DNA of 64,000 bases, taken from positions 1 through 64,000 of the forward strand of contig QIBA01000039.1 in NCBI GenBank assembly GCA_003225175.1, read 5' to 3'. The translations under genes and the position numbers were made by a program. The DNA comes from Acidobacteriota bacterium. GTDB lineage: Bacteria > Acidobacteriota > Terriglobia > Terriglobales > Acidobacteriaceae. Each line of letters starts with the position of its first letter. Position 1 is the stretch's first letter. Shown here piece by piece: positions 1-64,000 of the stretch. The notes below the pieces were generated by a model. The model saw only the letters and a program-made list of their open reading frames with translations. It had not been told where the DNA came from and searched no databases.

Positions 1-1309
1 GCCGGTGAAGCTGTTGTCAAAGCCGGGCAGCACGCCGGGGACAAGGCCGTTCTGGTTGAATCCAGGATCATTCGTGTTGCTGTCGTAAAGCCAGCGGAAG
101 CTCAGCGACTGTCTGTCCGAGGCGATGTGATCAATTCGAATCTGATGATTGTTGTCCGGAATCGCAGCGGAGGCCACGCGAACGAAAAGGCCGGTTTGAA
201 TATTTTGGCCTGTGCGCGCCGAGCCATTGCAAGTGCCTGTAGCACTCGGAGCTTGAATACTGATGTTGGAAAGCGATGTAGCGCCGCGCACCGAACCGAG
301 AGCTTTTAGATAAAGCGCAACATTTGGACAGCTTGCTGCCAACGGTTGCAACACTGCAGCAACCCCTAGCGAAGAAAAACGTCTTGCTTCTGCCGTCGTA
401 CAAGTGCGGCAGTACGACTGGCCCGCCGATGCTGAACCACGGAATATTGTGCACGTTTCGCGGGGGCCGCGTTAAACCACCAACTTTCTGGTTGTAATTC
501 AGTGCTTTGAACACGTCGCCGGTATAGGCGTACGCCGCAGTTCCATGCAGGGAATTCGTTCCTGATTTGGTAATTTGATTGATGATCCCGCCTCCGGCGC
601 GTCCAAACTCAGCGGTGAAATTCGATGTTTGTACGTTGACTTCTTCAATCGCGTCCGGATTAGTAATCGTGTACGCCGGGCCGGTAACCGAGATGTCGTT
701 GTTCTCGACGCCATCGATCAGAAAGTTATTGCCGCGTGGACGCTGGCCATTGACGGTAAAAACAAGAGTCCCGTTCTGGTTGATGTTGCTGTTAGGCGAC
801 ACCACGACGCCAGGCGCTGTCATGGCAAGCGTCAAAGAGTCCAGACCAATCAACGGCAAATTGGTTACGGCACGCGAGGAAATGTGCTCGCTGCGAACCT
901 GTTCGGAGGTCTGGAGGGAAACCTCCGCCGCGGAAGCCTCGACGTTCACAATCTCGCTGCCCCCGCCGACGTTCAAGGCGAAATCGACTTCGAGCTGACG
1001 CGCCGCCTGCACCTCGAGACCGCTCTTGCGAAGCGTCCTGAACCCGGGCGCTTGCACTTCCACGACGTACGTGCCGAGGTCAACCGCATCGAAACGATAG
1101 ATCCCTGCGCTGTTGGTCGTGGTGCGCCGGCTGACGTCCGTCGCCGGCTCCGTGAGAATCACTGTGGCGTTGGCGACCAAAGCGCCACTGGGATCGGTAA
1201 CCGTGCCGGTTACTGTGCCTCTACTGGTGACTTGTGCCGTTACACCCGCCAGAGCCATAAACACAAATGCCAGCCCTGCAATAGCTTTTCGAAGCAAATC
1301 TTGCCGCAT
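1..1309 (-). pseudogene. Oar-like TonB-dependent outer-membrane receptor, frameshifted, 3' part outside window
   Basis: Seen: the product starts at 1309 after a GAGGAGG ribosome site, with a signal peptide (residues 1-26 ending in VTAQ), a carboxypeptidase-regulatory / CnaB-like fold (about 30-115) and a plug domain containing FLIDGVENND and TAEFGRAGGGIINQITKSGT. At about 364-372 the reading frame breaks. Upstream coding ends at KTFFFA, and receptor-like coding resumes one base shifted, with GVAAVLQPLAASCPNVALYL, and stays open to position 1 (IRIDHIASDRQSLSFRWLYD). Comparison with how such receptors normally read suggests about 20 residues are also missing at the break. Known: Oar-like proteins are large outer-membrane barrels of acidobacteria, probably importing oligomers. 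Inference: pseudogene, or an assembly deletion. A conceptual read that stays in the first frame ends at 131 with a nonsense tail. Confidence 0.8.
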
Positions 1310-1704
1310 CGATCCTCCTCGGAGATGGTTCGTCTTTCGCTGGGCAAGCGTTCAGCCGTCGAACTGAATTTCGGGGAGCGCTTGCCCGCTCATTCCGAGA
1401 GCCCGGAAGTCGGTGCGAAGGCACCAGCAAAGACGAATGCCTAACTCCTAAGCAGGTCAGCAACCAAGCTGGTAAACAAATGTTAACTTATGTAAATCAG
1501 AGATTTAGGGACGAGGGATCCCACTCATCACTGAGTTTTGCATACGCATTCTTGAAGTTACGCAGACTGAATCCCATTTTTGGAATCGCCATCACTAAGA
1601 GATGGCGGTTGGACGACAGGAATTCCCGACTGGAACCGTCTTCCACCCACTTGATAGCAGTATCGTTCGTCCCAGTTTTCACGGAGAAATTGAATTTTTT
1701 GGAT
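1310..1704. other. Intergenic stretch, nothing recognised
   Basis: About 395 bases between the start of the Oar-like gene and the end of the next leftward gene. Short open frames on both strands here have no recognisable motif or ribosome site. It should hold the promoter of the Oar-like gene, but I cannot identify a convincing one. Confidence 0.5.
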
Positions 1705-3396
1705 TCATAGAGCCGCTGCCCGGAGCTCCGGGTGAGTGAGGTTTTTGGCCGCTGTCGCTAATGGGAGCAAGGACCCGAGTTTTCCCCGATATTGATTGGC
1801 TTCGCATCGGAAGCGGGCGCTTTCTTTAGCGTCGCTCACGGAACGTCCGGCACTCAGGATAAATCCCAGCCGAAAAGCGCAATATGCGACTAGATATCCT
1901 GGCAGACGCGTCTGAATCGAATCGCCGGATATTCGCTCGTATTCGCCAATCAGCAGATCACTAGCCTCTTCATCAAGCTTCCATTCCACGATGGCGCCGG
2001 CGAGATCCCAGGCAATGTCGGTTGCGCCGGGATAAAAATGATCATCGCCGTGGGTGGCGGCATCGACCTTAAACAGACGACCACGGTCAGTAGCAATCCA
2101 CTCGTGAGGCATCATGCGCGCGTCTGCAATGACCGGCCGCTCAATTGGCAAAACGACGGAATGCGAAACATTCAACGCTCGCTCGAGATTAATTTGGGTC
2201 ATCTCCTCCAGTGCATTGGTCGAAGCGTTTGCAGTCTCAAAATGGGCTGCGCGAAACGTGCAGTATCGGGCAAGCTGCAGCACGATGTCGCGATCGGCTT
2301 GGGTCCGCCGCTCGCCAGCGATCCATGTACACCTGCTAAATCCGTCCGCTGCGGGATGAGGATGCGCGCCCCAGCCATGCTCCGCTAATATGTGGGTTCG
2401 GCGGCGGACGGCACTTCCATAATGCCCATAGCCGTCGAAACGAAGGATGTTTCGCCGGTCGGCTGAGAGGAATTTCCGTCTCTCCGTCCAGGACCACACT
2501 CCGGGCCATTGATGTTCATTAGCGAATACCATGCTTCGCCACGCTCCCCAGCCAATGTCGTCAGCGGCGTCTGTTGGGATGTGCCGCGTGGGCTTCAGCG
2601 CAATGCTTTTGAAGCGAATCCAGCGCGTAGCCGCATTCGGCGCCAGCAGCGATGACAATTTGGGTTGTGAGCTTGGCAGCAGGAGAATGCGGTCTTGTGG
2701 CACGCCAACTCGAACCAGAGCCTCTGCAACCGCCAGAAAAGACGATCCGCTGAGCCCTGGGCCTTCATCGATTACAAGAAACAATGCGTGGCGCTGAAGT
2801 TTATTTGTAATCCACTGCAGATCCCGATCGGAAAGCATCAGCGTGCGATCAAACGGGTGCCCGCTCGGCCGGACAGTGATCCGGTCGGCCGGAATTCCGC
2901 GCAATTCGAACCAGGCACGCACAACGGCGCTGAGCGTCGCACCGATCGATCGAATTCCGACGACTGCTGCGGCAGGAGCGCTGAGTGGGTTCTCATTCAG
3001 CAGGTCTATGTAATCCAGCGGGTGCAGCGCGTAATAGCAGAATCCTTCCGGAATGGGAACGGCGAGAAGCTCGGGGACGTCCAGAGCATTGATGTTGTCA
3101 AGGATGGGCGAGGGAAGCTTCAACTGTCCGGAGAGTGCGATTGCGAGCTGATCCGTAGTTCTGGCCAGGATGTCGGCTGCTCGGTGGCATCCTTCATGAT
3201 CCGCGAGAGAGCACTCCAGCTCCCCTGACCGAAGCAGCGCCTCGGTTAATCGCTCTCGGGTGGATGGAAGACTGAAGTCTGAAATGGAGTACAGGGCGTT
3301 GAGGTTCTCTCGCAACGTGCCGAGAAGTTCGGGCCCATTGAGAACACGCCTACCGTCGCGAAAGACCAGAAGGTTCCAACTGTCGCTTGAGCTCAC
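1705..3396 (-). CDS. Protein with phosphoribosyltransferase motif and kinase-like C-terminal part
   Basis: A 563-residue soluble protein, GTG start. I do not know its function. Seen: GIRSIGATL at 147-155 and IDEGPGLSGSS at 209-219, which has the shape of the PRPP-binding loop of type I phosphoribosyltransferases (hydrophobic strand, acidic pair, Gly-rich turn). Near the C-terminus, about 436-475, RGRLFKVDAATHGDDHFYPG is followed by TDIAWDLAGAIVEW, which resembles the catalytic/Mg-binding end of aminoglycoside-phosphotransferase-like kinases. No signal peptide or membrane segment. The tiny repeat-protein gene at 3411-3644 lies 14 bases upstream on the same strand, so the two are probably co-transcribed. 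Similar PRTase-like proteins occur in stress/tellurite-type gene neighbourhoods, but none of those partners is here. A nucleotide or nucleoside-like substrate is only a guess. Confidence 0.75.
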   Translation of the reverse strand: MSSSDSWNLLVFRDGRRVLNGPELLGTLRENLNALYSISDFSLPSTRERLTEALLRSGELECSLADHEGCHRAADILARTTDQLAIALSGQLKLPSPILDNINALDVPELLAVPIPEGFCYYALHPLDYIDLLNENPLSAPAAAVVGIRSIGATLSAVVRAWFELRGIPADRITVRPSGHPFDRTLMLSDRDLQWITNKLQRHALFLVIDEGPGLSGSSFLAVAEALVRVGVPQDRILLLPSSQPKLSSLLAPNAATRWIRFKSIALKPTRHIPTDAADDIGWGAWRSMVFANEHQWPGVWSWTERRKFLSADRRNILRFDGYGHYGSAVRRRTHILAEHGWGAHPHPAADGFSRCTWIAGERRTQADRDIVLQLARYCTFRAAHFETANASTNALEEMTQINLERALNVSHSVVLPIERPVIADARMMPHEWIATDRGRLFKVDAATHGDDHFYPGATDIAWDLAGAIVEWKLDEEASDLLIGEYERISGDSIQTRLPGYLVAYCAFRLGFILSAGRSVSDAKESARFRCEANQYRGKLGSLLPLATAAKNLTHPELRAAAL

Positions 3397-3410
3397 GCTG
3401 TATGGTGAGG

Positions 3411-3644
3411 CTAAGCAGCCTCTTTCTTGCTGCCTCGCGATACTCGGGGCGACCGGGACACGTCGCCTTCTTTATCGATGAAATAAAGATATTGGTTGTC
3501 GCGGTCTACTGCCTTGTCCACGACAATTTCCGTTTTGCCGTCGCCTGACTTTGGCTTCTGGCAGACGTTGCCGTCTTTGTCCAAAAAGTAGAGATACTTC
3601 GTGTAATCGCGTTTCAGCCCAAGTTTCTTAACCTTTTCCGCCAT
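3411..3644 (-). CDS. Small protein with two YLYF-D-K-G repeats
   Basis: A 77-residue basic protein starting MAEKVKKLGL. Seen: two copies of a short unit, KYLYFLDKDGNVCQKP and QYLYFIDKEGDVSRSP, separated by a lysine/aspartate linker. Each unit would form a beta hairpin with a D-x-D/E-G turn. There is no signal peptide. It is 14 bases upstream of the PRTase/kinase-like gene and shares its strand, so they probably form an operon. The regular repeat and its position directly after a clean ATG argue that it is a real gene. Function unknown. Confidence 0.7.
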   Translation of the reverse strand: MAEKVKKLGLKRDYTKYLYFLDKDGNVCQKPKSGDGKTEIVVDKAVDRDNQYLYFIDKEGDVSRSPRVSRGSKKEAA

Positions 3645-4006
3645 AGGGTTCCTTGGATTCTAGAATAGAGAATCCTGATGCCTGTGAACGCATCTGGCAC
3701 GATGCGGCGCAAAGCAGGGCGTACATTGGCGCGGAGTTGCAGCAGCTCCGACCGTTGGATGAGATATGCGCCTGTTTAAATTCCCTAAGCAATCGCTTGT
3801 TAACTCTATTTGGGCCAGAAACTCCGAATAACTGCTTATCACACAGAAAGATGCAGGCGAAAATCTAGAATTCCCTGCCATGTCCTGGCTGCAAGCAAAA
3901 TTTCGGATTTTTGGGGAGAATTCCGCAATTTTCGGCAAGAATTCGAAAATCTCCGGTTATCTCGCTTGTTTTTCGTTTGCTCTGGGATTTATGAAGGGTC
4001 TGGAAT
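3645..4006. other. Intergenic stretch with AT-rich GAATTC-containing repeat
   Basis: About 360 bases without a gene. Positions 3895-3950 hold an AT-rich segment with spaced AATTC/AATTT words. It resembles a segment at 57050-57110 in another intergenic region (shared pattern GCAAAATTT ... ATTT-GGG-AGAATTC-G). Probably a dispersed non-coding repeat; nothing else recognised. Confidence 0.4.
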
Positions 4007-5221
4007 TCAGCGCACCGCTCTCTTGCTCTTGTGAGTGGAGACTTGCGCAGTTTTCACTGGAGTCTCTCCGGGTGCGAGGACTCGTTTCACGATGACGCCT
4101 TCAAGCCGGTATTTCTGTTCAGCCGTGCTGCCGTTCTCATCTTTTACGTGGATCGTAAACGTCGGCTGTTGGCCCAGGTTCTCGAATGATTCTTTACCGA
4201 CGCTGGCGGGCAGCAATCCGAATACATTCCGTTGCCGATATGCGGTTTCATAGCGATGCTTACGGTTGTTCCAGGTGAAGACGCGCACCTGGTTATAGTC
4301 GAAGGGCATTCCGTCCTTCGGCTCAGTCATCAGGACCAGGTAGTACGGCACATCTTTGTTCAATTCCGAGTCGTGAACGGTAGTCAGTGGATGGAAAGCA
4401 ACAATCCGCTGACCTTCGGCGTATTGCGCGATCTCCAGTGGTGCATCCACGTCGATCATCCGCGCGAGGACCCATCCGGAGTGTCCCTGCGCGGTACGCA
4501 CCAGCCACCAGTCTTCCATAGAAACACTTGGAGCCGATGCCAGCATCTTGTCGTGTTTGGCTTTTTCCTTTGCTGTGAGCTTCTCTTGGGGAGCAGGTTT
4601 CTTTGGCGCAGCCACAGCTAAAGACGGCTTCTCCTTCGCTTTGTATTCCTTTTCGTCCTCTCTAGCGGCATCGCTGGCGTCCTGCTTTTCTTCGGAAGCG
4701 CTAGAGCCAGATTGCAGCTGCGGAGGGGGTGGAGCAGAACTCGCCGCCTTCGCTACAGTCGTCCTCTGCAGAAGGTCAACTTTGTCTGCTTCCCTGATCA
4801 AAAAAAACCTGTCGGTATCACGTCCGGGTGAGAGGTGGAGGCGGAAATCATTGCGCAGCACGCCTTGCGCCTGCATGGGATCATTCTGATGCTCGCGATA
4901 CATCTGCTGGAAGGCGGCGAATACGTTCTCGCCGACCAGATAGCGATCCTGCAACCATCCTTCTTCTCCGGCCGCATTGCGCACACGTTCCCATCGCTTA
5001 CCACGCTCGAGCACCACTACGCGGTCCCCGTTGCGGACTGTTCCCGCTTTGGTATACACAGGCGCGACCCGGTCGCGAAGAAATGCCTGAGGCGCGGTCA
5101 CGTAGAGAGTGTCTTCCTGCTTGCTCGCCCCGTGTATTCCGCACGCAGAGAGTGCGATTAAGATCGCGAAGAGAAATGACGCAACCAAAGTTTTTGGAAA
5201 TTTGCGCAGCGAGGGGAGCAC
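4007..5221 (-). CDS. Lipoprotein with two bacterial SH3-like domains
   Basis: A 404-residue exported protein, GTG start. Seen: a signal peptide with lipobox LSAC at about residues 24-27, so it should be lipid-anchored. An SH3b-type segment follows (about 38-95: YVTAPQAFLRDR ... GDRVVVLERGKRWERV ... GWLQDRYL). Then comes a charged, Pro/Lys/Glu-rich linker (about 155-230) and a second SH3-like segment (DWWLVRTAQGHSGWVLARMI, about 235-256). A beta-rich C-terminal domain closes the protein. Known: SH3b domains commonly bind cell-wall peptides. Inference: an envelope protein, possibly sensing or binding peptidoglycan. It stands alone between convergent/unrelated genes. The exact ligand cannot be seen from sequence. 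Confidence 0.75.
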   Translation of the reverse strand: MLPSLRKFPKTLVASFLFAILIALSACGIHGASKQEDTLYVTAPQAFLRDRVAPVYTKAGTVRNGDRVVVLERGKRWERVRNAAGEEGWLQDRYLVGENVFAAFQQMYREHQNDPMQAQGVLRNDFRLHLSPGRDTDRFFLIREADKVDLLQRTTVAKAASSAPPPPQLQSGSSASEEKQDASDAAREDEKEYKAKEKPSLAVAAPKKPAPQEKLTAKEKAKHDKMLASAPSVSMEDWWLVRTAQGHSGWVLARMIDVDAPLEIAQYAEGQRIVAFHPLTTVHDSELNKDVPYYLVLMTEPKDGMPFDYNQVRVFTWNNRKHRYETAYRQRNVFGLLPASVGKESFENLGQQPTFTIHVKDENGSTAEQKYRLEGVIVKRVLAPGETPVKTAQVSTHKSKRAVR

Positions 5222-5295
5222 AGATCGTATTGTCAGAATTTAGAAAGCGGTCAATCGATGTCGTATCAAGACAATTCGATTGCTCGACATTAAAG

Positions 5296-5733
5296 CTAAT
5301 TTGGTTTCTTCTTCAATTTCTTGATGTTCTCATCGATCGGCTTGCGGCCGGCGTAACCTTCGTCAACTCCGTGCCAGTGGGTAATCTTATCCTCACCCAT
5401 TTTCCAGCAGAGCAGAATCGTATTGCCGTCGACCACACAGGGAAAATCGAGCAGGCCCATATCGAGATCTTTCACCTGAACCCCGGTAGCATCAATTTCG
5501 GCCACGACATCTTTGATCCGCTGAACAGTCTTGTCGCGCTCTGCCCGGCGTGTAGCAGCTTTTCCGATTTCGACGAGCAGACCTCCTGACAAGAAGATCC
5601 GTTGCCCGAGCGCCTGAAACTCAGCATCGATCGTCTCAATCAATTTCTTTCCGTCAATCGCCTGCTTCAACAGCAACCTAAGGACGGGCAGCAGGACTTG
5701 GGCTTCCTGCAGGGTAAAAGTGCGTTGTGCCAT
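5296..5733 (-). CDS. DUF2203 family protein
   Basis: I choose the ATG at 5733 (MAQRTFTLQEAQ), giving 145 residues, because the family begins with exactly this FTLxEAxxLLP pattern. The longer open frame to 5922 merely reads through the palindromic repeat upstream. Seen: helical N-terminal half (EAQVLLPVLRLLLKQAI ... EFQALGQRIFLSGG), then VVAEIDATGVQVKDLDMGLLDFP and LLCWKMGEDKITHWHGVDEGYAGRKPI, the conserved C-terminal signature of DUF2203. The function of the family is unknown. It lies downstream of nadA on the same strand with the repeat between them, so co-transcription is uncertain. Confidence 0.8.
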   Translation of the reverse strand: MAQRTFTLQEAQVLLPVLRLLLKQAIDGKKLIETIDAEFQALGQRIFLSGGLLVEIGKAATRRAERDKTVQRIKDVVAEIDATGVQVKDLDMGLLDFPCVVDGNTILLCWKMGEDKITHWHGVDEGYAGRKPIDENIKKLKKKPN

Positions 5734-5773
5734 ATGGGATGAACCTATTTTAGTCGATGGCGCTTCTTTTATG

Positions 5774-5882
5774 TCATTCCGAAGCCGCCCAGTTTGCGGC
5801 GAAGAATCCCTATCGGCCTTTGCGTGGCAGTAGTACGGAAGCGCATGGAAACGATAGGGATTCCTCACTTCATTCGGAATGG
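5774..5882. repeat. Palindromic repeat element between nadA and the DUF2203 gene
   Basis: Seen: two nested inverted arms. The outer arms are CATTCCGAA (5775-5783) with TTCGGAATG (5873-5881); the inner arms are GAATCCCTATCG (5804-5815) with CGATAGGGATTC (5852-5863), a perfect 12-base match. The centre is GC-rich. Read on the - strand it gives the phrase IPNEVRNPYR, often seen as spurious peptide in such repeats. It has the build of a REP/MITE-like element. It could also act as a transcription barrier or RNA stem in the nadA-DUF2203 interval. Confidence 0.65.
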
Positions 5883-5887
5883 CAAAA

Positions 5888-7009
5888 TCAAGTCCCGATC
5901 TCCAACATCCGATCCAACGCAACTCTGGACCAGTACTTTACATGGTCAGCCACGCGAATGCGATTGACCACGTTGCCATCCACAAGGTTTTCCAGCGCCC
6001 ACGCGAGGTGCTGCGGCGAAATTCGGAACATCGTCGTGCACAGACATCCCAAATCGTCAAGTGTGATGACTTTCTTTCTCTGCTCTGCGAAGCGCTTGCC
6101 CATGCGGTTGACAAGGTGAATTTCTGTTCCAACTGCAAACATCGTTCCTGCGGGGGCGTCTTCGATGATCTTAATCAGGCGCTCAGTGGAGCCGAGCTGA
6201 TCCGCCTTCTGGCAGACTTCCCAGCGGCACTCAGGATGCACAATCACCTGAATTCCCGGATATTTCGCGCGCACATTGTCGACGTGCTCCGGTAGAAAAC
6301 GCTGATGTACCGAGCAATGTCCTTTCCAGAGAATCACTTTGGCCGCGCGCAGACGATCCGGTGTCAGTCCGCCATTGATCATGTACGGATCCCACACCAC
6401 CATCTCCGAAAGTGGCACTCCGAGCTTGTAAGCTGTGTTGCGTCCGAGATGCTGATCGGGAAGAAAAAGAATTTTGGGGGATTTCGCGTAGGCCCATTTG
6501 AATGCAGCGCCTGCATTCGAGGAGGTGCAAACCAGCCCGCCGCGTTCGCCTACAAAGGCTTTAATGGCCGCGGCGGAGTTCATGTATGTCAGCGGAGTAA
6601 TGCCGCTGCCGTCCCTCCCAACCACTCCGAATCTCTCCAGCTGCTCCCAGCAGTCTTCTACCTGGCCGATTTCAGCCATGTCAGCCATCGAGCACCCTGC
6701 ATTGAGGTCCGGCAGAATCACCTGCTGATCAGATCGCGCGAGGATATCTGCGCTTTCCGCCATGAAATGCACGCCGCAAAAGACGATGTAACGTCCATCC
6801 GTCTGCGCGGAAATCTTGGAAAGCTTGTAAGAATCCCCAGTGTAATCGGCAAAGCGGATCACTTCATCGCGCTGATAGTGGTGTCCAAGAATGAAGCAGT
6901 CGCGACCGAGCTCGCGACGAGCCTCGGCGATGCGGTCATCCATCGTATGATCGGGGAGGACGAGATAATTATCCAGCGAGCATAAAGCTCGGTCGGCAAC
7001 GGCAGTCAT
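5888..7009 (-). CDS. nadA: Quinolinate synthase NadA
   Basis: NadA condenses iminoaspartate with dihydroxyacetone phosphate to quinolinate in de novo NAD synthesis, using a [4Fe-4S] cluster. Seen: the family motifs in order, FILGHHYQRDEVI near the start, SAQTDGRYIVFCGVHFMAES (first cluster Cys), LPDLNAGCSMADM, VCTSSNAGA (second Cys), ILFLPDQHLGRNTA, HPECRWEV, and TEIHLVNRM ... DLGCLCTTMF (third Cys). I place the start at the ATG at 7009 (MTAVADRALCSLDNY), about 373 residues, near the family length. The GTG at 7132 would add 41 residues encoded by an inverted repeat (GTAGGTG 7104-7110 / CACCTAC 7130-7136) that look non-native. No nadB or nadC is in view. Confidence 0.95.
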   Translation of the reverse strand: MTAVADRALCSLDNYLVLPDHTMDDRIAEARRELGRDCFILGHHYQRDEVIRFADYTGDSYKLSKISAQTDGRYIVFCGVHFMAESADILARSDQQVILPDLNAGCSMADMAEIGQVEDCWEQLERFGVVGRDGSGITPLTYMNSAAAIKAFVGERGGLVCTSSNAGAAFKWAYAKSPKILFLPDQHLGRNTAYKLGVPLSEMVVWDPYMINGGLTPDRLRAAKVILWKGHCSVHQRFLPEHVDNVRAKYPGIQVIVHPECRWEVCQKADQLGSTERLIKIIEDAPAGTMFAVGTEIHLVNRMGKRFAEQRKKVITLDDLGCLCTTMFRISPQHLAWALENLVDGNVVNRIRVADHVKYWSRVALDRMLEIGT

Positions 7010-7132
7010 CAAGTTTCCGCCTTCAGTCTCGACACAACTACCGACCAAAAATTCGGCGACGTTGCTCGAAACGGGGATGTTGAAAGCAATCCGCCGGCTC
7101 CAGTAGGTGCGCTGCGCAGTTTCACGCCCCAC

Positions 7133-7483
7133 CTACGGGGTTGTTGAAGCCGACATCTGTAAGATGTCTCAGCCGCTCAAAAGTCACAGGAAATGTGCCT
7201 AGTTAAGTGGCTGAAGCACAATAAGTTTCGCATTTCGGGGTGCTTCTGTGCAACTGTAAATGGGCACAGCCCGGAAATATTGGCGCCGAACCACCGCTGG
7301 ATACGCATGTTGCTGAAAAATAACCTCTATCGGGAGGCGCTCTGAGTGGCCGAAGTGCGATGATCGGGGTTGATTTTCGGGCGATTAAGTGCTGCATTTG
7401 ACAGTTTTTGGGGCTCCCTAGGCCTCGCAGAACTATTTCTTACGGTCTAATTCTGTCCGGGAGTTGCGCATTCCAGGTCATCG
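7133..7483. promoter_or_regulatory. Divergent control region between nadA and the gas-vesicle island, with a hairpin
   Basis: About 350 bases between the divergent nadA and get3-like genes, so it must contain both promoters. Seen: a perfect 7-base dyad GACATCT-GTA-AGATGTC at 7152-7168 on the nadA side, which could be an operator or 5'-UTR hairpin. A TTGACA word lies at about 7399 on the island side, but no convincing -10 partner follows. No gene is recognisable here. Confidence 0.35.
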
Positions 7484-9427
7484 ATGCCACAAAAGACTGC
7501 GAAAAATCCCGAACTCACCTTCTTTTTGGGCAAAGGAGGTGTCGGGAAAACTACCGTCAGCACCGCATATGCCCTTCATGCGAGCGCTAAGCGACAGAGG
7601 AGTGTGGTGCTCATCTCAACCGATCCGGCGCACTCTCTCGGCGATGTGCTCGATCTAAAGCTGAAGCCGGGAATGCAGACAGTGCGTGGCGTACCCCGCG
7701 GCAAGCTCTCGGTTTGGCAAGTGGATGCCGGGGCTCGGTTTCAAGAATTCCTCGATGAATACCGCGACGCGATCACGAATCTGGTTGAGCAAGGAACCTT
7801 TCTTTCAAAAACAGAAATTGATTCGTTTCTTGAAACAACTCTGCCGGGACTTGCGGAAGTAAGTGCGCTGCTTACAATTGCCGACCTCCTGGAAAGCGCC
7901 AAGTTCGATGAGATTGTGGTTGATACGGCGCCTATCGGGCACACGCTTCAGCTGTTTCGCATCCCCACACAGCTCGCGCGCTTCCTGGAATTTCTGGAGC
8001 TCTCAGGTAAGCGCGACGAAGTCTTGGCTCAGCATTTCGGCGGAAGCACCACTCTAAGACGGCCCAAAGTCCTCGATAAATGGGACGACGTACTGACTTC
8101 TCTTCGAGCTGCGCTGTCGTCAAAGCAATCGAAATTGGTGATGGTCAGCAGCGCAGAAATGTTTTCGCTCGAAGAAGCTTCACGAACTGCTCGCCTGCTG
8201 AAACACGACTTGCGTGCAGAGATCGAGGAAGTGGTGCTGAATCGTGTCGTAACCCGCGCTCGAAGTTGCAAACGTTGCCACAAACGTGTGCAGGAGTATG
8301 CAGCCGCGTTGAAATTCGTGAAGAGCCGATTCCCAAATGCGGACATCCTTACAGGAGAAGACCCAGGTGCGCCGCTCATTGGCGCTCAAAACCTGGGACT
8401 CTTTGGCGAGCACGTCTTCGCTGACAAGCCTCTCCGGCTCAAGATGTCTCGACCGAAGCGCACAACTCCGGTGAAGTTTGAAGCTGCGAAGTGGCCAGTG
8501 ACTAAGACGCAGCTCACACTCACAGTCGGAAAGGGCGGAGTGGGAAAAACCACGATTTCCGGAGGCCTCGCTTATGCCCGCCGCGAGCGGCATCCGCGCG
8601 AGAACCTCTTAATTTGCTCCACCGATCCCGCTCCATCGCTCGACGACTTGTTTGGACAGAAAGTTGGGGCTGAGGCAAAGCCGGTCTTGAACGATAAGCA
8701 CTTCGCTGCCGTGGAAATCGACTCGCCCGCTGAATTCCTGGCTTGGAGTAAAAAGGTTAAGGGAATCATCTCGCAATCGCTCGAGATGGAGCGAGGTGGA
8801 CTGCACGTTCAGCTGTCGTTTGAACATGAAATGATCTCGACGTTGCTCGACATCGTGCCTCCAGGAGTAGACGAGATTTTTGCAGTTTTCAAGCTGCTCG
8901 ACTTTGTCGAGACACGCAACCTAGCGCTTGTGATCGACATGGCGCCCACCGGCCATGCGCTCGAGTTGTTGCGCACGCCTGAGCGGCTGGTCGTGTGGGC
9001 GCGCCTGCTGTTGAAAAGCCTTGCTCGGCACCGTACACTGCCGCTGGCGCAGGATCTGGCAGTGGAAGTCGCGTCGATCTCGCAACGCGCGAGAGAGCTT
9101 ACGGCTCTGCTAAAGAATAAAAAGAGCGCCAACGTTTTTGTGGTCATGCTTCCGGAGCCGCTGCCTGATCGCCAGACCGAACGCTTGCTTGAGAGTTTGC
9201 GCGAGCTGAAGCTCACGCCCACGGCTGTGTTCGTGAATCGGATTCTTACAGAGAAAGAATCGCGAAATTGTCCGCGTTGTGAGTTGACACGCCGTTGGCA
9301 GCTTGCGACTGTATCGCGTCCACGTGCTGATAATCTCGTGCATTATGGAGTCCCCAACTTCGCTGGCCAGATTTCTGAGCTTTCCGGGCTGAAAAAACTG
9401 ACGAAACGACTGTGGCAAATACACTGA
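7484..9427 (+). CDS. Double-domain Get3/ArsA-type ATPase at the head of the gas-vesicle island
   Basis: A 647-residue cytoplasmic protein made of two similar halves (about 10-310 and 340-645). Seen: each half has a deviant Walker A GKGGVGKTT (16-24 and 349-357), STDPAHSLGD / STDPAPSLDD, and a switch-like VVDTAPIGHTLQLFR / VIDMAPTGHALELLR. Each half also has a CxxC pair (C262/C265 and C596/C599). Known: in Get3-type targeting ATPases a CxxC pair from each subunit holds zinc at the dimer interface. ArsA arsenite pumps are also two fused halves but sit with arsB/arsD/arsR genes, none of which is here. Inference: a covalently joined Get3-like dimer that chaperones hydrophobic Gvp proteins. The next gene, a gvpF/L, starts inside its 3' end (16-base overlap), so expression is coupled. 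Confidence 0.85.
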   Translation: MPQKTAKNPELTFFLGKGGVGKTTVSTAYALHASAKRQRSVVLISTDPAHSLGDVLDLKLKPGMQTVRGVPRGKLSVWQVDAGARFQEFLDEYRDAITNLVEQGTFLSKTEIDSFLETTLPGLAEVSALLTIADLLESAKFDEIVVDTAPIGHTLQLFRIPTQLARFLEFLELSGKRDEVLAQHFGGSTTLRRPKVLDKWDDVLTSLRAALSSKQSKLVMVSSAEMFSLEEASRTARLLKHDLRAEIEEVVLNRVVTRARSCKRCHKRVQEYAAALKFVKSRFPNADILTGEDPGAPLIGAQNLGLFGEHVFADKPLRLKMSRPKRTTPVKFEAAKWPVTKTQLTLTVGKGGVGKTTISGGLAYARRERHPRENLLICSTDPAPSLDDLFGQKVGAEAKPVLNDKHFAAVEIDSPAEFLAWSKKVKGIISQSLEMERGGLHVQLSFEHEMISTLLDIVPPGVDEIFAVFKLLDFVETRNLALVIDMAPTGHALELLRTPERLVVWARLLLKSLARHRTLPLAQDLAVEVASISQRARELTALLKNKKSANVFVVMLPEPLPDRQTERLLESLRELKLTPTAVFVNRILTEKESRNCPRCELTRRWQLATVSRPRADNLVHYGVPNFAGQISELSGLKKLTKRLWQIH

Positions 9428-10158
9428 AATCGAAATCGCGAGCGAACAGCGCCCGCTTGCTGTACCTCTATGGCATTAGCGCAAAAAATCCGAAGGTGAA
9501 GATCACGGGGTCGATTCATGGAATCGCTGCGGTCGAAACCCTCGAAGACTCGGGGCTGACAGCCTGGTTAAGCCGCGTTCCCGAAACGGAGTTCGGAGAA
9601 AAGTTGGCTGCCCATATGGAGGATCTCGAATGGCTGGCAGGCGCAAGCGTACGTCATCAGCGCACGGTTTCTCAAATCTCCGAATCCGTCACGCTGCTGC
9701 CGGCCCGTTTCGGTACCATCTTCAAAAATGAACAATCGTTGCTGGAACACGTGCGGGCCGAAAAGGACAAACTCACCGCGACGCTTCTACGCATTGAAGG
9801 CACAGAAGAATGGGGTGTGAAGCTGTTTCTGAATCCGTTGCCTCCGGCGTCTCCGATTGAAACTACTTCCGGGCACGATTACTTGCGAGCCAAAGCCATG
9901 GTTCAAGTCAAGAAGCGCACGGAACTCGATCCAGACGTTGTTGAATTCGCGCGCGAGCTGCAGGCGATCGCGGCGGATTCAGCTCCTGCCGGCAAAGTCA
10001 GCTCAGGCCAAAGCAATCTCGAGTGGCAGGCCTCATTCCTGGTTCGAAAGAAAGATCGCCCGAAATGGGACAGCATGCTGAAGCGATACGCCACCCGGTG
10101 GGCGGATCGCCGCGAAATCCAATGTTCGGGGCCTTGGCCGCCGTATTCATTTGTGTGA
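9412..10158 (+). CDS. Gas vesicle protein GvpF/GvpL family (first copy)
   Basis: A 248-residue protein with GTG start overlapping the ATPase gene by 16 bases, so translation is probably coupled. Seen: N-terminal LLYLYGISA, central LEWLAGASVRHQRTVSQI and LLPARFGTIF (the first ferredoxin-like subdomain), EEWGVKLFLN, and the C-terminal GPWPPYSFV that is diagnostic of GvpF/L. Known: GvpF/L proteins are accessory factors that contact GvpA during early gas-vesicle assembly and may sit at the growing end. F and L cannot be told apart safely from sequence. One of three copies in the island. Confidence 0.9.
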   Translation: MANTLKSKSRANSARLLYLYGISAKNPKVKITGSIHGIAAVETLEDSGLTAWLSRVPETEFGEKLAAHMEDLEWLAGASVRHQRTVSQISESVTLLPARFGTIFKNEQSLLEHVRAEKDKLTATLLRIEGTEEWGVKLFLNPLPPASPIETTSGHDYLRAKAMVQVKKRTELDPDVVEFARELQAIAADSAPAGKVSSGQSNLEWQASFLVRKKDRPKWDSMLKRYATRWADRREIQCSGPWPPYSFV

Positions 10159-10446
10159 CGCCTTGGAAGGCGTTCTGTTCGGCAGTATGATGACGAATCA
10201 TGGGTCAAGGAATAAAAGGTTGTCGTCCAGGTCGCAAGAACCGGCGAAAGTTGAGGAGATAGGGGCAACCGGCCTGGATTTCCGCCGCCTGCGCAGCGAG
10301 ATTATTCCTGTGGACTTGGGTGTTGGCTTCGCATGTCGAGCAAATTAAGGCAGGTATTCGCGAAGCTGAGGCGGGCAAACTGGTCCGACGTGTCAAGGTA
10401 AAGTTTGCTATAGCCAAGTGGTTCCACCGCAACTGAGTGATTGTGG
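10158..10446 (+). other. Intergenic stretch with small hairpin and a possible antitoxin-like fragment
   Basis: Seen: directly after the gvpF/L stop, a short hairpin ACGCC-TTGGAA-GGCGT (10158-10173) followed by TCTGTT, a weak terminator candidate. At about 10335-10434 a + strand frame without its own start reads HVEQIKAGIREAEAGKLV and ends at a stop. It recalls the C-terminal part of small CopG/ParD-like antitoxins and may be a gene remnant, but this is only a resemblance. The rest shows nothing recognisable. Confidence 0.3.
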
Positions 10447-10677
10447 ATGACAACTGTCAACAAAGCCGAAGTAATTCTCGAGCCTGCCCGCTCCGCTGAA
10501 GACGAAGCTTCCCTGCTCGACATCCTTGATCATGTCCTGAACGCTGGCATCGTCCTGCACGGGAGTCTGGTGATCTCGGTGGCCGGAGTCGATCTCGTTT
10601 TCTTAGGATTGAATGCAATCCTTACCTCTGTCGAAACCGCGATGAAGCACATTGAGCAGCATTCCGTCTCCTCCTGA
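10447..10677 (+). CDS. Small gas-vesicle GvpA-family protein, GvpS/GvpM-like
   Basis: About 76 residues from the ATG at 10447 (a TTG two codons earlier is also in frame). Seen: the GvpA-type core LLDILDHVLNAGIVLHGSLV, ISVAGVDLVFLGLNAI and LTSVETAMKH. The sequence VxxAGVDLVxLGL, rather than the VSLVGIELxxIEAR of structural GvpA, points to the minor GvpA-like group called GvpS or GvpM. Known: these small GvpA relatives are needed in low amounts, perhaps for nucleation or tip caps. Six bases downstream begins the next gvpF/L-like gene. Confidence 0.8.
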   Translation: MTTVNKAEVILEPARSAEDEASLLDILDHVLNAGIVLHGSLVISVAGVDLVFLGLNAILTSVETAMKHIEQHSVSS

Positions 10678-10683
10678 GCTCGG

Positions 10684-11331
10684 ATGCCAGTACTTCCCTA
10701 CTGTATTGTGCTTCGCGATTCTGGTATTTCGACTCCCAAAACAGGAGTTTTGAATTCCGGCATTCATCAAATGAGTGAGGGTAATCTGCGGGGACTGTAC
10801 TCCGAGCTTTTGAGAAGCGAGATCTCACCAAGAATCTTTCAGCAAGCAGCCCTGGAATTCCACAAAGTCGTACATGCAGTCTTTGACGAAACAGCCGTGG
10901 TGCCGTTTCGCTTCCCTACCTGGCTGACACCAGCAGAACTCAGCAGGCATTTACAACAGGAGTCGCAGCGCTATACGACATTTCTCAATAACCATGCCAA
11001 GCACACGCAAATGGAAGTTCGCCTCACATCGTCCACCACTTCACCAACAAACGCTATAAGCGGCACAGCGCACTTGCGGGCCCGAGCAGCTGAGTCCTGG
11101 CAATTACGCAACACAGCAGAAGAGTTGAAGAACCTACTCTCATCGGAGGTGATCGAATGGCGCGAGCGCGACACTTCACAAGGAATGCGTCTCTACGCAC
11201 TCATTGACCGAGCTAACGTCACCTCTTTCCGTGAGAGACTGGGCAAGCGCGAGCACGACACTAGCCTACGTTGGAGCGGGCCTTGGCCGGCAACGGAATT
11301 CCTGGAAGCTCCGCGGAGATCTGAACCCTGA
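10684..11331 (+). CDS. Divergent gas vesicle protein GvpF/GvpL family (second copy)
   Basis: A 215-residue protein starting MPVLPYCIVLRDSG, six bases after the GvpS/M-like gene. Seen: GvpF/L layout with HKVVHAVFDETAVVPFRFPTWL in place of the usual LPARFGT segment, a helical middle (LRARAAESWQLRNTAEELKNLL), and the C-terminal LRWSGPWPATEFLEA with the family GPWP signature. It is shorter and more divergent than the two other copies, so it may play a separate role, for example GvpL to their GvpF. The downstream gvpK may start right at its stop codon. Confidence 0.8.
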   Translation: MPVLPYCIVLRDSGISTPKTGVLNSGIHQMSEGNLRGLYSELLRSEISPRIFQQAALEFHKVVHAVFDETAVVPFRFPTWLTPAELSRHLQQESQRYTTFLNNHAKHTQMEVRLTSSTTSPTNAISGTAHLRARAAESWQLRNTAEELKNLLSSEVIEWRERDTSQGMRLYALIDRANVTSFRERLGKREHDTSLRWSGPWPATEFLEAPRRSEP

Positions 11332-11363
11332 GCGACGAACCCAAGAAGATCGCTCCCGATGAC

Positions 11364-11699
11364 ATGGAACAGGCCATCGAAAGCCTCAACCAGGAACTGG
11401 CGTCGATTGCCGGTGGAACTACGCAGCGTCTCGACTGCAATTCCGAAAACATCGAGCAAGGGCTCGCACGCCTGGTGCTCAGTCTCATCGAGCTCCTTCG
11501 CAAACTTCTCGAGCGTCAAGCCATTCGCCGCATGGAAGGCGGCAGTTTAGCCGACTCTCAGATCGAAGAAATGGGACTCGCGTTGATGAAGCTCGAGCAG
11601 AAGATCCGCGAACTCGCGGACCATTTCGGTCTTAGGCCAGAGGATTTGAATCTCGATCTAGGACCGCTAGGCCACTTGTGGACTGACGAAAAAAAGTAA
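11364..11699 (+). CDS. gvpK: Gas vesicle protein GvpK
   Basis: A 111-residue helical protein. Seen: IEQGLARLVLSLIELLRKLL, ERQAIRRMEGGSLADSQIEE, MGLALMKLEQKIRELADHFG and then LRPEDLNLDLGPLGHLW, which is the defining GvpK end. Known: GvpK is an essential accessory protein in many gas-vesicle clusters. The ATG at 11364 gives a family-typical length. The same frame stays open back to a CTG at 11328 that overlaps the TGA of the gvpF/L gene, adding LSDEPKKIAPDD. Either start is possible, and the second would couple translation. Confidence 0.95.
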   Translation: MEQAIESLNQELASIAGGTTQRLDCNSENIEQGLARLVLSLIELLRKLLERQAIRRMEGGSLADSQIEEMGLALMKLEQKIRELADHFGLRPEDLNLDLGPLGHLWTDEKK

Positions 11700-11991
11700 A
11701 AACGCTGTGTCGCATGGCCAAGGGGGTCGCCTCTATAGCCGCTGACTCACAGCCGAGGGCGGCTGTGCCACCAGCTTAAGAAAAACGACAATTGGAGCAA
11801 GATCATGGATTCGCGGGTCCCTACGTCGGGCAGTTTCGTGGCCATCTTCCAGCATCGCGGCCAAAGGCACCTGTGTTGGCAACGTCCAACCGTTCTAGTA
11901 CCTGAGTGATGTTCTCGGGCAGGCCGATGCTGCATAACATCCTTTAGGCGATTCTCTGTCCTTCCCCAGAATGCGCCATTCGGAGAGGTCA
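11700..11991 (+). other. Intergenic stretch before the OmpA-family gene
   Basis: About 290 bases. It contains a GC-rich inverted pair (AGCCGC near 11738 / GCGGCT near 11759) that might end the first gvp transcript. No gene or clear promoter could be identified. The GGAGAGG ribosome site of the following gene lies at its right edge. Confidence 0.35.
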
Positions 11992-13587
11992 ATGAAACCA
12001 CTCGTTCATCTTGCCCTGGCAGCTTCTCTCAGCTTTACGGCTGCCGCTCAAAGTTCATCTTCACAGGCTTCATCGCCAGGTAAGACTTCCGTTGCTCACC
12101 AGATGAAGGCGATCAACTACCGAAATGCTTCGTCCTCGAAAGTCGACATGCAGGGCACTTCGCTCATGCCTTCGGCCAACGGCGATGCGCAGGTTAAGAG
12201 CCGAAGTGGACGTGTGGAAGTAGAACTCAAGATGGCTGGCCTTGAGCCCGCCAACAAGTTCGGCATGGAGTACCTGACGTATGTCTTGTGGGCAATCAGT
12301 CCTCAGGGTCGAGCTGTAAACCTTGGTGAACTGGTGCTCAGCCACGGACAAGCCCAGGTGAAAGCCACCACGGAATTGCAGACTTTCGGCCTCGTCGTGA
12401 CCGCCGAGCCGTACTTTGCTGTCACCCAGCCGGGAAGTCTCGTAATCTCGGAAAACGTGCTGCGCTCCGACACCGCCGGCATGGAGCAGCAGATCCAGTT
12501 CAGTTATCAGCTGTTAGGACGCGACGCGTATAGGTCAAGCAATGCGCGCATTGAGAATGCGATCTTCGGAATCGATCCGCGCACTCCGCTTGAGCTGTTT
12601 GAGGCACGCAACGCCGTTCGAATTGCTCGCAACGCGAATGCTGACAAATACGCAGCCAGTGCTCTCGCCAATGCTGAAAAATCATTGGCGAATGCCGAGA
12701 CGGCATATCGCAACAAGCAGAAATCTTCGGTTGCAACATACGCTCGCGACGCGGCGCAAACGGCGGAAGATGGGCGCGTGATGTCGCTCAAGAAGCAGGA
12801 AGAAGAGCGCCTGGCGCGTGAAGCGCAAGAACGCGAAGCCCAAGCTCGCGCTCAAGCGGCGGCGGAAGCCCAGCGTCGTCAGCAGGCAGAAGAGGATCGC
12901 GCCACGGCAGAAGCAACGCGAGGCGAAGCCGAGCGCATGCGCAAGGAAGCGGAATTAGCAGCGCAGCAGGCCCAACAGGCCAAGGCTCAGGCTGAACAAG
13001 CCAAGGCAGAGGCGGAAGCCGCCCGCCAGGCCGCACTGGCGCAACAGCAGCAGTTAGCAGCGGAAGCCGACAAGTCCCGTGCCGCTGCCCAAGAAGCCGA
13101 TCGCCTGCGCCAGCAGGCAGAAAAAGACAAGGCTGAACTTCGCGCCCGTCTTCTCCAGCAGCTCAATGCGGTACTTGAGACGCACGATAGTGCCCGCGGT
13201 CTGATCGCAAACATGGGCGACGTGCTGTTTCAAACTGGCAAATACGAACTGAAGCCCGAAGCCCGTGAGCGACTCGCCAAGGTCTCCGGCATCCTGCTGG
13301 CCTATTCGAGCCTGAAGGTTGCGATCGAGGGACACACTGACGCTGTCGGAACCGACGATTACAATCAACGGCTCTCCGAACAGCGTGCAGAAGCTGTACG
13401 TAATTACTTTGTAAATCAAGGTGTGGCTGCAACGTCGGTCACGGCACGAGGATTTGGAAAAATGCAGCCTATCGCCGGCAACGATACCCCTGAGGGCCGC
13501 CAACGCAATCGTCGCGTGGAACTGGTACTTTCGGGGGATGCGATCGGAACGGACGTAGCGACAGCAACTTCGCCGCGCGGTCAATGA
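11992..13587 (+). CDS. OmpA-family envelope protein with long Ala/Glu/Gln coiled coil
   Basis: I take the ATG at 11992, preceded by GGAGAGG, giving 531 residues with a clear signal peptide (MKPLVHLALAASLSFTAAAQ). Seen: a beta-rich N-terminal domain (about 30-170), a very long alanine/glutamate/glutamine-rich coiled coil (about 200-395), and a C-terminal OmpA peptidoglycan-binding domain (VLFQTGKYELKPEARERL, IEGHTDAVGTDDYNQRLSEQ, RGFGKMQPIAGNDTPEGRQR-NRRVE). Known: the OmpA domain ties the outer membrane or periplasmic structures to the cell wall. Its location between gvpK and gvpJ on the same strand is odd for an envelope protein. It may be an insertion or help position the cell under buoyant load; that link is inference. 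Confidence 0.85.
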   Translation: MKPLVHLALAASLSFTAAAQSSSSQASSPGKTSVAHQMKAINYRNASSSKVDMQGTSLMPSANGDAQVKSRSGRVEVELKMAGLEPANKFGMEYLTYVLWAISPQGRAVNLGELVLSHGQAQVKATTELQTFGLVVTAEPYFAVTQPGSLVISENVLRSDTAGMEQQIQFSYQLLGRDAYRSSNARIENAIFGIDPRTPLELFEARNAVRIARNANADKYAASALANAEKSLANAETAYRNKQKSSVATYARDAAQTAEDGRVMSLKKQEEERLAREAQEREAQARAQAAAEAQRRQQAEEDRATAEATRGEAERMRKEAELAAQQAQQAKAQAEQAKAEAEAARQAALAQQQQLAAEADKSRAAAQEADRLRQQAEKDKAELRARLLQQLNAVLETHDSARGLIANMGDVLFQTGKYELKPEARERLAKVSGILLAYSSLKVAIEGHTDAVGTDDYNQRLSEQRAEAVRNYFVNQGVAATSVTARGFGKMQPIAGNDTPEGRQRNRRVELVLSGDAIGTDVATATSPRGQ

Positions 13588-13919
13588 GCTCCGCGCGTCA
13601 ATAAACAGTCCAAATCCATAATGCGGTCTTGTCTGTGCAAAATGAGTACGGTACGCATCTAGCGAACAAGCTGAAAGTCTCAGCCCGGGCCGCACTGCCG
13701 GGCTGAAATTTCTACACAGAGGCAACTCCGCCTCTTCAAGCCGCATCGAATTTATGAATCTGTCTAGGTACTTCCCTGCGGATGCTTCCCCCCACCCGTT
13801 CTGGTGTCGTTTCCGCTGATTTATTTTTGTTTACAGGGCTCGCAGCCTTGGCTGAATGGTGCTGTTTTCTGTACAGTGAGCAGTTCGTGTTTTAGCGTAT
13901 TCAGTGTAGAGAGAGGCGG
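13588..13919 (+). other. Intergenic stretch with hairpin, upstream of gvpJ
   Basis: About 330 bases between the OmpA-family gene and gvpJ. Seen: a perfect 8-base stem CAGCCCGG (13681-13688) / CCGGGCTG (13698-13705) with a 9-base loop, followed by AAATTTCT. It could stop transcription from the OmpA gene. A promoter for the gvpJ-gvpA-kinase group should lie between there and 13919, but I see no clear -35/-10 pair. Confidence 0.4.
13681..13711 (+). terminator. Possible terminator hairpin after the OmpA-family gene
   Basis: Stem CAGCCCGG / CCGGGCTG with a 9-base loop, then AAATTTCT. The uridine tract is poor, so Rho-independent termination is only possible, not certain. Confidence 0.4.
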
Positions 13920-14267
13920 ATGGATCGCGCACCTACAGTATCCGGCACTACAAACCTTATAGACATCCTGGATCGAATCCTCGACAAGGGTCTGGTGATC
14001 GCCGGAGATATCCGGGTATCGCTGGCCAATGTTGAACTGTTGACTATCCGCATTCGGCTCCTGATCTGCTCCGTCGATAAAGCCGAGCAGATCGGGATGA
14101 ATTGGTGGAAGTTCGATCCAAACCTTACACGTCAGATGCCGGACACAAGGCCGCGTAGTCTGCCGGCGGCACAAAGACGCAGCGTTGCTTCTGCGTTGGG
14201 GGGAAGGCCGCGACGGTCAGCGACTCCTCCAGTTACGCGGCCCAAACCAGGATCGCGACAGAGATAG
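13920..14267 (+). CDS. gvpJ: Gas vesicle protein GvpJ-like
   Basis: A 115-residue GvpA-family protein; GAGAGAGGCGG precedes the ATG. Seen: TNLIDILDRILDKGLVIAGD, IRVSLANVELLTIRIRLLIC and SVDKAEQIGMNWWKFDPNL. The combination VIAGDIRVSLANVELLTIxIRLL and DWW/NWW-type end is typical of GvpJ rather than GvpA (which has VIDAWVRVSLVGIEL). A basic, proline-rich tail of about 35 residues follows. Known: GvpJ is a minor GvpA relative needed for vesicle initiation. It is 45 bases upstream of gvpA on the same strand. Confidence 0.85.
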   Translation: MDRAPTVSGTTNLIDILDRILDKGLVIAGDIRVSLANVELLTIRIRLLICSVDKAEQIGMNWWKFDPNLTRQMPDTRPRSLPAAQRRSVASALGGRPRRSATPPVTRPKPGSRQR

Positions 14268-14312
14268 AGCAAATGAAACAGGAAATCATGGAGAAATTGA
14301 GGAGGGGCCCAG

Positions 14313-14636
14313 ATGGCTGTTGAGAGAGTATCCGGCGGATCAAGCCTGATAGATGTTCTTGATCGCGTGCTCGACAAGGGCATGGTCATTGACGCATGGG
14401 TGCGGATCTCCCTGGTCGGGATTGATCTCATTACCGTTGAAGCCCGCGTTGTGGTGGCTTCCATTGAGACTTACCTGCGATACGCCGATGCAGTCGGACT
14501 GATGCCTACCATCAGCCGTCCGAAATTGGCAAGTGGTGAGGAAGGATTACCGGGCGAAGAGGAAGAAGGCGAGGAGCTAGTGCCGGTTCCACGTCCTCGT
14601 CCTCGCAGGACCAAAAAAGGCGGAGGTCGGCGGTAA
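14313..14636 (+). CDS. gvpA: Major gas vesicle structural protein GvpA with charged C-terminal tail
   Basis: A 107-residue protein; GAGGAGGGG lies just before the ATG. Seen: an almost canonical GvpA core, [40 protein letters not shown] and [14 protein letters not shown]. Known: GvpA forms the ribbed wall of the gas vesicle as a helix-strand-strand-helix unit. Odd: after the core comes a tail of roughly 40 residues, first glutamate-rich ([15 protein letters not shown]) and then arginine/lysine/proline-rich ([15 protein letters not shown]). Compact GvpA proteins end soon after the core, so the tail is unusual and would face outwards or be trimmed. The sensor kinase gene follows after 24 bases. 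Confidence 0.92.
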
Positions 14637-14660
14637 GCCCAGACGCCCCCAGGGATCCTA

Positions 14661-16799
14661 ATGGCAACGCCTGAACTTCGTCTGCTGAAGCCAGAGCCGG
14701 CCAAACGCCGCGTTCGAGTTACGTCACGACGCACCCCGACGGCCTTAAGACTGCTCCAGGCCGAGCGCTCTGAGGAAGTCTATCCGATCCTGCTCGAGGA
14801 GATCGTTGACCTTGGCTTCCAACGCACATTCATCGTTGCTGTCGATTTCGAAACTGGCGAGGTCCTCCCCTCAGCCTCACTGAACTGCTCCAAGAATTAT
14901 CTAGACCGGTTTCGCAGTTCGCTATTTGCGGCTGGAAATCCGGTTGTTGATGTGCTGCATTCGCAGAGACCGAGCGTGGTACGAGACTCCTCCCTTCACC
15001 ACCGCTCGCTCTACTGTCACCCAATTCTCTACAACAATACGACCGTCTGCTGGGAAGCAGAGCGGGAACGACGAGCAGAATGCCTGGCTGTAGACAACAG
15101 TGCGCGCCGCCGCAAGATGAGTCTCGAAAGCCAGGTATGCGGCACCTGCAGCATGCGCGCCTATGCCGCACTAGTTGGGGTTGAGCTTCCCACAAAAAGC
15201 ACACCAGAACTGGTGCCCCTTAGCAATTTGATCGAGATGGCGAATCGCTATCTCTCTCGACTCTTCAAGGTCGAGCACTACTACAACCGGATGACGGACA
15301 TGGACGTGACCATCGCCCAATTGCAAACCGTCATGCAATCCATGAGCGATCCGGTTATCCTGACGGACAATCATTACCGGGTTATCGTTCAAAATCGGGC
15401 CGCCGAACGCTTCTTTAAAGTCCCTGATAGCACCGTCGCGGAAGGCCTCACCGAAGGCTTGGCGCGAGCTGTCGAGATGAATAATCTGCTCTTCTCCGCA
15501 GCACTATCTTCAGTAGCCGTTTCCGGCGTAGAAGCCTCACGCGATCTCACGTTGATCGATGCCATCGAAGGCGAAGAGATGCTCTTTGAGGCCGTCTGCA
15601 CCCCAACATTTACCCGAGACGGCATGCCTCTAGGCATGGTTACGGTGATGCGCGATGTCACCGATCTCCGCCGGGCTGACCAGGAATTGCGTACGAACTA
15701 CGAGAAGCTGCGTGCGGCTGAGGAAGTAGTCCGTCAGGATCGCGACCGTCTGAACGTAATCATTGAAAGCGTCGGTGATCCCATTGTGGTATGCGACGGA
15801 TCGGCAAAAGTCGTGCTTCTCGATCCGCTTGCGCAAAATTTGTTTGGTATTAGCGAGAAGGAGACGCTGTCCGATACCGTTCGTGTCAAAAATCAGGCGC
15901 AACTTGACGCATACGTGACTGCCTTCACCTTTGGCTTTGCCGATAAAGAAAGTGGCACTCTTAAGCTCACCGATCCCGATACGAAGCAGGAGATCGAGTA
16001 CGACACACGTTCCGGCAAGATTTATGACGAGCGAGGACAAGTAGCTTTCACGGTCACGGTTTTGCGGGATCTGACAGCGCTGCGGCGTGTCGAGCAGCTG
16101 AGAGTTGAGCGTCGCATGCTGGAGATCGAAAAATTTGCTGCCGCCGGACGCCTGGCTGCAACTATCGCCCATGAGGTGAACAATCCCATGGAGGCGATCA
16201 AGAACGCCATCTATCTGCTTTCCGATTCGGTGAAAGCCGATGCGCAACCAATCTATGACATTCTGAAGTCCGAGACCGAGCGCGTCGCCCGCATCGTTCG
16301 GCAGATGCTCGGTCTCTATCGAAACAACGAGCAGGTCAAGCCGGTCAACATCAATCTGCTCGTAGAAGACACCCTTCTGTTGTTGAATCGGCAGCTCCAG
16401 CGAAACAACATCGAGGTTAAGACCAAGCTGCGCGAGTTGCCCGCTGCAGTCGTGGCCGCTGATCAGCTGCGCCAAGTCCTCTCAAACCTGGTGATTAATG
16501 CGAAGGACAGCATGCCTGACGCCGGCAGCTTACAAATACGCACGCGCCATGTGCATCACAGCAAAGAGTATCCCTTGGGAAGTATTCGCCTTCTGGTGGC
16601 AGATACTGGAAGCGGAATTCCGCCAGAATTGCGAAAGACCATTTTCGAGCCTTTCGTGACGACAAAAGGTGAAAAGGGCACAGGACTCGGATTGTGGATT
16701 GTTCGCGGTATCATCGGCAACCATGGGGGCAAGATTTCTTTAAAAAGTAAGGTTGGCAGGGGTACGGTCTTCAAGATCGAATTGCCCGCGGTGAGGTAA
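14661..16799 (+). CDS. PAS histidine kinase with cysteine-rich N-terminal sensor domain, in the gvp island
   Basis: A 712-residue soluble kinase with no membrane segments. Seen: an N-terminal GAF-like region (about 35-180) carrying six cysteines, C76, C119, C130, C141 and the pair C160/C163 (VCGTCSMRA), plus H120. A first PAS domain (about 205-325: MQSMSDPVILTDNHYRVIVQ) and a second (about 350-465: IIESVGDPIVVCDGSAKVVL) follow. Then come a HisKA domain with H504 in AATIAHEVNNPMEAI, and an ATPase domain (LRQVLSNLVINAKDSMP, DTGSGIPPELR, GEKGTGLGLWIVRG). Inference: a cytoplasmic redox, metal or gas sensor that signals to the response regulator at 16967. It sits 24 bases after gvpA, so it is probably expressed with the vesicle genes and may control them. 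Confidence 0.9.
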   Translation: MATPELRLLKPEPAKRRVRVTSRRTPTALRLLQAERSEEVYPILLEEIVDLGFQRTFIVAVDFETGEVLPSASLNCSKNYLDRFRSSLFAAGNPVVDVLHSQRPSVVRDSSLHHRSLYCHPILYNNTTVCWEAERERRAECLAVDNSARRRKMSLESQVCGTCSMRAYAALVGVELPTKSTPELVPLSNLIEMANRYLSRLFKVEHYYNRMTDMDVTIAQLQTVMQSMSDPVILTDNHYRVIVQNRAAERFFKVPDSTVAEGLTEGLARAVEMNNLLFSAALSSVAVSGVEASRDLTLIDAIEGEEMLFEAVCTPTFTRDGMPLGMVTVMRDVTDLRRADQELRTNYEKLRAAEEVVRQDRDRLNVIIESVGDPIVVCDGSAKVVLLDPLAQNLFGISEKETLSDTVRVKNQAQLDAYVTAFTFGFADKESGTLKLTDPDTKQEIEYDTRSGKIYDERGQVAFTVTVLRDLTALRRVEQLRVERRMLEIEKFAAAGRLAATIAHEVNNPMEAIKNAIYLLSDSVKADAQPIYDILKSETERVARIVRQMLGLYRNNEQVKPVNINLLVEDTLLLLNRQLQRNNIEVKTKLRELPAAVVAADQLRQVLSNLVINAKDSMPDAGSLQIRTRHVHHSKEYPLGSIRLLVADTGSGIPPELRKTIFEPFVTTKGEKGTGLGLWIVRGIIGNHGGKISLKSKVGRGTVFKIELPAVR

Positions 16800-16966
16800 G
16801 CACTTGCTCATCACCGGGACACAGCACGGAGAAAATCCGTTAGAGCAGGCGGATCGGCGGGGCCACAAACATGGCTGTTAATGAGAAATGTGTCAGGATT
16901 CAGAAAAGCCAAACCGGCGCCTCTCTCCATGTCTCAATCTCCGTGGTGAAAAGGGTTTTGCCTTAG

Positions 16967-17467
16967 ATGTCCTCCGACCAGAAATTCTCGATTTTGGTTG
17001 TGGATGATGAGCGCGCAGTGCTCACTACCTACGGCCTTATTTTGTCGCGCAAGGGATACGATGTAGAGACTGCAATCTCATCAGCGGAAGCCTTGCAGGC
17101 GTTGAATCGCCGGGATTTCGATCTCCTACTCTGCGATTACTCGCTGGAGCAAGAGCACACCGGATTTGAGGTCATCGATTACGGCCGCAAAAAGAAGCCG
17201 AACACGAAGGCCGCGATCCTTACCGGATATGCAAGCAAGGAGACAGCCGAGCAGGCACGTAAAGATGGGATTGCCATTCTATACAAGCCGATAGACATCG
17301 AAGAATTCTTTACAACAATCGATAAACTTTTGAGAGAAAAGTATGAGTCCCTCGAAAACAGCGAAGAAGAAAGCGGGCACAGGCACGGCGCGGCCGAAGA
17401 AGGAAGCCGCAAGGAAGGAAGTACACAGCCTGCAACCGGTCGACGTCCCCGCAGTCGCGCAATTTAA
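16967..17467 (+). CDS. Receiver-only response regulator, overlapping the third gvpF/L gene
   Basis: A 166-residue CheY-like protein. Seen: acidic pocket VVDDE (12-15), phosphoacceptor D57 in LLLCDYSLEQ, the LTGYAS switch threonine and IAILYKPIDI with the conserved lysine. After about residue 125 the sequence becomes low-complexity (EESGHRHGAAEEGSRKEG), with no DNA-binding domain. That last part overlaps the start of the next gvpF/L gene by 125 bases in another frame. Likely partner of the upstream Cys-rich kinase. Output is probably through protein contact, since no effector domain is present. Confidence 0.88.
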   Translation: MSSDQKFSILVVDDERAVLTTYGLILSRKGYDVETAISSAEALQALNRRDFDLLLCDYSLEQEHTGFEVIDYGRKKKPNTKAAILTGYASKETAEQARKDGIAILYKPIDIEEFFTTIDKLLREKYESLENSEEESGHRHGAAEEGSRKEGSTQPATGRRPRSRAI

Positions 17468-18251
17468 CGGCCAGCCCCAATCACAGCAGCAAGAGGGCCG
17501 CTATGTGTACGGAGTGATCGAAGCACGCGACAACGTCAGCTTCGGCAAGATCGGCATTGGTGGCATGGGCGAGAACGTGTATTCAGTCCACCACGGCGAC
17601 GTCGCCGCAGTCGTAAGCAAAACCCCAGTTTTCATCTTCGATCCCACACGCGAAAATGCCCTCGCCCACGAGCATGTGATCGAAACGGTGATGAAGACGA
17701 ACACCATCATCCCGATGAGCTTCGGCACGGTCTTCCGCACGGACGACGACATCCGCGAGGTGCTCAAGAGCATTTATCCATCCCTCAAAGATGTGCTCAA
17801 GCAGATGGCCAACAAGCTGGAATTTGGGCTCAAGGTGACCTGGGATCGCGATCGTATCGTCGAAGAGCTAAAGCGTGAGAATGAAGAGATTCATCGCTTC
17901 CAGCACGAACTCACGCGCAAGCACCTGCAATCCACCTACTTCGCCCGCATGCAGCTCGGACGCATGATTGACAAGGCACTCTCCGAGCGCGCGGCTGAGG
18001 TCGTCCGCGAGATTTACGACGGACTTCGAACTGTATGTGTGGCGTCGCGTGACAACAAGGTCATTGGCGACAAGATGATCATGAATGCCGCCTTCCTCAT
18101 CCAAAAAGATAAGGAATCCGAATTCGATGCCGCCGTAAATGCAGTGGCGCAAAAATTCGGCGATCGCTTGAACTTCAAATATACCGGCCCATGGCCTCCG
18201 TATAACTTCGTGAACATACGATTGAAGCTGGAGAGAGGAACGGCAAGCTAA
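17343..18251 (+). CDS. Gas vesicle protein GvpF/GvpL family with basic N-terminal tail (third copy)
   Basis: A 302-residue protein. Seen: the core starts near residue 53 (GRYVYGVIEARDNVSFGKIG) and shows VYSVHHGDVAAVVSKTPVFI, HEHVIETVMKTNTIIPMSFG-TVF, LEFGLKVTWDR and the terminal KYTGPWPPYNFVNI of GvpF. In front is a Lys/Ala/Arg-rich tail (MSPSKTAKKKAGTGTARPKK). The ATG at 17343 lies inside the response-regulator gene (frame +1, 125-base overlap). No later start is available before the core, so this start looks real. The coupling suggests the regulator and GvpF are made together. gvpG follows after 4 bases. Confidence 0.92.
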   Translation: MSPSKTAKKKAGTGTARPKKEAARKEVHSLQPVDVPAVAQFNGQPQSQQQEGRYVYGVIEARDNVSFGKIGIGGMGENVYSVHHGDVAAVVSKTPVFIFDPTRENALAHEHVIETVMKTNTIIPMSFGTVFRTDDDIREVLKSIYPSLKDVLKQMANKLEFGLKVTWDRDRIVEELKRENEEIHRFQHELTRKHLQSTYFARMQLGRMIDKALSERAAEVVREIYDGLRTVCVASRDNKVIGDKMIMNAAFLIQKDKESEFDAAVNAVAQKFGDRLNFKYTGPWPPYNFVNIRLKLERGTAS

Positions 18252-18255
18252 CGAC

Positions 18256-18603
18256 GTGCTATTCATCGACGACCTTCTCGCTCTCCCGATCACCGGCTTC
18301 AAGTCGATTCTCCGGACATTAGCCAAAGTGGCTGAGGAGCAGTACACCGATGACGCTCCTATTAAAGAACGTCTACTGCATCTTCAGGTAGAACTCGAGG
18401 AGGCCAAGATCACCGAAGATGAATACGTCAAGCAGGAGGCGGAGATTCTGCGCGAGTTGCGCGAGATTCAAAATCGCAAGCGCGAACTGGCGGGTTTACC
18501 TCCGGAGGAAGCGAGTGGCTTTACCGGGAAGGTGAAAGAGGGTTCCAGAGTGGAACTCACGTGGGATCCGAATTCCGATGAGAACGTCGGCCCGGGAAGA
18601 TAG
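18256..18603 (+). CDS. gvpG: Gas vesicle protein GvpG
   Basis: A 115-residue protein, GTG start 4 bases after gvpF/L. Seen: MLFIDDLLALPITGFKSIL, then a helical segment (LRTLAKVAEEQYTDDAPIKE-RLLHLQVELEE) and EDEYVKQEAEILRELREIQN, the standard GvpG layout. Known: GvpG is a small accessory protein usually next to gvpF, as here. A Gly/charged tail (GFTGKVKEGSRVELTWDPNS) is added. It is the last gene of the island and meets the RES toxin gene tail-to-tail. Confidence 0.92.
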   Translation: MLFIDDLLALPITGFKSILRTLAKVAEEQYTDDAPIKERLLHLQVELEEAKITEDEYVKQEAEILRELREIQNRKRELAGLPPEEASGFTGKVKEGSRVELTWDPNSDENVGPGR

Positions 18604-18620
18604 CTCCCCAGCTATTTCTT
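18598..18620. terminator. Hairpin between the convergent gvpG and RES genes
   Basis: AGATAGCT (18598-18605), CCCC loop, AGCTATTT (18610-18617), pairing over eight positions with one G-U, then CTT. The gvpG stop codon is inside the left arm. It may terminate from both sides; the stem is AU-rich and the call is tentative. Confidence 0.4.
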
Positions 18621-19058
18621 GATCCTCATCTCAAATGGATACTCGTAAGCAGAATCAATCCTTATTCGCGCCGCGTCCGGATGCAGCGGGTTCAGCAATA
18701 CATTCGAAGTTGCTGGCACCAGTGCGCTCGGCACCAGCAGCAGGGCGGAACGTTGCGATCTCAGCCACTCGGAGCCGATCTCGCGCGTCTCGTCCACATG
18801 ATTAATCCAATCCTTGCGTAGTGCTTTTCCATCAAAAATCTCGGTACGGATTTGATCATCGATGCGCACCGAAAGCAGCGTGTACTTTGGAGGAAAATCA
18901 TTTGCGCTGGTGTGCACGCAGGCTTCGAGCAGGGCGCCAGCGGGAGTTTCAGCAAGATACACAATGGGAGAGCCGGCGTTATGCCAGCGTCCGGGAGCAC
19001 GCAAGCCGCCGGTCCCACTTAGCTCCTTGTGCTTACTGATACGCCAGAGCTGGATCAG
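18612..19058 (-). CDS. RES-domain toxin (NAD-degrading family)
   Basis: Seen: QLWRISKHKELSGTGGL followed by RAPGRWHNAGSPIVYLAETP, AGALLEACVH and a C-terminal LLLVPSALVP, the R-E-S residues that name the family. Known: RES toxins degrade NAD+ and are neutralised by a partner Xre antitoxin. The usual first residues (LWRIS) are encoded only if translation begins upstream of the TTG at 19004. In that frame the best place is a CTG at 19058 that overlaps the TGA of the antitoxin gene (CTGA), giving 148 residues. No ATG, GTG or TTG is available there, so the start is unusual and should be tested. A 130-residue form from 19004 would lack the conserved arginine. Confidence 0.85.
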   Translation of the reverse strand: MIQLWRISKHKELSGTGGLRAPGRWHNAGSPIVYLAETPAGALLEACVHTSANDFPPKYTLLSVRIDDQIRTEIFDGKALRKDWINHVDETREIGSEWLRSQRSALLLVPSALVPATSNVLLNPLHPDAARIRIDSAYEYPFEMRIKK

Positions 19059-19474
19059 ACGAACATACCTTCGTCGATTTGAACGAGCAGTTCCTCCACG
19101 ATGCGGCTGCCCGCATCGGTCTTCAGCAGCTCAAACGGAGAGCGGTTGGCCAACCGCGGATTCGGACGGCGCAGCCACGCCAGCGCTCTCTCCCGCGATC
19201 CGTACAGGCTTTCAGTTTGGGAAAGCACACGCATAAGTCGGAGCAGGCGATCCGACTCTTCTACGGTGAGCTTTTCTCTGCGCGACCGCCGATGTTGGAG
19301 GGTACGCAGGGGAATCACAAGGGCGCCGACTTCGGAGCGAGTAACCCCAAGCGTGAGCAAGCGGTTGATTGCGGAGGCAGGAAGCTGACGCTCGATAAGA
19401 TTGAGTACATCCTGTTCCGATTCGGGAGGTCGAACGCCTAACCATTCCCCAAGCTGCTGATGAAGAGCAGTCAT
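19055..19474 (-). CDS. Xre/MbcA/ParS-type antitoxin (DUF2384)
   Basis: A 139-residue protein. Seen: a helical N-terminal part (LNLIERQLPASAINRLLTLG-VTRSEVGALVIPLRTLQHRR) that fits the Xre-like helix-turn-helix of this family, then LMRVLSQTESLYGSRERALA, and the C-terminal toxin-binding domain NPRLANRSPFELLKTDAGSR-IVEELLVQIDEG. Known: these proteins bind and block RES toxins and repress their own promoter. It is upstream of the toxin and overlaps it, the standard order for this pair. Confidence 0.88.
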   Translation of the reverse strand: MTALHQQLGEWLGVRPPESEQDVLNLIERQLPASAINRLLTLGVTRSEVGALVIPLRTLQHRRSRREKLTVEESDRLLRLMRVLSQTESLYGSRERALAWLRRPNPRLANRSPFELLKTDAGSRIVEELLVQIDEGMFV

Positions 19475-19525
19475 AATTTCCTCAGAACATTATGCCACGC
19501 TCTGAACGGCAAAATGCGAATGAGC

Positions 19526-20030
19526 ATCTAAGCTGCTGAGCTTCTAAGCCATAACACTCTGAAAATACGGGCCTTATAGTCCGAGCGGCCCAAGTTGCGG
19601 CATCTACTTCGTTACCACGCTGGCTGCCTTAACCTTCAATCGCGGCGCAGCGAACATCCTGCCGACTTCCGAAATGGATCGAAGCAGTTCTTCGTAGTTT
19701 TTCGGTTTGAGATACTCTACGTCCCTTGACAGTAGCAGTTGATACTCAAGTTCGGCCATCAAGCCCATCGCAATCCAAATGAACCGTTGGAAGGCCGGAT
19801 CACCATTGCGACCGCGACCATCAGCAATGTTCGATCCAATGGAGATCGCGGATCTGCGCATCTGGGAGGTCAATCCGTAAAGCTCTTCCCTTGGGAACTG
19901 GGAGTCATTCGAGGGACGGCGAGCGTCAAATCATGAGCTTTCTGCCAAACTTTGAGCTGCTTGAAATCGGTCACGTATGCCTCCAAGACAAAGCTCCGAA
20001 GCTTAGCAGCTTAGAAGCCCAGCAGTTAGA
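19526..20030. repeat. Imperfect inverted repeats flanking the S23 pseudogene
   Basis: Seen: 19526-19549 on the + strand and 20007-20030 read on the - strand share ATCTAA-CTGCTG-GCTTCTAAGC with one gap and one mismatch. They enclose about 500 bases that contain only the broken S23 gene. They could be the ends of a small mobile or passenger unit, or two unrelated copies of a common TAAGCTGCT-type intergenic repeat (a similar word occurs once near 25165). Confidence 0.4.
19604..19974 (-). pseudogene. Four-helix S23 / rRNA intervening-sequence protein, frameshifted
   Basis: Seen: a GTG at 19974, preceded by GGAG, opens VTDFKQLKVWQKAHDLTLAV. Around 19904 one base is missing. The correct continuation (SQFPREELYGLTSQMRRSAI-SIGSNIADGRGR) is in the next frame, and the first frame stops at once. 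The second part runs to 19604 and includes ELEYQLLLSRDVEYL. Known: this is the four-helix-bundle family first seen in 23S rRNA intervening sequences, often found as short accessory genes. An 89-residue form starting at 19873 would lack the first helix. Call it a pseudogene unless resequencing restores the base. Confidence 0.75.
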
Positions 20031-21192
20031 TCAGCACGATCTCCTCCTGTTCTCGCCCTGTCACCTCTGCCTTACCTGGACGCGTGAGCACATTGACCTC
20101 GCTCCGCACGCCGAATTCGGATAGGTAAATTCCTGGTTCAATGGAGAAACAGGTGTTTGGCAAGATTTCGCGCTCATCCTTAGTTTCAAAATTATCGATG
20201 TTGGCGCCGTTGCCGTGAATTGCGTTGCTGATGTTGTGCCCCGTGCGGTGCACGAACTTGTCGCCATAACCCTTGCTGTGGATGAATTCGCGCACTGCCT
20301 TGTCGACCTCCCAGCCGGCGATCTTACGGCCATCGGCGAAAGCCTTCTTCACCGTTTCGCAACCCAGCTTGCGTGCATCGCGGACAATCTCGAACACTTC
20401 ACGCTGCCGATCTCCAGGATTTTCGCCAATGAACCCCGTCCAAGTGATGTCGTAATAACAAGCTCCCGGAGCTCTAGTCTTGGCCCAGATATCAAGCAAT
20501 ACGAAATCGCCCATTTTCAGCCGCTGTGACTTGTCTGGCCGTGGCTCAAAATGCGGATCTCCACTATGCGCGTTCGCCGCAACAATAGGCGAGTCTTCCG
20601 TCACTAGGTTCTCACGACGAAAAGCCTCGAGGATCCACTGCACCATCTCGTACTCATGTGTGCCACCATTGCGGACGCGCTCGCCGATTGTCTTGAACGC
20701 TCCGGCCGTGATGCGATCGATGGCATCACGCGCGATGAAATGACTAGCAATCTGCTCGTCGCTGAGCACCGCTTCAAACTGGCTCACCAGATCGCCCGAG
20801 CTGACAACATTCACTCCAAAGCTACGCACGAGTTCTATTGTGCCGGCGTCTACCAACCCGACGTATGGAATTGCATTTTGCGGCGAATATTGCATGGCAA
20901 GGTTGCGATAAGGAGTAACGATCTCCTGCAGATTTCGTTGCAGTTCCTGCCACGAGGAATAGCTCCTCTTGTTTCCGGGCAGATCGTCGAGATGCCCTGC
21001 CTCGATCCGATGCACGAGCTTTTGCGGCTCCCCTTCCGTGGGAATGAGGTAAAACCATCGCCGCGTGACCATCAGATCGGGCCGTAAGCCCAGCACGCGA
21101 TAGGCAATAGGATCACGATGATGATGGTCATAGAAGAGCCAAGCGCTCAGCTTGCGCTCTTTGAGTCCAGACTGAATGGCGTCGAGATTCAT
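20026..21192 (-). CDS. M24 metallopeptidase, Xaa-Pro aminopeptidase-like
   Basis: About 388 residues from MNLDAIQSGLKE (an ATG three codons upstream is equally possible; the frame extends to 21246 with no family similarity). Seen: a creatinase-like N-terminal domain, then the pita-bread catalytic fold with its five metal ligands: D in FVLLDIWAK, D in CYYDITWTGF, H in HRTGHNISNAIHG, E in FSIEPGIYL and E in VRSEVNVL. Known: M24B enzymes cleave residues N-terminal to proline or act on related amide bonds using two metal ions. No signal peptide, so cytoplasmic. The true substrate is not visible. Confidence 0.88.
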   Translation of the reverse strand: MNLDAIQSGLKERKLSAWLFYDHHHRDPIAYRVLGLRPDLMVTRRWFYLIPTEGEPQKLVHRIEAGHLDDLPGNKRSYSSWQELQRNLQEIVTPYRNLAMQYSPQNAIPYVGLVDAGTIELVRSFGVNVVSSGDLVSQFEAVLSDEQIASHFIARDAIDRITAGAFKTIGERVRNGGTHEYEMVQWILEAFRRENLVTEDSPIVAANAHSGDPHFEPRPDKSQRLKMGDFVLLDIWAKTRAPGACYYDITWTGFIGENPGDRQREVFEIVRDARKLGCETVKKAFADGRKIAGWEVDKAVREFIHSKGYGDKFVHRTGHNISNAIHGNGANIDNFETKDEREILPNTCFSIEPGIYLSEFGVRSEVNVLTRPGKAEVTGREQEEIVLI

Positions 21193-21307
21193 AGGAGCCA
21201 TTCTAAATCGGCTCCAGGCTGTACCGACGGCGGTAGTAGCCGCCACGGCACTGATACTTGGATCCCTCTACGTTCCCAGCACACTAGGGGTATCGCTGCG
21301 GCCACCA

Positions 21308-22558
21308 TTACGCGATTCTTCTTAGCACCAGGGCGGAGTTCTTCGAGCCAAACGCGATGCAGTTGCAGACCGCATGCTCAATCTCAACTTTTCGGCCAGG
21401 CTGCGGCACGTAATCCAGATCGCACTCGGGATCTGGATTGTCAAGGTTAATGGTCGGCGGAATCTCCCCATGATGCATCGCAATCACCGTCGCCGCTACT
21501 CCTGCGGCTCCGCATGCCCCTTGCGGGTGCCCGATTTGGGATTTCAATGCTGACATGGGAGTAGAGTACGCGCGCGCGCCTAAAGCAAGCTTAAGGGCGC
21601 GCGTCTCAATGCGATCATTCAGCTGCGTAGATGTACCGTGAAGATTTACGTAGTCGACGTTATCAGCAGAGACGCCAGCTTGCTCCATCGCAAGCTGAAT
21701 CGCGCGCGCCGGCTCCTCACCGCATTCTGCCAACCGGACGCGATGAAAGGCTTCGCAGGTAGAACCATATCCCACGATCTCCGCATAGATGCGCGCTCCA
21801 CGTGCCCGCGCGTGCTCATACTCCTCGAGCACAAACATCCACGAGCCTTCGCCCACCACAAAGCCATTGCGATCTTGCGAAAATGGACGCGAACCGCGTT
21901 GAGGATCATGGTTCCAGGATTGCGTCATGATCTTCATCAGGCAGAATCCCTTCATAATGCCTGGCGCGAGTGGTGTATCGACGCCACCAGCCAGCATCGC
22001 AGGCAAAGACCCGAACTGAATCTGACGCAGAGCGTAACCCAGCGCATCGGTGGAGGAAGTACAGCCGGTAGTAAACACATGACTGAATCCACGAAACCCA
22101 AACCGCATGCTCACTTCGCTGGAGAGCGTCCCCATCGTTCCGCTGGGAATGCTGAACAAGCTCGCCTGCTTGACTGTGCCCTGAAAGTAATGACGGTATT
22201 GCTCCTCACTGAACTCCTGTGCTCCACCTCCGCTGCCGAGCATCACGCCAACATCGCGCTTCTGCTCGAGTGACATCGACGCCCAATCGATGCCTGCATC
22301 CCGAAGAGCCTCAGTGGAAGCAGCAACCGCCAACGGCACGGCGCGCGAAACGTGCTTGCGCTCGCGTGCCTCGATCCAGGAAAGCTCATCAAAATCGGTG
22401 ATCTCGCCCGCAATCTGCACCGGAAGATCGCTGACATCGAACCGCGTAATTTTCTTAACGCCGCTCTTGCCTGCCAGGATTGCCCGACAGAACTCTTCTT
22501 TGCCAATTCCGTTCGGACTGACAACGCCAATGCCCGTGATGACTGCCCGCTTAACCAT
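21308..22558 (-). CDS. FabF-like beta-ketoacyl-ACP synthase II
   Basis: A 416-residue thiolase-fold enzyme that extends acyl-ACP by decarboxylative condensation with malonyl-ACP. Seen: MVKRAVITGIGVVSPNGIGK, active-site cysteine in VFTTGCTSSTDALGYA, first histidine in VNLHGTSTQLND, lysine in MSALKSQIGH, second histidine in the same motif, and the C-terminal NCIAFGSKNSALVL. The segment GHPQGACGAAG replaces the usual GHTLGAAG, so this may be a specialised homologue rather than the main FabF. There is no acpP or fabG next to it, which also fits a stand-alone role. Confidence 0.88.
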   Translation of the reverse strand: MVKRAVITGIGVVSPNGIGKEEFCRAILAGKSGVKKITRFDVSDLPVQIAGEITDFDELSWIEARERKHVSRAVPLAVAASTEALRDAGIDWASMSLEQKRDVGVMLGSGGGAQEFSEEQYRHYFQGTVKQASLFSIPSGTMGTLSSEVSMRFGFRGFSHVFTTGCTSSTDALGYALRQIQFGSLPAMLAGGVDTPLAPGIMKGFCLMKIMTQSWNHDPQRGSRPFSQDRNGFVVGEGSWMFVLEEYEHARARGARIYAEIVGYGSTCEAFHRVRLAECGEEPARAIQLAMEQAGVSADNVDYVNLHGTSTQLNDRIETRALKLALGARAYSTPMSALKSQIGHPQGACGAAGVAATVIAMHHGEIPPTINLDNPDPECDLDYVPQPGRKVEIEHAVCNCIAFGSKNSALVLRRIA

Positions 22559-22767
22559 GAATGGCCCTCAGCCCTTCGATTCTATGCGCTTAATGTGGCT
22601 AAGTCCGGGATAGGGACAAAATGGAGGGAGCGAACGGGTCATTGGGCAAAGTAAAAGTCGGCAAGCCTGGGTTTCACTTCGGCCGATCACCAGGATGGCC
22701 CGATCACCCGATTCTCGGTTCGTTCAATCACGCAACCACCAGCGGTTCTCCCTATAATCGAACTACA

Positions 22768-23937
22768 GTGCTTGGCATCTACGTCTCCGTTCCCTTTTGC
22801 CGGTCGAAGTGCAGCTTCTGCAACTTCGCGTCTGGGGTGTTTTCACGGGACAAGATGCATGCATATGTCGCGAGACTCCGAGAGGAGATTGCGAGCGCTG
22901 AAGCACTCGCAATGGCTTTCGGCGCCAAATTTGAACGCTCAATCGATTCGATTTATCTCGGCGGCGGCACCCCAACGACATTGGCTCCAGATCAACTCCT
23001 CAGCATTTTCCACGCTATTCGTGACCAATTCGACGTGCGGCCCGAAGCTGAGATTACCGTTGAGTGCGCACCGGGCACTCTGCGCCCAGAGATACTCGAT
23101 GCTCTGCTCGAAGGTGGCACGAATCGAATCAGTTTGGGAACGCAGTCATTTATCAACGAAGAGATCAAATCCGTCGGGAGACTTCACACTGCGGAGCAAA
23201 CGCTGACTGATATCGGTACCCTTCGGGCGGCTGGGATTAGCAATATCAATGTGGACTTGATCGCCGGCCTGCCGCATCAGACCGCCGACACTTGGCACAT
23301 CTCTCTCAATCAACTCGCACAATCGGGCGTTCCGCACGCTAGCGTCTACATTCTTGAGGTCGATGAAGATTCGCGCCTCGGACGCGAGCTGATGGCCGGA
23401 GGCGAGCGTTATCATGCGCATCATGTTCCCGATTCGGATCTGGTCGCCGACCTGTATCTTGAAGCAATCGATTTTTTGGATGGCGTTGGAGTCCCTCAGT
23501 ATGAGATCTCGAATTTCGCAGGACCTGGCTCCGAGTCTCGTCACAATTTGAAGTACTGGACGCGCCAGCCGTATCTCGGCTTTGGACTCGACGCGCATTC
23601 GATGCTGTATGCGAGCAACACGTCCACGAAGCTCGAATGCATCCGTCTTGCGAATACAGATGACTTGGCCGCTTTTTCGGCAGGTTCGTCCAAACCGGAA
23701 CCGACACTAGTCGACGACCAACAGGCGAGTGAAGAAATAATGTTTCTTGGTTTGCGCCTGAACCGCGGAATCGACGTTGAGGGCGAGCCGGTTGTGCAGC
23801 ATTTCAAACAGCAGATTGGGGAACTCTGCAATGCCGGACTGCTTGAGCAATGCGGAACCTTCCTTCGACTCACGCCCCAAGGCCGATTATTGTCGAACGA
23901 GGTGTTCGAACGCTTTATCGCGGTACCCGCTGGGTAA
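22768..23937 (+). CDS. hemW: HemW-like radical SAM protein (coproporphyrinogen III oxidase family)
   Basis: About 389 residues from the GTG at 22768 (VLGIYVSVPFC); the 49 codons in front of it look non-native and pass through a repeat. Seen: the radical SAM triad CRSKCSFC, SIYLGGGTPTTL, GTNRISLGTQSF, LIAGLPHQTADTW, EISNFAGPGSESRHNLKYW and the C-terminal LNRGIDVEG. Known: HemW proteins bind haem and a [4Fe-4S] cluster and are now seen as haem chaperones rather than oxidases; sequence cannot separate them from HemN with full safety. A TATAAT word lies at 22753-22758, very close to the start. Confidence 0.88.
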   Translation: MLGIYVSVPFCRSKCSFCNFASGVFSRDKMHAYVARLREEIASAEALAMAFGAKFERSIDSIYLGGGTPTTLAPDQLLSIFHAIRDQFDVRPEAEITVECAPGTLRPEILDALLEGGTNRISLGTQSFINEEIKSVGRLHTAEQTLTDIGTLRAAGISNINVDLIAGLPHQTADTWHISLNQLAQSGVPHASVYILEVDEDSRLGRELMAGGERYHAHHVPDSDLVADLYLEAIDFLDGVGVPQYEISNFAGPGSESRHNLKYWTRQPYLGFGLDAHSMLYASNTSTKLECIRLANTDDLAAFSAGSSKPEPTLVDDQQASEEIMFLGLRLNRGIDVEGEPVVQHFKQQIGELCNAGLLEQCGTFLRLTPQGRLLSNEVFERFIAVPAG

Positions 23938-24023
23938 GTCACATTCTGTCGCACTGCTCAAGATGAGCCCGACTAACTCAGCCGCTACCGCCACCGATGA
24001 TTAGGACGAGGCCAAGGAATTAA

Positions 24024-25106
24024 ATGACTAAGTCATCCTCGCAGTTACTCGAAGCACAAGACCCTACAACGAGGTCTGTAATCGATCTTCGCAGCGATAC
24101 CGTTACTCGCCCCACGACCGCCATGCGTAAGGCCATGGCCGAGGCGGAAGTAGGCGATGACGTCTACGGCGAAGATCCGACGGTCAATCGTTTGGAAGCT
24201 GCCGCAGCGCGCATCTTCCAACGGGAAGCCGCGCTCTTCGTGCCCACGGGCACCATGGGCAATCAGATCGCCATCAAGGTGCACACTCGCCCTGGCCAGG
24301 AGATCATCTGCGAGGAGCGCGCTCACATAATCGATTGGGAGATGGGTATGCCGGCGCTCTTTTCCGGATGCATCCTGCGCACCCTCCGGGCCGAAGATGG
24401 CATCTCCACGTGGAGTGAGATTAAAAGGAAGATCCCCTCTTACAGCTACGCCCGCGCGCAGACCGGACTCATCGAACTCGAAAACACGCACAACATGGCG
24501 GGAGGCACCGTATCCCCGGTGGAGATCATGGAAGAAGTTTGTGATGCCGCTCACGAACGTGGCATTCCGGTCCATCTGGACGGTGCTCGCGTATTCAATG
24601 CAGCGGTCGCATTAAAGCTGCCCGTTGCAGAAGTTACGCACAAGTTCGACTCTGTGATGTTTTGTCTCTCAAAAGGCCTCGGAGCGCCGGTTGGTTCTAT
24701 GCTGGTCGGCAGTCGAAGCTTCGTCGACCAGGCACGCTCGGTCCGCAAAGCACTCGGCGGAGGGATGCGGCAGGCAGGCGTCCTCGCCGCAGCTGGGCTT
24801 ATTGCAGTCGAAGAGATGCCGAGGCGTCTACAGGTAGATCACGATAATGCAAAATTTCTCGCAAATCGTCTCGCCGCGATTCCGAAGCTCAGAATTACGC
24901 CTGAGAAGGTAAAAACTAATATCGTCATTTTCGACGTGAGTGAGACCGGGATGACCTCTGAGGAGATGCTCCGCCGGTTGCGCGAGAAGAACGTGATCGC
25001 CAGCGCGGTAAGCGATTCGATCGTGCGCCTAGTCACTCATATGGACGTCAGCCGGACGGATTGCGAACAGGCTTTGGAGATCATCGGCAAAGTGTGCGCC
25101 GCCTGA
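24024..25106 (+). CDS. Low-specificity threonine aldolase
   Basis: A 360-residue PLP enzyme that splits threonine or allo-threonine into glycine and acetaldehyde. Seen: [18 protein letters not shown] and [17 protein letters not shown] at the N-terminus, [40 protein letters not shown] and the PLP lysine in [18 protein letters not shown]. Length and motifs match the GLY1/LtaE group. It follows the HemW-like gene by 86 bases on the same strand. Confidence 0.92.
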
Positions 25107-25186
25107 ATATTCAAAGTGCGTCAAGAAATTGTTACGCCGGGTCAACTCCAATTATTTGACTGTTTAGCTGCTTAGCCGCCCCCACG

Positions 25187-26083
25187 CTAACGCGCCACGC
25201 CGGTATCCACAGCCCGGTACTGGGTCGGCGTCTCGTTGTTCATCTTCTTGAAGATGCGGCAAAAGTACGCGATGTCGTTGTATCCGCAATTGGCGGCTAC
25301 TTCCTTGAGGGTGAGACTGTAGTTACGCAGCATGAACTTGGCGCGATTCATCCGTATGGAATTCAAATAATCATTGAATCGGATCTGGCCCTCGCGACGA
25401 AAGAGTCGGGAAATGTGATTCGGCGCGAGTCCGAAGTGCTCAGCGACGCTCTCGCGCGTCAGAGCTGTCTGGAAATTCTCCTGCATATAAAGACAGATGG
25501 ACTCATGAGTGCGGATTGCCTTCCGCGGACGTTCCAAAGAAGGCACGCGAAACAATCTCAGGCAGGAATGCAGCAAAGCCTCGATCAGTAATCGACCAAG
25601 AGGCCCCTGGCTACGATCCGACGCGAAGGCTGTGAGCGCCGCAAGGATGTTGTGCGTCATTGCGTCATAAGCGCCATGAATGTGAGTCTTGATGGCATTG
25701 ATTGGCATTTCCGAACGCCCCTTGTGCTGCGCGAGACTGATGCCAAAATGCTTGGCACCGAACAGGAATGTCAGCACTTCGATCGGCCCCGACCATTCAG
25801 GTTTGTCCCAGGCATTTTCGGGCACGAACAGAGCTTGCCCACGCGTGGGCCGAATCGTGGTCGGCACAGCGTTTTGCGCCAGCTCAACCACGTGCGATCC
25901 CGCTAAAGGAAGGTAGAGTCGCGGAAAATGCGTCACGTACGCCAGAATTTGGGGAGGGGCGCTGTCTTCGGCAAAATAAACGCGGCGTACATGATCGCGT
26001 CGAAGGAACTGCTCCAGCTTCGCCGTGATAATTCTCGTTGCGAGAGTTTGGGGCGCAATCTCGACTGCCGAGGAGGCACGCAC
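25187..26083 (-). CDS. AraC-family transcription regulator
   Basis: A 298-residue regulator. Seen: an N-terminal cupin-like sensing part (about 30-190: FPRLYLPLAGSHVVELA ... RGQALFVPENAWDKPEW) and a C-terminal pair of helix-turn-helix motifs, LTRESVAEHFGLAPNHISRL and LTLKEVAANCGYNDIAYFCR-IFKK. Known: AraC proteins usually bind a sugar or metabolite. It is transcribed away from the Oar receptor at 26288 and shares its 204-base control region. By position it is the likely regulator of the receptor and of the PTS/mannosidase genes behind it; this is inference. Confidence 0.9.
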   Translation of the reverse strand: MRASSAVEIAPQTLATRIITAKLEQFLRRDHVRRVYFAEDSAPPQILAYVTHFPRLYLPLAGSHVVELAQNAVPTTIRPTRGQALFVPENAWDKPEWSGPIEVLTFLFGAKHFGISLAQHKGRSEMPINAIKTHIHGAYDAMTHNILAALTAFASDRSQGPLGRLLIEALLHSCLRLFRVPSLERPRKAIRTHESICLYMQENFQTALTRESVAEHFGLAPNHISRLFRREGQIRFNDYLNSIRMNRAKFMLRNYSLTLKEVAANCGYNDIAYFCRIFKKMNNETPTQYRAVDTGVAR

Positions 26084-26287
26084 GGAATGTTACGTTAGTC
26101 CAATAAATGTGTCTTGTCTACTATTTTTCCGTTGCCCCGTTCTAGTAGATACTTCCCGACCGCAGCGGATTTACAACAAGCGTCGTTCGAGGCCAATCCG
26201 CGCGCAAACGATCAACATCCATGACATCCCAGATTGGGAACTTTGTTCCCGAACGTCGCAGACTGCAAAACTTTAGAGAGGGTGAAC

Positions 26288-29200
26288 ATGTCTCCATGCA
26301 TCCGCCGTGCCGCCTACTTGGTTTTCTGCATTGGGCTCTTGATTCTGCTGAGCTTGCCGCTCGCATTCGCGCAATCTGACCTGGGCCGGATTTCAGGTTT
26401 TATTAAAGACCCGTCCGGGGCGACAATTCCGAACGCCAAGGTCACCGTCCGCAACAACAGCGGCGTAGAGCGCCAAGCCACAACCAACGAGTCCGGCTAT
26501 TACATAATCACCAATGTTCCACCAGGCTTCTATACAGTCACAGCAGAGGCACCAGGCTTCCAGCGCTACCAATCCACGGACAACAAGCTCGACCCAAGTT
26601 CAAACCTCGTGGTGGACGCGACGCTGGTTGTCGGGTCAGTGACGCAGACGGTAGAGGTGTCGGCGACCGCCGTCCAGTTGCAGACAGAATCGGCGGCAGT
26701 CCAAAAACTCGTCACCAGGCAGCAAATTGACGCGCTCGAGATCAACGGTCGCAACCCAATCTTCATGGCCAATCTGGTACCCGGGACGCGTGGCGGTACG
26801 CTGGCGAACCTCAGCTTTAACTTCACGCAGGGACCGTCGAACATCAACGGTGCGCGAACGCCCGAGAGTCTGATTACGTATGACGGTGCTCCCGCGGTGC
26901 GCACACGCTCCAACGGAAACAGCATCGGCGCGGCAGATGTTGATTCCACGCAAGAAATTCAAATCCTCACGGCAGATTATGCGGCTGAGTACGGACGGTC
27001 ATCGGGTGGGCAGATCCGCATAATTTCCAAGAGTGGAACCAACCAGTTCCACGGCGCAGCCTATGAATATGTTCGCAACACGATCTTCAACGCGAATACA
27101 TGGCAGCGGAACACCACGCCCGCGACCGCGTTCATCACCGCTCCCATCCATTACAACCAGTTCGGATACAACATCGGAGGCCCGGTCTACATTCCGAATC
27201 ACTTCAACGCCAATAAAGACAAGCTGTTCTTCTATTGGGGCCAGGAGTGGGTAAGGTATGTCTTCACGGATACTAGTGCCCTTACTGTCCCAACGCTTGC
27301 CATGCGCACGGGAGACTTCAGCGAACTTTTAGACCCGAACAATATTTTTGTCACGCGCAAGGATTCAACTGGCAAAAAGATTCCGGTGTACATAGCAGAT
27401 CCACAGTCAGCTTCATCTTCGTCGTGCGGCAAGGAAATTCCCGCCGGATCCGGAATTATCAGTACGGCTGGATGCTTTCCGGGAAATATCATTCCGGCAA
27501 ACCAAGTCAGTCATAATGGCCTGGGCATTCTGAATGCGTATCCCAAGGCAAATTTAAGTACTCCTATCAATGGCAACCAAAACTGGTTTTTCTCCGCCAA
27601 GCATCCGCAGAACCAGCGCAAAGACACGATCGCCGTTGATTACAATCTGACCAACAACCAGCAACTCCGTTTCCGCCGTGTGTACTTCACCTTCTTCGAA
27701 TACCAGCCACTTGACGGCGGCACCAACGAAGCGCCGAAGTTCTTCGATCGGCCGAATCAGACAAACTCAATCAATTATGTCTGGAATATCAGTCCAACGA
27801 AGGTCAACGAACTCCTGATCAGTGGCAGCAAGGACAACGTCCACATCCCGATCGATGCTCCCAATTTCCTGGATCGCACTAAAGGAGCCGCACAGGGAGC
27901 TGGTCTGTTCGGAACAAACTATAACTACATATTTAACGACGGGAAACTAGTCCCCACGCGAATCCCAAGCGTAAACATGTCGAGCTTCTCTACGCTGAAT
28001 GGGGGCCCGTATCCATCCCATTCCTCCGGACCGATCATCGACGCCAGCGACAGTCTGACATGGGTCATGGGAAACCATACTTGGAAGTTCGGCGGCCTGT
28101 TCGAGTATCAGGGCGAAAACGATAACGATGAGATCAATGTTTCTGCCTGCTCAACCTGCACCAATAACCAGAATGGCCAATTCCAGTTCCTCGATAGCCG
28201 AGCTGGAGGAACCGGAGTCGCATCGGCGAACGCTGCTCTAGGGTTGTTCGACAGATATTCAGAGATCGGTCATCGCGCCTTCACTGTCTTTCGCGCGATT
28301 ATGTATGAAATGTTTGCGCAGGATTCATGGAAAGTCAGACAGAATCTGACCCTGAATGCCGGCCTTCGCTCCACCATCATCGAACCCTATCACACGCTTT
28401 GGGGGAATCAGGCCGTCTTCGATCCCGCATTCTATGATCCGAATCTGGCAGTGAATGTGGATCCAACAACCGGACTTATCACCGGGTCACCGACTATCCA
28501 ACAGCTCTACAATGGGATGGTGATTCCCGGAAGCCGTTTTCCCGATTCGGCAAAGGCGCACGTTCCTGAAGCCAACACAACCCTGTACAACGGATTATTC
28601 CGCGGCGTACCCGATCATTATTCGAACATTCAGTGGAACAATATTCAGCCACGGCTGGGCATAGCCTATCAACCTGGCAACAAGACCGTATTTCGTGCCG
28701 GTGGCGGACGTTTTTACACACGTCTAGGGGTGAGTGACTCTATTTTCCTGGGCGGCAATCCACCGTTCCAGCCAAGCGCCAGTCTCACCAACGGCAATGT
28801 GGATAGCCTTGGTCCCAATTCTGCGGGCCAAATACCCTTGGTTGTGACGACTCAGGCCAGGAACTTGAGAAACCCAGAGGCATGGAACTGGAACTTCTCG
28901 GTCGAGCGCGAGTTGCCTTGGAGGACGACAGCCAGCGTGGGATATGTCGGACGTCGTGGTATCCATCTCCAGCGTGAGGCGGATATCAATCAAATCACCA
29001 CGGCTACTGCTGCTGCCAACCCATGCCTGATAGCAAAGCCACCATGCAGTATCGACGCTTTCAGACCGTACAAGGGCTTCGGCACGATTCGCCAGACAGA
29101 TGATATTGCAAGTTCGAGGTACAACTCGCTCCAGGTGAGCGTAAATCGACGCGGCGGGAATGGCCTGCAATATGGCGTTTCTTATACCTTGGCGAAGAGC

Positions 29201-29890
29201 GTCGACAATGGGTCGAATCAACGTGATGTCGTCCCGGATACCTATGACACCAGCTTCCTCTGGGGACCGTCAGAATTCGATGCTCGTCACATTCTGGTTT
29301 TCAACTATCTCTATCCGACTCCCTTCTTCCGTGAGGAAAGAGGCTTCGCCGGAAAGGTGCTCGGTGGCTGGCAGATCAGCGGAATTGGGCAGTTCCAGAC
29401 CGGCTTGCCTTGCAGCGTTGCCTCGACCGACGACTTCGCTCATGTGGGGCAGGACGCAAACTTCAGTTGTGGAGTAAACGGTCAATACTGGGTAGTGAAT
29501 GGACATCCCAAGGTAATCGGTACTTTTGGTCCAAACGGTCAGTGGTTCACTACCACGAATCCGGATGGAACGCCAATATTCACCAAGCCGGCGCCATTCA
29601 CCTTCAACACGCAACGGGTTCGTAACCTTATCTACCAGCCTGGGTTCTGGAACTGGAATATGGGTCTATTCAAAGCGATTCCCGTAACGGAACGGGTGAA
29701 ACTTCAGTTCCGCGCCGAAGCATTCAACGTCTTCAATCATCCGAACTGGTGCAACGGCAGTGGCTGCAATGGTACAAACAACATCGGCCTGAATCCGACC
29801 GCCTCGACCTTCGGCAAGGTATTAACCAAAGGCGGTAACTCCGGCCAGGGCGAGCGCAACCTCCAGCTCTCGCTTCGCGCCCAATTCTGA
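26288..29890 (+). CDS. Oar-like TonB-dependent outer-membrane receptor
   Basis: About 1200 residues from the ATG at 26288, preceded by GAGAGGGTG. Seen: signal peptide (to LPLAFAQ), a carboxypeptidase-regulatory-like domain (SDLGRISGFIKDPSGATIPN ... GYYIITNVPPGFYTVTAEAPGF), a plug (RNPIFMANLVPGTRGG, ITYDGAPAVRTRSNG, AAEYGRSSGGQIRIISKSGT) and a long beta-barrel ending ERNLQLSLRAQF with a terminal phenylalanine. Known: acidobacteria encode many such receptors and they often stand next to glycan-use genes. Inference: uptake of a mannose-containing oligomer, given the PTS and GH38 genes downstream and the AraC gene upstream. No SusD-like partner is present. Confidence 0.92.
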   Translation: MSPCIRRAAYLVFCIGLLILLSLPLAFAQSDLGRISGFIKDPSGATIPNAKVTVRNNSGVERQATTNESGYYIITNVPPGFYTVTAEAPGFQRYQSTDNKLDPSSNLVVDATLVVGSVTQTVEVSATAVQLQTESAAVQKLVTRQQIDALEINGRNPIFMANLVPGTRGGTLANLSFNFTQGPSNINGARTPESLITYDGAPAVRTRSNGNSIGAADVDSTQEIQILTADYAAEYGRSSGGQIRIISKSGTNQFHGAAYEYVRNTIFNANTWQRNTTPATAFITAPIHYNQFGYNIGGPVYIPNHFNANKDKLFFYWGQEWVRYVFTDTSALTVPTLAMRTGDFSELLDPNNIFVTRKDSTGKKIPVYIADPQSASSSSCGKEIPAGSGIISTAGCFPGNIIPANQVSHNGLGILNAYPKANLSTPINGNQNWFFSAKHPQNQRKDTIAVDYNLTNNQQLRFRRVYFTFFEYQPLDGGTNEAPKFFDRPNQTNSINYVWNISPTKVNELLISGSKDNVHIPIDAPNFLDRTKGAAQGAGLFGTNYNYIFNDGKLVPTRIPSVNMSSFSTLNGGPYPSHSSGPIIDASDSLTWVMGNHTWKFGGLFEYQGENDNDEINVSACSTCTNNQNGQFQFLDSRAGGTGVASANAALGLFDRYSEIGHRAFTVFRAIMYEMFAQDSWKVRQNLTLNAGLRSTIIEPYHTLWGNQAVFDPAFYDPNLAVNVDPTTGLITGSPTIQQLYNGMVIPGSRFPDSAKAHVPEANTTLYNGLFRGVPDHYSNIQWNNIQPRLGIAYQPGNKTVFRAGGGRFYTRLGVSDSIFLGGNPPFQPSASLTNGNVDSLGPNSAGQIPLVVTTQARNLRNPEAWNWNFSVERELPWRTTASVGYVGRRGIHLQREADINQITTATAAANPCLIAKPPCSIDAFRPYKGFGTIRQTDDIASSRYNSLQVSVNRRGGNGLQYGVSYTLAKSVDNGSNQRDVVPDTYDTSFLWGPSEFDARHILVFNYLYPTPFFREERGFAGKVLGGWQISGIGQFQTGLPCSVASTDDFAHVGQDANFSCGVNGQYWVVNGHPKVIGTFGPNGQWFTTTNPDGTPIFTKPAPFTFNTQRVRNLIYQPGFWNWNMGLFKAIPVTERVKLQFRAEAFNVFNHPNWCNGSGCNGTNNIGLNPTASTFGKVLTKGGNSGQGERNLQLSLRAQF

Positions 29891-29897
29891 GGCGATA

Positions 29898-29972
29898 ACA
29901 GGTAGCACGCGCCTGTGTCCCAATTGGGGAAAGCATGGCTTTCTCAGGGAACACAGGCTCGTGCCTGCAGCG
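29898..29972. repeat. Imperfect palindromic element after the Oar receptor gene
   Basis: Seen: GCACGCGCCTGTGTCCC near 29904 is the imperfect reverse complement of GGGAACACAGGCTCGTGCC ending near 29963, and an inner dyad GAAAGC-ATG-GCTTTC lies between. The structure would form a long hairpin eight or more bases after the stop codon. It may be a REP/MITE-like copy and could also end the transcript, although no T-run follows. Confidence 0.5.
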
Positions 29973-30105
29973 GGACAAAACGGCGACGAGGGGCAAGGAG
30001 TTTACGCGATTGTCGGCGAAAGTCGGGCCAGCACAGTGGCGACTTCATTGTCGGGCGTTCCGGCGACGCAGCTACAATACGCCGGTACGAAATCCAGCTC
30101 TTTAG

Positions 30106-31158
30106 ATGATGGAGCGCATGGTTGAACTGCTCAAACAACTACGGCAACACTTACTGACAGGCGTTTCGTTTGCCATTCCGTTCATTGCCTGCGGAGGCAT
30201 CCTGATTGCGTTCGCGATCGCGCTCGCGATGACCCCCAGCGGCCCCGATTTTTCCCACTCTCCAAGACTCAAGCTGATCCTCGACATTGGAACCACAGCA
30301 TTCACACTCATGTTGCCGGTTCTGGCCGGCTACATCGCGTACTCCATAGCCGGGAAGCCGGGGCTGGTTCCGGGTTTCATTGGTGGCTACTTGTCGGGCC
30401 AAATCAACGCCGGCTTCTTGGGAGCGATCCTCGTGGGCCTGATCGCCGGATATGTCGTGCAGTTCCTGAAGAAGCTGCCTGTTCCGAAGTACCTCCGGCC
30501 GGTGATGCCAATCCTGATCATCCCCATCCTTTCAGGAGCATTCATTGGTGTATTGATGCTGAAAGTTCTTGGTATTCCGATCGCTCATCTGATGAGCGCA
30601 GCAAACAGCGCTCTAAGAACGATGAGCGCTGGGAACGCGGTGATTCTGGCAATGCTGCTAGGCGCCATGATTGCGTTCGATATGGGTGGTCCGGTCAACA
30701 AAACCGCCTTTTTCTTCGGCGCCGCCATGATCCGTGAAGGCGATTACCGCATTATGGGTGCCTGCGCCGCTGCCATCTGCACACCGCCACTAGGCTTAGG
30801 TCTGGCGACGCTAATTCGTAAGAGGCTCTGGAGTCAGGAGGAGAAGGACGCAGGTCTAGCCGGATTGGCGATGGGCATGATCGGTATCACCGAAGGCGCG
30901 ATCCCCTTCGCCGCTGCCGATCCAGTTCGCGTAATCCCCTGTATCGTCCTCGGATCGATGGTGGCATCAGTGATTGCCATGCTCGGCGGAGTTGGCGATC
31001 CCGCACCCCATGGAGGTCCGATCGTTCTGATCGGCGTCCAACAAAAACTCATGTATGTGATCGCGATTGTCGCCGGAACCGTGGTCACAGCTCTCGCGAT
31101 CAGTGCCGTTAAGACTTTCGCGCAAAAGCGAAACAAAGCTATGGAAAGGGCCGCATGA
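30106..31158 (+). CDS. Fructose-family PTS membrane permease EIIC
   Basis: A 350-residue membrane protein with about nine hydrophobic segments. Seen: LLTGVSFAIPFIACGGILIA, AYSIAGKPGLVPGFIGGYLS, IAFDMGGPVNKTAFFFG, CTPPLGLGLATLIRKR, IGITEGAIPFAAADPVRVIP and GDPAPHGGPIVL, all signatures of fructose-type EIIC. Known: EIIC forms the sugar channel, and EIIB phosphorylates the sugar during transport. EIIB is the next gene (start overlaps this stop by 4 bases). There is no 1-phosphofructokinase gene, and a GH38 mannosidase lies downstream, so mannose-type sugars or mannosides are more likely substrates than fructose. Confidence 0.92.
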   Translation: MMERMVELLKQLRQHLLTGVSFAIPFIACGGILIAFAIALAMTPSGPDFSHSPRLKLILDIGTTAFTLMLPVLAGYIAYSIAGKPGLVPGFIGGYLSGQINAGFLGAILVGLIAGYVVQFLKKLPVPKYLRPVMPILIIPILSGAFIGVLMLKVLGIPIAHLMSAANSALRTMSAGNAVILAMLLGAMIAFDMGGPVNKTAFFFGAAMIREGDYRIMGACAAAICTPPLGLGLATLIRKRLWSQEEKDAGLAGLAMGMIGITEGAIPFAAADPVRVIPCIVLGSMVASVIAMLGGVGDPAPHGGPIVLIGVQQKLMYVIAIVAGTVVTALAISAVKTFAQKRNKAMERAA

Positions 31159-31454
31159 AGATCGTTGCTGTAACCGCATGCCCCACCGGAATTGCTCACA
31201 CCTACATGGCTGCGGAACAGTTGGAGAAGACCGCCAAGGCATTAGGACACCAGATCAAAGTGGAAACCCAGGGAGCCATGGGAATCGAAAATGAGCTAAA
31301 GGAAAGCGAGATACGCCAGGCCGAAGTTGCCATATTTGCGGTCGATATCGAGATCGAAAAGCGCGAGCGCTTCGAACATCTGCGGGTCGTTCAAGTTCCA
31401 GTTCAGGAAGCCATTAAGAATCCCGTTTCGGTATTCAAGAGAATCCAGGGCTAG
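31155..31454 (+). CDS. Fructose-family PTS phosphocarrier EIIB
   Basis: A 99-residue cytoplasmic domain protein. Seen: phosphorylated cysteine C9 in VTACPTGIAHTYMAAEQLEK, then VETQGAMGIENELKESEIRQ and the acidic FAVDIEIEKRERF loop, exactly as in fructose-type EIIB. It accepts phosphate from EIIA and gives it to sugar bound in EIIC. The ATG overlaps the EIIC stop (ATGA), and the HPr-EI-EIIA gene begins 4 bases after its stop, so the three form one operon. Confidence 0.92.
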   Translation: MKIVAVTACPTGIAHTYMAAEQLEKTAKALGHQIKVETQGAMGIENELKESEIRQAEVAIFAVDIEIEKRERFEHLRVVQVPVQEAIKNPVSVFKRIQG

Positions 31455-31458
31455 CGGT

Positions 31459-33875
31459 ATGTCGCAGGTTTGCAATCCGGTGGAGTTCAAGTTCATTTGC
31501 CCGTTGCCAAACGGACTCCATGCCCGGCCTGCGAGCCAACTTGCTGAGTTTGCCAGCGATTTCGCCTGCGACCTTTCCCTGATAAATCTTCGCACAGGTG
31601 CTGCGGCGAATCTGAAAAGCACGCTCGCAATTATCTCGGCTGACATCCGGAGTGGCGACGAATGCTCCATCCGCGTTGCTGGGACTGACGAGACTTCCGC
31701 CGGCGCTGCCCTGCTCGGCTATATCACTCGCGATTTGCCGAAGAGCGACGAGCCTCTGGTGGAATCCGGCTCTGAGCGCAGGACTGGCCCTCTGCCTCGG
31801 GCGCTGCTGGCATCCGGTATTCGATGCTACTTTGGTGCTGGGGTAAGTCCCGGAATAGGAATGGGGACGCCTGTAATCGTTGGCGGAATAACGCTGCCCG
31901 CAGGCCTCGATTCCGAAGTTGCGGAAGATGCTAAACGAGAAGAGAGGCGCGTCGAACGCGCGATGGCAACGGTTCGTGAGCGGATCAAGGCCATGCTCGC
32001 GCGCTCAGTTTCACCTGCCGAGGCGGGCGTACTTAAAGCGCATCTCGCGATCCTCGAAGACATCTCGCTCTCCGACAAGATTGGCGAGCTGCTCGCGCAA
32101 AGCCGCTCAGCCGGGCAGGCGCTCGCAGAGAGCGCGCAGTTCTTCATGTCGATCCTGCAGAAATCCGAAAGCAGCTATATACGCGATCGTGCGGTCGATA
32201 TCCAGGAGATATGCCTGCGCCTTCTGGAAGAAATCTATGGCCCCAAGTTCACGGCCGCATCAGTTGAGCTGAAGCAGCCAAGCATTATCGTCGCCGAAAC
32301 CATGGCCCCACAACAGCTGCTGGGAATGGATCGCCAGTGGCTTCGCGGCCTCGTGTTGGAATACGCCGGTAGAACTTCGCATGCGGTAATCCTGGCGCGC
32401 TCGCTGGGAATTCCAACCGTAGTCGGCGTAAAGGATGCGCCGGTGTTGTTGTCGGGTGAGCGCGAGCTTGTAGTCGATGCCAATCGTGGGCTCGTTCTCC
32501 CAAATGGCACCGCCGCCGTTCGGCGTTTTTATGATGGCGAGCAGCAAGCGATCGAGAAACGCAACGCGGCGCTAACCCGCAACAAATTTCGGCCCGCCGT
32601 CACACTCGACGGACTGCGAATGGAAGTCGCCGCGAATGTGTCATCCGCCGAGGAGGTCGCTGCTGCGTGCGCTCAAGGCGCCGAGGGCATCGGACTATTC
32701 CGAACCGAGATGCTGTTTATCGGTCATGATCGCGCTCCTTCCGAGGACGAGCAATTTGAGATCTACAAACGGGCTGCTCAACTTGCCGACCAGCGCCCGG
32801 TCATTATCCCACGCAATTGCGGGCTATTCTGCGTGCTTCCGCTTTTGGGAAACTCCAGACTATGGCCCCAATGGTCTCCACCATCGAGGAGGTGCAGTGG
32901 CTCAAGGACCAGCTTGCACAATCGCAGAATGAATTGACGAATCAAGGAATTTCGTTTGATGCGGCGATGCCGGTCGGGATCATGATTGAAGTACCCTCAG
33001 TGGCGTTTATTCTCGATCAACTTTGCGCTGAGGTTGACTTCTTCAGCATTGGCACCAACGATCTGAATCAGTATTTCCTGGCTGTTGATCGCGATAACGC
33101 GAAAGTGGCGGCGCTGTCCAGCGTCCGTCATCCCAGTTTCCTCCGCTTTCTCAAGCACATCGTCGATGGCGTTCATGCCAATGGCAAATGGATCGGCATG
33201 TGCGGAGAAATGGCCGGCGATGTTCGCAATCTTGCCATCCTGGTGGGACTCGGTCTCGATGAGATCAGCGCTTCGGCATCCCAGGTTCCGGCACTCAAGG
33301 ATAGGATTTCCCAGCTTTCGGCAAGAAGCTGCGAAGAGCTTCTGGCGAGAATCATGGCCTGTACACAGGCAGAGCAGGTGAACAAGCTGCTGGCGGACGA
33401 CCATCGGGATACTTCTCAGTCTCTGCTGGATTCAAGTCTCGTCATCGTAGAAAGCGATAGCCGAAGCAAGGAGGAAGCGATTCGCGAGTTGATCGACTCG
33501 CTCTTCATCGCGGGGCGCACGGAAAACCCCGATCGTCTGGAGGACGTTGTGTGGGCGCGCGAAGCCGCCTACTCCACTGGGCTGGGACATGGTTTTGCCA
33601 TTCCTCATTGCCGGAGCGATTTGATCAATGCGAATTCGATTGCCGTGTTGAAATTGCGGCGTCCGATTGAATGGAACTCACTCGATGGAAAACCTGTGCA
33701 GATGGTCGTATTGCTCGCCGTTCATGAGTCCGATGCAAATAACAGCCACATGAAAGTGCTCGCGAAGCTTGCGCGCAAGCTGATGAATGAAGAGTTCCGT
33801 GATCGTCTGATGAAGCTCAGCGATTCAGGACGTATTCTGTCTTACCTTTCCCGGGAACTTGAGATTCCGTTGTAA
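31459..33875 (+). pseudogene. PTS multiphosphoryl transfer protein (HPr-EI-EIIA fusion), broken inside EI
   Basis: Seen: an N-terminal HPr domain (FICPLPNGLHARPASQLAEF, phospho-His), then enzyme I with its swivelling histidine in EYAGRTSHAVILARSLGIPT and PEP-site motifs GAEGIGLFRTEMLF, SVAFILDQLCAEVDFFSIGT-NDLNQY and MCGEMAGD, then a fructose-type EIIA (STGLGHGFAIPHCRSDL). At about 32810 the frame breaks. Upstream ends at DQRPVII, and coding resumes one frame away with QLRAILRASAFGKLQTMAPM. In normal EI about 40 residues (TLDIGGDK ... through the LGWRAIR segment) lie between these points, so a block is missing. The two parts would be 31459-32937 (with a nonsense tail) and 32817-33875. Either decayed, which would disable this PTS unless another EI exists, or an assembly error. 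Confidence 0.88.
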
Positions 33876-33906
33876 CAAAGGCTATGTCACAGTAATCGGC
33901 ATCCTC

Positions 33907-33934
33907 GTAGAGACGCAGCATGCTGTGTCTCTAC
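33907..33934. repeat. Near-perfect 28-base palindrome upstream of the mannosidase gene
   Basis: GTAGAGACGCAGCA followed by TGCTGTGTCTCTAC; the two halves are complementary except for one position. Palindromes of the GTAGAGACG...CGTCTCTAC type are widespread dispersed repeats in several phyla. Here it sits between the PTS gene and the GH38 gene, where it could act as a hairpin in the transcript. Confidence 0.6.
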
Positions 33935-33978
33935 CATGCAGGTAGTGCAATCAATATTTCTTAATGGAGAGCTACTGA

Positions 33979-36900
33979 ATGCAAGCAACATCGAAGCGGT
34001 TGCTGTTGTTGTGCTTATGCATAATCGTATGGTCAATCCTGCTGGAATCGCAGACTGCGAAGAAAGCCACAGCTACCGAGAAGAAAACGCCGCTCGCGGC
34101 CACTTCTTCGGACTTGAGTAAAGAATCCACACTGTACGCCGTTGGCTACGCGCACCTGGACACGCAATGGCGGTGGGAGTATCCGCAAAGTATCCAGGAA
34201 TATCTAAGTAAGACCTTGCGAAACAACTTCGCGCTATTCGATAAGTACCCGCACTATATCTTCAATTTCACCGGAGCCAACCGCTACCGGCTCATGAAGG
34301 AGTACTTCCCCACGGACTTCGAGCGATTGAAGCAATATGTAGCTGCAGGTCGTTGGTTTCCGGCAGGCTCCTCGATGGAGGAAGGCGACGTGAACTCGCC
34401 GAACGCCGAATCCATCGTCCGCCAGATACTGTACGGGAATAATTTCTTCCGCCGCGAGTTCGGCGTAGCCAGCAAGGAGTACATGCTCCCCGACTGCTTC
34501 GGATTTCCAGCTTCTCTGCCCAGCATCCTGCACCATGCAGGAATCGTTGGGTTCTCGACGCAGAAGCTTTCGTCCGACTGGCAGCCCGCGCCACACGTCG
34601 GCGGACCCAACTCGCCGGAGAAGACTCCGGATGGCATTCCTTTCAACGTCGGTGTCTGGGAAGGCACCGATGGCAGCACTGTGCTGGCCGCTCTGAATCC
34701 GCTCACGTATGGCAGTCAAGTGGTCTACGACATCAGCAAGACCCCTCCCCCTCCTCCCCCACCAGATCCGAATCTTACCGATCGCGAGAATGAGCGTCGC
34801 CGGCGCGTTGCGCGTGAAGACTGGGTGCAGCGCATCCAGATCAATGGCGACTTAACTGGGATCAAAACTGACTATCACTACGTTGGTACCGGAGACATTG
34901 GTGGCGCGCCAAATGAGTCGTCGGTGAAGTTGATGGAAGCGATTGTGACGAAATCCACAGCTACCATTCCCGGCCCACCCAAACCTGGATCATCCTGGGA
35001 GGCGGAGCAGGAACTAGCTGAGTCCAATGCGAAGCCGGTGCAGGTGGGCGATGGCCCAATTCGGGTCGTCTGGTCGACGGCCGATCAGATGTTCAACGAC
35101 ATCCTAAAGTGCTGCAACACTGATCGCATGCCGCGCTATAAGGGTGACCTCGAACTGATCAACCACTCCGCCGGCTCGATTACCTCAGAGGCATACCAGA
35201 AGCGCTGGATGCGCAAGAACGAATTGCTCGCCGATGCGGCTGAGAAGGCTTCGCTTGCGGCCGCGTGGCTGGGTGCACGCCCATATCCTCTCGAGCGTCT
35301 GAACAATGCATGGACCCTGGTAATGGGTGGACAATTCCACGATATCCTTCCCGGCACTGCGACTCCAAAATCCTTCGAGTACGCATGGAATGACGACATC
35401 GTCGCGATGAATCAGTTTGCCAGCGTGCTGTCGAGCGCGACCGAGGCAGTCTCCTCGGCGCTCGATACGCAAGCGCAAGGCACGCCGATCATCGTCTACA
35501 ACCCTCTCAACATCGATCGCGAAGACGTCGTAGAGGCCGGCGTTCATTTCCAAAATGGAACTCCGCGCGGGGTTCGCGTAACCGGTCCGGACGGAAAGGA
35601 AGTCCCCGCTCAAGTTAGCGGCGAAAAGGACGGAGCTGCCAAGGTCATCTTTTTAGCCAAAGTTCCCTCGGTGGGATACGCCGTCTTTGACGTTCGACCC
35701 AGCGATGCAGTTCCATCGACTTCGGAACTCAAAGCGTCGGAGTCCTCGCTGGAGAACGCTCGCTACAGACTTAAGGTTGATTCGAAGGGCGACGTCTCCA
35801 GCATCCTCGATAAGAAACTGAACAACGAACTGCTCTCGTCGCCCATTCGCCTCGCAATCTCCACCGACAATCCCGAGCACTGGCCGGCGTGGAACATGGA
35901 CTTTGCCGACGAGCAGCGGCCGCCGCGCTCCTACGTGAGCGGCTCGCCGAAGATCACGGTGGTTGAGAACGGCCCTGCGCGCGTGGCCCTCCAAGTCGAG
36001 CGCGAAACCGAGGGCTCGAGCTTCGTTCAGACAGTTCGTTTAGCCGCAGGCGACGGCGGCAATCGCGTCGAGTTTGCCAATCTGATCGACTGGAAAACCA
36101 AGGAAGCCAATCTCAAAGCTACTTTTCCGCTGAGCGCCCGCAACAACATGGCGACCTACAACTGGGACATCGGAACCATCCAGCGTCCCAACGAGGAAGA
36201 GCGGCAGTTCGAAGTGGCCTCACATCAGTGGATCGACCTCACTGATCAAGGGGGCGGATACGGCGCCACGGTGCTCACCGACTGCAAGAACGCCTCTGAT
36301 AAACCGAATGACCAAACCCTGCGCTTAACTCTGATCAGAACCCCCGGAACCCGCGGCGGATATCATGATCAGGGCACGCAGGACATCGGTCACCACGACA
36401 TTGTCTTTGGACTTGCCGGCCACTCCAACGATTGGCGAGCCGGACAGACTGACTGGCAAGCCTATCGCTTGAACGATCCACTGGTCGCATTTGAGGCGAC
36501 GAAGCATTCCGGATCGCTGGGCAAGCAGTTCTCACTGGTGCATCTGAACAACCCGCGCATCCGAGTTCTCGCCCTCAAGAAGGCCGAGCAGGGGGACGAA
36601 ATTGTGCTGCGTATGGTCGAAATGGATGGCAAACCGGCCGAAGACGTTCACATCACCTTCGCCTCGCCAGTATTAGCAGCAAGAGAAATCAACGGTCAGG
36701 AACAGGCTGTAGGGAGTGCAACGGTCGGAGGCGGCGAGCTGGTCACATCGTTTACGGCAAACCAGCCGCGCAGCTTCGCCCTTCGACTCGGCCCCGCGCC
36801 AAAGAAAGTATCCGCGCCGGCGTTCGCCGCAGTGAAGCTGCCCTACGATACTTCGGTCGTCAGCACGCATAATCGTCCGGCAGACGGATGCTTCGACTGT

Positions 36901-37563
36901 GTTTTCGATCGCCCCACGACTCCGCAAGGCAGAGCTCTCGCGGCAGAAATAGTGCCCGCAAAGATTGATTACGCCGGCTTGACGTTCACCATGGCTCCCA
37001 AAACGGAAAAACTCAATGCCGTGACGGCTCATGGCCAAGCCATCGATCTACCCGCGGGGAACTTCAGGCGACTCTACCTGCTGGCAGCCGCGGCCAATGG
37101 CGATCACAAGGCTTCCTTCAAGGTTGGTGATAAATCCACAGATCTGAACATTCAGGAATGGACCGGCTTCGTCGGCCAGTGGGACACGCGCGTCTGGAAG
37201 GCCGCTGAGGAAAATCGCTCCACTCGCCAGGGGGACGTCCCACCCGATCCGCGTCGGCCAAACGTTTATATCAACCCCTACGGTGAGATGGTCGGCATGC
37301 TGCCCGGCTATATCAAACGTGCCGACATCGGCTGGTTCGCCTCCCATCGACACAACTCAGGCGCAATGGACGACGCCTACGCCTATGCCTATCTCTTCGT
37401 TTATCCCATCGACGTCCCCGCAGGAGCGAAGACACTCACACTGCCGCACAATCCAAATATTCGAATTCTTGCTGCGACAGTGTCGAACCAGAGCGCACAA
37501 GCCTGGCCTGCACAGCCCCTCTACGATGTGATTCAGCCCAGCAAGGAGGCAGCAACGCAATGA
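33979..37563 (+). CDS. Secreted GH38 alpha-mannosidase
   Basis: A 1194-residue enzyme; GGAGAG lies 7 bases before the ATG. Seen: an N-terminal hydrophobic export segment (8-22), zinc-site H59 and D61 in GYAHLDTQWRWEYP, nucleophile D172 in EYMLPDCFGFPASLPSIL, and H454 in VMGGQFHDILPG. These are the GH38 catalytic set. A PPPPPPP run lies in a loop near 255. The C-terminal half holds the beta-sandwich domains, plus an extra region after about 1050. Known: GH38 enzymes remove alpha-mannosyl units. The cytoplasmic MngB of enteric bacteria works with a fructose-type PTS on mannosylglycerate. Here the same pairing appears, but the enzyme is exported and longer. The gene ends in a strong terminator. 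Confidence 0.92.
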   Translation: MQATSKRLLLLCLCIIVWSILLESQTAKKATATEKKTPLAATSSDLSKESTLYAVGYAHLDTQWRWEYPQSIQEYLSKTLRNNFALFDKYPHYIFNFTGANRYRLMKEYFPTDFERLKQYVAAGRWFPAGSSMEEGDVNSPNAESIVRQILYGNNFFRREFGVASKEYMLPDCFGFPASLPSILHHAGIVGFSTQKLSSDWQPAPHVGGPNSPEKTPDGIPFNVGVWEGTDGSTVLAALNPLTYGSQVVYDISKTPPPPPPPDPNLTDRENERRRRVAREDWVQRIQINGDLTGIKTDYHYVGTGDIGGAPNESSVKLMEAIVTKSTATIPGPPKPGSSWEAEQELAESNAKPVQVGDGPIRVVWSTADQMFNDILKCCNTDRMPRYKGDLELINHSAGSITSEAYQKRWMRKNELLADAAEKASLAAAWLGARPYPLERLNNAWTLVMGGQFHDILPGTATPKSFEYAWNDDIVAMNQFASVLSSATEAVSSALDTQAQGTPIIVYNPLNIDREDVVEAGVHFQNGTPRGVRVTGPDGKEVPAQVSGEKDGAAKVIFLAKVPSVGYAVFDVRPSDAVPSTSELKASESSLENARYRLKVDSKGDVSSILDKKLNNELLSSPIRLAISTDNPEHWPAWNMDFADEQRPPRSYVSGSPKITVVENGPARVALQVERETEGSSFVQTVRLAAGDGGNRVEFANLIDWKTKEANLKATFPLSARNNMATYNWDIGTIQRPNEEERQFEVASHQWIDLTDQGGGYGATVLTDCKNASDKPNDQTLRLTLIRTPGTRGGYHDQGTQDIGHHDIVFGLAGHSNDWRAGQTDWQAYRLNDPLVAFEATKHSGSLGKQFSLVHLNNPRIRVLALKKAEQGDEIVLRMVEMDGKPAEDVHITFASPVLAAREINGQEQAVGSATVGGGELVTSFTANQPRSFALRLGPAPKKVSAPAFAAVKLPYDTSVVSTHNRPADGCFDCVFDRPTTPQGRALAAEIVPAKIDYAGLTFTMAPKTEKLNAVTAHGQAIDLPAGNFRRLYLLAAAANGDHKASFKVGDKSTDLNIQEWTGFVGQWDTRVWKAAEENRSTRQGDVPPDPRRPNVYINPYGEMVGMLPGYIKRADIGWFASHRHNSGAMDDAYAYAYLFVYPIDVPAGAKTLTLPHNPNIRILAATVSNQSAQAWPAQPLYDVIQPSKEAATQ

Positions 37564-37595
37564 TTGAGTGCCTTTAGTTTTGCATTGCTTTGAAG

Positions 37596-37631
37596 GGCAC
37601 GGCTCCAGCAAAAGCGGAGCCGTGCCGTTTT
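37596..37631 (+). terminator. Rho-independent terminator after the mannosidase gene
   Basis: Perfect 11-base stem GGCACGGCTCC (37596-37606) / GGAGCCGTGCC (37616-37626) with loop AGCAAAAGC, followed by GTTTT. It ends the PTS-mannosidase transcript. Confidence 0.9.
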
Positions 37632-37661
37632 AAAGCCAACACTAATCCCCGACAGTGCCTC

Positions 37662-37711
37662 ACATCACCAGATCACCAGATCACCCGATCACAATCACCC
37701 ATCGCCCGATG
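37662..37711. repeat. Short tandem repeat of an ATCACC(A/C)G unit
   Basis: ATCACCAG, ATCACCAG, ATCACCCG, ATCAC and further degenerate copies follow each other head to tail. A related run (CCGATCACCAGGATGG, CCCGATCACCCG) lies at 22683-22712 upstream of the HemW-like gene. The units are about 8 bases with no spacers, so this is not a CRISPR array. Probably a slippage-prone intergenic microsatellite. Confidence 0.5.
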
Positions 37712-37818
37712 CAACTGTCCCCTGTTCCCTGTCCCCTACGCCCCCGCTCGTCCCCCGATTTTCCTTACACTTCGCCGAAAGATGCGTCAAAGTGTAAGCT
37801 GACTAAGGGACGAGACTC

Positions 37819-39075
37819 TTGCCGACTGAAGTTGATGCATCCGGGCTGGCAGTTACTGCGAAGCCCTCTATCCTCACCCGCGTTTTCAAGGCATTTTCCT
37901 ATAGCGACTTCCGCCTGATGTGGTTTGGAGCTTGTATCTCCAGCATCGGCACGTGGATGCAGATCGTCGCCCAGAGCTGGCTGATCTACCGCCTCAGCCA
38001 TTCCGCATTTCTGCTCGCACTCGATCAATTCCTCGGGGGAATTCCGATCTTTCTTTTTTCGCTTCTGGGTGGTGTCGTTGCTGACCGTGTGGAGAGAAGA
38101 AAGATTCTGCTTGCCTCCCAATACGTGCAGCTCGCAAGTTCGGCGCTGCTTGCCATTCTGGTTGCCACCGGTGTTGTCCACATTTGGCACATCCTTTGTC
38201 TGTCGTTCGTCTCCGGGTTCGCCCAGGCATTCGGTGGTCCCGCCTACCAGGCGCTCATCCCAACGCTCGTAAACCGCGAAGACATGCCCAACGCCATCGC
38301 GCTCAATTCGATTCAATTCAACATGGCGGTCACCATCGGACCCGCGCTCGCTGGACAAGCTCTGGCGCGCATCGGAGAGACATGGTGTTTCGGCCTCAAT
38401 GCGGCTTCATTCCTGGCGCCGATCATCGCTTTGCTTCTCATCTCCAGTCGCTTCCTGCCGAAGAGCTCGAATGAGTCAGTCCTTACCAGCCTCAAATTGG
38501 GCATTAAATTCGTGCGACAGCAGGAGTCCATGACGGCGCTGATCGTGCTGGCATTTTGCATGACGGCGTTGAGCATGCCTCTGCGAACCTATATTCCGGT
38601 TTACGTAAACGATATCTTCCATGCCGGCCCGAGAATCTACGGAGATCTACTGTCACTGATGGGCGTCGGTTCCATCTGCGGATCGCTCGCTATCGCCAGC
38701 CTCGGCAACGCTTCGGGTAAAGGGCGGCGTGCGCTAATTATGCTCCTCTGTCTGGGCGCTACGATCGGCGGCTTCGCCATCTCCAGGTCGCTGGCGTTCA
38801 GTTGTACCGTTTTGGTACTGTTCGGTTTTTCGCTAATGGCGGTGTTTGCCAGCGTAAGCTCCCTCGTTCAGCTGATTACGTCAGATGAAATGCGCGGGCG
38901 CGTGATGAGCGTATACAACTGTGCTTTCCGAGGAGGCATGCCCCTGGGCAACCTGGTGTCCGGATGGATGGTCCCAGTTCTCAGCGCTCCTATTGTTCTA
39001 ACTGTCAACGGACTCATGCTGATCGGCGTTGCGCTTTACTTTCTGCTAGTGCATAGACGCGTAGCCGCGCTCTAA
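37819..39075 (+). CDS. MFS transporter (EntS-like MFS_3 type)
   Basis: A 418-residue integral membrane protein, TTG start after AAGGGACGAG. Seen: FSYSDFRLMWFGACISSIGT-WMQIVAQSWL at the first helix, GGVVADRVERRKILLASQYV in the 2-3 loop, FGGPAYQALIPTLVNREDMP-NAIALNSIQFN, and DEMRGRVMSVYNCAFRGGMP in the second half; about 12 helices. Known: this group includes the enterobactin exporter EntS and various drug or metabolite exporters. It follows the mannosidase terminator, so it has its own promoter. Substrate unknown; a sugar or small-molecule efflux role is possible. Confidence 0.88.
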   Translation: MPTEVDASGLAVTAKPSILTRVFKAFSYSDFRLMWFGACISSIGTWMQIVAQSWLIYRLSHSAFLLALDQFLGGIPIFLFSLLGGVVADRVERRKILLASQYVQLASSALLAILVATGVVHIWHILCLSFVSGFAQAFGGPAYQALIPTLVNREDMPNAIALNSIQFNMAVTIGPALAGQALARIGETWCFGLNAASFLAPIIALLLISSRFLPKSSNESVLTSLKLGIKFVRQQESMTALIVLAFCMTALSMPLRTYIPVYVNDIFHAGPRIYGDLLSLMGVGSICGSLAIASLGNASGKGRRALIMLLCLGATIGGFAISRSLAFSCTVLVLFGFSLMAVFASVSSLVQLITSDEMRGRVMSVYNCAFRGGMPLGNLVSGWMVPVLSAPIVLTVNGLMLIGVALYFLLVHRRVAAL

Positions 39076-39157
39076 CTCCAAGGTCGCTCATCAACACCAA
39101 TCTTCTCACTGGCCGGAATCCCAGCGAGGCCGGATAATCTCGGCTTGGGGAGGATTC

Positions 39158-40777
39158 GTGACGATCATTGTTCGCGCCGTCTCTCTGAGCATAGTTCTCT
39201 TTTCCTTTGCGCTGCATGCTGCCGAATTGCCACATATAAGACAGGAGAATGGAACCGGCCAGCTCATCGTCAAAGGCCGGCCATTTCTGATTTTGGGTGG
39301 CGAACTCGGCAATTCCTCCGGTGGCACCGCCGCGCAGGCCGATGTCATCATCCCCAAGCTGGCAGCATTGCATGTGAACACGATCCTCATTCCAGTTGCA
39401 TGGGAACAGATCGAGCCTGGAGAGGGTAGCTTCGACTTCAGCATACTCGACCACTGGATTGAGACCGCACGAGGACGCAATCTCCACTTGGTGCTCCTGT
39501 GGTTCGGGAGTTGGAAGAACGCCTTTTCCAATTACGCGCCCGCTTGGGTCAAGTCCAATCCAAAGCGCTTCCCGCGCGCGGAATCTGTCGATGGCAGACC
39601 GCTGGAGATTCTTTCAACGCTAGGGCTTGAGGCTCGCCGTTCTGACGGTCGGGCATTCGCCACACTGATGCATCACCTTCGTGAGAAAGATTCCGATCAG
39701 CAAACCGTCTTGATGGTGCAGGTGGAAAATGAAGTCGGTTATCTGGGACAAGGTGGTCGGGACCGTTCTGCGGAAGCCAATCGCCTCTTTCAGGGACGCG
39801 TACCGGACGCTTTGATCCGAACTCTCGCGGCCAAACGTCTCCAGCTTTCGCCGGAACTGGCCGCACACTTCAACGAGCACGGCCAAAGCTGGAGCGAGGT
39901 GTTTGGCGACACCGCGAATGAGGTCTTCATGGCCTGGAATTACGCGAACTTCATCGAAGCAGTCGCTCACGCCGGCAAGACCGAATACGCCCTTCCTATG
40001 TACGCAAACGCCCAGCTTCCCGCGCCGCAGGAGAGAGCAGGCGAATATCCCAGCGGTGGGCCACATCCTTATTATCTGGAGGTCTGGCGAGCGGCCGCGC
40101 CCAGCATCGATTTCTACTCACCCGATATCTATTGGCCCAATTTCGAATATTGGGTGCAGCGTTATCAGATTCCGGCCAATCCAGTCTTCATACCCGAGGC
40201 GCGACTCGAGAGCGGTTGGTATAACGCGTTCTATGCCTATGGGCAGGCACGCAGTTTTGGCTTTAGTCCGTTCGCCATTGATACCGTGAAGCTCCCAGAA
40301 AAAGACGACGATCCTAAACCGAAGATCATGCAGGGCTATGAATTGCTCGATAGCCTGCGCGACCTCCTGCCGGCAGCTCAGGCGGCAGGACAGACACGCG
40401 GTCTCGTGCTACACGCAACCAGCCCGCGCCAGACGCAAACAGTCCCTCTCGGAGGATACCTGTTCGAAGCCACACTCTCGCGCTCCTGGCCGGCAAGGAC
40501 CATCGTTGCCGATGACGGCGCCATGCTGATCCTGCAATCGTCCCCCTCAGAGTTCTACGTTGTCGGCAGCGGTCTCACCGTGAGCATCACACGCGATCCG
40601 GATGTCGATTCGGGAATCGCCGGCATTGAAAGCGTTGAACAAGTCACCCGCACCTCGGGACAATGGATTACCGATCGACGCCTTAACGGTGATCAAACTA
40701 ACCAAGGGCGTCAGTTATTGCTGGACCCACACCGACAGCATATCTATCGCCTGCGGCTGTATTCAGTCGCTCGATGA
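39158..40777 (+). CDS. Secreted GH35-like glycosidase (DUF5597 type)
   Basis: A 539-residue exported protein; GTG start with GGGGAGGA in front and a signal peptide (to FALHAAELP). Seen: a TIM-barrel glycosidase with FLILGGELGNSSGGT, VNTILIPVAWEQIEPGEGSF-DF, LVLLWFGSWKN, the proton donor in LMVQVENEVGYLG and the likely nucleophile in VFIPEARLESG. A short beta-sandwich domain follows, matching DUF5597. Known: the group is close to GH35 beta-galactosidases. Inference: it removes beta-linked galactose or related sugars in the periplasm, as part of the glycan-use region. Confidence 0.85.
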   Translation: MTIIVRAVSLSIVLFSFALHAAELPHIRQENGTGQLIVKGRPFLILGGELGNSSGGTAAQADVIIPKLAALHVNTILIPVAWEQIEPGEGSFDFSILDHWIETARGRNLHLVLLWFGSWKNAFSNYAPAWVKSNPKRFPRAESVDGRPLEILSTLGLEARRSDGRAFATLMHHLREKDSDQQTVLMVQVENEVGYLGQGGRDRSAEANRLFQGRVPDALIRTLAAKRLQLSPELAAHFNEHGQSWSEVFGDTANEVFMAWNYANFIEAVAHAGKTEYALPMYANAQLPAPQERAGEYPSGGPHPYYLEVWRAAAPSIDFYSPDIYWPNFEYWVQRYQIPANPVFIPEARLESGWYNAFYAYGQARSFGFSPFAIDTVKLPEKDDDPKPKIMQGYELLDSLRDLLPAAQAAGQTRGLVLHATSPRQTQTVPLGGYLFEATLSRSWPARTIVADDGAMLILQSSPSEFYVVGSGLTVSITRDPDVDSGIAGIESVEQVTRTSGQWITDRRLNGDQTNQGRQLLLDPHRQHIYRLRLYSVAR

Positions 40778-40883
40778 AGATTGGCTGCCCTCTAACTTCG
40801 CTACGCGAGAAATGGTTTCATAGCGGCCGCCGGTTTTGCGGCTGGCGTGGATAATGGAGAGCTTATCCTCCTGAGATTCGCGG

Positions 40884-42392
40884 ATGACAAAACAAAGAGA
40901 ACTCTATCCAACAATGTGGTTCCACTTGGGCATCGCGGTGCTTCTAATGTCTGTCACAGCATCAGCGCAACAGCCTGACCTCGTCCTGCATGGCACAGTG
41001 AAGGGCGAACAGAACAACACGTACATCGAAGTTCCTTTCGATGTTCCCGCGAATACGGCGAGGCTCACGGTTTCTTTTCACTACACAGGGAAAGAAGAGC
41101 GCACCACCTTGGACCTCGGCATTCAGGATCCGCAGCGCTTTCGTGGATGGAGTGGAGGCAACAAGAGTTCGTTCACGATCAGCGCGACTGACGCTACGCC
41201 GTCGTATCTTCCGGGAGTGGTGCTGCCGGGCACATGGAAGCTGTGGATCGGCGTACCCAACATTCGCCCGCAGAGTGTGGCCTCTTACGAGGCCAAGATC
41301 TACTTTGAGGCGGCGGGAAAAGGAGCTGTAGAAGGATTCGCAGAAGCGCCTCTTCGTTCCGGCGCCGGATGGTATCGCGGCGATCTGCACATGCATACCG
41401 CGCACAGTGATGGTTCCTGCAAAAGCCAGAATGGGAATAAGATGCCTTGTCCTGTTTTTGTAACACTTCAGGCTGCTGCTGCTCGTGGGCTCGACTTTAT
41501 AGCGGTTACGGATCACAACACCGTCTCGCACTTCGATGCGCTGCGTGAGCTGCAACCGTACTTCGACCGCCTGCTGCTGATTCCCGGCCGGGAGATTACA
41601 ACCTTCGAAGGGCATGCCAATGTCTACGGCACAACTGACTTCATCGATTTCCGCATCGGCTCCGGCTCTGTTCCTGATGTGAAAACTTTGCTGGAGCGGA
41701 TCGGAAATCGTGGCGCGCTCTTTTCGATCAACCATCCCGGTGCGCCTACGGGAGAGGTATGCATGGGCTGCGGCTGGCGCCCGAAGGCCTGGGACATGCG
41801 TCTGGTTTCGGCAGTGGAAGCGGTGAATGGCGGGGCAGAGGAAGGCCCCTACTCCGGAGTTCCATTTTGGGAGCAACAGTTAAGTGCCGGATATCGCGCT
41901 ACCGCCATTGGCGGCAGCGATAATCACAATCCCGATCTTCCTCCGGACAAGCCTGGCTCAGTGGGAAGCCCGACGACCGTCGTGTACGCCTCCGAGTTGT
42001 CGGTGCCTGGGATCCTGGCTGGGATCCATTCTGGACGGGTATTCGTCGACCTTACGGGGTCCCAGGATAGATTGCTCGACTTCACGGCCCAGGCTGGAAC
42101 CACGAAAGTGGCAATGGGCGGCATTCTGCAAGTTGGTGCTGGCGATACCGTGGGTCTATCGGTTCGAGTGGCAGGAAGCGCGGGGTCGCAACTACGAATT
42201 CTGGCCGATGGTCAGCCGCAAGCCTCAATTCCGCCGGTCGCCATTACCACCTCCGACCAGACGCTTACAGCAGCGTGGCGCAGTGACGGTCAGCGCCACT
42301 GGTTACGCGCTGACGTCGTATCGCAATCTGGAAAATTAGAGTTGCTCGGCAATCCCATTTACGTTAGCTTTGGCTCAGGAACGCGCGAGTGA
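40884..42392 (+). CDS. Secreted CehA/McbA-family PHP metallohydrolase
   Basis: A 502-residue exported protein (signal peptide ending VTASAQQ; an in-frame ATG at 40914 is an alternative start). Seen: an N-terminal beta-sandwich (about 30-155) and a PHP domain with metal-binding motifs GDLHMHTAHSDGSCKS, IAVTDHNTVSHF, LLIPGREITTFEGHANVYG, ALFSINHPGAP and IGGSDNHNPDLP, then a C-terminal beta domain. Known: CehA/McbA proteins hydrolyse carbamate-type esters or phosphoesters; many relatives are uncharacterised. A role on a decorated sugar is a guess from the neighbourhood. Confidence 0.88.
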   Translation: MTKQRELYPTMWFHLGIAVLLMSVTASAQQPDLVLHGTVKGEQNNTYIEVPFDVPANTARLTVSFHYTGKEERTTLDLGIQDPQRFRGWSGGNKSSFTISATDATPSYLPGVVLPGTWKLWIGVPNIRPQSVASYEAKIYFEAAGKGAVEGFAEAPLRSGAGWYRGDLHMHTAHSDGSCKSQNGNKMPCPVFVTLQAAAARGLDFIAVTDHNTVSHFDALRELQPYFDRLLLIPGREITTFEGHANVYGTTDFIDFRIGSGSVPDVKTLLERIGNRGALFSINHPGAPTGEVCMGCGWRPKAWDMRLVSAVEAVNGGAEEGPYSGVPFWEQQLSAGYRATAIGGSDNHNPDLPPDKPGSVGSPTTVVYASELSVPGILAGIHSGRVFVDLTGSQDRLLDFTAQAGTTKVAMGGILQVGAGDTVGLSVRVAGSAGSQLRILADGQPQASIPPVAITTSDQTLTAAWRSDGQRHWLRADVVSQSGKLELLGNPIYVSFGSGTRE

Positions 42393-42433
42393 GATTATTT
42401 GGCCGCCTTATCTTTGGGAAGGGCAAATCCGAA

Positions 42434-42576
42434 TTCACTGTTAATTCGCTGATAATTCACTGCGCCAACCGTCATCTCCGCTGTTTAAGCGGGTTCTAGC
42501 TTTGCCCGATTTTTTCACTGTTAAATTCGCTGATATTTTCGCTGTTACCTGGTTTAACAGTGAATAAGCAGTGAAT
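42434..42576. repeat. Cluster of TTC(A/G)CTG repeats with a hairpin
   Basis: Between two convergent genes. TTCACTGTTAATTCGCTGAT occurs at 42434-42453 and almost identically at 42514-42534 (one extra A), each followed by further TTC(A/G)CTG words. The second copy then folds back: TTCGCTGTTA pairs with TTAACAGTGAA at 42553-42563. No coding potential. It could serve as a bidirectional transcription stop, or be a dispersed repeat. Confidence 0.55.
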
Positions 42577-42615
42577 TTCTCAAACTTAGACTTCACCTGA
42601 ATAAAGCTCGCGCGA

Positions 42616-43905
42616 TCACGAGAACCTCGTAGACCTCCACAGCGCCCACGCGCAAGCAATCAGCGCGACAACCAGGATCAGGCTCAAAAGTCCGAGCCAG
42701 TAAAAATTCATCGAGATTGGAGGCACAGCCGCCTGGCTCCCCAGCCAGAAAAAGACGCCGACTCCGCCAAGGATGATCAGGTAGTCCCACCAGCCTCGGC
42801 TTTTTCCCCGCTCCTCGGACTCACCACGGAATTCGGACAGGACCTTCTCATAATTCAACTTATAGCGATTGCATTCAGCCAGAACCGCCTCGCTTGCGGA
42901 CGAATGCTCTCCCTGGCCTGCCACCGCAGAACTGATCGATAGCGCTCCGAGCACCATCACAAGCGAACCGGAAATCACGAGAAGCTTGTGCGTGAAATCC
43001 GCGTGAGCCAGTTCCCCGAAAACCAGCGCGCCCCATGCGAGTCCCCAGAGCTGATTCGTGTTCGATAGCGGAATACCGCGGCCGATTCCCAGGTACTTCA
43101 CCGCGAATTGCTGCAGCAGATCGCCGATTACCCAAACGAACCCTCCAAGAAACAGCCAAAAGAGCATCGGTCGAATTCCACTGGAATGGAACACAGGAGA
43201 GTTTGTGCCGCCGTCCAGCGCCAGAACCAGCGAGATCATCGCCCCCAATTCCCCGACAGTAAATGCCGTAACAAACGAGAGTGGATTCATTCCGCTGATG
43301 TACGCCTTCCGATAAGGAACGTACATCGTGCCCCAGAGCAAGCTGGCGCCGGCAGCAGCGGCAATTCCACGGAGGGCTGCATGAGGCGCCGAGATCCCGC
43401 CCGTGATTGTGCTGAAGCCCAGCAGGATCGCGGCGATCACAATCGCAACCGCGCCGATCACGACTTTCGCCACCGTCTTACTATCCGCACCGCGCAGCTC
43501 TCCAAACAGCGCCCATCCCCAAAGTATTCCGATCAACGAATTTGCATTCCATAATGGAAACGCGATCGCGAGTCCCACGTCTCGTATGGCGAAAACCGTC
43601 AGAGTGTTGGCCACAGCCCACAATGCGCCCGCAAGTACTGCCCACACGATCAGGTGTTTCTTCTGCATGAGATCGGAAAAAACCGATCGCGTGCCCTTGA
43701 TCAGTGTGGGAAATGTCCATCGCGCAGTGAAGACCCCAGCCACCATGCACAGCGAAATGGCAAATGGAGACAGACCGGAATTCACGAGCTTGGTTGGGGC
43801 TTCGGCTGCCCCTAGCCATACACCGGCACCAAGCCCGCAGAGTACGCCGAGACTATGGAACGATCCGAGTCGTTGAGACGTGAGTGGTTGAGTCGCTGTG
43901 CTCAT
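42616..43905 (-). CDS. GRP-type sugar permease (RhaT/GlcU/ureide-permease-like, DMT superfamily)
   Basis: A 429-residue protein with ten or so membrane helices. Seen: GAGVWLGAAEAPTKLVNSGL, ALWAVANTLTVFAIRDVGLA, IAFPLWNANSLIGILWGWAL-FGEL, LLWGTMYVPYRKAY and the repeat-like second half GRGIPLSNTNQLWGLAWGAL-VFGELAH. A hydrophilic insert (about 335-380) precedes the last helices. Known: such proteins move monosaccharides or ureides with protons. It closes the glycan-use region and is convergent with the PHP hydrolase gene. The exact substrate cannot be read. Confidence 0.82.
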   Translation of the reverse strand: MSTATQPLTSQRLGSFHSLGVLCGLGAGVWLGAAEAPTKLVNSGLSPFAISLCMVAGVFTARWTFPTLIKGTRSVFSDLMQKKHLIVWAVLAGALWAVANTLTVFAIRDVGLAIAFPLWNANSLIGILWGWALFGELRGADSKTVAKVVIGAVAIVIAAILLGFSTITGGISAPHAALRGIAAAAGASLLWGTMYVPYRKAYISGMNPLSFVTAFTVGELGAMISLVLALDGGTNSPVFHSSGIRPMLFWLFLGGFVWVIGDLLQQFAVKYLGIGRGIPLSNTNQLWGLAWGALVFGELAHADFTHKLLVISGSLVMVLGALSISSAVAGQGEHSSASEAVLAECNRYKLNYEKVLSEFRGESEERGKSRGWWDYLIILGGVGVFFWLGSQAAVPPISMNFYWLGLLSLILVVALIACAWALWRSTRFS

Positions 43906-43951
43906 ATTTTTTAGGCGAGGTCCCTGGTCTTTTAGTTCGGAAACGTAGGAA

Positions 43952-44068
43952 TCAATGCAGCTTGATCAGCAGGGCCACACCGACGATCAGGACGGCCACA
44001 GGAATGAGGAAATGAATGTCGGTCACAATTGCCTTGGCGACTTCCACAAAGCTCATTTCATTCTGCAT
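43952..44068 (-). CDS. 38-residue single-span membrane protein
   Basis: Found by reading the - strand. ATG at 44068 with AAAGGAT 3-9 bases upstream, then MQNEMSFVEVAKAIVTDIHF and LIPVAVLIVGVALLIKLH before TGA. Residues about 19-36 form one hydrophobic helix ending in lysine-leucine-histidine, with an acidic amphipathic start. The good ribosome site and clean TM design suggest a real small gene. It lies upstream of the GRP transporter on the same strand (46 bases apart), so it may be a partner subunit. Function unknown. Confidence 0.6.
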   Translation of the reverse strand: MQNEMSFVEVAKAIVTDIHFLIPVAVLIVGVALLIKLH

Positions 44069-44317
44069 ATATCCTTTCCAGACAGCGGCAAATCAATCTA
44101 TGGATTGATATCAAACCTGTCAAACTCGGGCAAATTCCCCCAAGAATCCAATGGAACGGAAGCCTGGAAGCAGGTTTCGATATATAGTGCGGCCAATGAC
44201 CGATGTTTTTACAATTTTTTTACCATCATTTACAGCGCTTTCGCATGTCTTCACGTTCATCGGGGTATGTTTCTGGACGGATCTTGAGGATTTTGCAGAG
44301 TTGATTGGGGCACGGCG
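44069..44317. other. Intergenic control region of the kinase operon
   Basis: About 250 AT-rich bases. Seen: a hairpin ATCAATC-TATG-GATTGAT near 44093, and T-rich tracts around 44205-44225. It should contain the promoter of the kinase-regulator-phosphatase-sigma group. I could not identify -35/-10 boxes with confidence. Confidence 0.35.
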
Positions 44318-46030
44318 ATGAAAAAACCCTTCTGGAATGCACGCACACGAATGCTGCTGACGCTCGAGCTAGTGGCTCTTCCCGCGGCAGCGCTTGTTGT
44401 ATTTAGCGTGCTGCACCTCAAGTCCATCCAGCGCGACCGCGCGGTTGAAGCTGCTTTCCAGCGCGACTTCCAGCAAATGCTAGCGATCTCCGATAAGCGG
44501 CTGACCGAGCGCGCTTACGAAATGGCGGATGAGGCGCGCCACAAATTCCCGTGTCCCACAGCACCAAATGCCGGCGAGGAGCTGGACAAGATTGTCAAAG
44601 ACCATCCCTGGATAGCGCACGCCTTCATCTTCGATAAGCCGACCGGGACGATCGTCCGATCTCAGAGTTCGAAGATGAGCGATCCCCAATCACGCGCCCA
44701 AGGCGTAAAGCTGCAGAACGAAGTTCAGCTGTGGTTCAGCATTGAGGCCGAGAGTCTGCTGGAGAAAGTCCGGAAGATGCAACACAAGGGCGACAAGCCA
44801 TATTTCGCCTTCTCCTATCCGGCCGCGAAGGGAGATAAACATCCTGCTTATCAGAACGTTCTCGTATTCCCGATAGACGCTGCGGGAAAAGATCGAATCA
44901 CTCTGGGCGGGATCTGTTTCGATGCCGACTTTCTGCAGCGGGAATTTCTTCCAAGTACGCTGCGTTCCATCATGGCCGATACTGAGGCCGAAGCAGCTCG
45001 TGACAGCTCGCATCCGAAGATCGGGATCATGCTGCACCAATACAAAGACTCGGAACCAGTCGCCGCGTCCACAGGCTGGGACGGTGGTGAACCAGAAGTC
45101 GAGCGCAAGATGGAAGGTGCGTTTCCCGAGTTAGTAATGGGTATCAAGTATCAGGGCACTACGATTCAGGCAATCACCGAGCGTTTCCTGCGAACAAGCT
45201 ATATCACGCTGGGCTGCATCTCTTTGCTGCTCATTAGCGGACTGTACTTTACGTATCGCAGCGTGAATAAAGCTATGGAACTCGCGAAGCTCAAGTCGGA
45301 CATCGTGTCGAACGTCTCCCACGAGCTGCGCACTCCGCTCTCTCTCATTCGCCTATATGCAGAGACGCTCGAGTTAGGACGCATTCCTGACGATGCCAAG
45401 CAGCTCGAGTATTACCGGATTATTCGCAAGGAGAGTGAGCGGCTTACTGCGCTGATCAACAACATTCTTGATTTCTCGAGAATCGAAGCCGGTAAGAAAG
45501 AATACGAATTTCGCGACACCGATTTGTCGTCGCTGGTGCGCAGCACACTCGATGCGTACCGCTATCAGATCGAGCAAAACGGTTTTACGTACGAGGAATA
45601 CATCACCGACGAGTTGCCGCCGGTCCGAATCGATCGCGAGGCGATCGCGCGTTCTCTGCTCAACCTGGTGAATAACGCGATTAAGTACTCAAATCAGGAT
45701 AAGTACCTGGCCGTGAGTCTGTATCGAGCGAACGGATCGGTGAAGCTGGATGTGAGCGATCACGGAATCGGAATTCCCCGATCGGAACAGCATAAGGTCT
45801 TCGACAAGTTTTACCGCGTGTGCGATCCGCTCTGCCACGAGAATAAAGGCAGCGGGCTTGGATTGTCGCTCGTGCAGCACATCGTGCAGGCGCATGGCGG
45901 AGAGGTTTCGGTAGAAAGCACGCCCGGCAAAGGAAGCAGGTTCTCGATCACGCTGCCGCTGCACGCAGCGCTCAAATCGGCTGAAGGTTCCAAACCAGCA
46001 AATGAACAGGTACACACGGTGGGGGCATGA
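44318..46030 (+). CDS. Membrane-bound sensor histidine kinase
   Basis: A 570-residue kinase. Seen: a first membrane helix (about 12-33), a large periplasmic part (about 34-290), a second helix (about 292-311, YITLGCISLLLISGLYFTY), HisKA domain with H335 in SNVSHELRTPLSLIRLYAET, and an ATPase domain with LLNLVNNAIKYSN, DHGIGIPRSEQHKVFDKFYR and KGSGLGLSLVQHIV. Its ATGA overlap with the OmpR regulator gene makes them a cognate pair. The ligand of the periplasmic domain is unknown. Confidence 0.92.
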   Translation: MKKPFWNARTRMLLTLELVALPAAALVVFSVLHLKSIQRDRAVEAAFQRDFQQMLAISDKRLTERAYEMADEARHKFPCPTAPNAGEELDKIVKDHPWIAHAFIFDKPTGTIVRSQSSKMSDPQSRAQGVKLQNEVQLWFSIEAESLLEKVRKMQHKGDKPYFAFSYPAAKGDKHPAYQNVLVFPIDAAGKDRITLGGICFDADFLQREFLPSTLRSIMADTEAEAARDSSHPKIGIMLHQYKDSEPVAASTGWDGGEPEVERKMEGAFPELVMGIKYQGTTIQAITERFLRTSYITLGCISLLLISGLYFTYRSVNKAMELAKLKSDIVSNVSHELRTPLSLIRLYAETLELGRIPDDAKQLEYYRIIRKESERLTALINNILDFSRIEAGKKEYEFRDTDLSSLVRSTLDAYRYQIEQNGFTYEEYITDELPPVRIDREAIARSLLNLVNNAIKYSNQDKYLAVSLYRANGSVKLDVSDHGIGIPRSEQHKVFDKFYRVCDPLCHENKGSGLGLSLVQHIVQAHGGEVSVESTPGKGSRFSITLPLHAALKSAEGSKPANEQVHTVGA

Positions 46031-46707
46031 CGAAAATACTCATAGTTGAAGATGAACCCAACATGGTCGCAGGATTGCGTGACAACTTCGAGTTCGAAGG
46101 CTACGAAGTTCTCAGCGCATACGATGGATCGGAAGGACTCGAGAAGGCTTTGGCTACCTCTCCCGATCTGGTAGTGCTGGACGTGATGATGCCGAAGATG
46201 AGCGGCCTCGATGTCTGCAAGCAGCTGAAGGCCAAGCGGCCATCGATCCCCATCATCATGCTTACCGCGCGCGGCCAGGAGATCGACAAAGTTGTCGGTC
46301 TCGAGCTGGGGGCAGATGATTACGTGACGAAGCCGTTCTCAATTCGGGAGCTAGTCGCGCGTGTGAAAGCTGTCCTGCGTCGTAGCCACACGCTCCCAAA
46401 GGAACATGACAAGTATTCGTTCAGCGACGTCGAAGTCGACCTTCGCACCTGCCGCATTAGTCGCGCCGGGAAGCAGGTTGAGTTTTCCGCGATGGAGTTC
46501 GAACTGCTGAAGTACTTCATCTGCAATGCAGGCGAAGTTCTTAGTCGTGAGCGTCTGCTTGAAGACGTCTGGGGATACGACAGGTATCCAACAACCCGCA
46601 CAGTAGATGCACACCTGGTGCGCCTACGCCAGAAACTTGAACCCAATCCGGAACAGCCGCGGTATTTTCTGACGGTTCATGGAATGGGGTATCGCTTCGT
46701 TGGCTAA
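46027..46707 (+). CDS. OmpR-family response regulator
   Basis: A 226-residue regulator. Seen: receiver domain with acidic pair in IVEDEPNM, phosphoacceptor D52 in LVVLDVMMPKMSGLDV, LTARG and the lysine in DDYVTKPFSIRELVARV; then a winged-helix DNA-binding domain (FSAMEFELLKYFICNAGEVL, TVDAHLVRLRQKLEPNPEQP, FLTVHGMGYRFVG). It starts inside the kinase stop codon and is followed after 17 bases by the PP2C gene, so all are expected on one transcript. Confidence 0.95.
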   Translation: MTKILIVEDEPNMVAGLRDNFEFEGYEVLSAYDGSEGLEKALATSPDLVVLDVMMPKMSGLDVCKQLKAKRPSIPIIMLTARGQEIDKVVGLELGADDYVTKPFSIRELVARVKAVLRRSHTLPKEHDKYSFSDVEVDLRTCRISRAGKQVEFSAMEFELLKYFICNAGEVLSRERLLEDVWGYDRYPTTRTVDAHLVRLRQKLEPNPEQPRYFLTVHGMGYRFVG

Positions 46708-46724
46708 CCTCTTGAGGGTGACTT

Positions 46725-47612
46725 ATGGGTTGCACGGCAACACATCGAATCCGAGAACGCTCCGCAGAGAATCGCTCAGTGATGCTCGAGAGCACGACGC
46801 TCCCGAGCGTGCTCGACATTGAGCTTTCGCTAGATAGTTCCGCGGTCAGCATGCCCGTAGTTGACCTGGCCGAAGTTACCGCGCTGTATCGCGAAGTGTT
46901 CGAAGCGCAGCAGGTGCAGCGCAGGTTGAGCGGGCCGCGCAGGCTGCAGCGCGGACAATTCGAAATCGCCGCGGAGATCTTTCCCGTCCAGCATTTCTCC
47001 GGCGACTTTGTTTGCATCTTCGATTGCGGCGATTCTACCCTCCTCGCGTTGGGCGATGTCGCCGGCAAAGGCTTGACTGCAGCGATGTGGTCCACCCACG
47101 TAATGAGCCTGCTCCGCACATCGTTTGCTAATCTCCGCAAACCTAATCTAGTTGCATCGGCGATCAATCGTGATTTGTGTGCCCTGGGTTCGGGCGCCCC
47201 AATCACGACGATGGTCTTGGCAATTCTCGACTGGCAAGGAGACGAACTCACTTACTGCAATGCGGGACACTTCCCGCCGTTCATCAAGCGACAGAACGGT
47301 GCAGTGCAACGCATCTCGGCAGGTGGTCCGGCGCTTGGCGCGATTCCGCTGGCCGAGTTTGAAGAGACGCGCGTTCCGTTCTCCCCATCCGACATGTTTG
47401 TTGGCTATTCCGATGGTTTGATTGAATGCCTAAACGGGAACGACGAGGAGTTCGGAATCGAACGACTGCTCGCCCAAGCCCGGAATTGTCAGAGTCAGCC
47501 TGCAAGCACAGCCTTGTTCTCTATGATCGCAGCAGCCCAGGATTTCGCCCATGGAACTCCGCGTACAGATGATCTGAGTCTGCTGATTGTATCTGGAGCG
47601 TCACCAAGGTGA
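46725..47612 (+). CDS. PP2C/SpoIIE-type protein phosphatase
   Basis: A 295-residue protein with GAGGGTG before the ATG. Seen: a short N-terminal helix (about 47-75), then the SpoIIE/RsbU-type catalytic core: EIAAEIFPVQHFSGDFVCIF, ALGDVAGKGLTAAMWSTHVM, LTYCNAGHFPPFI, MFVGYSDGLIECLN and RTDDLSLLIV, with the aspartates that bind two metal ions. Known: these phosphatases usually act on anti-sigma-factor antagonists, controlling a sigma factor. Here a sigma factor gene follows at once, but no antagonist or anti-sigma gene is present. The next start overlaps this stop (GTGA). Confidence 0.9.
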   Translation: MGCTATHRIRERSAENRSVMLESTTLPSVLDIELSLDSSAVSMPVVDLAEVTALYREVFEAQQVQRRLSGPRRLQRGQFEIAAEIFPVQHFSGDFVCIFDCGDSTLLALGDVAGKGLTAAMWSTHVMSLLRTSFANLRKPNLVASAINRDLCALGSGAPITTMVLAILDWQGDELTYCNAGHFPPFIKRQNGAVQRISAGGPALGAIPLAEFEETRVPFSPSDMFVGYSDGLIECLNGNDEEFGIERLLAQARNCQSQPASTALFSMIAAAQDFAHGTPRTDDLSLLIVSGASPR

Positions 47613-48211
47613 GCACCATGCGGTCGTTTGACGTCAAATTCCGGATTGGAACGGCGCCCGAAGCCATGGCAGCCTCGCAAGGCGCTTTTCCAGGCTTGCC
47701 CTATGCGCCTGACGACGCTGCGCTGATTCGTCAGGCGCAGGCCGGCCGCTGGGAAGCATTTGCCGAAGTCGCAAGCCGCTATGACCGCGCGATCCTGGCG
47801 CTGGCATTGCGCCTGGCCCATTCGGAACGCGAAGCACGCGACCTGTTTCAGAAAGCTCTACTTCAAAGTTATAAGGAACTCCGCACTTATCGGTTTCAGT
47901 GCTCTTTTTACTTATGGATTTACCGAGTCGTCGCCCGCACTTGCATAGAGTTCCTCACACGGCGAGCTCCGGCAATTGACGGGCAAGCTAATCACTTACA
48001 AGAAGCCCTGGAGCAACTATCGCCTCGCGAACGCATCGTGCTGGAATTGAAGCAGTATTTCGGATTGAAGCTAGATACGATTGCAACGATTCTCGCAATC
48101 GAGGAGGTGAGCGCACGCAATATCCTCGTGCGCGCAACGCTGGCGTTGCGGCTTGAGTTGGGAACTCAAGTGATTGAGGAGCCACGGACTCAACTTCAAG
48201 CCCGCACATGA
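47609..48211 (+). CDS. ECF-type RNA polymerase sigma factor
   Basis: About 200 residues. The GTG at 47609 overlaps the phosphatase stop; an ATG at 47618 with AAGGTGAG just upstream is as good or better. Seen: region 2 (ALIRQAQAGRWEAFAEVASR, LRLAHSEREARDLFQKALLQ-SYKELRTYRFQCSFYLWIYR) and region 4 (EQLSPRERIVLELKQYFGLK, ATILAIEEVSARNILVRATL). Known: sigma-70 family of extracytoplasmic-function type. A non-standard N-terminal 30 residues precede region 2. Its 3' end overlaps the convergent oxidoreductase gene by 16 bases. Confidence 0.88.
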   Translation: MSTMRSFDVKFRIGTAPEAMAASQGAFPGLPYAPDDAALIRQAQAGRWEAFAEVASRYDRAILALALRLAHSEREARDLFQKALLQSYKELRTYRFQCSFYLWIYRVVARTCIEFLTRRAPAIDGQANHLQEALEQLSPRERIVLELKQYFGLKLDTIATILAIEEVSARNILVRATLALRLELGTQVIEEPRTQLQART

Positions 48212-49416
48212 TCCGCGAACTTGATCCCCGTCTCGTGATCAATCGCATAGTTCCCCAACGCCACCGTCACACCACAATTCCAGGCAACGTCCTCATTCGC
48301 CTTCGGACGCTGGTTGCTCCGAATGCTTTCAATGAACGAATCACAGGCCACAAAATCCGGATTCCCTTGTGTGCCCGCAGGAACAGTCAGCGGGCGTCCC
48401 TGGCCGCGATAAGGTAACTCCGCTTTGTAACTCGCACCGGTCACGACTCCATGCTCAACCGCCAGCGCCTCCGGGACCGCTGACGAACTGGTCTTCGGCT
48501 CGTAGTAGTAGGTGCCATCGGCTTCTGTCAAAACGATGCTTCCACCGGTGCCACACACTTGCACCTGACATCCGTCGAAGTGATTCGTAGTAATCGCGCT
48601 AAAGAAGAGCGTCTTGCCGTCAGGATAACGGTAGATAACCTGCACGTTGTCCGCGGTTTCGCGACCATCTTTCCAGAAATCCACGCCGCCGCTTCCCACT
48701 ACCGATTCGGGAATTCCTCCAAAAACCTCATTTGCAAAGTTAATGTGGTGAGACCCCAGCTCAGCGACAAGGCCTCCAGAGAACTCGCGATATAAACGCC
48801 AGTTGATGAGCCGCTCGAGTTTTGGATCATCGTTGGGAACCGGACGCCGCCAACTGTTGTTGCGGTGCCAGTAGGCATAGATTTGTGTAACCTGACCGAT
48901 CTTCCCCGACATAATCAGCCGCATCGCTTCCCGATACCACGGAGCGTAGTGATACTGCAGCCCAATCTGGTAATGTCGTCCGCTCTTCTTCACCGCGTCG
49001 CGCATTTCTCCGCATTGTGGGACGGTGAGCGCCATGCTCTTCTCGCCATAAACGTGATGACCGCTGTCGAGAGCCGCGATCACGTGCTCCGAGTGCAATG
49101 ACAGAGGGGTGGAAACGATCACCGCATCAATATCCTTCGTGGAAAGCAGTTCGCGATAATCGTTGAATGCCCGTGTATTCTCGCCAGTGATCTTGCGTGC
49201 CTGATCCCACCGCGGCTCATAGATGTCGCAGAGAGCCGCGAAGCGAACGCCGGGCACTCGGAGAAAAGTCCGCATCAGCTGTTGGCCGCGGCTGCCCGGA
49301 CCGATAATTGCCAAATTCACGCGATCAGACGCCGCCATCATCGTGGCACTGCTCGGTTGTACGAGAGTCGAGGCAGCCACAGCCGCCGCGCCTCCCAGGA
49401 ATTCTCGTCGATTCAT
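48196..49416 (-). CDS. Tat-exported Gfo/Idh/MocA-family oxidoreductase
   Basis: About 406 residues from the ATG at 49416 (the frame runs on to 49488 without family similarity). Seen: a twin-arginine signal (MNRREFLGGAAAVAAS), a Rossmann NAD(P) site (VNLAIIGPGSRGQQLMRTFL), HHVYGEKSMALTVPQ with the catalytic lysine, and the C-terminal dimerisation domain. Known: Tat-exported members of this family act on sugars or glycosides in the periplasm with a tightly held cofactor. The ATG overlaps the stop of the upstream apbE gene (ATGA), so the two are translated together. A TGAS tetrad at 326-329 (HGVVTGASYKA) recalls the flavinylation site recognised by ApbE, though without the usual aspartate. Confidence 0.9.
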   Translation of the reverse strand: MNRREFLGGAAAVAASTLVQPSSATMMAASDRVNLAIIGPGSRGQQLMRTFLRVPGVRFAALCDIYEPRWDQARKITGENTRAFNDYRELLSTKDIDAVIVSTPLSLHSEHVIAALDSGHHVYGEKSMALTVPQCGEMRDAVKKSGRHYQIGLQYHYAPWYREAMRLIMSGKIGQVTQIYAYWHRNNSWRRPVPNDDPKLERLINWRLYREFSGGLVAELGSHHINFANEVFGGIPESVVGSGGVDFWKDGRETADNVQVIYRYPDGKTLFFSAITTNHFDGCQVQVCGTGGSIVLTEADGTYYYEPKTSSSAVPEALAVEHGVVTGASYKAELPYRGQGRPLTVPAGTQGNPDFVACDSFIESIRSNQRPKANEDVAWNCGVTVALGNYAIDHETGIKFADHVRA

Positions 49417-50495
49417 TGCTTCCTGTTTTCCTCTCCTGCCGCCGGGCAGTCGTCTTGGATCCGGCAAAGCCGGCCCGGCCAATGCCACTGCTCGATGAAG
49501 GGTTCGTTGGTGCTGTTTGTAATCCAGATAGCGCTGGTGTTGGGCATGGATTCAAGTAGCTTCCTGCCCTCCGCAGGGCCCATGACAAACATCGTCGTAG
49601 AGAGCGCGTCGGTCGCCGTGCCGGTTGGAGCAATCACAGTCGTCTGCAGCATCCCTTGCACCGGCTCTCCAGTGCGCGGATCCATGATGTGACAGTACGT
49701 CCTGCCATTCAGGCGAAAAAACTTCTCATAGCTGCCCGAAGTCGAGAGAGAATTATCGCGCAGAACAACCTCGGCAACGGCATGCGCACGATCGCCGGGT
49801 CGCGGCACAATCACTTTCCACCCTTCTTTTCCGGGCGGAGCGCCTAACGCGTAAAGCGAGCTTGAGCCGGCATCGACCAAAGCGGCCTTGACTCCTGCAT
49901 CGCGCAGCACATCGATCACTCGATCCACAGCATAGCCCTTGCCGATGCCGCCCGGATCCAGTTCTATTCCGGGAACAGCGAATCTGACCGTTCGCTGGTT
50001 CGGATCGAGCTTCACTTTGGTCCACCCAACCTCTGCTCGCGCGTGCGATAGCTCATCGCGCGTCGGATAGCGCCCATTCTTGCGAAAGAAGCCCCACGCG
50101 CGCATGAGCGGTCCCACGGTAATGTCAAATGCGCCATTACTCAAGCGGCTGTACTCAAACGATGTCTCAAGCAGTTTGAAGACCTCCGGATCCGTCGTGG
50201 TCGCCTCGGTTGCCGCCATACGATTAATTCGTGAGAGTTCACTGCTCGGCCGATAGTTGCTCAAGACTTCTTCCACTCGCTCAATCTCGTCAAATGCTGC
50301 CTCGAACACCTCATCCGCCTTTGTTTGGTCGTGAGTATACAGATAGATCGTGAATGTGCTCCCCATCGCCCCACGCGACTTCGAAAACAGCTGCTCCTGG
50401 GATGATTGTCCGAGGGCAGCGTCGCAAATTCCAAAAGCAGACCACAAAACGGCAAGCAAAAAAATGGGGTTTCGCGCATTGGAACATCGCAGCAA
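49413..50495 (-). CDS. apbE: ApbE FAD:protein FMN transferase
   Basis: A 360-residue exported protein (hydrophobic segment about 9-30). Seen: MGSTFTIYLYTHDQTKADEV, LSNYRPSSELSRINR, GAFDITVGPLMRAWGFF, ELDPGGIGKGYAVDRVIDVL, AALVDAGSSSLYALG and the metal-binding ATDALSTTMFVMG, all in ApbE order. Known: ApbE links FMN to threonine or serine of exported electron-transfer proteins. No Rnf or Nqr genes are nearby; its immediate partner is the Tat-exported oxidoreductase whose start codon overlaps its stop. Confidence 0.93.
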   Translation of the reverse strand: MLRCSNARNPIFLLAVLWSAFGICDAALGQSSQEQLFSKSRGAMGSTFTIYLYTHDQTKADEVFEAAFDEIERVEEVLSNYRPSSELSRINRMAATEATTTDPEVFKLLETSFEYSRLSNGAFDITVGPLMRAWGFFRKNGRYPTRDELSHARAEVGWTKVKLDPNQRTVRFAVPGIELDPGGIGKGYAVDRVIDVLRDAGVKAALVDAGSSSLYALGAPPGKEGWKVIVPRPGDRAHAVAEVVLRDNSLSTSGSYEKFFRLNGRTYCHIMDPRTGEPVQGMLQTTVIAPTGTATDALSTTMFVMGPAEGRKLLESMPNTSAIWITNSTNEPFIEQWHWPGRLCRIQDDCPAAGEENRKQ

Positions 50496-50625
50496 TTCAT
50501 ATCAAGACTACAAGACCGCGGCAGTGTTTTCGAGAATGGCCAGATCAGTGGAGAATTCGGCTGGCTTCGAAACAGAAAAGCCTCGATTGCTCGAGGCTCG
50601 TCGGAAACTGGTGTCGCAATAAACT

Positions 50626-51420
50626 TCAGAACTTATAACCGAACCCGACCGAGATCACCGGATAAAACCTTAACGGCGAGGCCGAGTGATTGATCTTCGC
50701 CTGCTCCGATTGAATGTTGCTTTGCACCGTCGGATCTGACGAGACGTCGCGGCAGCCCAAGCCGGTGGGATCGCACGCTCCGCCGGTAAAGTTCAGCGTA
50801 GTGCGAGGCACTCCCTGATACACAGCTCCAATATCAACGGTCATGCCAAAGTGGCGCTCACTGCGACGAGCAAGATTGCCGAAGCCAAACAGAAACATCG
50901 GTCCCGCCTTGCTGAACTGAAGCTTTCCATTGCCTTTGAGTGGGTTCGCTGGATCGCTGGCGTAGTCAACTCCACCAAACGTAACCGTCTGTCCACCGGG
51001 AACGATTGCACTGCCGCTGAGCTGATTGCCGCTGTACATCATCACGCCCGGGCTCAGATGGAATCCGCCGCCGAAAGGAAAGATGTCGTAAAGCGCCTGC
51101 ATCGACCGCAGGTTCAGACGGCCGGAGTAGCTAACCCCATCCTTGTCGAATCCGCGACCATAGTTGAACGCGGCGAATCCGACACGCACGTTCGAGCGTC
51201 GAGTCATGGGGACCGCCACGTCCCCTCCAAAGCCCAGCAACGAAGTTTTGAATGCAATCCCGGGTCGATGATTGCTCAGCGTCGATTCTGATTTGTTGGA
51301 CGTAGAAATCGCAGCGGTGTTAGCCGAATTGCCGTCCGTTCTGTCCGAATCGGAGGCAAGAGCACTCGATACTGCAAAGCTGGCAGCAAACAGCAGAGTC
51401 ACGGAGAGTTTGTTGTGCAC
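50626..51420 (-). CDS. Outer-membrane beta-barrel protein, unknown role
   Basis: I choose the GTG at 51420: AAGGAAAAAG precedes it and a clean signal peptide follows (VHNKLSVTLLFAASFAVSSA-LA), giving 264 residues. The TTG at 51468 would put 16 basic residues ahead of it. Seen: alternating beta-strand pattern (RSNVRVGFAAFNYGRGFDKD, SGRLNLRSMQALYDIFPFGG-GFHLSPGVMMY, HFGMTVDIGAVYQG) and the last residues FYPVISVGFGYKF with C-terminal phenylalanine, the outer-membrane insertion signal. No family recognised. It stands alone between apbE and the third Oar gene. Confidence 0.75.
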   Translation of the reverse strand: MHNKLSVTLLFAASFAVSSALASDSDRTDGNSANTAAISTSNKSESTLSNHRPGIAFKTSLLGFGGDVAVPMTRRSNVRVGFAAFNYGRGFDKDGVSYSGRLNLRSMQALYDIFPFGGGFHLSPGVMMYSGNQLSGSAIVPGGQTVTFGGVDYASDPANPLKGNGKLQFSKAGPMFLFGFGNLARRSERHFGMTVDIGAVYQGVPRTTLNFTGGACDPTGLGCRDVSSDPTVQSNIQSEQAKINHSASPLRFYPVISVGFGYKF

Positions 51421-51579
51421 CTTTTTCCTTAGACGCCCAAAAGTGCGTCGATGCCTCGTCAACAGCAAATGGAAGAAAAAGTCGAGGTAACCGACTAGTC
51501 AAATGAGATTAAGCCCGTTGAAGGTTGCGGTGAAGATTACAATGGTAATCGGTTTTCAAATCGCCGCAGCAAGTACACC

Positions 51580-51607
51580 AAAACAAAACGGGAGCCCGAA
51601 GGCTCCC
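51580..51607 (-). terminator. Rho-independent terminator of the third Oar receptor gene
   Basis: Read on the - strand: GGGAGCC-TTCG-GGCTCCC (51607-51590) followed by GTTTTGTTTT (51589-51580). It lies 24 bases after the stop codon of the receptor gene. Confidence 0.9.
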
Positions 51608-51630
51608 GCGGTTACCGCAGTCGCGCCTAC

Positions 51631-54600
51631 TTAGAATCTTACCTTCAATCCAAATTGAAGGTTGCGCCGCTCGTCGGTGGGCTGGCCGGCGACACCGAAC
51701 TTGCCGCCCTTCTCGGTTTGGACGAAAGGTGCGGGATCTCCGTTAGCGTCTGCGAGCGAGGAAACGTCCAGGTTTTCAGTGGCTACGTATTGATTCGAGT
51801 GATTGAAGATGTTGTAAAACTCAGCGCGGAACTGCAGGCCCACTCGCTCGGTGAGCTTGAAGTCTTTATAGACGTTAAAGTCCATATTCCAAAAGCCGGG
51901 TCCACGGAATTGGTTCCGTTCGGGATATGGGAGACCGCTCGTCGAGTATCTGCAACCGACGTGGAATAAGCCGCTGCACTTTGGCACGTCCAGCGCATCT
52001 CCCTGGTTCGATACGACCCCGCCCGCATTCGGCAGCGTTATGTAGTTAAAAGTGTTTCCAGCAAAATTCGATCCTGCCGGCGTCGACGAACCCGAAGTGC
52101 TGATTGGTGCGTTCGCAACATACTCTGGGCAGACACCATTCCGGGCGTTCGTGCAGTCATAGATGCTGAAGGGCGAACCGCTGCGGACGTTGCCAACGGG
52201 AACGATTTCCCAGCCTCCAAATATCGTCCGCGCGAGCCCGTTGCTTGAGTTCTTCAGCCACGGAAGTTGCCACATTAAGTAGCCTGTCAACCGATGGCGA
52301 ACATCAAAATCAGCGTTCCCGTAGTTCAGCTGCGGATTAAAGGCATCGAGATAGCCGAGTTGGTACAGTCCTGACTGGCCGCCACCGTTTGTTTCACTGA
52401 ACGTGGACGATAGATTGTCCAATGCGTGGGAGAAAGTGTAATTGACGTTAAGACTAAGGCCTTTGTCCAGAAAGTTGTTGGCGGCGTACTTAACGTTTAA
52501 GGCATTGTAGTGACTGTAGCCTTTGTCGCTGCGGAAATTCTGATTACTGTACTGGTAGTTGATACGATTCGCCGCCCTTGTATCGCCCAAGAATGCGGAG
52601 CCGCCAAAGGAAGGGTTGATATTGGCAATATCGTAGAGATGCAACCCGTACGACATTGCATAATCAAGAGAGAGCACCGAATTCTTCATTACCTGGCGAT
52701 CGATCGCAAGATCCCATGATTCGGCGTAAGCAGTCTTGATGTTTTGGTTTATGGCACGTTGACTGACTGCGGGCAATGCCTTCGTTCCCGTGCCTCCCAA
52801 GGGGCCATTATTGTCCGTGAACACTGGCATGGTCGGAACATCGGTGCCCGAAGTAAGACTAAGCACAGCGTAATTTGGTGGGTTCTGTATGGCGTTGAAA
52901 GTTACGTTTCCGAAATTACGTTCGTAGCTGATTCCAAAGCCTCCGCGAAGGCTAGTTGTGCCGTTGCCGAACAGGTCCCAGGCAAAGCCAACTCGAGGGC
53001 CAAAGTTAGTGTATTTTGGCTTCCAGAACACGCCACCGTCAGAAGCTAACTTAACCGAGCCATTGCGAATCTGGTCAAAAAGCGTATTACCTGAACCCAA
53101 GACAAAGTTCGAGTCTAGAGCGGTATTGGCATTGTGCTGTACGCCGTAATACTCCCAACGAAGCCCCAGATTGGCCGTAAAGTTTGGAATCAGCTTCCAC
53201 GAGTCTTGCCCATAGAAAGCAAGATCGTTGTAGTGGTAGTTGCGGTTGAATGCCGGTTTTGAGACAGGAAGGTTAAGCGTGCAGCTGGGACTCTGCAGAA
53301 CATTCCCGCTGGCATCCTTCGGACACGGAAATTTGCCTTGCGGATAGACCGCGCTCTGGAACTGGAAAATGTTTCCGGCGACTAAGTTGGCAAGGCCATT
53401 GTTCAAATTCGAGCCCAGAATTTCAACGGCGTTTTCGTACGCTCCGAAAGTACGATTGTCGCGTACATGGATGTACTGGCCGCCAAATTTGAACTGATGT
53501 TTTCCCGTCGTCCAGGAGACATCGTCGTAGAACTGGTAAAGATTTTGCGGGCCGCCAAACGGCAGTCCAAGTCCGGGGGCGGTTTCGTTGTAGCCGGGGA
53601 ACACTAATTGCTGTCCGTTCACAGTCGGAACCGCTCCGGAGCTATAGAGAGTCGGGCCAACTGGCGCTGTTCCTAGGGGCTGGACGGGTCCGTTAATGCG
53701 GTTATAGACGACCTTCGAAGTATTTACGACGTTCGGACCAAAAAGGTGAGTAACGTTGAGCGTAAGGTGTTGATCGTAGTTCGTCTGTCCAGTGTTGTAA
53801 CCGGCATAGGGACTATTGTTGACGAACCCAGCGAAATCGAGTTCCTTGTACGAGTCGTAGCTGCCCGTTACAGTGGTCTTCTCGCTTAGGCTGTAGTCAA
53901 TTCGAGCGACTTCTTCCCAAGTATTCTGCGGAGCCCCGCCACCAGCATCCGTAGGAACCGCAATGGCTACCGTGTCGCAAGTAAGAGTTCCGCAAGGAAC
54001 CTTGCTTAACGTGCGAACACCAGGCGCCAATGTTCCATATGCCTTGAAATATGCTTGGCTTGCCGGAGCGAGCGTGGGAATGGATGCGGGATCGATAATG
54101 GTGAACTGTACCGGCGAACTACTACGTACACGGATCCATTCAGTGTTGTTGAAGAAGAACAGCTTGTTTTTGACTATGGGACCGCCCAGCGAAAAGCCGT
54201 AATTGTTTCGAGTAAATACGCCCTTGGGAGTGTCTGTCGCGTTGTTTTGGTAGGTGTTTGATGCCAGGGCAGACACGCGGTTGAACTCATATGCGGAGCC
54301 ATGAAACGTGTTGGTGCCTGATTTAGTAATGACGTTAACCACGCCGCCGCTCGCTCGACCATACTCAGCCGTGAAATTGTTGGTTAGGACGCTCATTTCC
54401 TGGACTGAATCAAGCGGAACCTTTTGCCCAACAGAAGTATCAAACAGGTTAACGTTCTCGCCGCCATCAAGCAGGATATTGGTCGAAGCGGAACGCATTC
54501 CGTTGATGGTGTAGCCAACACCCCGCGTAGTCCCCAGGTCTTCCGTCACATTCCCGGCTGTGCCAACGAAGTCATAAGGATTGCGCGTGAGCGTTGGTAA

Positions 54601-55038
54601 TTCCAACACCTGCGTCGAATCGATTATTTGGGATAGGGTTTGATTCTCGGTGTTAACCGCCGCTACTTCGCCTGAGGCGGTAACTTCAATGGTCGTTGAC
54701 GATGCACTAACGTTCAACTGCGCCGAAACCTCATTGCTGGAACCGACTGTGACTCTGAGTTGCCGAGTGAATCTCTGGAATGCAGGAGCCTCAATTGCCA
54801 CTTCGTAGGTATCAGGTCGCAGGCTGGCTATCGTGTAGTTACCCGTTGAGTTACTGACGGCCACACGCGCCAGTCCGGTCGAGGTGGATGTGGCTGTAAT
54901 CTTCGCTCCTGAGACCACGGCGCCAGTGGAATCGGTGATCGTGCCGCTGATCTGGCCCGTTTCGGTTTGACCGAGCGCGAAGCTCGCAAGCGCTAACACA
55001 GCGATAAAGCATAGGAAATAACGAATTCCATTTCTCAT
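51631..55038 (-). CDS. Oar-like TonB-dependent outer-membrane receptor
   Basis: A 1135-residue protein; GGAGAG lies 8 bases before the ATG. Seen: signal peptide (to FALGQ), carboxypeptidase-regulatory-like domain (GQISGTITDSTGAVVSGAKI ... GNYTIASLRPDTYEVAIEAP), plug (NRLNMRSASTNILLDGGEN-type segment, TAEYGRASGGVVNVITKSGT) and a long barrel with FYGQDSWKLIPNFTANLGLR-WEYYGVQ and LQFRAEFYNIFNHSNQ near the end; last residues NLQFGLKVRF. Intact, unlike the copy at position 1. A terminator follows. No sugar-use genes are adjacent, so its substrate is unknown. Confidence 0.92.
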   Translation of the reverse strand: MRNGIRYFLCFIAVLALASFALGQTETGQISGTITDSTGAVVSGAKITATSTSTGLARVAVSNSTGNYTIASLRPDTYEVAIEAPAFQRFTRQLRVTVGSSNEVSAQLNVSASSTTIEVTASGEVAAVNTENQTLSQIIDSTQVLELPTLTRNPYDFVGTAGNVTEDLGTTRGVGYTINGMRSASTNILLDGGENVNLFDTSVGQKVPLDSVQEMSVLTNNFTAEYGRASGGVVNVITKSGTNTFHGSAYEFNRVSALASNTYQNNATDTPKGVFTRNNYGFSLGGPIVKNKLFFFNNTEWIRVRSSSPVQFTIIDPASIPTLAPASQAYFKAYGTLAPGVRTLSKVPCGTLTCDTVAIAVPTDAGGGAPQNTWEEVARIDYSLSEKTTVTGSYDSYKELDFAGFVNNSPYAGYNTGQTNYDQHLTLNVTHLFGPNVVNTSKVVYNRINGPVQPLGTAPVGPTLYSSGAVPTVNGQQLVFPGYNETAPGLGLPFGGPQNLYQFYDDVSWTTGKHQFKFGGQYIHVRDNRTFGAYENAVEILGSNLNNGLANLVAGNIFQFQSAVYPQGKFPCPKDASGNVLQSPSCTLNLPVSKPAFNRNYHYNDLAFYGQDSWKLIPNFTANLGLRWEYYGVQHNANTALDSNFVLGSGNTLFDQIRNGSVKLASDGGVFWKPKYTNFGPRVGFAWDLFGNGTTSLRGGFGISYERNFGNVTFNAIQNPPNYAVLSLTSGTDVPTMPVFTDNNGPLGGTGTKALPAVSQRAINQNIKTAYAESWDLAIDRQVMKNSVLSLDYAMSYGLHLYDIANINPSFGGSAFLGDTRAANRINYQYSNQNFRSDKGYSHYNALNVKYAANNFLDKGLSLNVNYTFSHALDNLSSTFSETNGGGQSGLYQLGYLDAFNPQLNYGNADFDVRHRLTGYLMWQLPWLKNSSNGLARTIFGGWEIVPVGNVRSGSPFSIYDCTNARNGVCPEYVANAPISTSGSSTPAGSNFAGNTFNYITLPNAGGVVSNQGDALDVPKCSGLFHVGCRYSTSGLPYPERNQFRGPGFWNMDFNVYKDFKLTERVGLQFRAEFYNIFNHSNQYVATENLDVSSLADANGDPAPFVQTEKGGKFGVAGQPTDERRNLQFGLKVRF

Positions 55039-55326
55039 AATCTAATCTCTCCAAAAATTCGGAATGTTTGAGCAGAAGAGAGAACCTCAAAGAAGAGGAG
55101 CTCTGCCGACACTCCAAGTGCTGGGTAAAAACCTTATGTACGAGCATGCGCGATTCCATGCTCAATAGGCCTTACAGACCAAGGGCTTAGGTACGAATGG
55201 ACCAGAGTGGGATACGAGAAATGGAAAACGGGACAGACTGGAATCCAAAAAAATGTATCTTGTCCCACTTTTTAGGCTGAGTATCCCTAGACCATGCGGC
55301 AGAAAATGGCGTTTAACGGCATGTGG
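55039..55326. other. Intergenic stretch upstream of the third Oar gene
   Basis: About 290 bases between two leftward genes. It must carry the promoter and leader of the Oar gene (ribosome site at about 55045-55055). Nothing else recognisable; short frames here lack motifs. Confidence 0.4.
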
Positions 55327-56844
55327 CTATTGCGACCATCGAGATTGGTAAGCAGTTATTCGATCGCCATCATTGGGACGAAAAGAATACGGGGTTTCGC
55401 TGAATCCCACAGCTCTCAGTGCGAGATCGGGCCGCTCTGGTAGGACGTCATTGGTCAGCAACACTCCACTCGTGCGCAACATTGGCGCAAGATTGCTCAT
55501 CGCCAAAGCCTGGTCGAAGCCGCCGTAATACACGAACATGTTGGTTGCGATGATCAAGTCCCATCGTTCCGATTCGGGAACCTCGGCTCGTTGATAAACG
55601 ACATCCAGGTCCACCGGTTGAATGCGCAGTGCTTGCGAGGGGCGGAACGTCACTGCCTTGTACTTGAGCGGAGCCGGCCTGCTGCTTTTGAGTGGCACAG
55701 TGGTACGACCGAGCGTCAGGCCGGCATGCTTCCAGTAGGCGAGTGCCTGCGGCGTCCAAGGGATGTCGGAACGAATCGGCAACTGAACCGTGTACGGCGA
55801 GCCGTGTTCGGCACGCGCCCGAATGCCGGCGATATGCTGGTTTACCAGGCGGCTGATATCGAAGGTCGTGATCTGCAGTTGCTGAGGATCTGCCAGTCCC
55901 AACCTGACCAGGCTATCTGCCAGAAGAAATGGCTGAATCGTCTGCTCCGGATAGAAGTCCAATCCTTCGTCCTTGTTGACCACGTCCAGCCCAGGTCCGA
56001 TGATGCCAACCTTCGTCACGCAAGTTGGAAGAAGTCCTTGCTGCTTCGCGTGGAGCAGCGCTTTCTCGATGGCATAGTTTGGGAACAAAGAAGTATCCAG
56101 CGAAATGCCCCGCTGGGCAAAGACCTGCGAGCGTTTCTGGAACTCATTCTTCTGCACGCGCCGCGCTTCGGCCAGAGCGGCGGCATAGGCGGTGTCTTCG
56201 TGAATCATGCGCAAAAGATTCGATCCGAGAAACTCTTTTACCTTGAATAGCTGCTCCGGAGTTTCGAAGCGGTACTGCTGGCCGGCAAGAAGGTCATGAA
56301 AATATTTGAGACGCTCGTTCGTTCTCGGTCGCGCGACTCCGGCAGTGAGGTCGTCGAGACGCTTCAGTACCGCCCGGCTTCCCAGATCGGAACTTGCAGT
56401 GCGCGCCGTCTGCGCGTGAATGTTCTTAAGGAGCTCCGCCGTTAGCGGAGTCGCAACCGTGTACGATGTGCCAAAAAGCAGGAGGTTCGCCAGAGTATCA
56501 AGATCGCCACGACGAAGCCGCTCTCTGATTTCGCGGTCTTTGCCGCGCACATACTTGTCCCACTCCGACTCGTCGTGGGCCGCAACGGCGTGCACCAACT
56601 CCTCCGGCAAGTCGGCAGAGAAGGCTTTGATGACTGGGTCAGCGTCGGCAAACGCGATGAAGCGAATCGAATCTGCCGGAATCGGAAGGCGTCTGCTGGC
56701 GGTATATTTCTGAGCAGAAGACTGCTGCCAGGAAAGATTGACCGTGAAAATGCTTAGAATAAGGAGGGAAAGGACTCCTGGTTCTAACGAAAACCTAGTT
56801 GCCCGTCGGGACCATGGCATCATCGCGAGAAGTAGCTCAGGCAC
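55327..56844 (-). CDS. Exported protein with SAM-methyltransferase-like C-terminal domain
   Basis: About 505 residues from a GTG at 56844 (ATGs at 56823 and 56820 are alternatives closer to the signal peptide). Seen: a hydrophobic export segment (about 22-42), a helical N-terminal half with many charged residues (SEWDKYVRGKDREIRERLRR), then VTKVGIIGPGLDVVNKDEGL (Gly-rich loop like motif I of Rossmann methyltransferases), LQITTFDISRLVNQ, and WDLIIATNMFVYYGGFDQAL and LAPMLRTSGVLLTNDVLPER, which resemble motifs IV-V of SAM-dependent methyltransferases. An exported methyltransferase-like protein is unusual because SAM is cytoplasmic. It could be membrane-anchored facing inwards, or a non-enzymatic relative. 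Confidence 0.65.
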   Translation of the reverse strand: MPELLLAMMPWSRRATRFSLEPGVLSLLILSIFTVNLSWQQSSAQKYTASRRLPIPADSIRFIAFADADPVIKAFSADLPEELVHAVAAHDESEWDKYVRGKDREIRERLRRGDLDTLANLLLFGTSYTVATPLTAELLKNIHAQTARTASSDLGSRAVLKRLDDLTAGVARPRTNERLKYFHDLLAGQQYRFETPEQLFKVKEFLGSNLLRMIHEDTAYAAALAEARRVQKNEFQKRSQVFAQRGISLDTSLFPNYAIEKALLHAKQQGLLPTCVTKVGIIGPGLDVVNKDEGLDFYPEQTIQPFLLADSLVRLGLADPQQLQITTFDISRLVNQHIAGIRARAEHGSPYTVQLPIRSDIPWTPQALAYWKHAGLTLGRTTVPLKSSRPAPLKYKAVTFRPSQALRIQPVDLDVVYQRAEVPESERWDLIIATNMFVYYGGFDQALAMSNLAPMLRTSGVLLTNDVLPERPDLALRAVGFSETPYSFRPNDGDRITAYQSRWSQ

Positions 56845-57151
56845 ACAAGATTAGACCATCGCAAGCGGCTGGTGGCGGCCGAACTTCAGGTGAGTGGGAC
56901 TACTAGGTGCTGCGTGAAGTTTAGGGCCCAGAATTCTCTGGTGGTTCCAAGCTTGTTTCTTGCATCGAGCGAGAAAGGTGTCGAATTGCCTGGCTCATAT
57001 GGGTTAGTCCCAAAATCCATATACTCCCTGCTGAGCGCCCTGCCCTTAAGCAAAATTTGCCTATTTGGGCAGAATTCGGCGAGTTCAAATTCGCAAATGC
57101 CCAGTATTTCTCGCTGTTCTTTTTCGGGGCGTAAAGCCTTGGGGAGCTTCT
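56845..57151. other. Intergenic stretch with the GCAAAATTT-type repeat
   Basis: About 307 bases between leftward genes. Positions 57050-57110 resemble the segment at 3895-3950 (GCAAAATTT ... ATTTGGGCAGAATTC). A 92-codon frame on the - strand spans most of the region but overlaps the oxidase subunit IV end and shows no family motif, so I do not call it a gene. Confidence 0.4.
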
Positions 57152-57448
57152 CTAACTCGCCCAAGCCCGGCTAATGTAGTCCGCAAAGGTAAGCACCATC
57201 AAAATCGATAGGAAGAAAAGGCCGCAGCCGATCACGAGCGCGATCATCTTCGGCGAGTACTTCACGTGCATAAAAAAGAGAATCACCAGCGTAGCCTTGG
57301 TGCAGGCGATGGTGAGCGCAATGATGGGATTGAAGATGCCATAGTTCTGGAAAGCTGCCCAAACCGTGAGTCCGGTGAACGTAAGCAGGATCAGCCAGAT
57401 GGTTATGTAGATCCTGGGTGAAACGATGTGGTCTCCGCCAGCGGACAT
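57152..57448 (-). CDS. Cytochrome c oxidase subunit IV (CtaF/CoxD-like)
   Basis: A 98-residue membrane protein with three hydrophobic helices. Seen: YITIWLILLTFTGLTVWAAF, ALTIACTKATLVILFFMHVK-YSPKMI and CGLFFLSILMVLTFADYISR. The middle helix with KATLVxxFFMHxK is the hallmark of the prokaryotic subunit IV family. Known: it helps assembly and stability of the oxidase. Last gene of the oxidase operon, 88 bases after subunit III. Confidence 0.9.
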   Translation of the reverse strand: MSAGGDHIVSPRIYITIWLILLTFTGLTVWAAFQNYGIFNPIIALTIACTKATLVILFFMHVKYSPKMIALVIGCGLFFLSILMVLTFADYISRAWAS

Positions 57449-57536
57449 GCTTTCCTACCTTAACGGCTCCTGCCGAATTTTCGTTTAGCTAACTTAGAGC
57501 TCCGAAATCGCGAATACAGATTCCGAAGGCCTGAAT

Positions 57537-58262
57537 TCAATGCACGGGACTGCGACTTACTAAGTACAGCAATGGGAACAGGAAGATCCAAATAATATCT
57601 ACAAAGTGCCAGTACAGGCCGAAGTTTTCAACCATCGTGTAATGATGCGGTGGATACGCTCCGTGAGACGCCCTGTAGATAAGGAAGATCAGGATCCCCA
57701 CTCCGATGATCATGTGCAGGGCGTGCATTCCGGTCATCGCAAAGTAAAGCGCGAAGAAGATGGATGTCTGCGTGGCCACGTCGGCCGGAATCAGTTTCTC
57801 GCCCTTCTCTGCACGATCGTAGTTGAAATCGAAATTTGCGCCGGGAATGTGGTGTTCGACATATTTCTGGTGGTACTCGACGCCCTTGATTCCAAGGAAG
57901 ACGCTGCCCAGTGCCAAGGTCGCTACCAGCCAAAATACGAGCAGCTTGCGCGCACCAAGAGCCGCGCTGTGAACGCCCATGGCCATCGTCAAGCTGGAGC
58001 AGATGAGCACGGCCGTATTGATGGCACCGAGCGATATATCGATTGAAGAGCTGGCTGCCACCCACGCGGGATTGTAAAGATTGCGATAGATGAGGTACGC
58101 ACCGAACAATCCGCCGAAGAACATGATTTCGGTGATGAGGAACACCCACATCCCAAACTGGGAAGCGTCCTTCTGCTGATACGGAGTATCGAACTGCACG
58201 AGCAGCGACGGATCGTGATGATGGTGCGCCGGCGAGAGCGTCGTAGTCTGGCTATCCGACAA
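57537..58262 (-). CDS. ctaE: Cytochrome c oxidase subunit III
   Basis: A 241-residue protein with about five to seven helices, TTG start overlapping the end of subunit I by 11 bases. Seen: [74 protein letters not shown] and [25 protein letters not shown], all subunit III hallmarks (including MTGxHxxHxxxG and YWHFVDxxW). It supports proton uptake and stability of subunit I. Confidence 0.94.
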
Positions 58263-59895
58263 CTTCGACCTCCTCAGACTGGCTTTCGTAATCGTACGCT
58301 TCCTGAGTCACGATGGGAGTCTCATGGAAGTTGTGCGTTGGCGGAGGCGAGGTAGTCTGCCACTCCAGGCCGGTTGCGCGATAAGGATTATTGCCTGCGA
58401 TTTCGCCGTACTTGAGCGACCACAGCATGTAGAACATCGGCATCAACAGGCCAACGGCCAGCACCGAAGCGCCGGCAGTCGAGAGTACGTTGAGCACCTG
58501 GAACTCGGGCGGATAGCTGTGGTATCGGCGCGGCATGCCCATGTATCCCAAAATGAACTGCGGGAAGAACGTCAAGTTGAAGCCGATGAACACAATCAGC
58601 GCCGAGAGCTTCGCGGGAGCTTCCGGATACATGCGCCCGGTCATTTTGGGCCACCAGAAGTGCATACCGGCCAGATACGCCACAAGCATGCCTCCCACCA
58701 TCACGTAGTGGAAGTGCGCGACCACGAAGTAAGTAGCCGTCACATGCATGTCGACGCCGATCGCGCCGAGGAACAATCCCGTAAGTCCGCCGATCGTAAA
58801 CAGCCCGATGAAGGCCAGCGCATACAGCATCGGGGTATCGAACTGGATCGATCCCTTATATAGCGTCGCGGTCCAGTTAAAGACCTTGATGGCCGAGGGA
58901 ATCGCGACCAGAAACGTAACAAACGAAAAGATCAGCGCCGAGTATGTCGAGATTCCGGCGATGAACATGTGGTGCGCCCAGACCAGGAATCCGAACACGG
59001 CGATCGCGATACTAGAGAAAGCGATGGCACTGTACCCGAAGATGCGCTTGCGGGCGAAGCACGGGATGATCTCGCTGATGACTCCGAATCCCGGCAGGAT
59101 CATGATGTAAACCGCCGGATGCGAGTAGAACCAGAACATGTGCTGGAAAAGCACGGGATCGCCGCCCAGCGCCGGATTGAAGATGCCGATGTGCAATCCG
59201 CGCTCGAGTGCCACGAGAATCAGCGTGATGGCCAACACCGGAGTTCCCAGCACCATGATGATGCTGGCCGCATAGTTCGACCACACGAAGAGCGGCAGCC
59301 GGAACCAGGTCATGCCGGGGGCACGCATGCGATGCACGGTGACGATGAAGTTGAGGCCGGTAAAGATGGAAGAAAATCCGGCGATCAGAATGCCAATCGC
59401 CGTGAACATCACGTGGGTCGTCAAGTATTGCGTGCTGAGTGGCGTATAGAACGTCCAACCGGTATCGACACCGCCGCTGATAATTGCGGCCAGCATGAAG
59501 ATCATGCCGATGATGTAGATGTACCAGCTTGCCAGGTTAATTTTGGGAAACGCCAGATCGCGCGCGCCGACCATGATCGGGATCAGGAAATTGCCAATCG
59601 TGACCGGAATCGACGGAACCAGGAAACCGAAGATCATCACCACGCCGTGCATGGTGAAGAGCTTGTTATAGGTGTCAGATTGGAACAGGTCGCCTGCCGG
59701 AGTCAGCAACTCGAGACGTACGAGCGTGGCAAACACTCCGCCCAGAAGAAACATCAGGCTGATGGACACAATGTACATCACCGCGATGCGCTTGTGATCT
59801 CCGGTCAGGAACCATGACTTCACGCCATAGCTGGAATTTAAGTAGGTATCGCTTGGCATTTCGAGCGCGAGCGAATTCTGCGTTGCCGTGCTCAT
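58252..59895 (-). CDS. ctaD: Cytochrome c oxidase subunit I, A2-type caa3
   Basis: A 547-residue protein with about 12 helices, the catalytic subunit reducing oxygen to water at the haem-copper centre. Seen: haem ligand in [43 protein letters not shown] with the copper-ligand histidine, [12 protein letters not shown] with the other two copper histidines, and [12 protein letters not shown] with the haem ligands. The segment YSHPAVY lacks the glutamate of A1-type enzymes (GHPEVY), so this is an A2-type oxidase. Known: Rhodothermus marinus uses an A2-type caa3 with alternative complex III, the arrangement seen here. The start overlaps the subunit II stop (TAATG). Confidence 0.95.
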
Positions 59896-61067
59896 TATCG
59901 TTGCTCCACTTGTGATCCACTGGGCTTCGCCGGAGTATTCTGCCGGGGCGCGTTCGGGCGCGCCGGAGTTCCACTCTGCGGTGCAGGCGCAGCTTCCTGG
60001 GTTATCGGAACTGCGCTGGTGCGCGGCACTGGATTCTGGTTCGTACCCGGCTTGGTCACATCGACGCCTTGCTGAATCTTATTCAGGTTCACCGGCGGTT
60101 CCTGCTGGGTATTTGTCTGCAATTGTAGTAGTTGCCCGTTATAAGTCAGAGATTTTATGTATTCGACAATCTGGATCATCTCATCTTCATTGAGCTGACC
60201 CTGGAATGTTGGCATGATGTTCTGGAAGCCATAGACGATCTTCGCGCTCGGATTCAGAATCGATTCGCGAATGTAACCCGCATCCGCCATTACGGTTGTA
60301 TTTTCCTGCGTGCGAACCATCCTTCCGTAAAGATTGTAGAGATTCGGGCCGCGAGCGTTGTCGGCCCCGGTATGGCACGTGGGACATCCCATAGAAGCGA
60401 AGACCTTTTGTCCTTCCGTTGCGAGCGATCCGAAGGCGCCGGCGCTGCGTAGCCATTCCTGATAATCGTCGGGCGTCATTGCCGTTACCTCGCCGACCAT
60501 GCCGGAGTGCTTGGTACCGCAATATTGATTGCAAAACAGATGATAGATGCCGGGCTTCGTAGCCTCGAACCAGACAGTCGTGTATCGGCCGGGAATCACA
60601 TCCATCTGCGCGCGAAATGCGGGGACATAAAAGGAATGCAGCACGTCCTGCGAGATAAGTGTCATGCGCACGGCTTTACCTACGGGAACGTGAAGATTAT
60701 TGATCTCACGCTGACCGCCGGGATGCTGGAACTTCCACATCCACTGTTTGCCGATGCCGTAGATATCCATCGCCGATTTGGGCGGATGCATTTCCTGGAA
60801 AAAGAGCACGGCTCCCCAGGCAAAGATCACCATAGAGATGCCAAGCGGCACCAGCGTCCAGAAAATCTCGAGGGGAATCGAGCCATGGATCTGCACCGGC
60901 ACCGGATGCTTCTGTTTCCGGTACTTGGTGGCGAAGACAAGAATCAGCAGCCCCACCAGCAGTGTAAAGAATATGGTGATGCCGAGAATGAAGAAGTAGA
61001 GTGCGTCCACTCGTGTGGACATCGTCGACGCCGATTCCGGAAACAGCGGAAAGAACTGGGGAAGCAT
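59895..61067 (-). CDS. ctaC: Cytochrome c oxidase subunit II with fused cytochrome c
   Basis: A 390-residue protein. Seen: two N-terminal membrane helices (about 22-45 and 62-90), a cupredoxin domain with CuA ligands ([14 protein letters not shown] and [12 protein letters not shown]), then a cytochrome c domain with haem motif CPTCH and ligand methionine in [12 protein letters not shown] Pro/Gln-rich C-terminal tail of about 60 residues follows. Known: fusion of cytochrome c to subunit II makes this a caa3-type enzyme, taking electrons directly from complex III. The tail is of unknown use. Confidence 0.95.
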
Positions 61068-61070
61068 GAT

Positions 61071-61988
61071 CTAGGCAGTCCGTCCTGTGTTTTGTCTTCC
61101 CGCGCGCACATCGCGCCTGGCCATAGTGATGATGAATCCTCCGAGCAACAGCACGGTCACTATTCCGCCGATTCGCAAAACCCTCATGGCAATCGCGCCG
61201 TAATGACCGGTGGTGGGATCGTAGTGGTAACAGTAGAGAATCAGCTTGTCCACCACTGTCCCAATATGGTTCCTGGAAGCTTCGATTAAGCCCAGCCGCA
61301 GATCCTTCGGCGAATACTCGATCCCGTAGTAGTACTGCGAGAGCCGGCCCTCCGGCGTGACCACCTGAATTCCGCTGGCGTGGGCATACTGTTTGATCCG
61401 CGGGTCATACACATAGCGGAAACCCACGGCCTTCGCGAGTTGATCGATCTGATCCTGATTGCCGGTCAGGAAATGCCAACCCTGCGGTGAAGTCGCCGAG
61501 TGCCGGCTATACCGCCGCAGATACACTTCCTTCATTTTTGCAGCGTCATCCGGAGTCTCGTGCGGATCGATGCTCACCGATACGACCTCGAAGTCGCGGC
61601 CCAAATCGAAGTTGACGACGTTTAGCGAGCTGGTCAGACCATTAAGGACCTCACCGCACAACATCGGACAGCGGTAGTACACAAGCGACAGAATCACCGG
61701 GCGCTTGTTGAAATAATCGCCGAGGGTTACCTCTTTTCCAGCCTCGTCGCGAAAATGCAGATTCAGCGGAAGCTGTTCGTTCAAATGCTGATCGATACCA
61801 ACCTGCTGAAGAATCGGGGGACGCTGATTCGGCGTTGAGCCATCGCTCGACGGCTGCAGCCCTGCAGCACCCGCCTGCTGCGCGCATAGAGGCAGCCCCA
61901 GCATCGATGCCATTGCGCTGAACGCCAACCATTTGCCGATCCCTCTTATGACTGCTGTACAACTCACGACTGCACTTCCCTTCTTCAA
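61071..61988 (-). CDS. SCO1/SenC-type copper chaperone
   Basis: A 305-residue envelope protein with an N-terminal export helix (about 12-35) and a C-terminal membrane helix (about 270-292). Seen: thioredoxin-like domain with the copper pair in YYRCPMLCGEVLNGL, EVVSVSIDPHETPDDAAKMK and distal histidine region YDPTTGHYG. Known: SCO proteins deliver copper to CuA of subunit II, whose gene follows 4 bases later. The second TM at the C-terminus is a variation found in some bacterial SCO proteins. Confidence 0.9.
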   Translation of the reverse strand: MKKGSAVVSCTAVIRGIGKWLAFSAMASMLGLPLCAQQAGAAGLQPSSDGSTPNQRPPILQQVGIDQHLNEQLPLNLHFRDEAGKEVTLGDYFNKRPVILSLVYYRCPMLCGEVLNGLTSSLNVVNFDLGRDFEVVSVSIDPHETPDDAAKMKEVYLRRYSRHSATSPQGWHFLTGNQDQIDQLAKAVGFRYVYDPRIKQYAHASGIQVVTPEGRLSQYYYGIEYSPKDLRLGLIEASRNHIGTVVDKLILYCYHYDPTTGHYGAIAMRVLRIGGIVTVLLLGGFIITMARRDVRAGRQNTGRTA

Positions 61989-61998
61989 TCCTGTTCGG

Positions 61999-62625
61999 TT
62001 ACCGCATCGAGGTTCCGCTTGCCTGCTTCGCGTGACTGCTCTGAATCGACGGTTTCGTAACCCCTGTCCCCTCAGCCGTACCAGGTGCGGCCGCGCCAGC
62101 AGGAGCCTGCATCGCCGGCAATCCTTTCTGAACGACAGCCTGCATCGCTTGCGTAATTGGGATGTTCACCTTCCCGGAGTTCTTGTCCAGAACGAAATAC
62201 TGATTCAGATAAATATCTTCCGCTTCACGCATCACTGCCAGATCGTGTACATCATCATCCTGCAGGCGCGGCTGCGGAAAGCGGCTCACGCGAATGCGCG
62301 ATTCCGAGTCGGCCATCTCCATCGAGGCCGGTTCCTTGGACTTGTTCTCTGGCGTGCGCAGCTTCTTTGCCGCTTGCTCTACCTGAGTTTCCGTGCTCTG
62401 CACCCACGGATCACGCTTATCGAGCTCGTCCTGCTTGGCCGCATAGCTGGTTGCAAAATGGAACACGCCCCAGAGCACCACGAAGATCACAAGGCCACAG
62501 AACGCCAACGCAAGGATGAACGCGACGACACCGGTAAGACTGATATCCGTTGTCTCATGCGCGAGATTCGGATCCGTGGTTTTCAGCGCGCCGCCCTGCG
62601 GCTTCATCGGTTTAGGCGGTTGCAT
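61999..62625 (-). CDS. Single-span protein between ActF and SCO, unknown
   Basis: A 208-residue protein whose ATG overlaps the end of actF by 14 bases. Seen: one strong membrane helix (about 31-56, VVAFILALAFCGLVIFVVLW), then a soluble domain with SRFPQPRLQDDDVHDLAVMR, EAEDIYLNQYFVLDKNSGKV and IPITQAMQAVVQKGLP, and an Ala/Gly/Ser-rich tail. I recognise no named family. The RFPxPxLQ ... DLxxMRxxE pattern looks conserved-protein-like. Its position between complex III and the oxidase assembly factor suggests it is a subunit or assembly factor of the supercomplex; this is inference. Confidence 0.75.
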   Translation of the reverse strand: MQPPKPMKPQGGALKTTDPNLAHETTDISLTGVVAFILALAFCGLVIFVVLWGVFHFATSYAAKQDELDKRDPWVQSTETQVEQAAKKLRTPENKSKEPASMEMADSESRIRVSRFPQPRLQDDDVHDLAVMREAEDIYLNQYFVLDKNSGKVNIPITQAMQAVVQKGLPAMQAPAGAAAPGTAEGTGVTKPSIQSSHAKQASGTSMR

Positions 62626-63862
62626 GTTCAGGCTCCAAAAGCTCTTCCATCTGCGGATCGTAGGCCACCAGAACCGGCCGCGATTTCAGGCTGCGCATAA
62701 AGAAAAAGACCCAGAATCCACCGATGGCCAGCGGCGCCACCAGATACATCCAGTTGAACACGATCTGGCGTTCCGCGGAGATGAAGTTCGGTTCCACCAT
62801 CCAGTACAAATCCACCATGCGGACAAAGATGATGAAGGCACACAGAGGCACCATGAAGGCCGGCTGTTTCTTCAGTCTTCGCGAGAGCAGCAACGCAAAG
62901 GGCACAGCAAACTCGAACAGGATCAGGAATCGTCCCAGATTAATCCAATTGCCAGCGAGACGACTCATGTACCAGTTGGCCTCGTCGGGCATGTTTCCTG
63001 ACCAGATGATGAGCCACTGCGAGAACGACAAGTACGCATACAGCATGACGAAGGCAAACAGCAGCTTGCCGATGTCGTGCATCTCGGTCTTGCGCAGCAT
63101 CGTCCGCATCGGTTCTTCCTGTGAGAGCAACAGCACCGTGATGATGCAGATCGAGAATGCCGTCAGCCCCTGGCCTGCGAGGTAAATCAGCCCATAGATG
63201 GTTGAGAACCAGGTCGCGTCGAGCGACATGATCCAATCGACAACCGCGAAGGTCATCGTGAGCGCATAGACAACAATGCCGATGCCGCTTACGTTTTCGA
63301 GAATACGCTGCCAGTCGCGGCCCTGAGGGTTCCGGTCGCGCTCGATCGACCAGCGTCGCAGAGTTGCCGAGAAGGCCCACCAGATGAAGAAGTAGATCGG
63401 CACGCGGATCAGGAAGAACGTTTTGTTCAGCAGCATGGCCTTGTGCTGCATGATCGTGTGCGCGTCCGAGTTCGCTTGCACCCAGCGCGGGCTGTCGGGA
63501 ATCCACGGAAAGAGATGGTTCATTCCGATAGCGATCGGAATGAAAAGCAAGAACATCAGAGGAAACTGCGCGGCTCCTGCTTCAAGAATCCGGCGAATGA
63601 TCAGACCCCACTTGCCGGCTGAAAGGTGATTCACCATCAGCAGCGCCATGCATCCCAGACTCGCGCCCGTCCAGAGGACAAATCCAGCAAGATAGGCGCT
63701 CAAAAAATGATCGTAGCCATGGGGAGTTACAAAGGCGCCGATGATCAGCAGGATCGTGAATAGACCACCCACAATAAGCGCGCGGCTCTGGTAGCGATCG
63801 AACAGCCATGCGGGACCGTTCAGCTCCGCAGGGAATTGTTTGTCGTGAGTTTCCATGCTCAC
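62612..63862 (-). CDS. actF: Alternative complex III subunit ActF
   Basis: A 416-residue membrane protein with about ten helices. Start: GTG at 63862 overlapping the stop of the upstream gene (GTGA), or ATG two codons later. Seen: LNGPAWLFDRYQSRALIVGG, LSAYLAGFVLWTGASLGCMA-LLMVNHLSAGKWG, LEAGAAQFPLMFLLFIPIAI-GMNHLFPW, and MSLDATWFSTIYGLIYLAGQ. These motifs mark the ActF (quinol:cytochrome c oxidoreductase) subunit, a shorter NrfD/ActC-type relative. Known: alternative complex III oxidises quinol and passes electrons to the caa3 oxidase encoded just downstream. Confidence 0.92.
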   Translation of the reverse strand: MSMETHDKQFPAELNGPAWLFDRYQSRALIVGGLFTILLIIGAFVTPHGYDHFLSAYLAGFVLWTGASLGCMALLMVNHLSAGKWGLIIRRILEAGAAQFPLMFLLFIPIAIGMNHLFPWIPDSPRWVQANSDAHTIMQHKAMLLNKTFFLIRVPIYFFIWWAFSATLRRWSIERDRNPQGRDWQRILENVSGIGIVVYALTMTFAVVDWIMSLDATWFSTIYGLIYLAGQGLTAFSICIITVLLLSQEEPMRTMLRKTEMHDIGKLLFAFVMLYAYLSFSQWLIIWSGNMPDEANWYMSRLAGNWINLGRFLILFEFAVPFALLLSRRLKKQPAFMVPLCAFIIFVRMVDLYWMVEPNFISAERQIVFNWMYLVAPLAIGGFWVFFFMRSLKSRPVLVAYDPQMEELLEPEHATA

Positions 63863-64000
63863 TTCTTCTGGGGTCCTTCCTGCGGCTGGGACGGATTAGG
63901 CTGAGGTGGCGCGGTTGGACTTGCCTCCGCGGGCACACTCTGCGGGCCGCCTTTACCGCCGGACGCAATCGCCCTCTGCAGGGGAATCCCTTCCTTCGTA
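63859..64000 (-). CDS. C-terminal end of a Pro-rich protein, probably ActE cytochrome c subunit (partial)
   Basis: Only the last 46 residues are in the window. The frame ends with TKEGIPLQRAIASGGKGG and a proline/glutamine-rich tail (ASPTAPPQPNPSQPQEGPQK-K), and its TGA overlaps the actF start. In alternative complex III loci the gene before actF is actE, a mono-haem cytochrome c, so this is the expected identity. No haem motif is visible in this fragment, so the call rests on position. Confidence 0.6.
   Translation of the reverse strand, partial: TKEGIPLQRAIASGGKGGPQSVPAEASPTAPPQPNPSQPQEGPQKK

Follow-up and report, generated by a model that had tools for sequence, protein, structure and literature searches.

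Gas vesicles are usually discussed as organelles of microbes living in water, with GvpN counted among the genes that their clusters share. According to a review (PMC9501494), gvpN is conserved in all clusters (GvpC is also called conserved there), GvpF, L, G, J, K and M are minor proteins essential in Halobacterium, and GvpO, likewise essential in Halobacterium, is called haloarchaea-specific. However, since the table of the same review lists Streptomyces clusters without gvpN, GvpN is not taken here as defining a gvp cluster. In Serratia and Halobacterium, the vesicles formed after gvpN deletion are small bicones (PMC4982088), and electron microscopy of a B. megaterium GvpN stop mutant showed no vesicles (PMC11223475). 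For the GvpN-free cluster of Streptomyces coelicolor, vesicles have not been seen so far according to the available part of PMC4982088.

The pairing of ArsA with gvp genes is already in print for an acidobacterium, Ellin345 (Castillo and Saier 2010; PMC2963123). As in the island described here, a two-domain ArsA homologue, proposed there to energise a step of vesicle assembly, is encoded in one operon with two GvpL/F, GvpJ, GvpK and GvpM, and the operon's gene list likewise has no N or O. The available part of that account does not comment on the missing GvpN and GvpO, nor does it mention a kinase, a receiver, GvpA, GvpG, Gemmatimonadota or Chloroflexota.

Further related clusters share different parts of the island. 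The Streptomyces type (gvpOAFG-JLSK; PMC9501494, in the part available, and record NZ_CP108735, whose cluster is likewise devoid of gvpN) combines A, F/L, G, J, S and K in soil bacteria, but differs by GvpO (according to the review's table) and by two F/L genes; the annotated stretch of NZ_CP108735 contains neither ArsA nor a kinase. Serratia sp. ATCC 39006 resembles the island in three GvpF, three GvpA-family genes and dedicated in-cluster regulators (GvrA-C, likened by description only), but additionally has GvpN, GvpV and GvpC (PMC4982088, in the part available). The plasmid cluster of Nostoc sphaeroides (NZ_CP031945) also carries an ArsA-family ATPase beside GvpF/L genes, in this case together with GvpC, GvpN and two gvpA, and with no kinase annotated in the stretch. 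No prior description of a GvpN/GvpO-free gvp module with a kinase was found in the openly licensed literature. Judged by gene content, the present locus is best read as a new, GvpN-independent variant of the gas-vesicle cluster.

Organization and integrity of the gas-vesicle island

The window, i.e., the entire analyzed stretch of 64,000 nucleotides from an Acidobacteriaceae genome (assembly GCA_003225175.1, contig QIBA01000039.1), harbours at positions 7484-18603 an island of 12 co-directional genes (+ strand), which is completely enclosed in a 182 kb contig. It starts with a tandem two-half ArsA/Get3-type ATPase of 647 amino acids (7484..9427; PF02374, 294 bits, cut-off 24.3), followed by GvpF/L-1 (9412..10158; PF06386, 131 bits, cut-off 23.6), a small GvpA-family protein of the GvpM/S type (76 amino acids; 10447..10677; PF00741, 50 bits, the cut-off of this Gas_vesicle domain being 25), the divergent GvpF/L-2 (10684..11331; PF06386, 67 bits) and GvpK (11364..11699; PF05121, 118 bits, cut-off 25). 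Downstream of an OmpA-family protein (11971..13587; PF00691, 88 bits) are encoded GvpJ (13920..14267; PF00741, 63 bits; alignment of 62 rows) and the main shell protein GvpA, the C-terminal tail of which is acidic and then basic (14313..14636; PF00741, 61 bits). A sensor histidine kinase (14661..16799) and a receiver-only response regulator (16967..17467; PF00072, 66 bits) precede GvpF/L-3 (17343..18251; PF06386, 257 bits; 55-57% identity to eight relatives) and GvpG (18256..18603; PF05120, 53 bits, cut-off 30.6). Because the response-regulator and GvpF/L-3 reading frames, as called, overlap by 125 bases, the start of the latter is uncertain; its conserved part begins at about 17493. Thus, gene content and profile matches over the cut-offs support the sequence-only reading of an acidobacterial gas-vesicle island, in which nine gas-vesicle-type genes on one strand (gvpA, J, M/S, K, G, three gvpF/L and the ATPase) are interleaved with genes for an OmpA-family protein, a histidine kinase and a response regulator (all three recognized by Pfam).

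The GvpA assignment is supported by the PRK09371 profile (112 bits versus a cut-off of 100) and by identity to the solved Anabaena GvpA (8gbs) in 43 of 68 residues, and an alignment of 64 rows shows its core to be largely kept. The top NCBIfam match of the GvpM/S-type protein is GvpM, under the cut-off. Counterparts of the Halobacterium-essential minor proteins F, L, G, J, K and M are present (over the Pfam cut-offs, Pfam separating neither F from L nor J from M), and no Pfam match to GvpC was obtained among the island genes. All reading frames of the island are open, and the gene order is much the same across phyla. Relative to the close relative L069 (L and G numbers denote loci and genomes, respectively), dN/dS amounts to 0.012-0.174 for the 11 of 12 genes that were measurable, with dS near saturation. 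The island genes measured are under purifying selection.

Absence of GvpN and GvpO

Family profiles were searched against the own genome (98.9% complete). None of the matches to GvpN exceeded the family cut-off (best 34 versus 266.8 bits), and GvpO yielded no match at E-values up to 10, so the lack of both genes noted from the window applies to the genome searched. The 34-bit match (at G000:C64) spans profile positions 109-202 alone; weak matches to the GvpN profile at the same E-value occur in all 14 control genomes, none of them over the cut-off. Of 23 Acidobacteriota genomes with gvpK, which served as positive controls, 9 gave GvpN and 3 gave GvpO over the cut-off, the GvpO profile matching some bacteria contrary to the haloarchaea-specific label in PMC9501494.

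The single-contig genome G499 (5,650,368 bases, 100% complete) contains the whole module, and neither GvpN nor GvpO was found in it; hence incomplete assembly is not required to explain the gap. Among the 14 GvpN-free of the 23 gvpK-bearing genomes, GvpN may simply be unassembled in G170, since the contig ends beside gvpK and this gvpK groups with a GvpN-bearing locus. The further claim that most vesicle clusters need GvpN and GvpO is too strong for GvpN, considering the bicones of the deletion mutants and the Streptomyces clusters mentioned above; in its favour, gvpN is called conserved and GvpO essential in Halobacterium in the cited part of the review.

Occurrence of the module in other genomes

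From 181 confirmed loci the best 80 were picked by likeness to GvpF/L-3 of this module; many of their contigs are short. In these 80 loci, which belong to Acidobacteriota, Gemmatimonadota and Chloroflexota, the module is found entirely or partially, with at least three module genes in 72 and all five marker genes (F3, G, K, J, A) in 52 of them. GvpN was found in none of the 79 genomes that hold these loci and does not travel with the module in any of them, an absence that describes this type rather than gvp clusters at large, since the loci were chosen by GvpF/L-3 likeness. Samples of genomes based on gvpK are less biased: within the window's family (Acidobacteriaceae), 7 of 47 gvpK-bearing genomes possess GvpN. 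The GvpN-free make-up, regarded as unusual from the sequence alone, is therefore the prevailing form within its own family, and the same ordered module is also encountered across three phyla. Some genomes are shared between samples, e.g., L069/L160, L091/L163, L084/L166, L072/L171 and L054/L117, as well as G412/G554, judged by the identical place of the hit.

Same-family clusters that do bear GvpN (L055, L057, L168-L170) resemble the island in ArsA, F, G, K, J and M- or A-type genes, but differ in gene order, and gvpK of L055 and L057 belongs to another supported clade than that of the window. The gvpK tree (84 rows, 88 columns) is too short for deep order and was used for near placements only; one origin of the GvpN-bearing rows is neither shown nor ruled out by it. 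Counted by eye, 30 record titles among the best 80 of the 181 loci refer to soil depth, palsa or pasture and 2 to groundwater, the remainder being without clear source. Given this recurrence across numerous further bacteria, frequently soil-derived ones, the locus looks like a real, little-studied variety of a known organelle.

Tandem ArsA/Get3-type ATPase

Each half of the ATPase contains a GKGGVGKT P-loop, as in the two fused halves of ArsA, and these motifs are exact in 41 and 40 of 43 ATPase rows. Get3/TRC40 is a single-domain homodimer, in contrast to the single two-half chain encoded here. TIGR00345 matches this chain with 286 bits (cut-off 135). By sequence, the top match among solved structures is Chlamydomonas ArsA1, likewise two-half. 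The AF2 model (pLDDT 89.6) has ArsA and then Get3 as top fold matches; as modelled, the protein is nearer by fold to the true arsenite ArsA than to Get3. Its cysteines are restricted to positions 262, 265, 378, 596 and 599, forming CxxC motifs at 262/265 and 596/599, of which the latter aligns to the CxxC (zinc motif) of a Get3 chain. These motifs are not universal, with C262 kept in 35, C265 in 32, C596 in 34 and C599 in 27 of the 43 rows.

The metalloid-binding cysteines of E. coli ArsA are those at positions 113, 172 and 422. The stretches of 1f48 around 113 and 172 align to cysteine-free residues of the present ATPase, and that around 422 only to a gap. TIGR04291 reaches 150 bits versus a cut-off of 650. 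A role in arsenite resistance was rejected, as the metalloid cysteines were not found and the island genes include no match to the arsB or arsR families.

Sensor kinase and receiver

The kinase (domain order GAF-PAS-PAS-HisKA-HATPase according to Pfam) and the receiver domain together provide the HisKA, HATPase and receiver parts of a two-component system. A kinase gene directly follows gvpA in 45 of the 52 five-marker loci (the other seven show none), in agreement with the suggestion that the island has its own regulation. The GAF domain, whose fold is supported by a structure model, contains a four-cysteine stretch (C130, C141, C160, C163). Among the 27 kinases of the window's family that cover this region, Cys130, Cys160 and Cys163 are present in all and Cys141 in 26, as would be consistent with Fe-S ligands. 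The pattern as such occurs in 25 of 27 family kinases, missing in L081 (cut) and L088 (one cysteine replaced), and the kinases of L076 and L078-L080 have a one-letter change beside a cysteine. Outside the family, it was found in 1 of 30 kinases (L127), so the signal may differ elsewhere. By Pfam, the response regulator consists of the receiver domain alone, with no DNA-binding output domain. Its stretch LLCDYSLE is common to near relatives, and several loci of the window's family lack the receiver.

Proposed function and alternative explanations

The island is probably functional, belonging to a type of gas-vesicle locus that dispenses with GvpN and GvpO, and vesicles are predicted from its gene content. 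GvpA would make the shell, GvpJ and GvpM/S would nucleate or extend it, and the three GvpF/L together with GvpG and GvpK would form a chaperone or nucleation platform. Rather than pumping arsenite, the tandem ATPase would spend ATP on holding or handing over the very hydrophobic shell proteins, comparable to Get3 with membrane anchors. In the window's family, the kinase would switch the locus by oxygen or redox state via its putative Fe-S- or Zn-binding GAF domain and would signal through the receiver devoid of a DNA-binding domain. If no other protein takes over the enlarging, vesicles formed without GvpN would be expected to be small bicones or short spindles.

The island's proteins could instead build a GvpA-type shell or filament that serves another purpose than gas storage, or the locus could be silent, as suspected for Streptomyces coelicolor. 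Such a reading would fit the GvpN-free precedent in which vesicles have not been seen (PMC4982088, in the part available) and the soil-type tags of 30 record titles among the best 80 of 181 loci, buoyancy being of doubtful use in soil; it is nevertheless considered unlikely, since GvpA is near to canonical shell proteins, the Halobacterium-essential minor proteins are all matched here except GvpO, and dN/dS is low. Alternatively, vesicles may form with a MoxR-type ATPase encoded elsewhere in the genome doing the job of GvpN. The faint, incomplete hits obtained with the GvpN profile might be taken as candidates for it, but the best one lies far under the cut-off, the control genomes yield similar ones and no GvpN accompanies the module in the best 80 of 181 loci, rendering this alternative improbable.

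A specific replacement of GvpN by the ArsA/Get3-type ATPase would agree with the presence of the latter in 30 of 34 complete Acidobacteriota loci, all without GvpN. However, the ATPase coexists with GvpN in L055, L057, L168-L170 and Nostoc sphaeroides, and 9 of 10 complete, GvpN-free Chloroflexota loci showed no such ATPase. A plain replacement was marked down on these grounds and appears quite improbable; the ATPase, not seen in 4 of 7 Gemmatimonadota loci either, cannot be a universal step. That the island is a decaying remnant, as the missing GvpN and GvpO and the inserted OmpA gene might indicate, is hardly credible in view of open frames, low dN/dS and a gene order shared across phyla.

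Returning to the functional GvpN/GvpO-free locus, one may speculate, tentatively and with considerable doubt, on a wider scheme: bacteria of at least three phyla, many of them from soil, would assemble vesicles along a second route needing neither GvpN nor GvpO and, in some of these phyla, not even an ATPase within the locus; in Acidobacteriota, handling of the shell proteins would fall to a fused chaperone ATPase of the Get3 type, and within the window's family a putative Fe-S GAF kinase would switch vesicle formation by oxygen or redox state. A conserved and selected module of this kind in three phyla makes testable both the role of gas vesicles outside open water and the minimal set of genes needed to form one. 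New vesicle clusters also become available for acoustic imaging, and the ATPase and kinase give a first handle on the energy supply and control of clusters of this sort.

Additional features of the island

Scanning the island for promoters and terminators returned 5 and 10 sites, respectively, versus means of 5.3 and 13.8 in shuffled sequence, and a sigma-54-type pattern had no site in the first 30 kb. The search for conserved genes around the module retrieved mainly antisense shadow ORFs of known genes. Apart from the window, two genomes of its genus (L069/L160, being one genome, and L158) were the only ones to show an OmpA gene between gvpK and gvpJ; this gene was therefore rejected as a component of the system and judged to be a genus-level insertion rather than a gene of the gvp module. 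OmpA matches in L109 and L134 are located elsewhere than between gvpK and gvpJ.

Gas-vesicle genes of the island

The gas-vesicle genes that the sequence-only reading had claimed for 7484-18603 are present, each exceeding its Pfam cut-off, and all genes of this island point in the same direction, with OmpA, kinase and receiver genes among them: ArsA-type ATPase, GvpF/L-1 (F1), GvpM/S, GvpF/L-2 (F2), GvpK, OmpA, GvpJ, GvpA, histidine kinase, receiver, GvpF/L-3 (F3) and GvpG. GvpA also scores 112 bits against a GvpA subfamily cut-off of 100, while the remaining Gvp proteins stay below the stricter NCBIfam cut-offs. The flanking genes lie on the opposite strand, i.e., nadA (5888-7132) and, directly after the island, a RES-domain toxin-like gene with an Xre/MbcA/ParS antitoxin-like partner (18612-19474, - strand). 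No break in base composition was found at the island (GC 0.54-0.57 vs 0.52-0.58 across the window, 2 kb steps). As detailed below, this is a real, selected and widespread GvpN/GvpO-free gas-vesicle locus, partly foreshadowed in print; vesicle formation, the cargo of the ATPase and the signal of the kinase are predictions.

Absence of GvpN and GvpO

The lack of GvpN and GvpO, likewise claimed from the sequence, extends to the whole genome (5,732,271 bases, 268 contigs, 98.92% complete): profile searches yielded no GvpO and nothing above the cut-off for GvpN (top score 34 bits of 266.8). Since the same searches detected GvpN in 9 and GvpO over the cut-off in 3 of 23 gvpK-bearing Acidobacteriota genomes, the method is able to see both. 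Counting the own genome, gvpK was detected in 23 genomes of a sample of 396 from Acidobacteriota; among 300 from the family Acidobacteriaceae, 48 have it (47 over the cut-off). GvpN is missing from 14 of these 23 genomes and, in the family, is present in 7 and missing from 40 of the 47; if completeness of 90% or more and contamination of 5% or less are required, 13 of 19 (Acidobacteriota sample) and 24 of 30 (family sample) are GvpN-free. The single-contig genome G499 (5,650,368 bases) carries the gene set (locus L162), and its whole-genome search gave neither GvpN nor GvpO.

One of the 47 family genomes has a GvpO match; in G412 (locus L149), at the same match place, GvpO sits in a second, different gvp stretch. 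This genome (apparently identical to G554) holds the second stretch beside the GvpN-free type, comprising GvpF/L, GvpG, the GvpO match, a GvpM/S-type protein, GvpK and a GvpJ-type protein (named by eye except GvpO). Two further Acidobacteriota genomes, G266 (L065) and G290 (L067), each have two copies of GvpN on a single contig, and in both genomes one gvpK is placed in a distant clade of the gvpK tree.

According to passages of published work, small bicones remain after loss of GvpN in Serratia and Halobacterium (PMC4982088), and Haloferax transformants without GvpN form tiny vesicles (PMC9501494). For B. megaterium, passages of a single paper state that EM of a GvpN stop mutant showed no vesicles, and also that GvpN is required for elongation, not formation (PMC11223475). 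Streptomyces is tabulated with GvpO and without GvpN (table in PMC9501494), and the cluster in a Streptomyces sequence record (NZ_CP108735) likewise has no GvpN.

Recurrence of the module across phyla

An alignment of GvpF3 was run against a genome collection (84,980 species genomes), and 181 relatives were confirmed. Those kept for analysis, the best 80, divide by record title (sorted by eye) into 54 Acidobacteriota, 13 Gemmatimonadota, 12 Chloroflexota and 1 unidentified. At least three of the nine module genes (ArsA, F1, M, F2, K, J, A, F3, G) are present in 72 of these 80 loci, the remaining 8 lying on short contigs or having little besides F3. The gene order of the island, for which a survey of Acidobacteriota had been proposed, does recur: the common order among the best 80 of 181 is F3-G-ArsA-F1-M-F2-K-J-A-kinase(-receiver), rotated in the window's family to ArsA-F1-M-F2-K-J-A-kinase-receiver-F3-G (individual GvpF copies were named by best score, which is loose outside this family). 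No GvpN was found in these 80 loci or in the 79 genomes holding them (searched as 39 + 40, the positive controls being the separate runs with GvpN in 9 of 23 and 7 of 47 genomes); of these holders, 49 were searched for GvpO and one had it, and an additional positive-control genome matched.

ArsA and kinase were counted in the 52 loci, from the best 80 of 181, in which F3, G, K, J and A were all seen. ArsA is present in 30/34 Acidobacteriota (the four loci without it include some possibly cut by a contig end), 3/7 Gemmatimonadota, 1/10 Chloroflexota and 0/1 unidentified loci. Of the 52, 45 have a kinase gene no more than 600 bases after gvpA (27/34 Acidobacteriota, 10/10 Chloroflexota, 7/7 Gemmatimonadota, 1/1 unidentified). 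Nine Chloroflexota module loci (L106, L112, L114, L124, L136-L138, L141, L144) were found without ArsA or GvpN, i.e., with no known vesicle ATPase at the locus (GvpN searched genome-wide, ArsA at the locus only). Apart from the window, OmpA separates gvpK from gvpJ only in L069 (L160 is the same genome) and L158, both of the window's genus. Locus L071 (20.7 kb) contains the J-A-kinase-receiver-F3-G half, with ArsA-F1-M-F2-K absent from the 6.4 kb upstream; thus, the two halves may part.

Among the papers listed by searches of open-licence literature, only PMC2963123 was found to bear on this module, and a subscription paper may exist; passages of PMC10215811 concern a different bacterium.

ATPase, kinase and receiver

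The tandem ATPase (7484-9427, 647 aa) has two P-loops, with exact GKGGVGKT in 41/43 and 40/43 aligned rows. By fold, its structure model (pLDDT 89.6) most resembles ArsA from Leptospirillum and from E. coli, followed by Chlamydomonas ArsA1 and Get3; the top sequence match among solved structures is Chlamydomonas ArsA1, and the CxxC of the second half lines up with the one in a Get3 chain. Given that its cysteines are confined to positions 262, 265, 378, 596 and 599, the three metalloid-binding Cys of E. coli ArsA are not all present; of the three stretches around them, two align to Cys-free residues. We read the protein as a fused Get3-like chaperone ATPase, its putative cargo being the vesicle shell proteins. 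Passages of Castillo and Saier already list an acidobacterial operon with ArsA and propose that such proteins energise vesicle assembly (PMC2963123).

The kinase has the domain order GAF-PAS-PAS-HisKA-HATPase, the GAF fold being supported by a model (pLDDT 88.8). Among the 27 aligned family kinases covering the region (window included; a 28th, L081, is cut and was left out), Cys130, Cys160 and Cys163 of the GAF domain are present in 27/27 and Cys141 in 26/27. The pattern recurs in 10/10 kinases of further family loci, six of them from genomes outside the first set, and outside the family, in loose form, in 1/30, i.e., in L127 (Chloroflexota record), whose gvpK is also nearest to that of the family (support 92/79). 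A putative metal or Fe-S site at these cysteines is a reasonable reading. The window's regulator is receiver-only, without an output domain, and no receiver was seen between kinase and F3 in several family loci (L086-L095).

Selection and GvpA conservation

Compared with the nearest relative, L069, eleven genes (OmpA included; ArsA, cut there by the contig end, excluded) have dN/dS values from 0.012 (F3) to 0.174 (F2) at dS of 0.7-1.7, near saturation, with J covered over 90/115 and A over 78/107 codons. Against the more distant L071 and L072, dN/dS is higher (up to 0.32), dS being saturated for several genes. The GvpA core is largely kept across 64 aligned rows, and 43 of 68 residues are identical to the solved Anabaena shell protein. 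In L069, the end of gvpJ and the start of gvpA (L069:5416-5945) read differently from the window, perhaps due to a misassembly or a local break.
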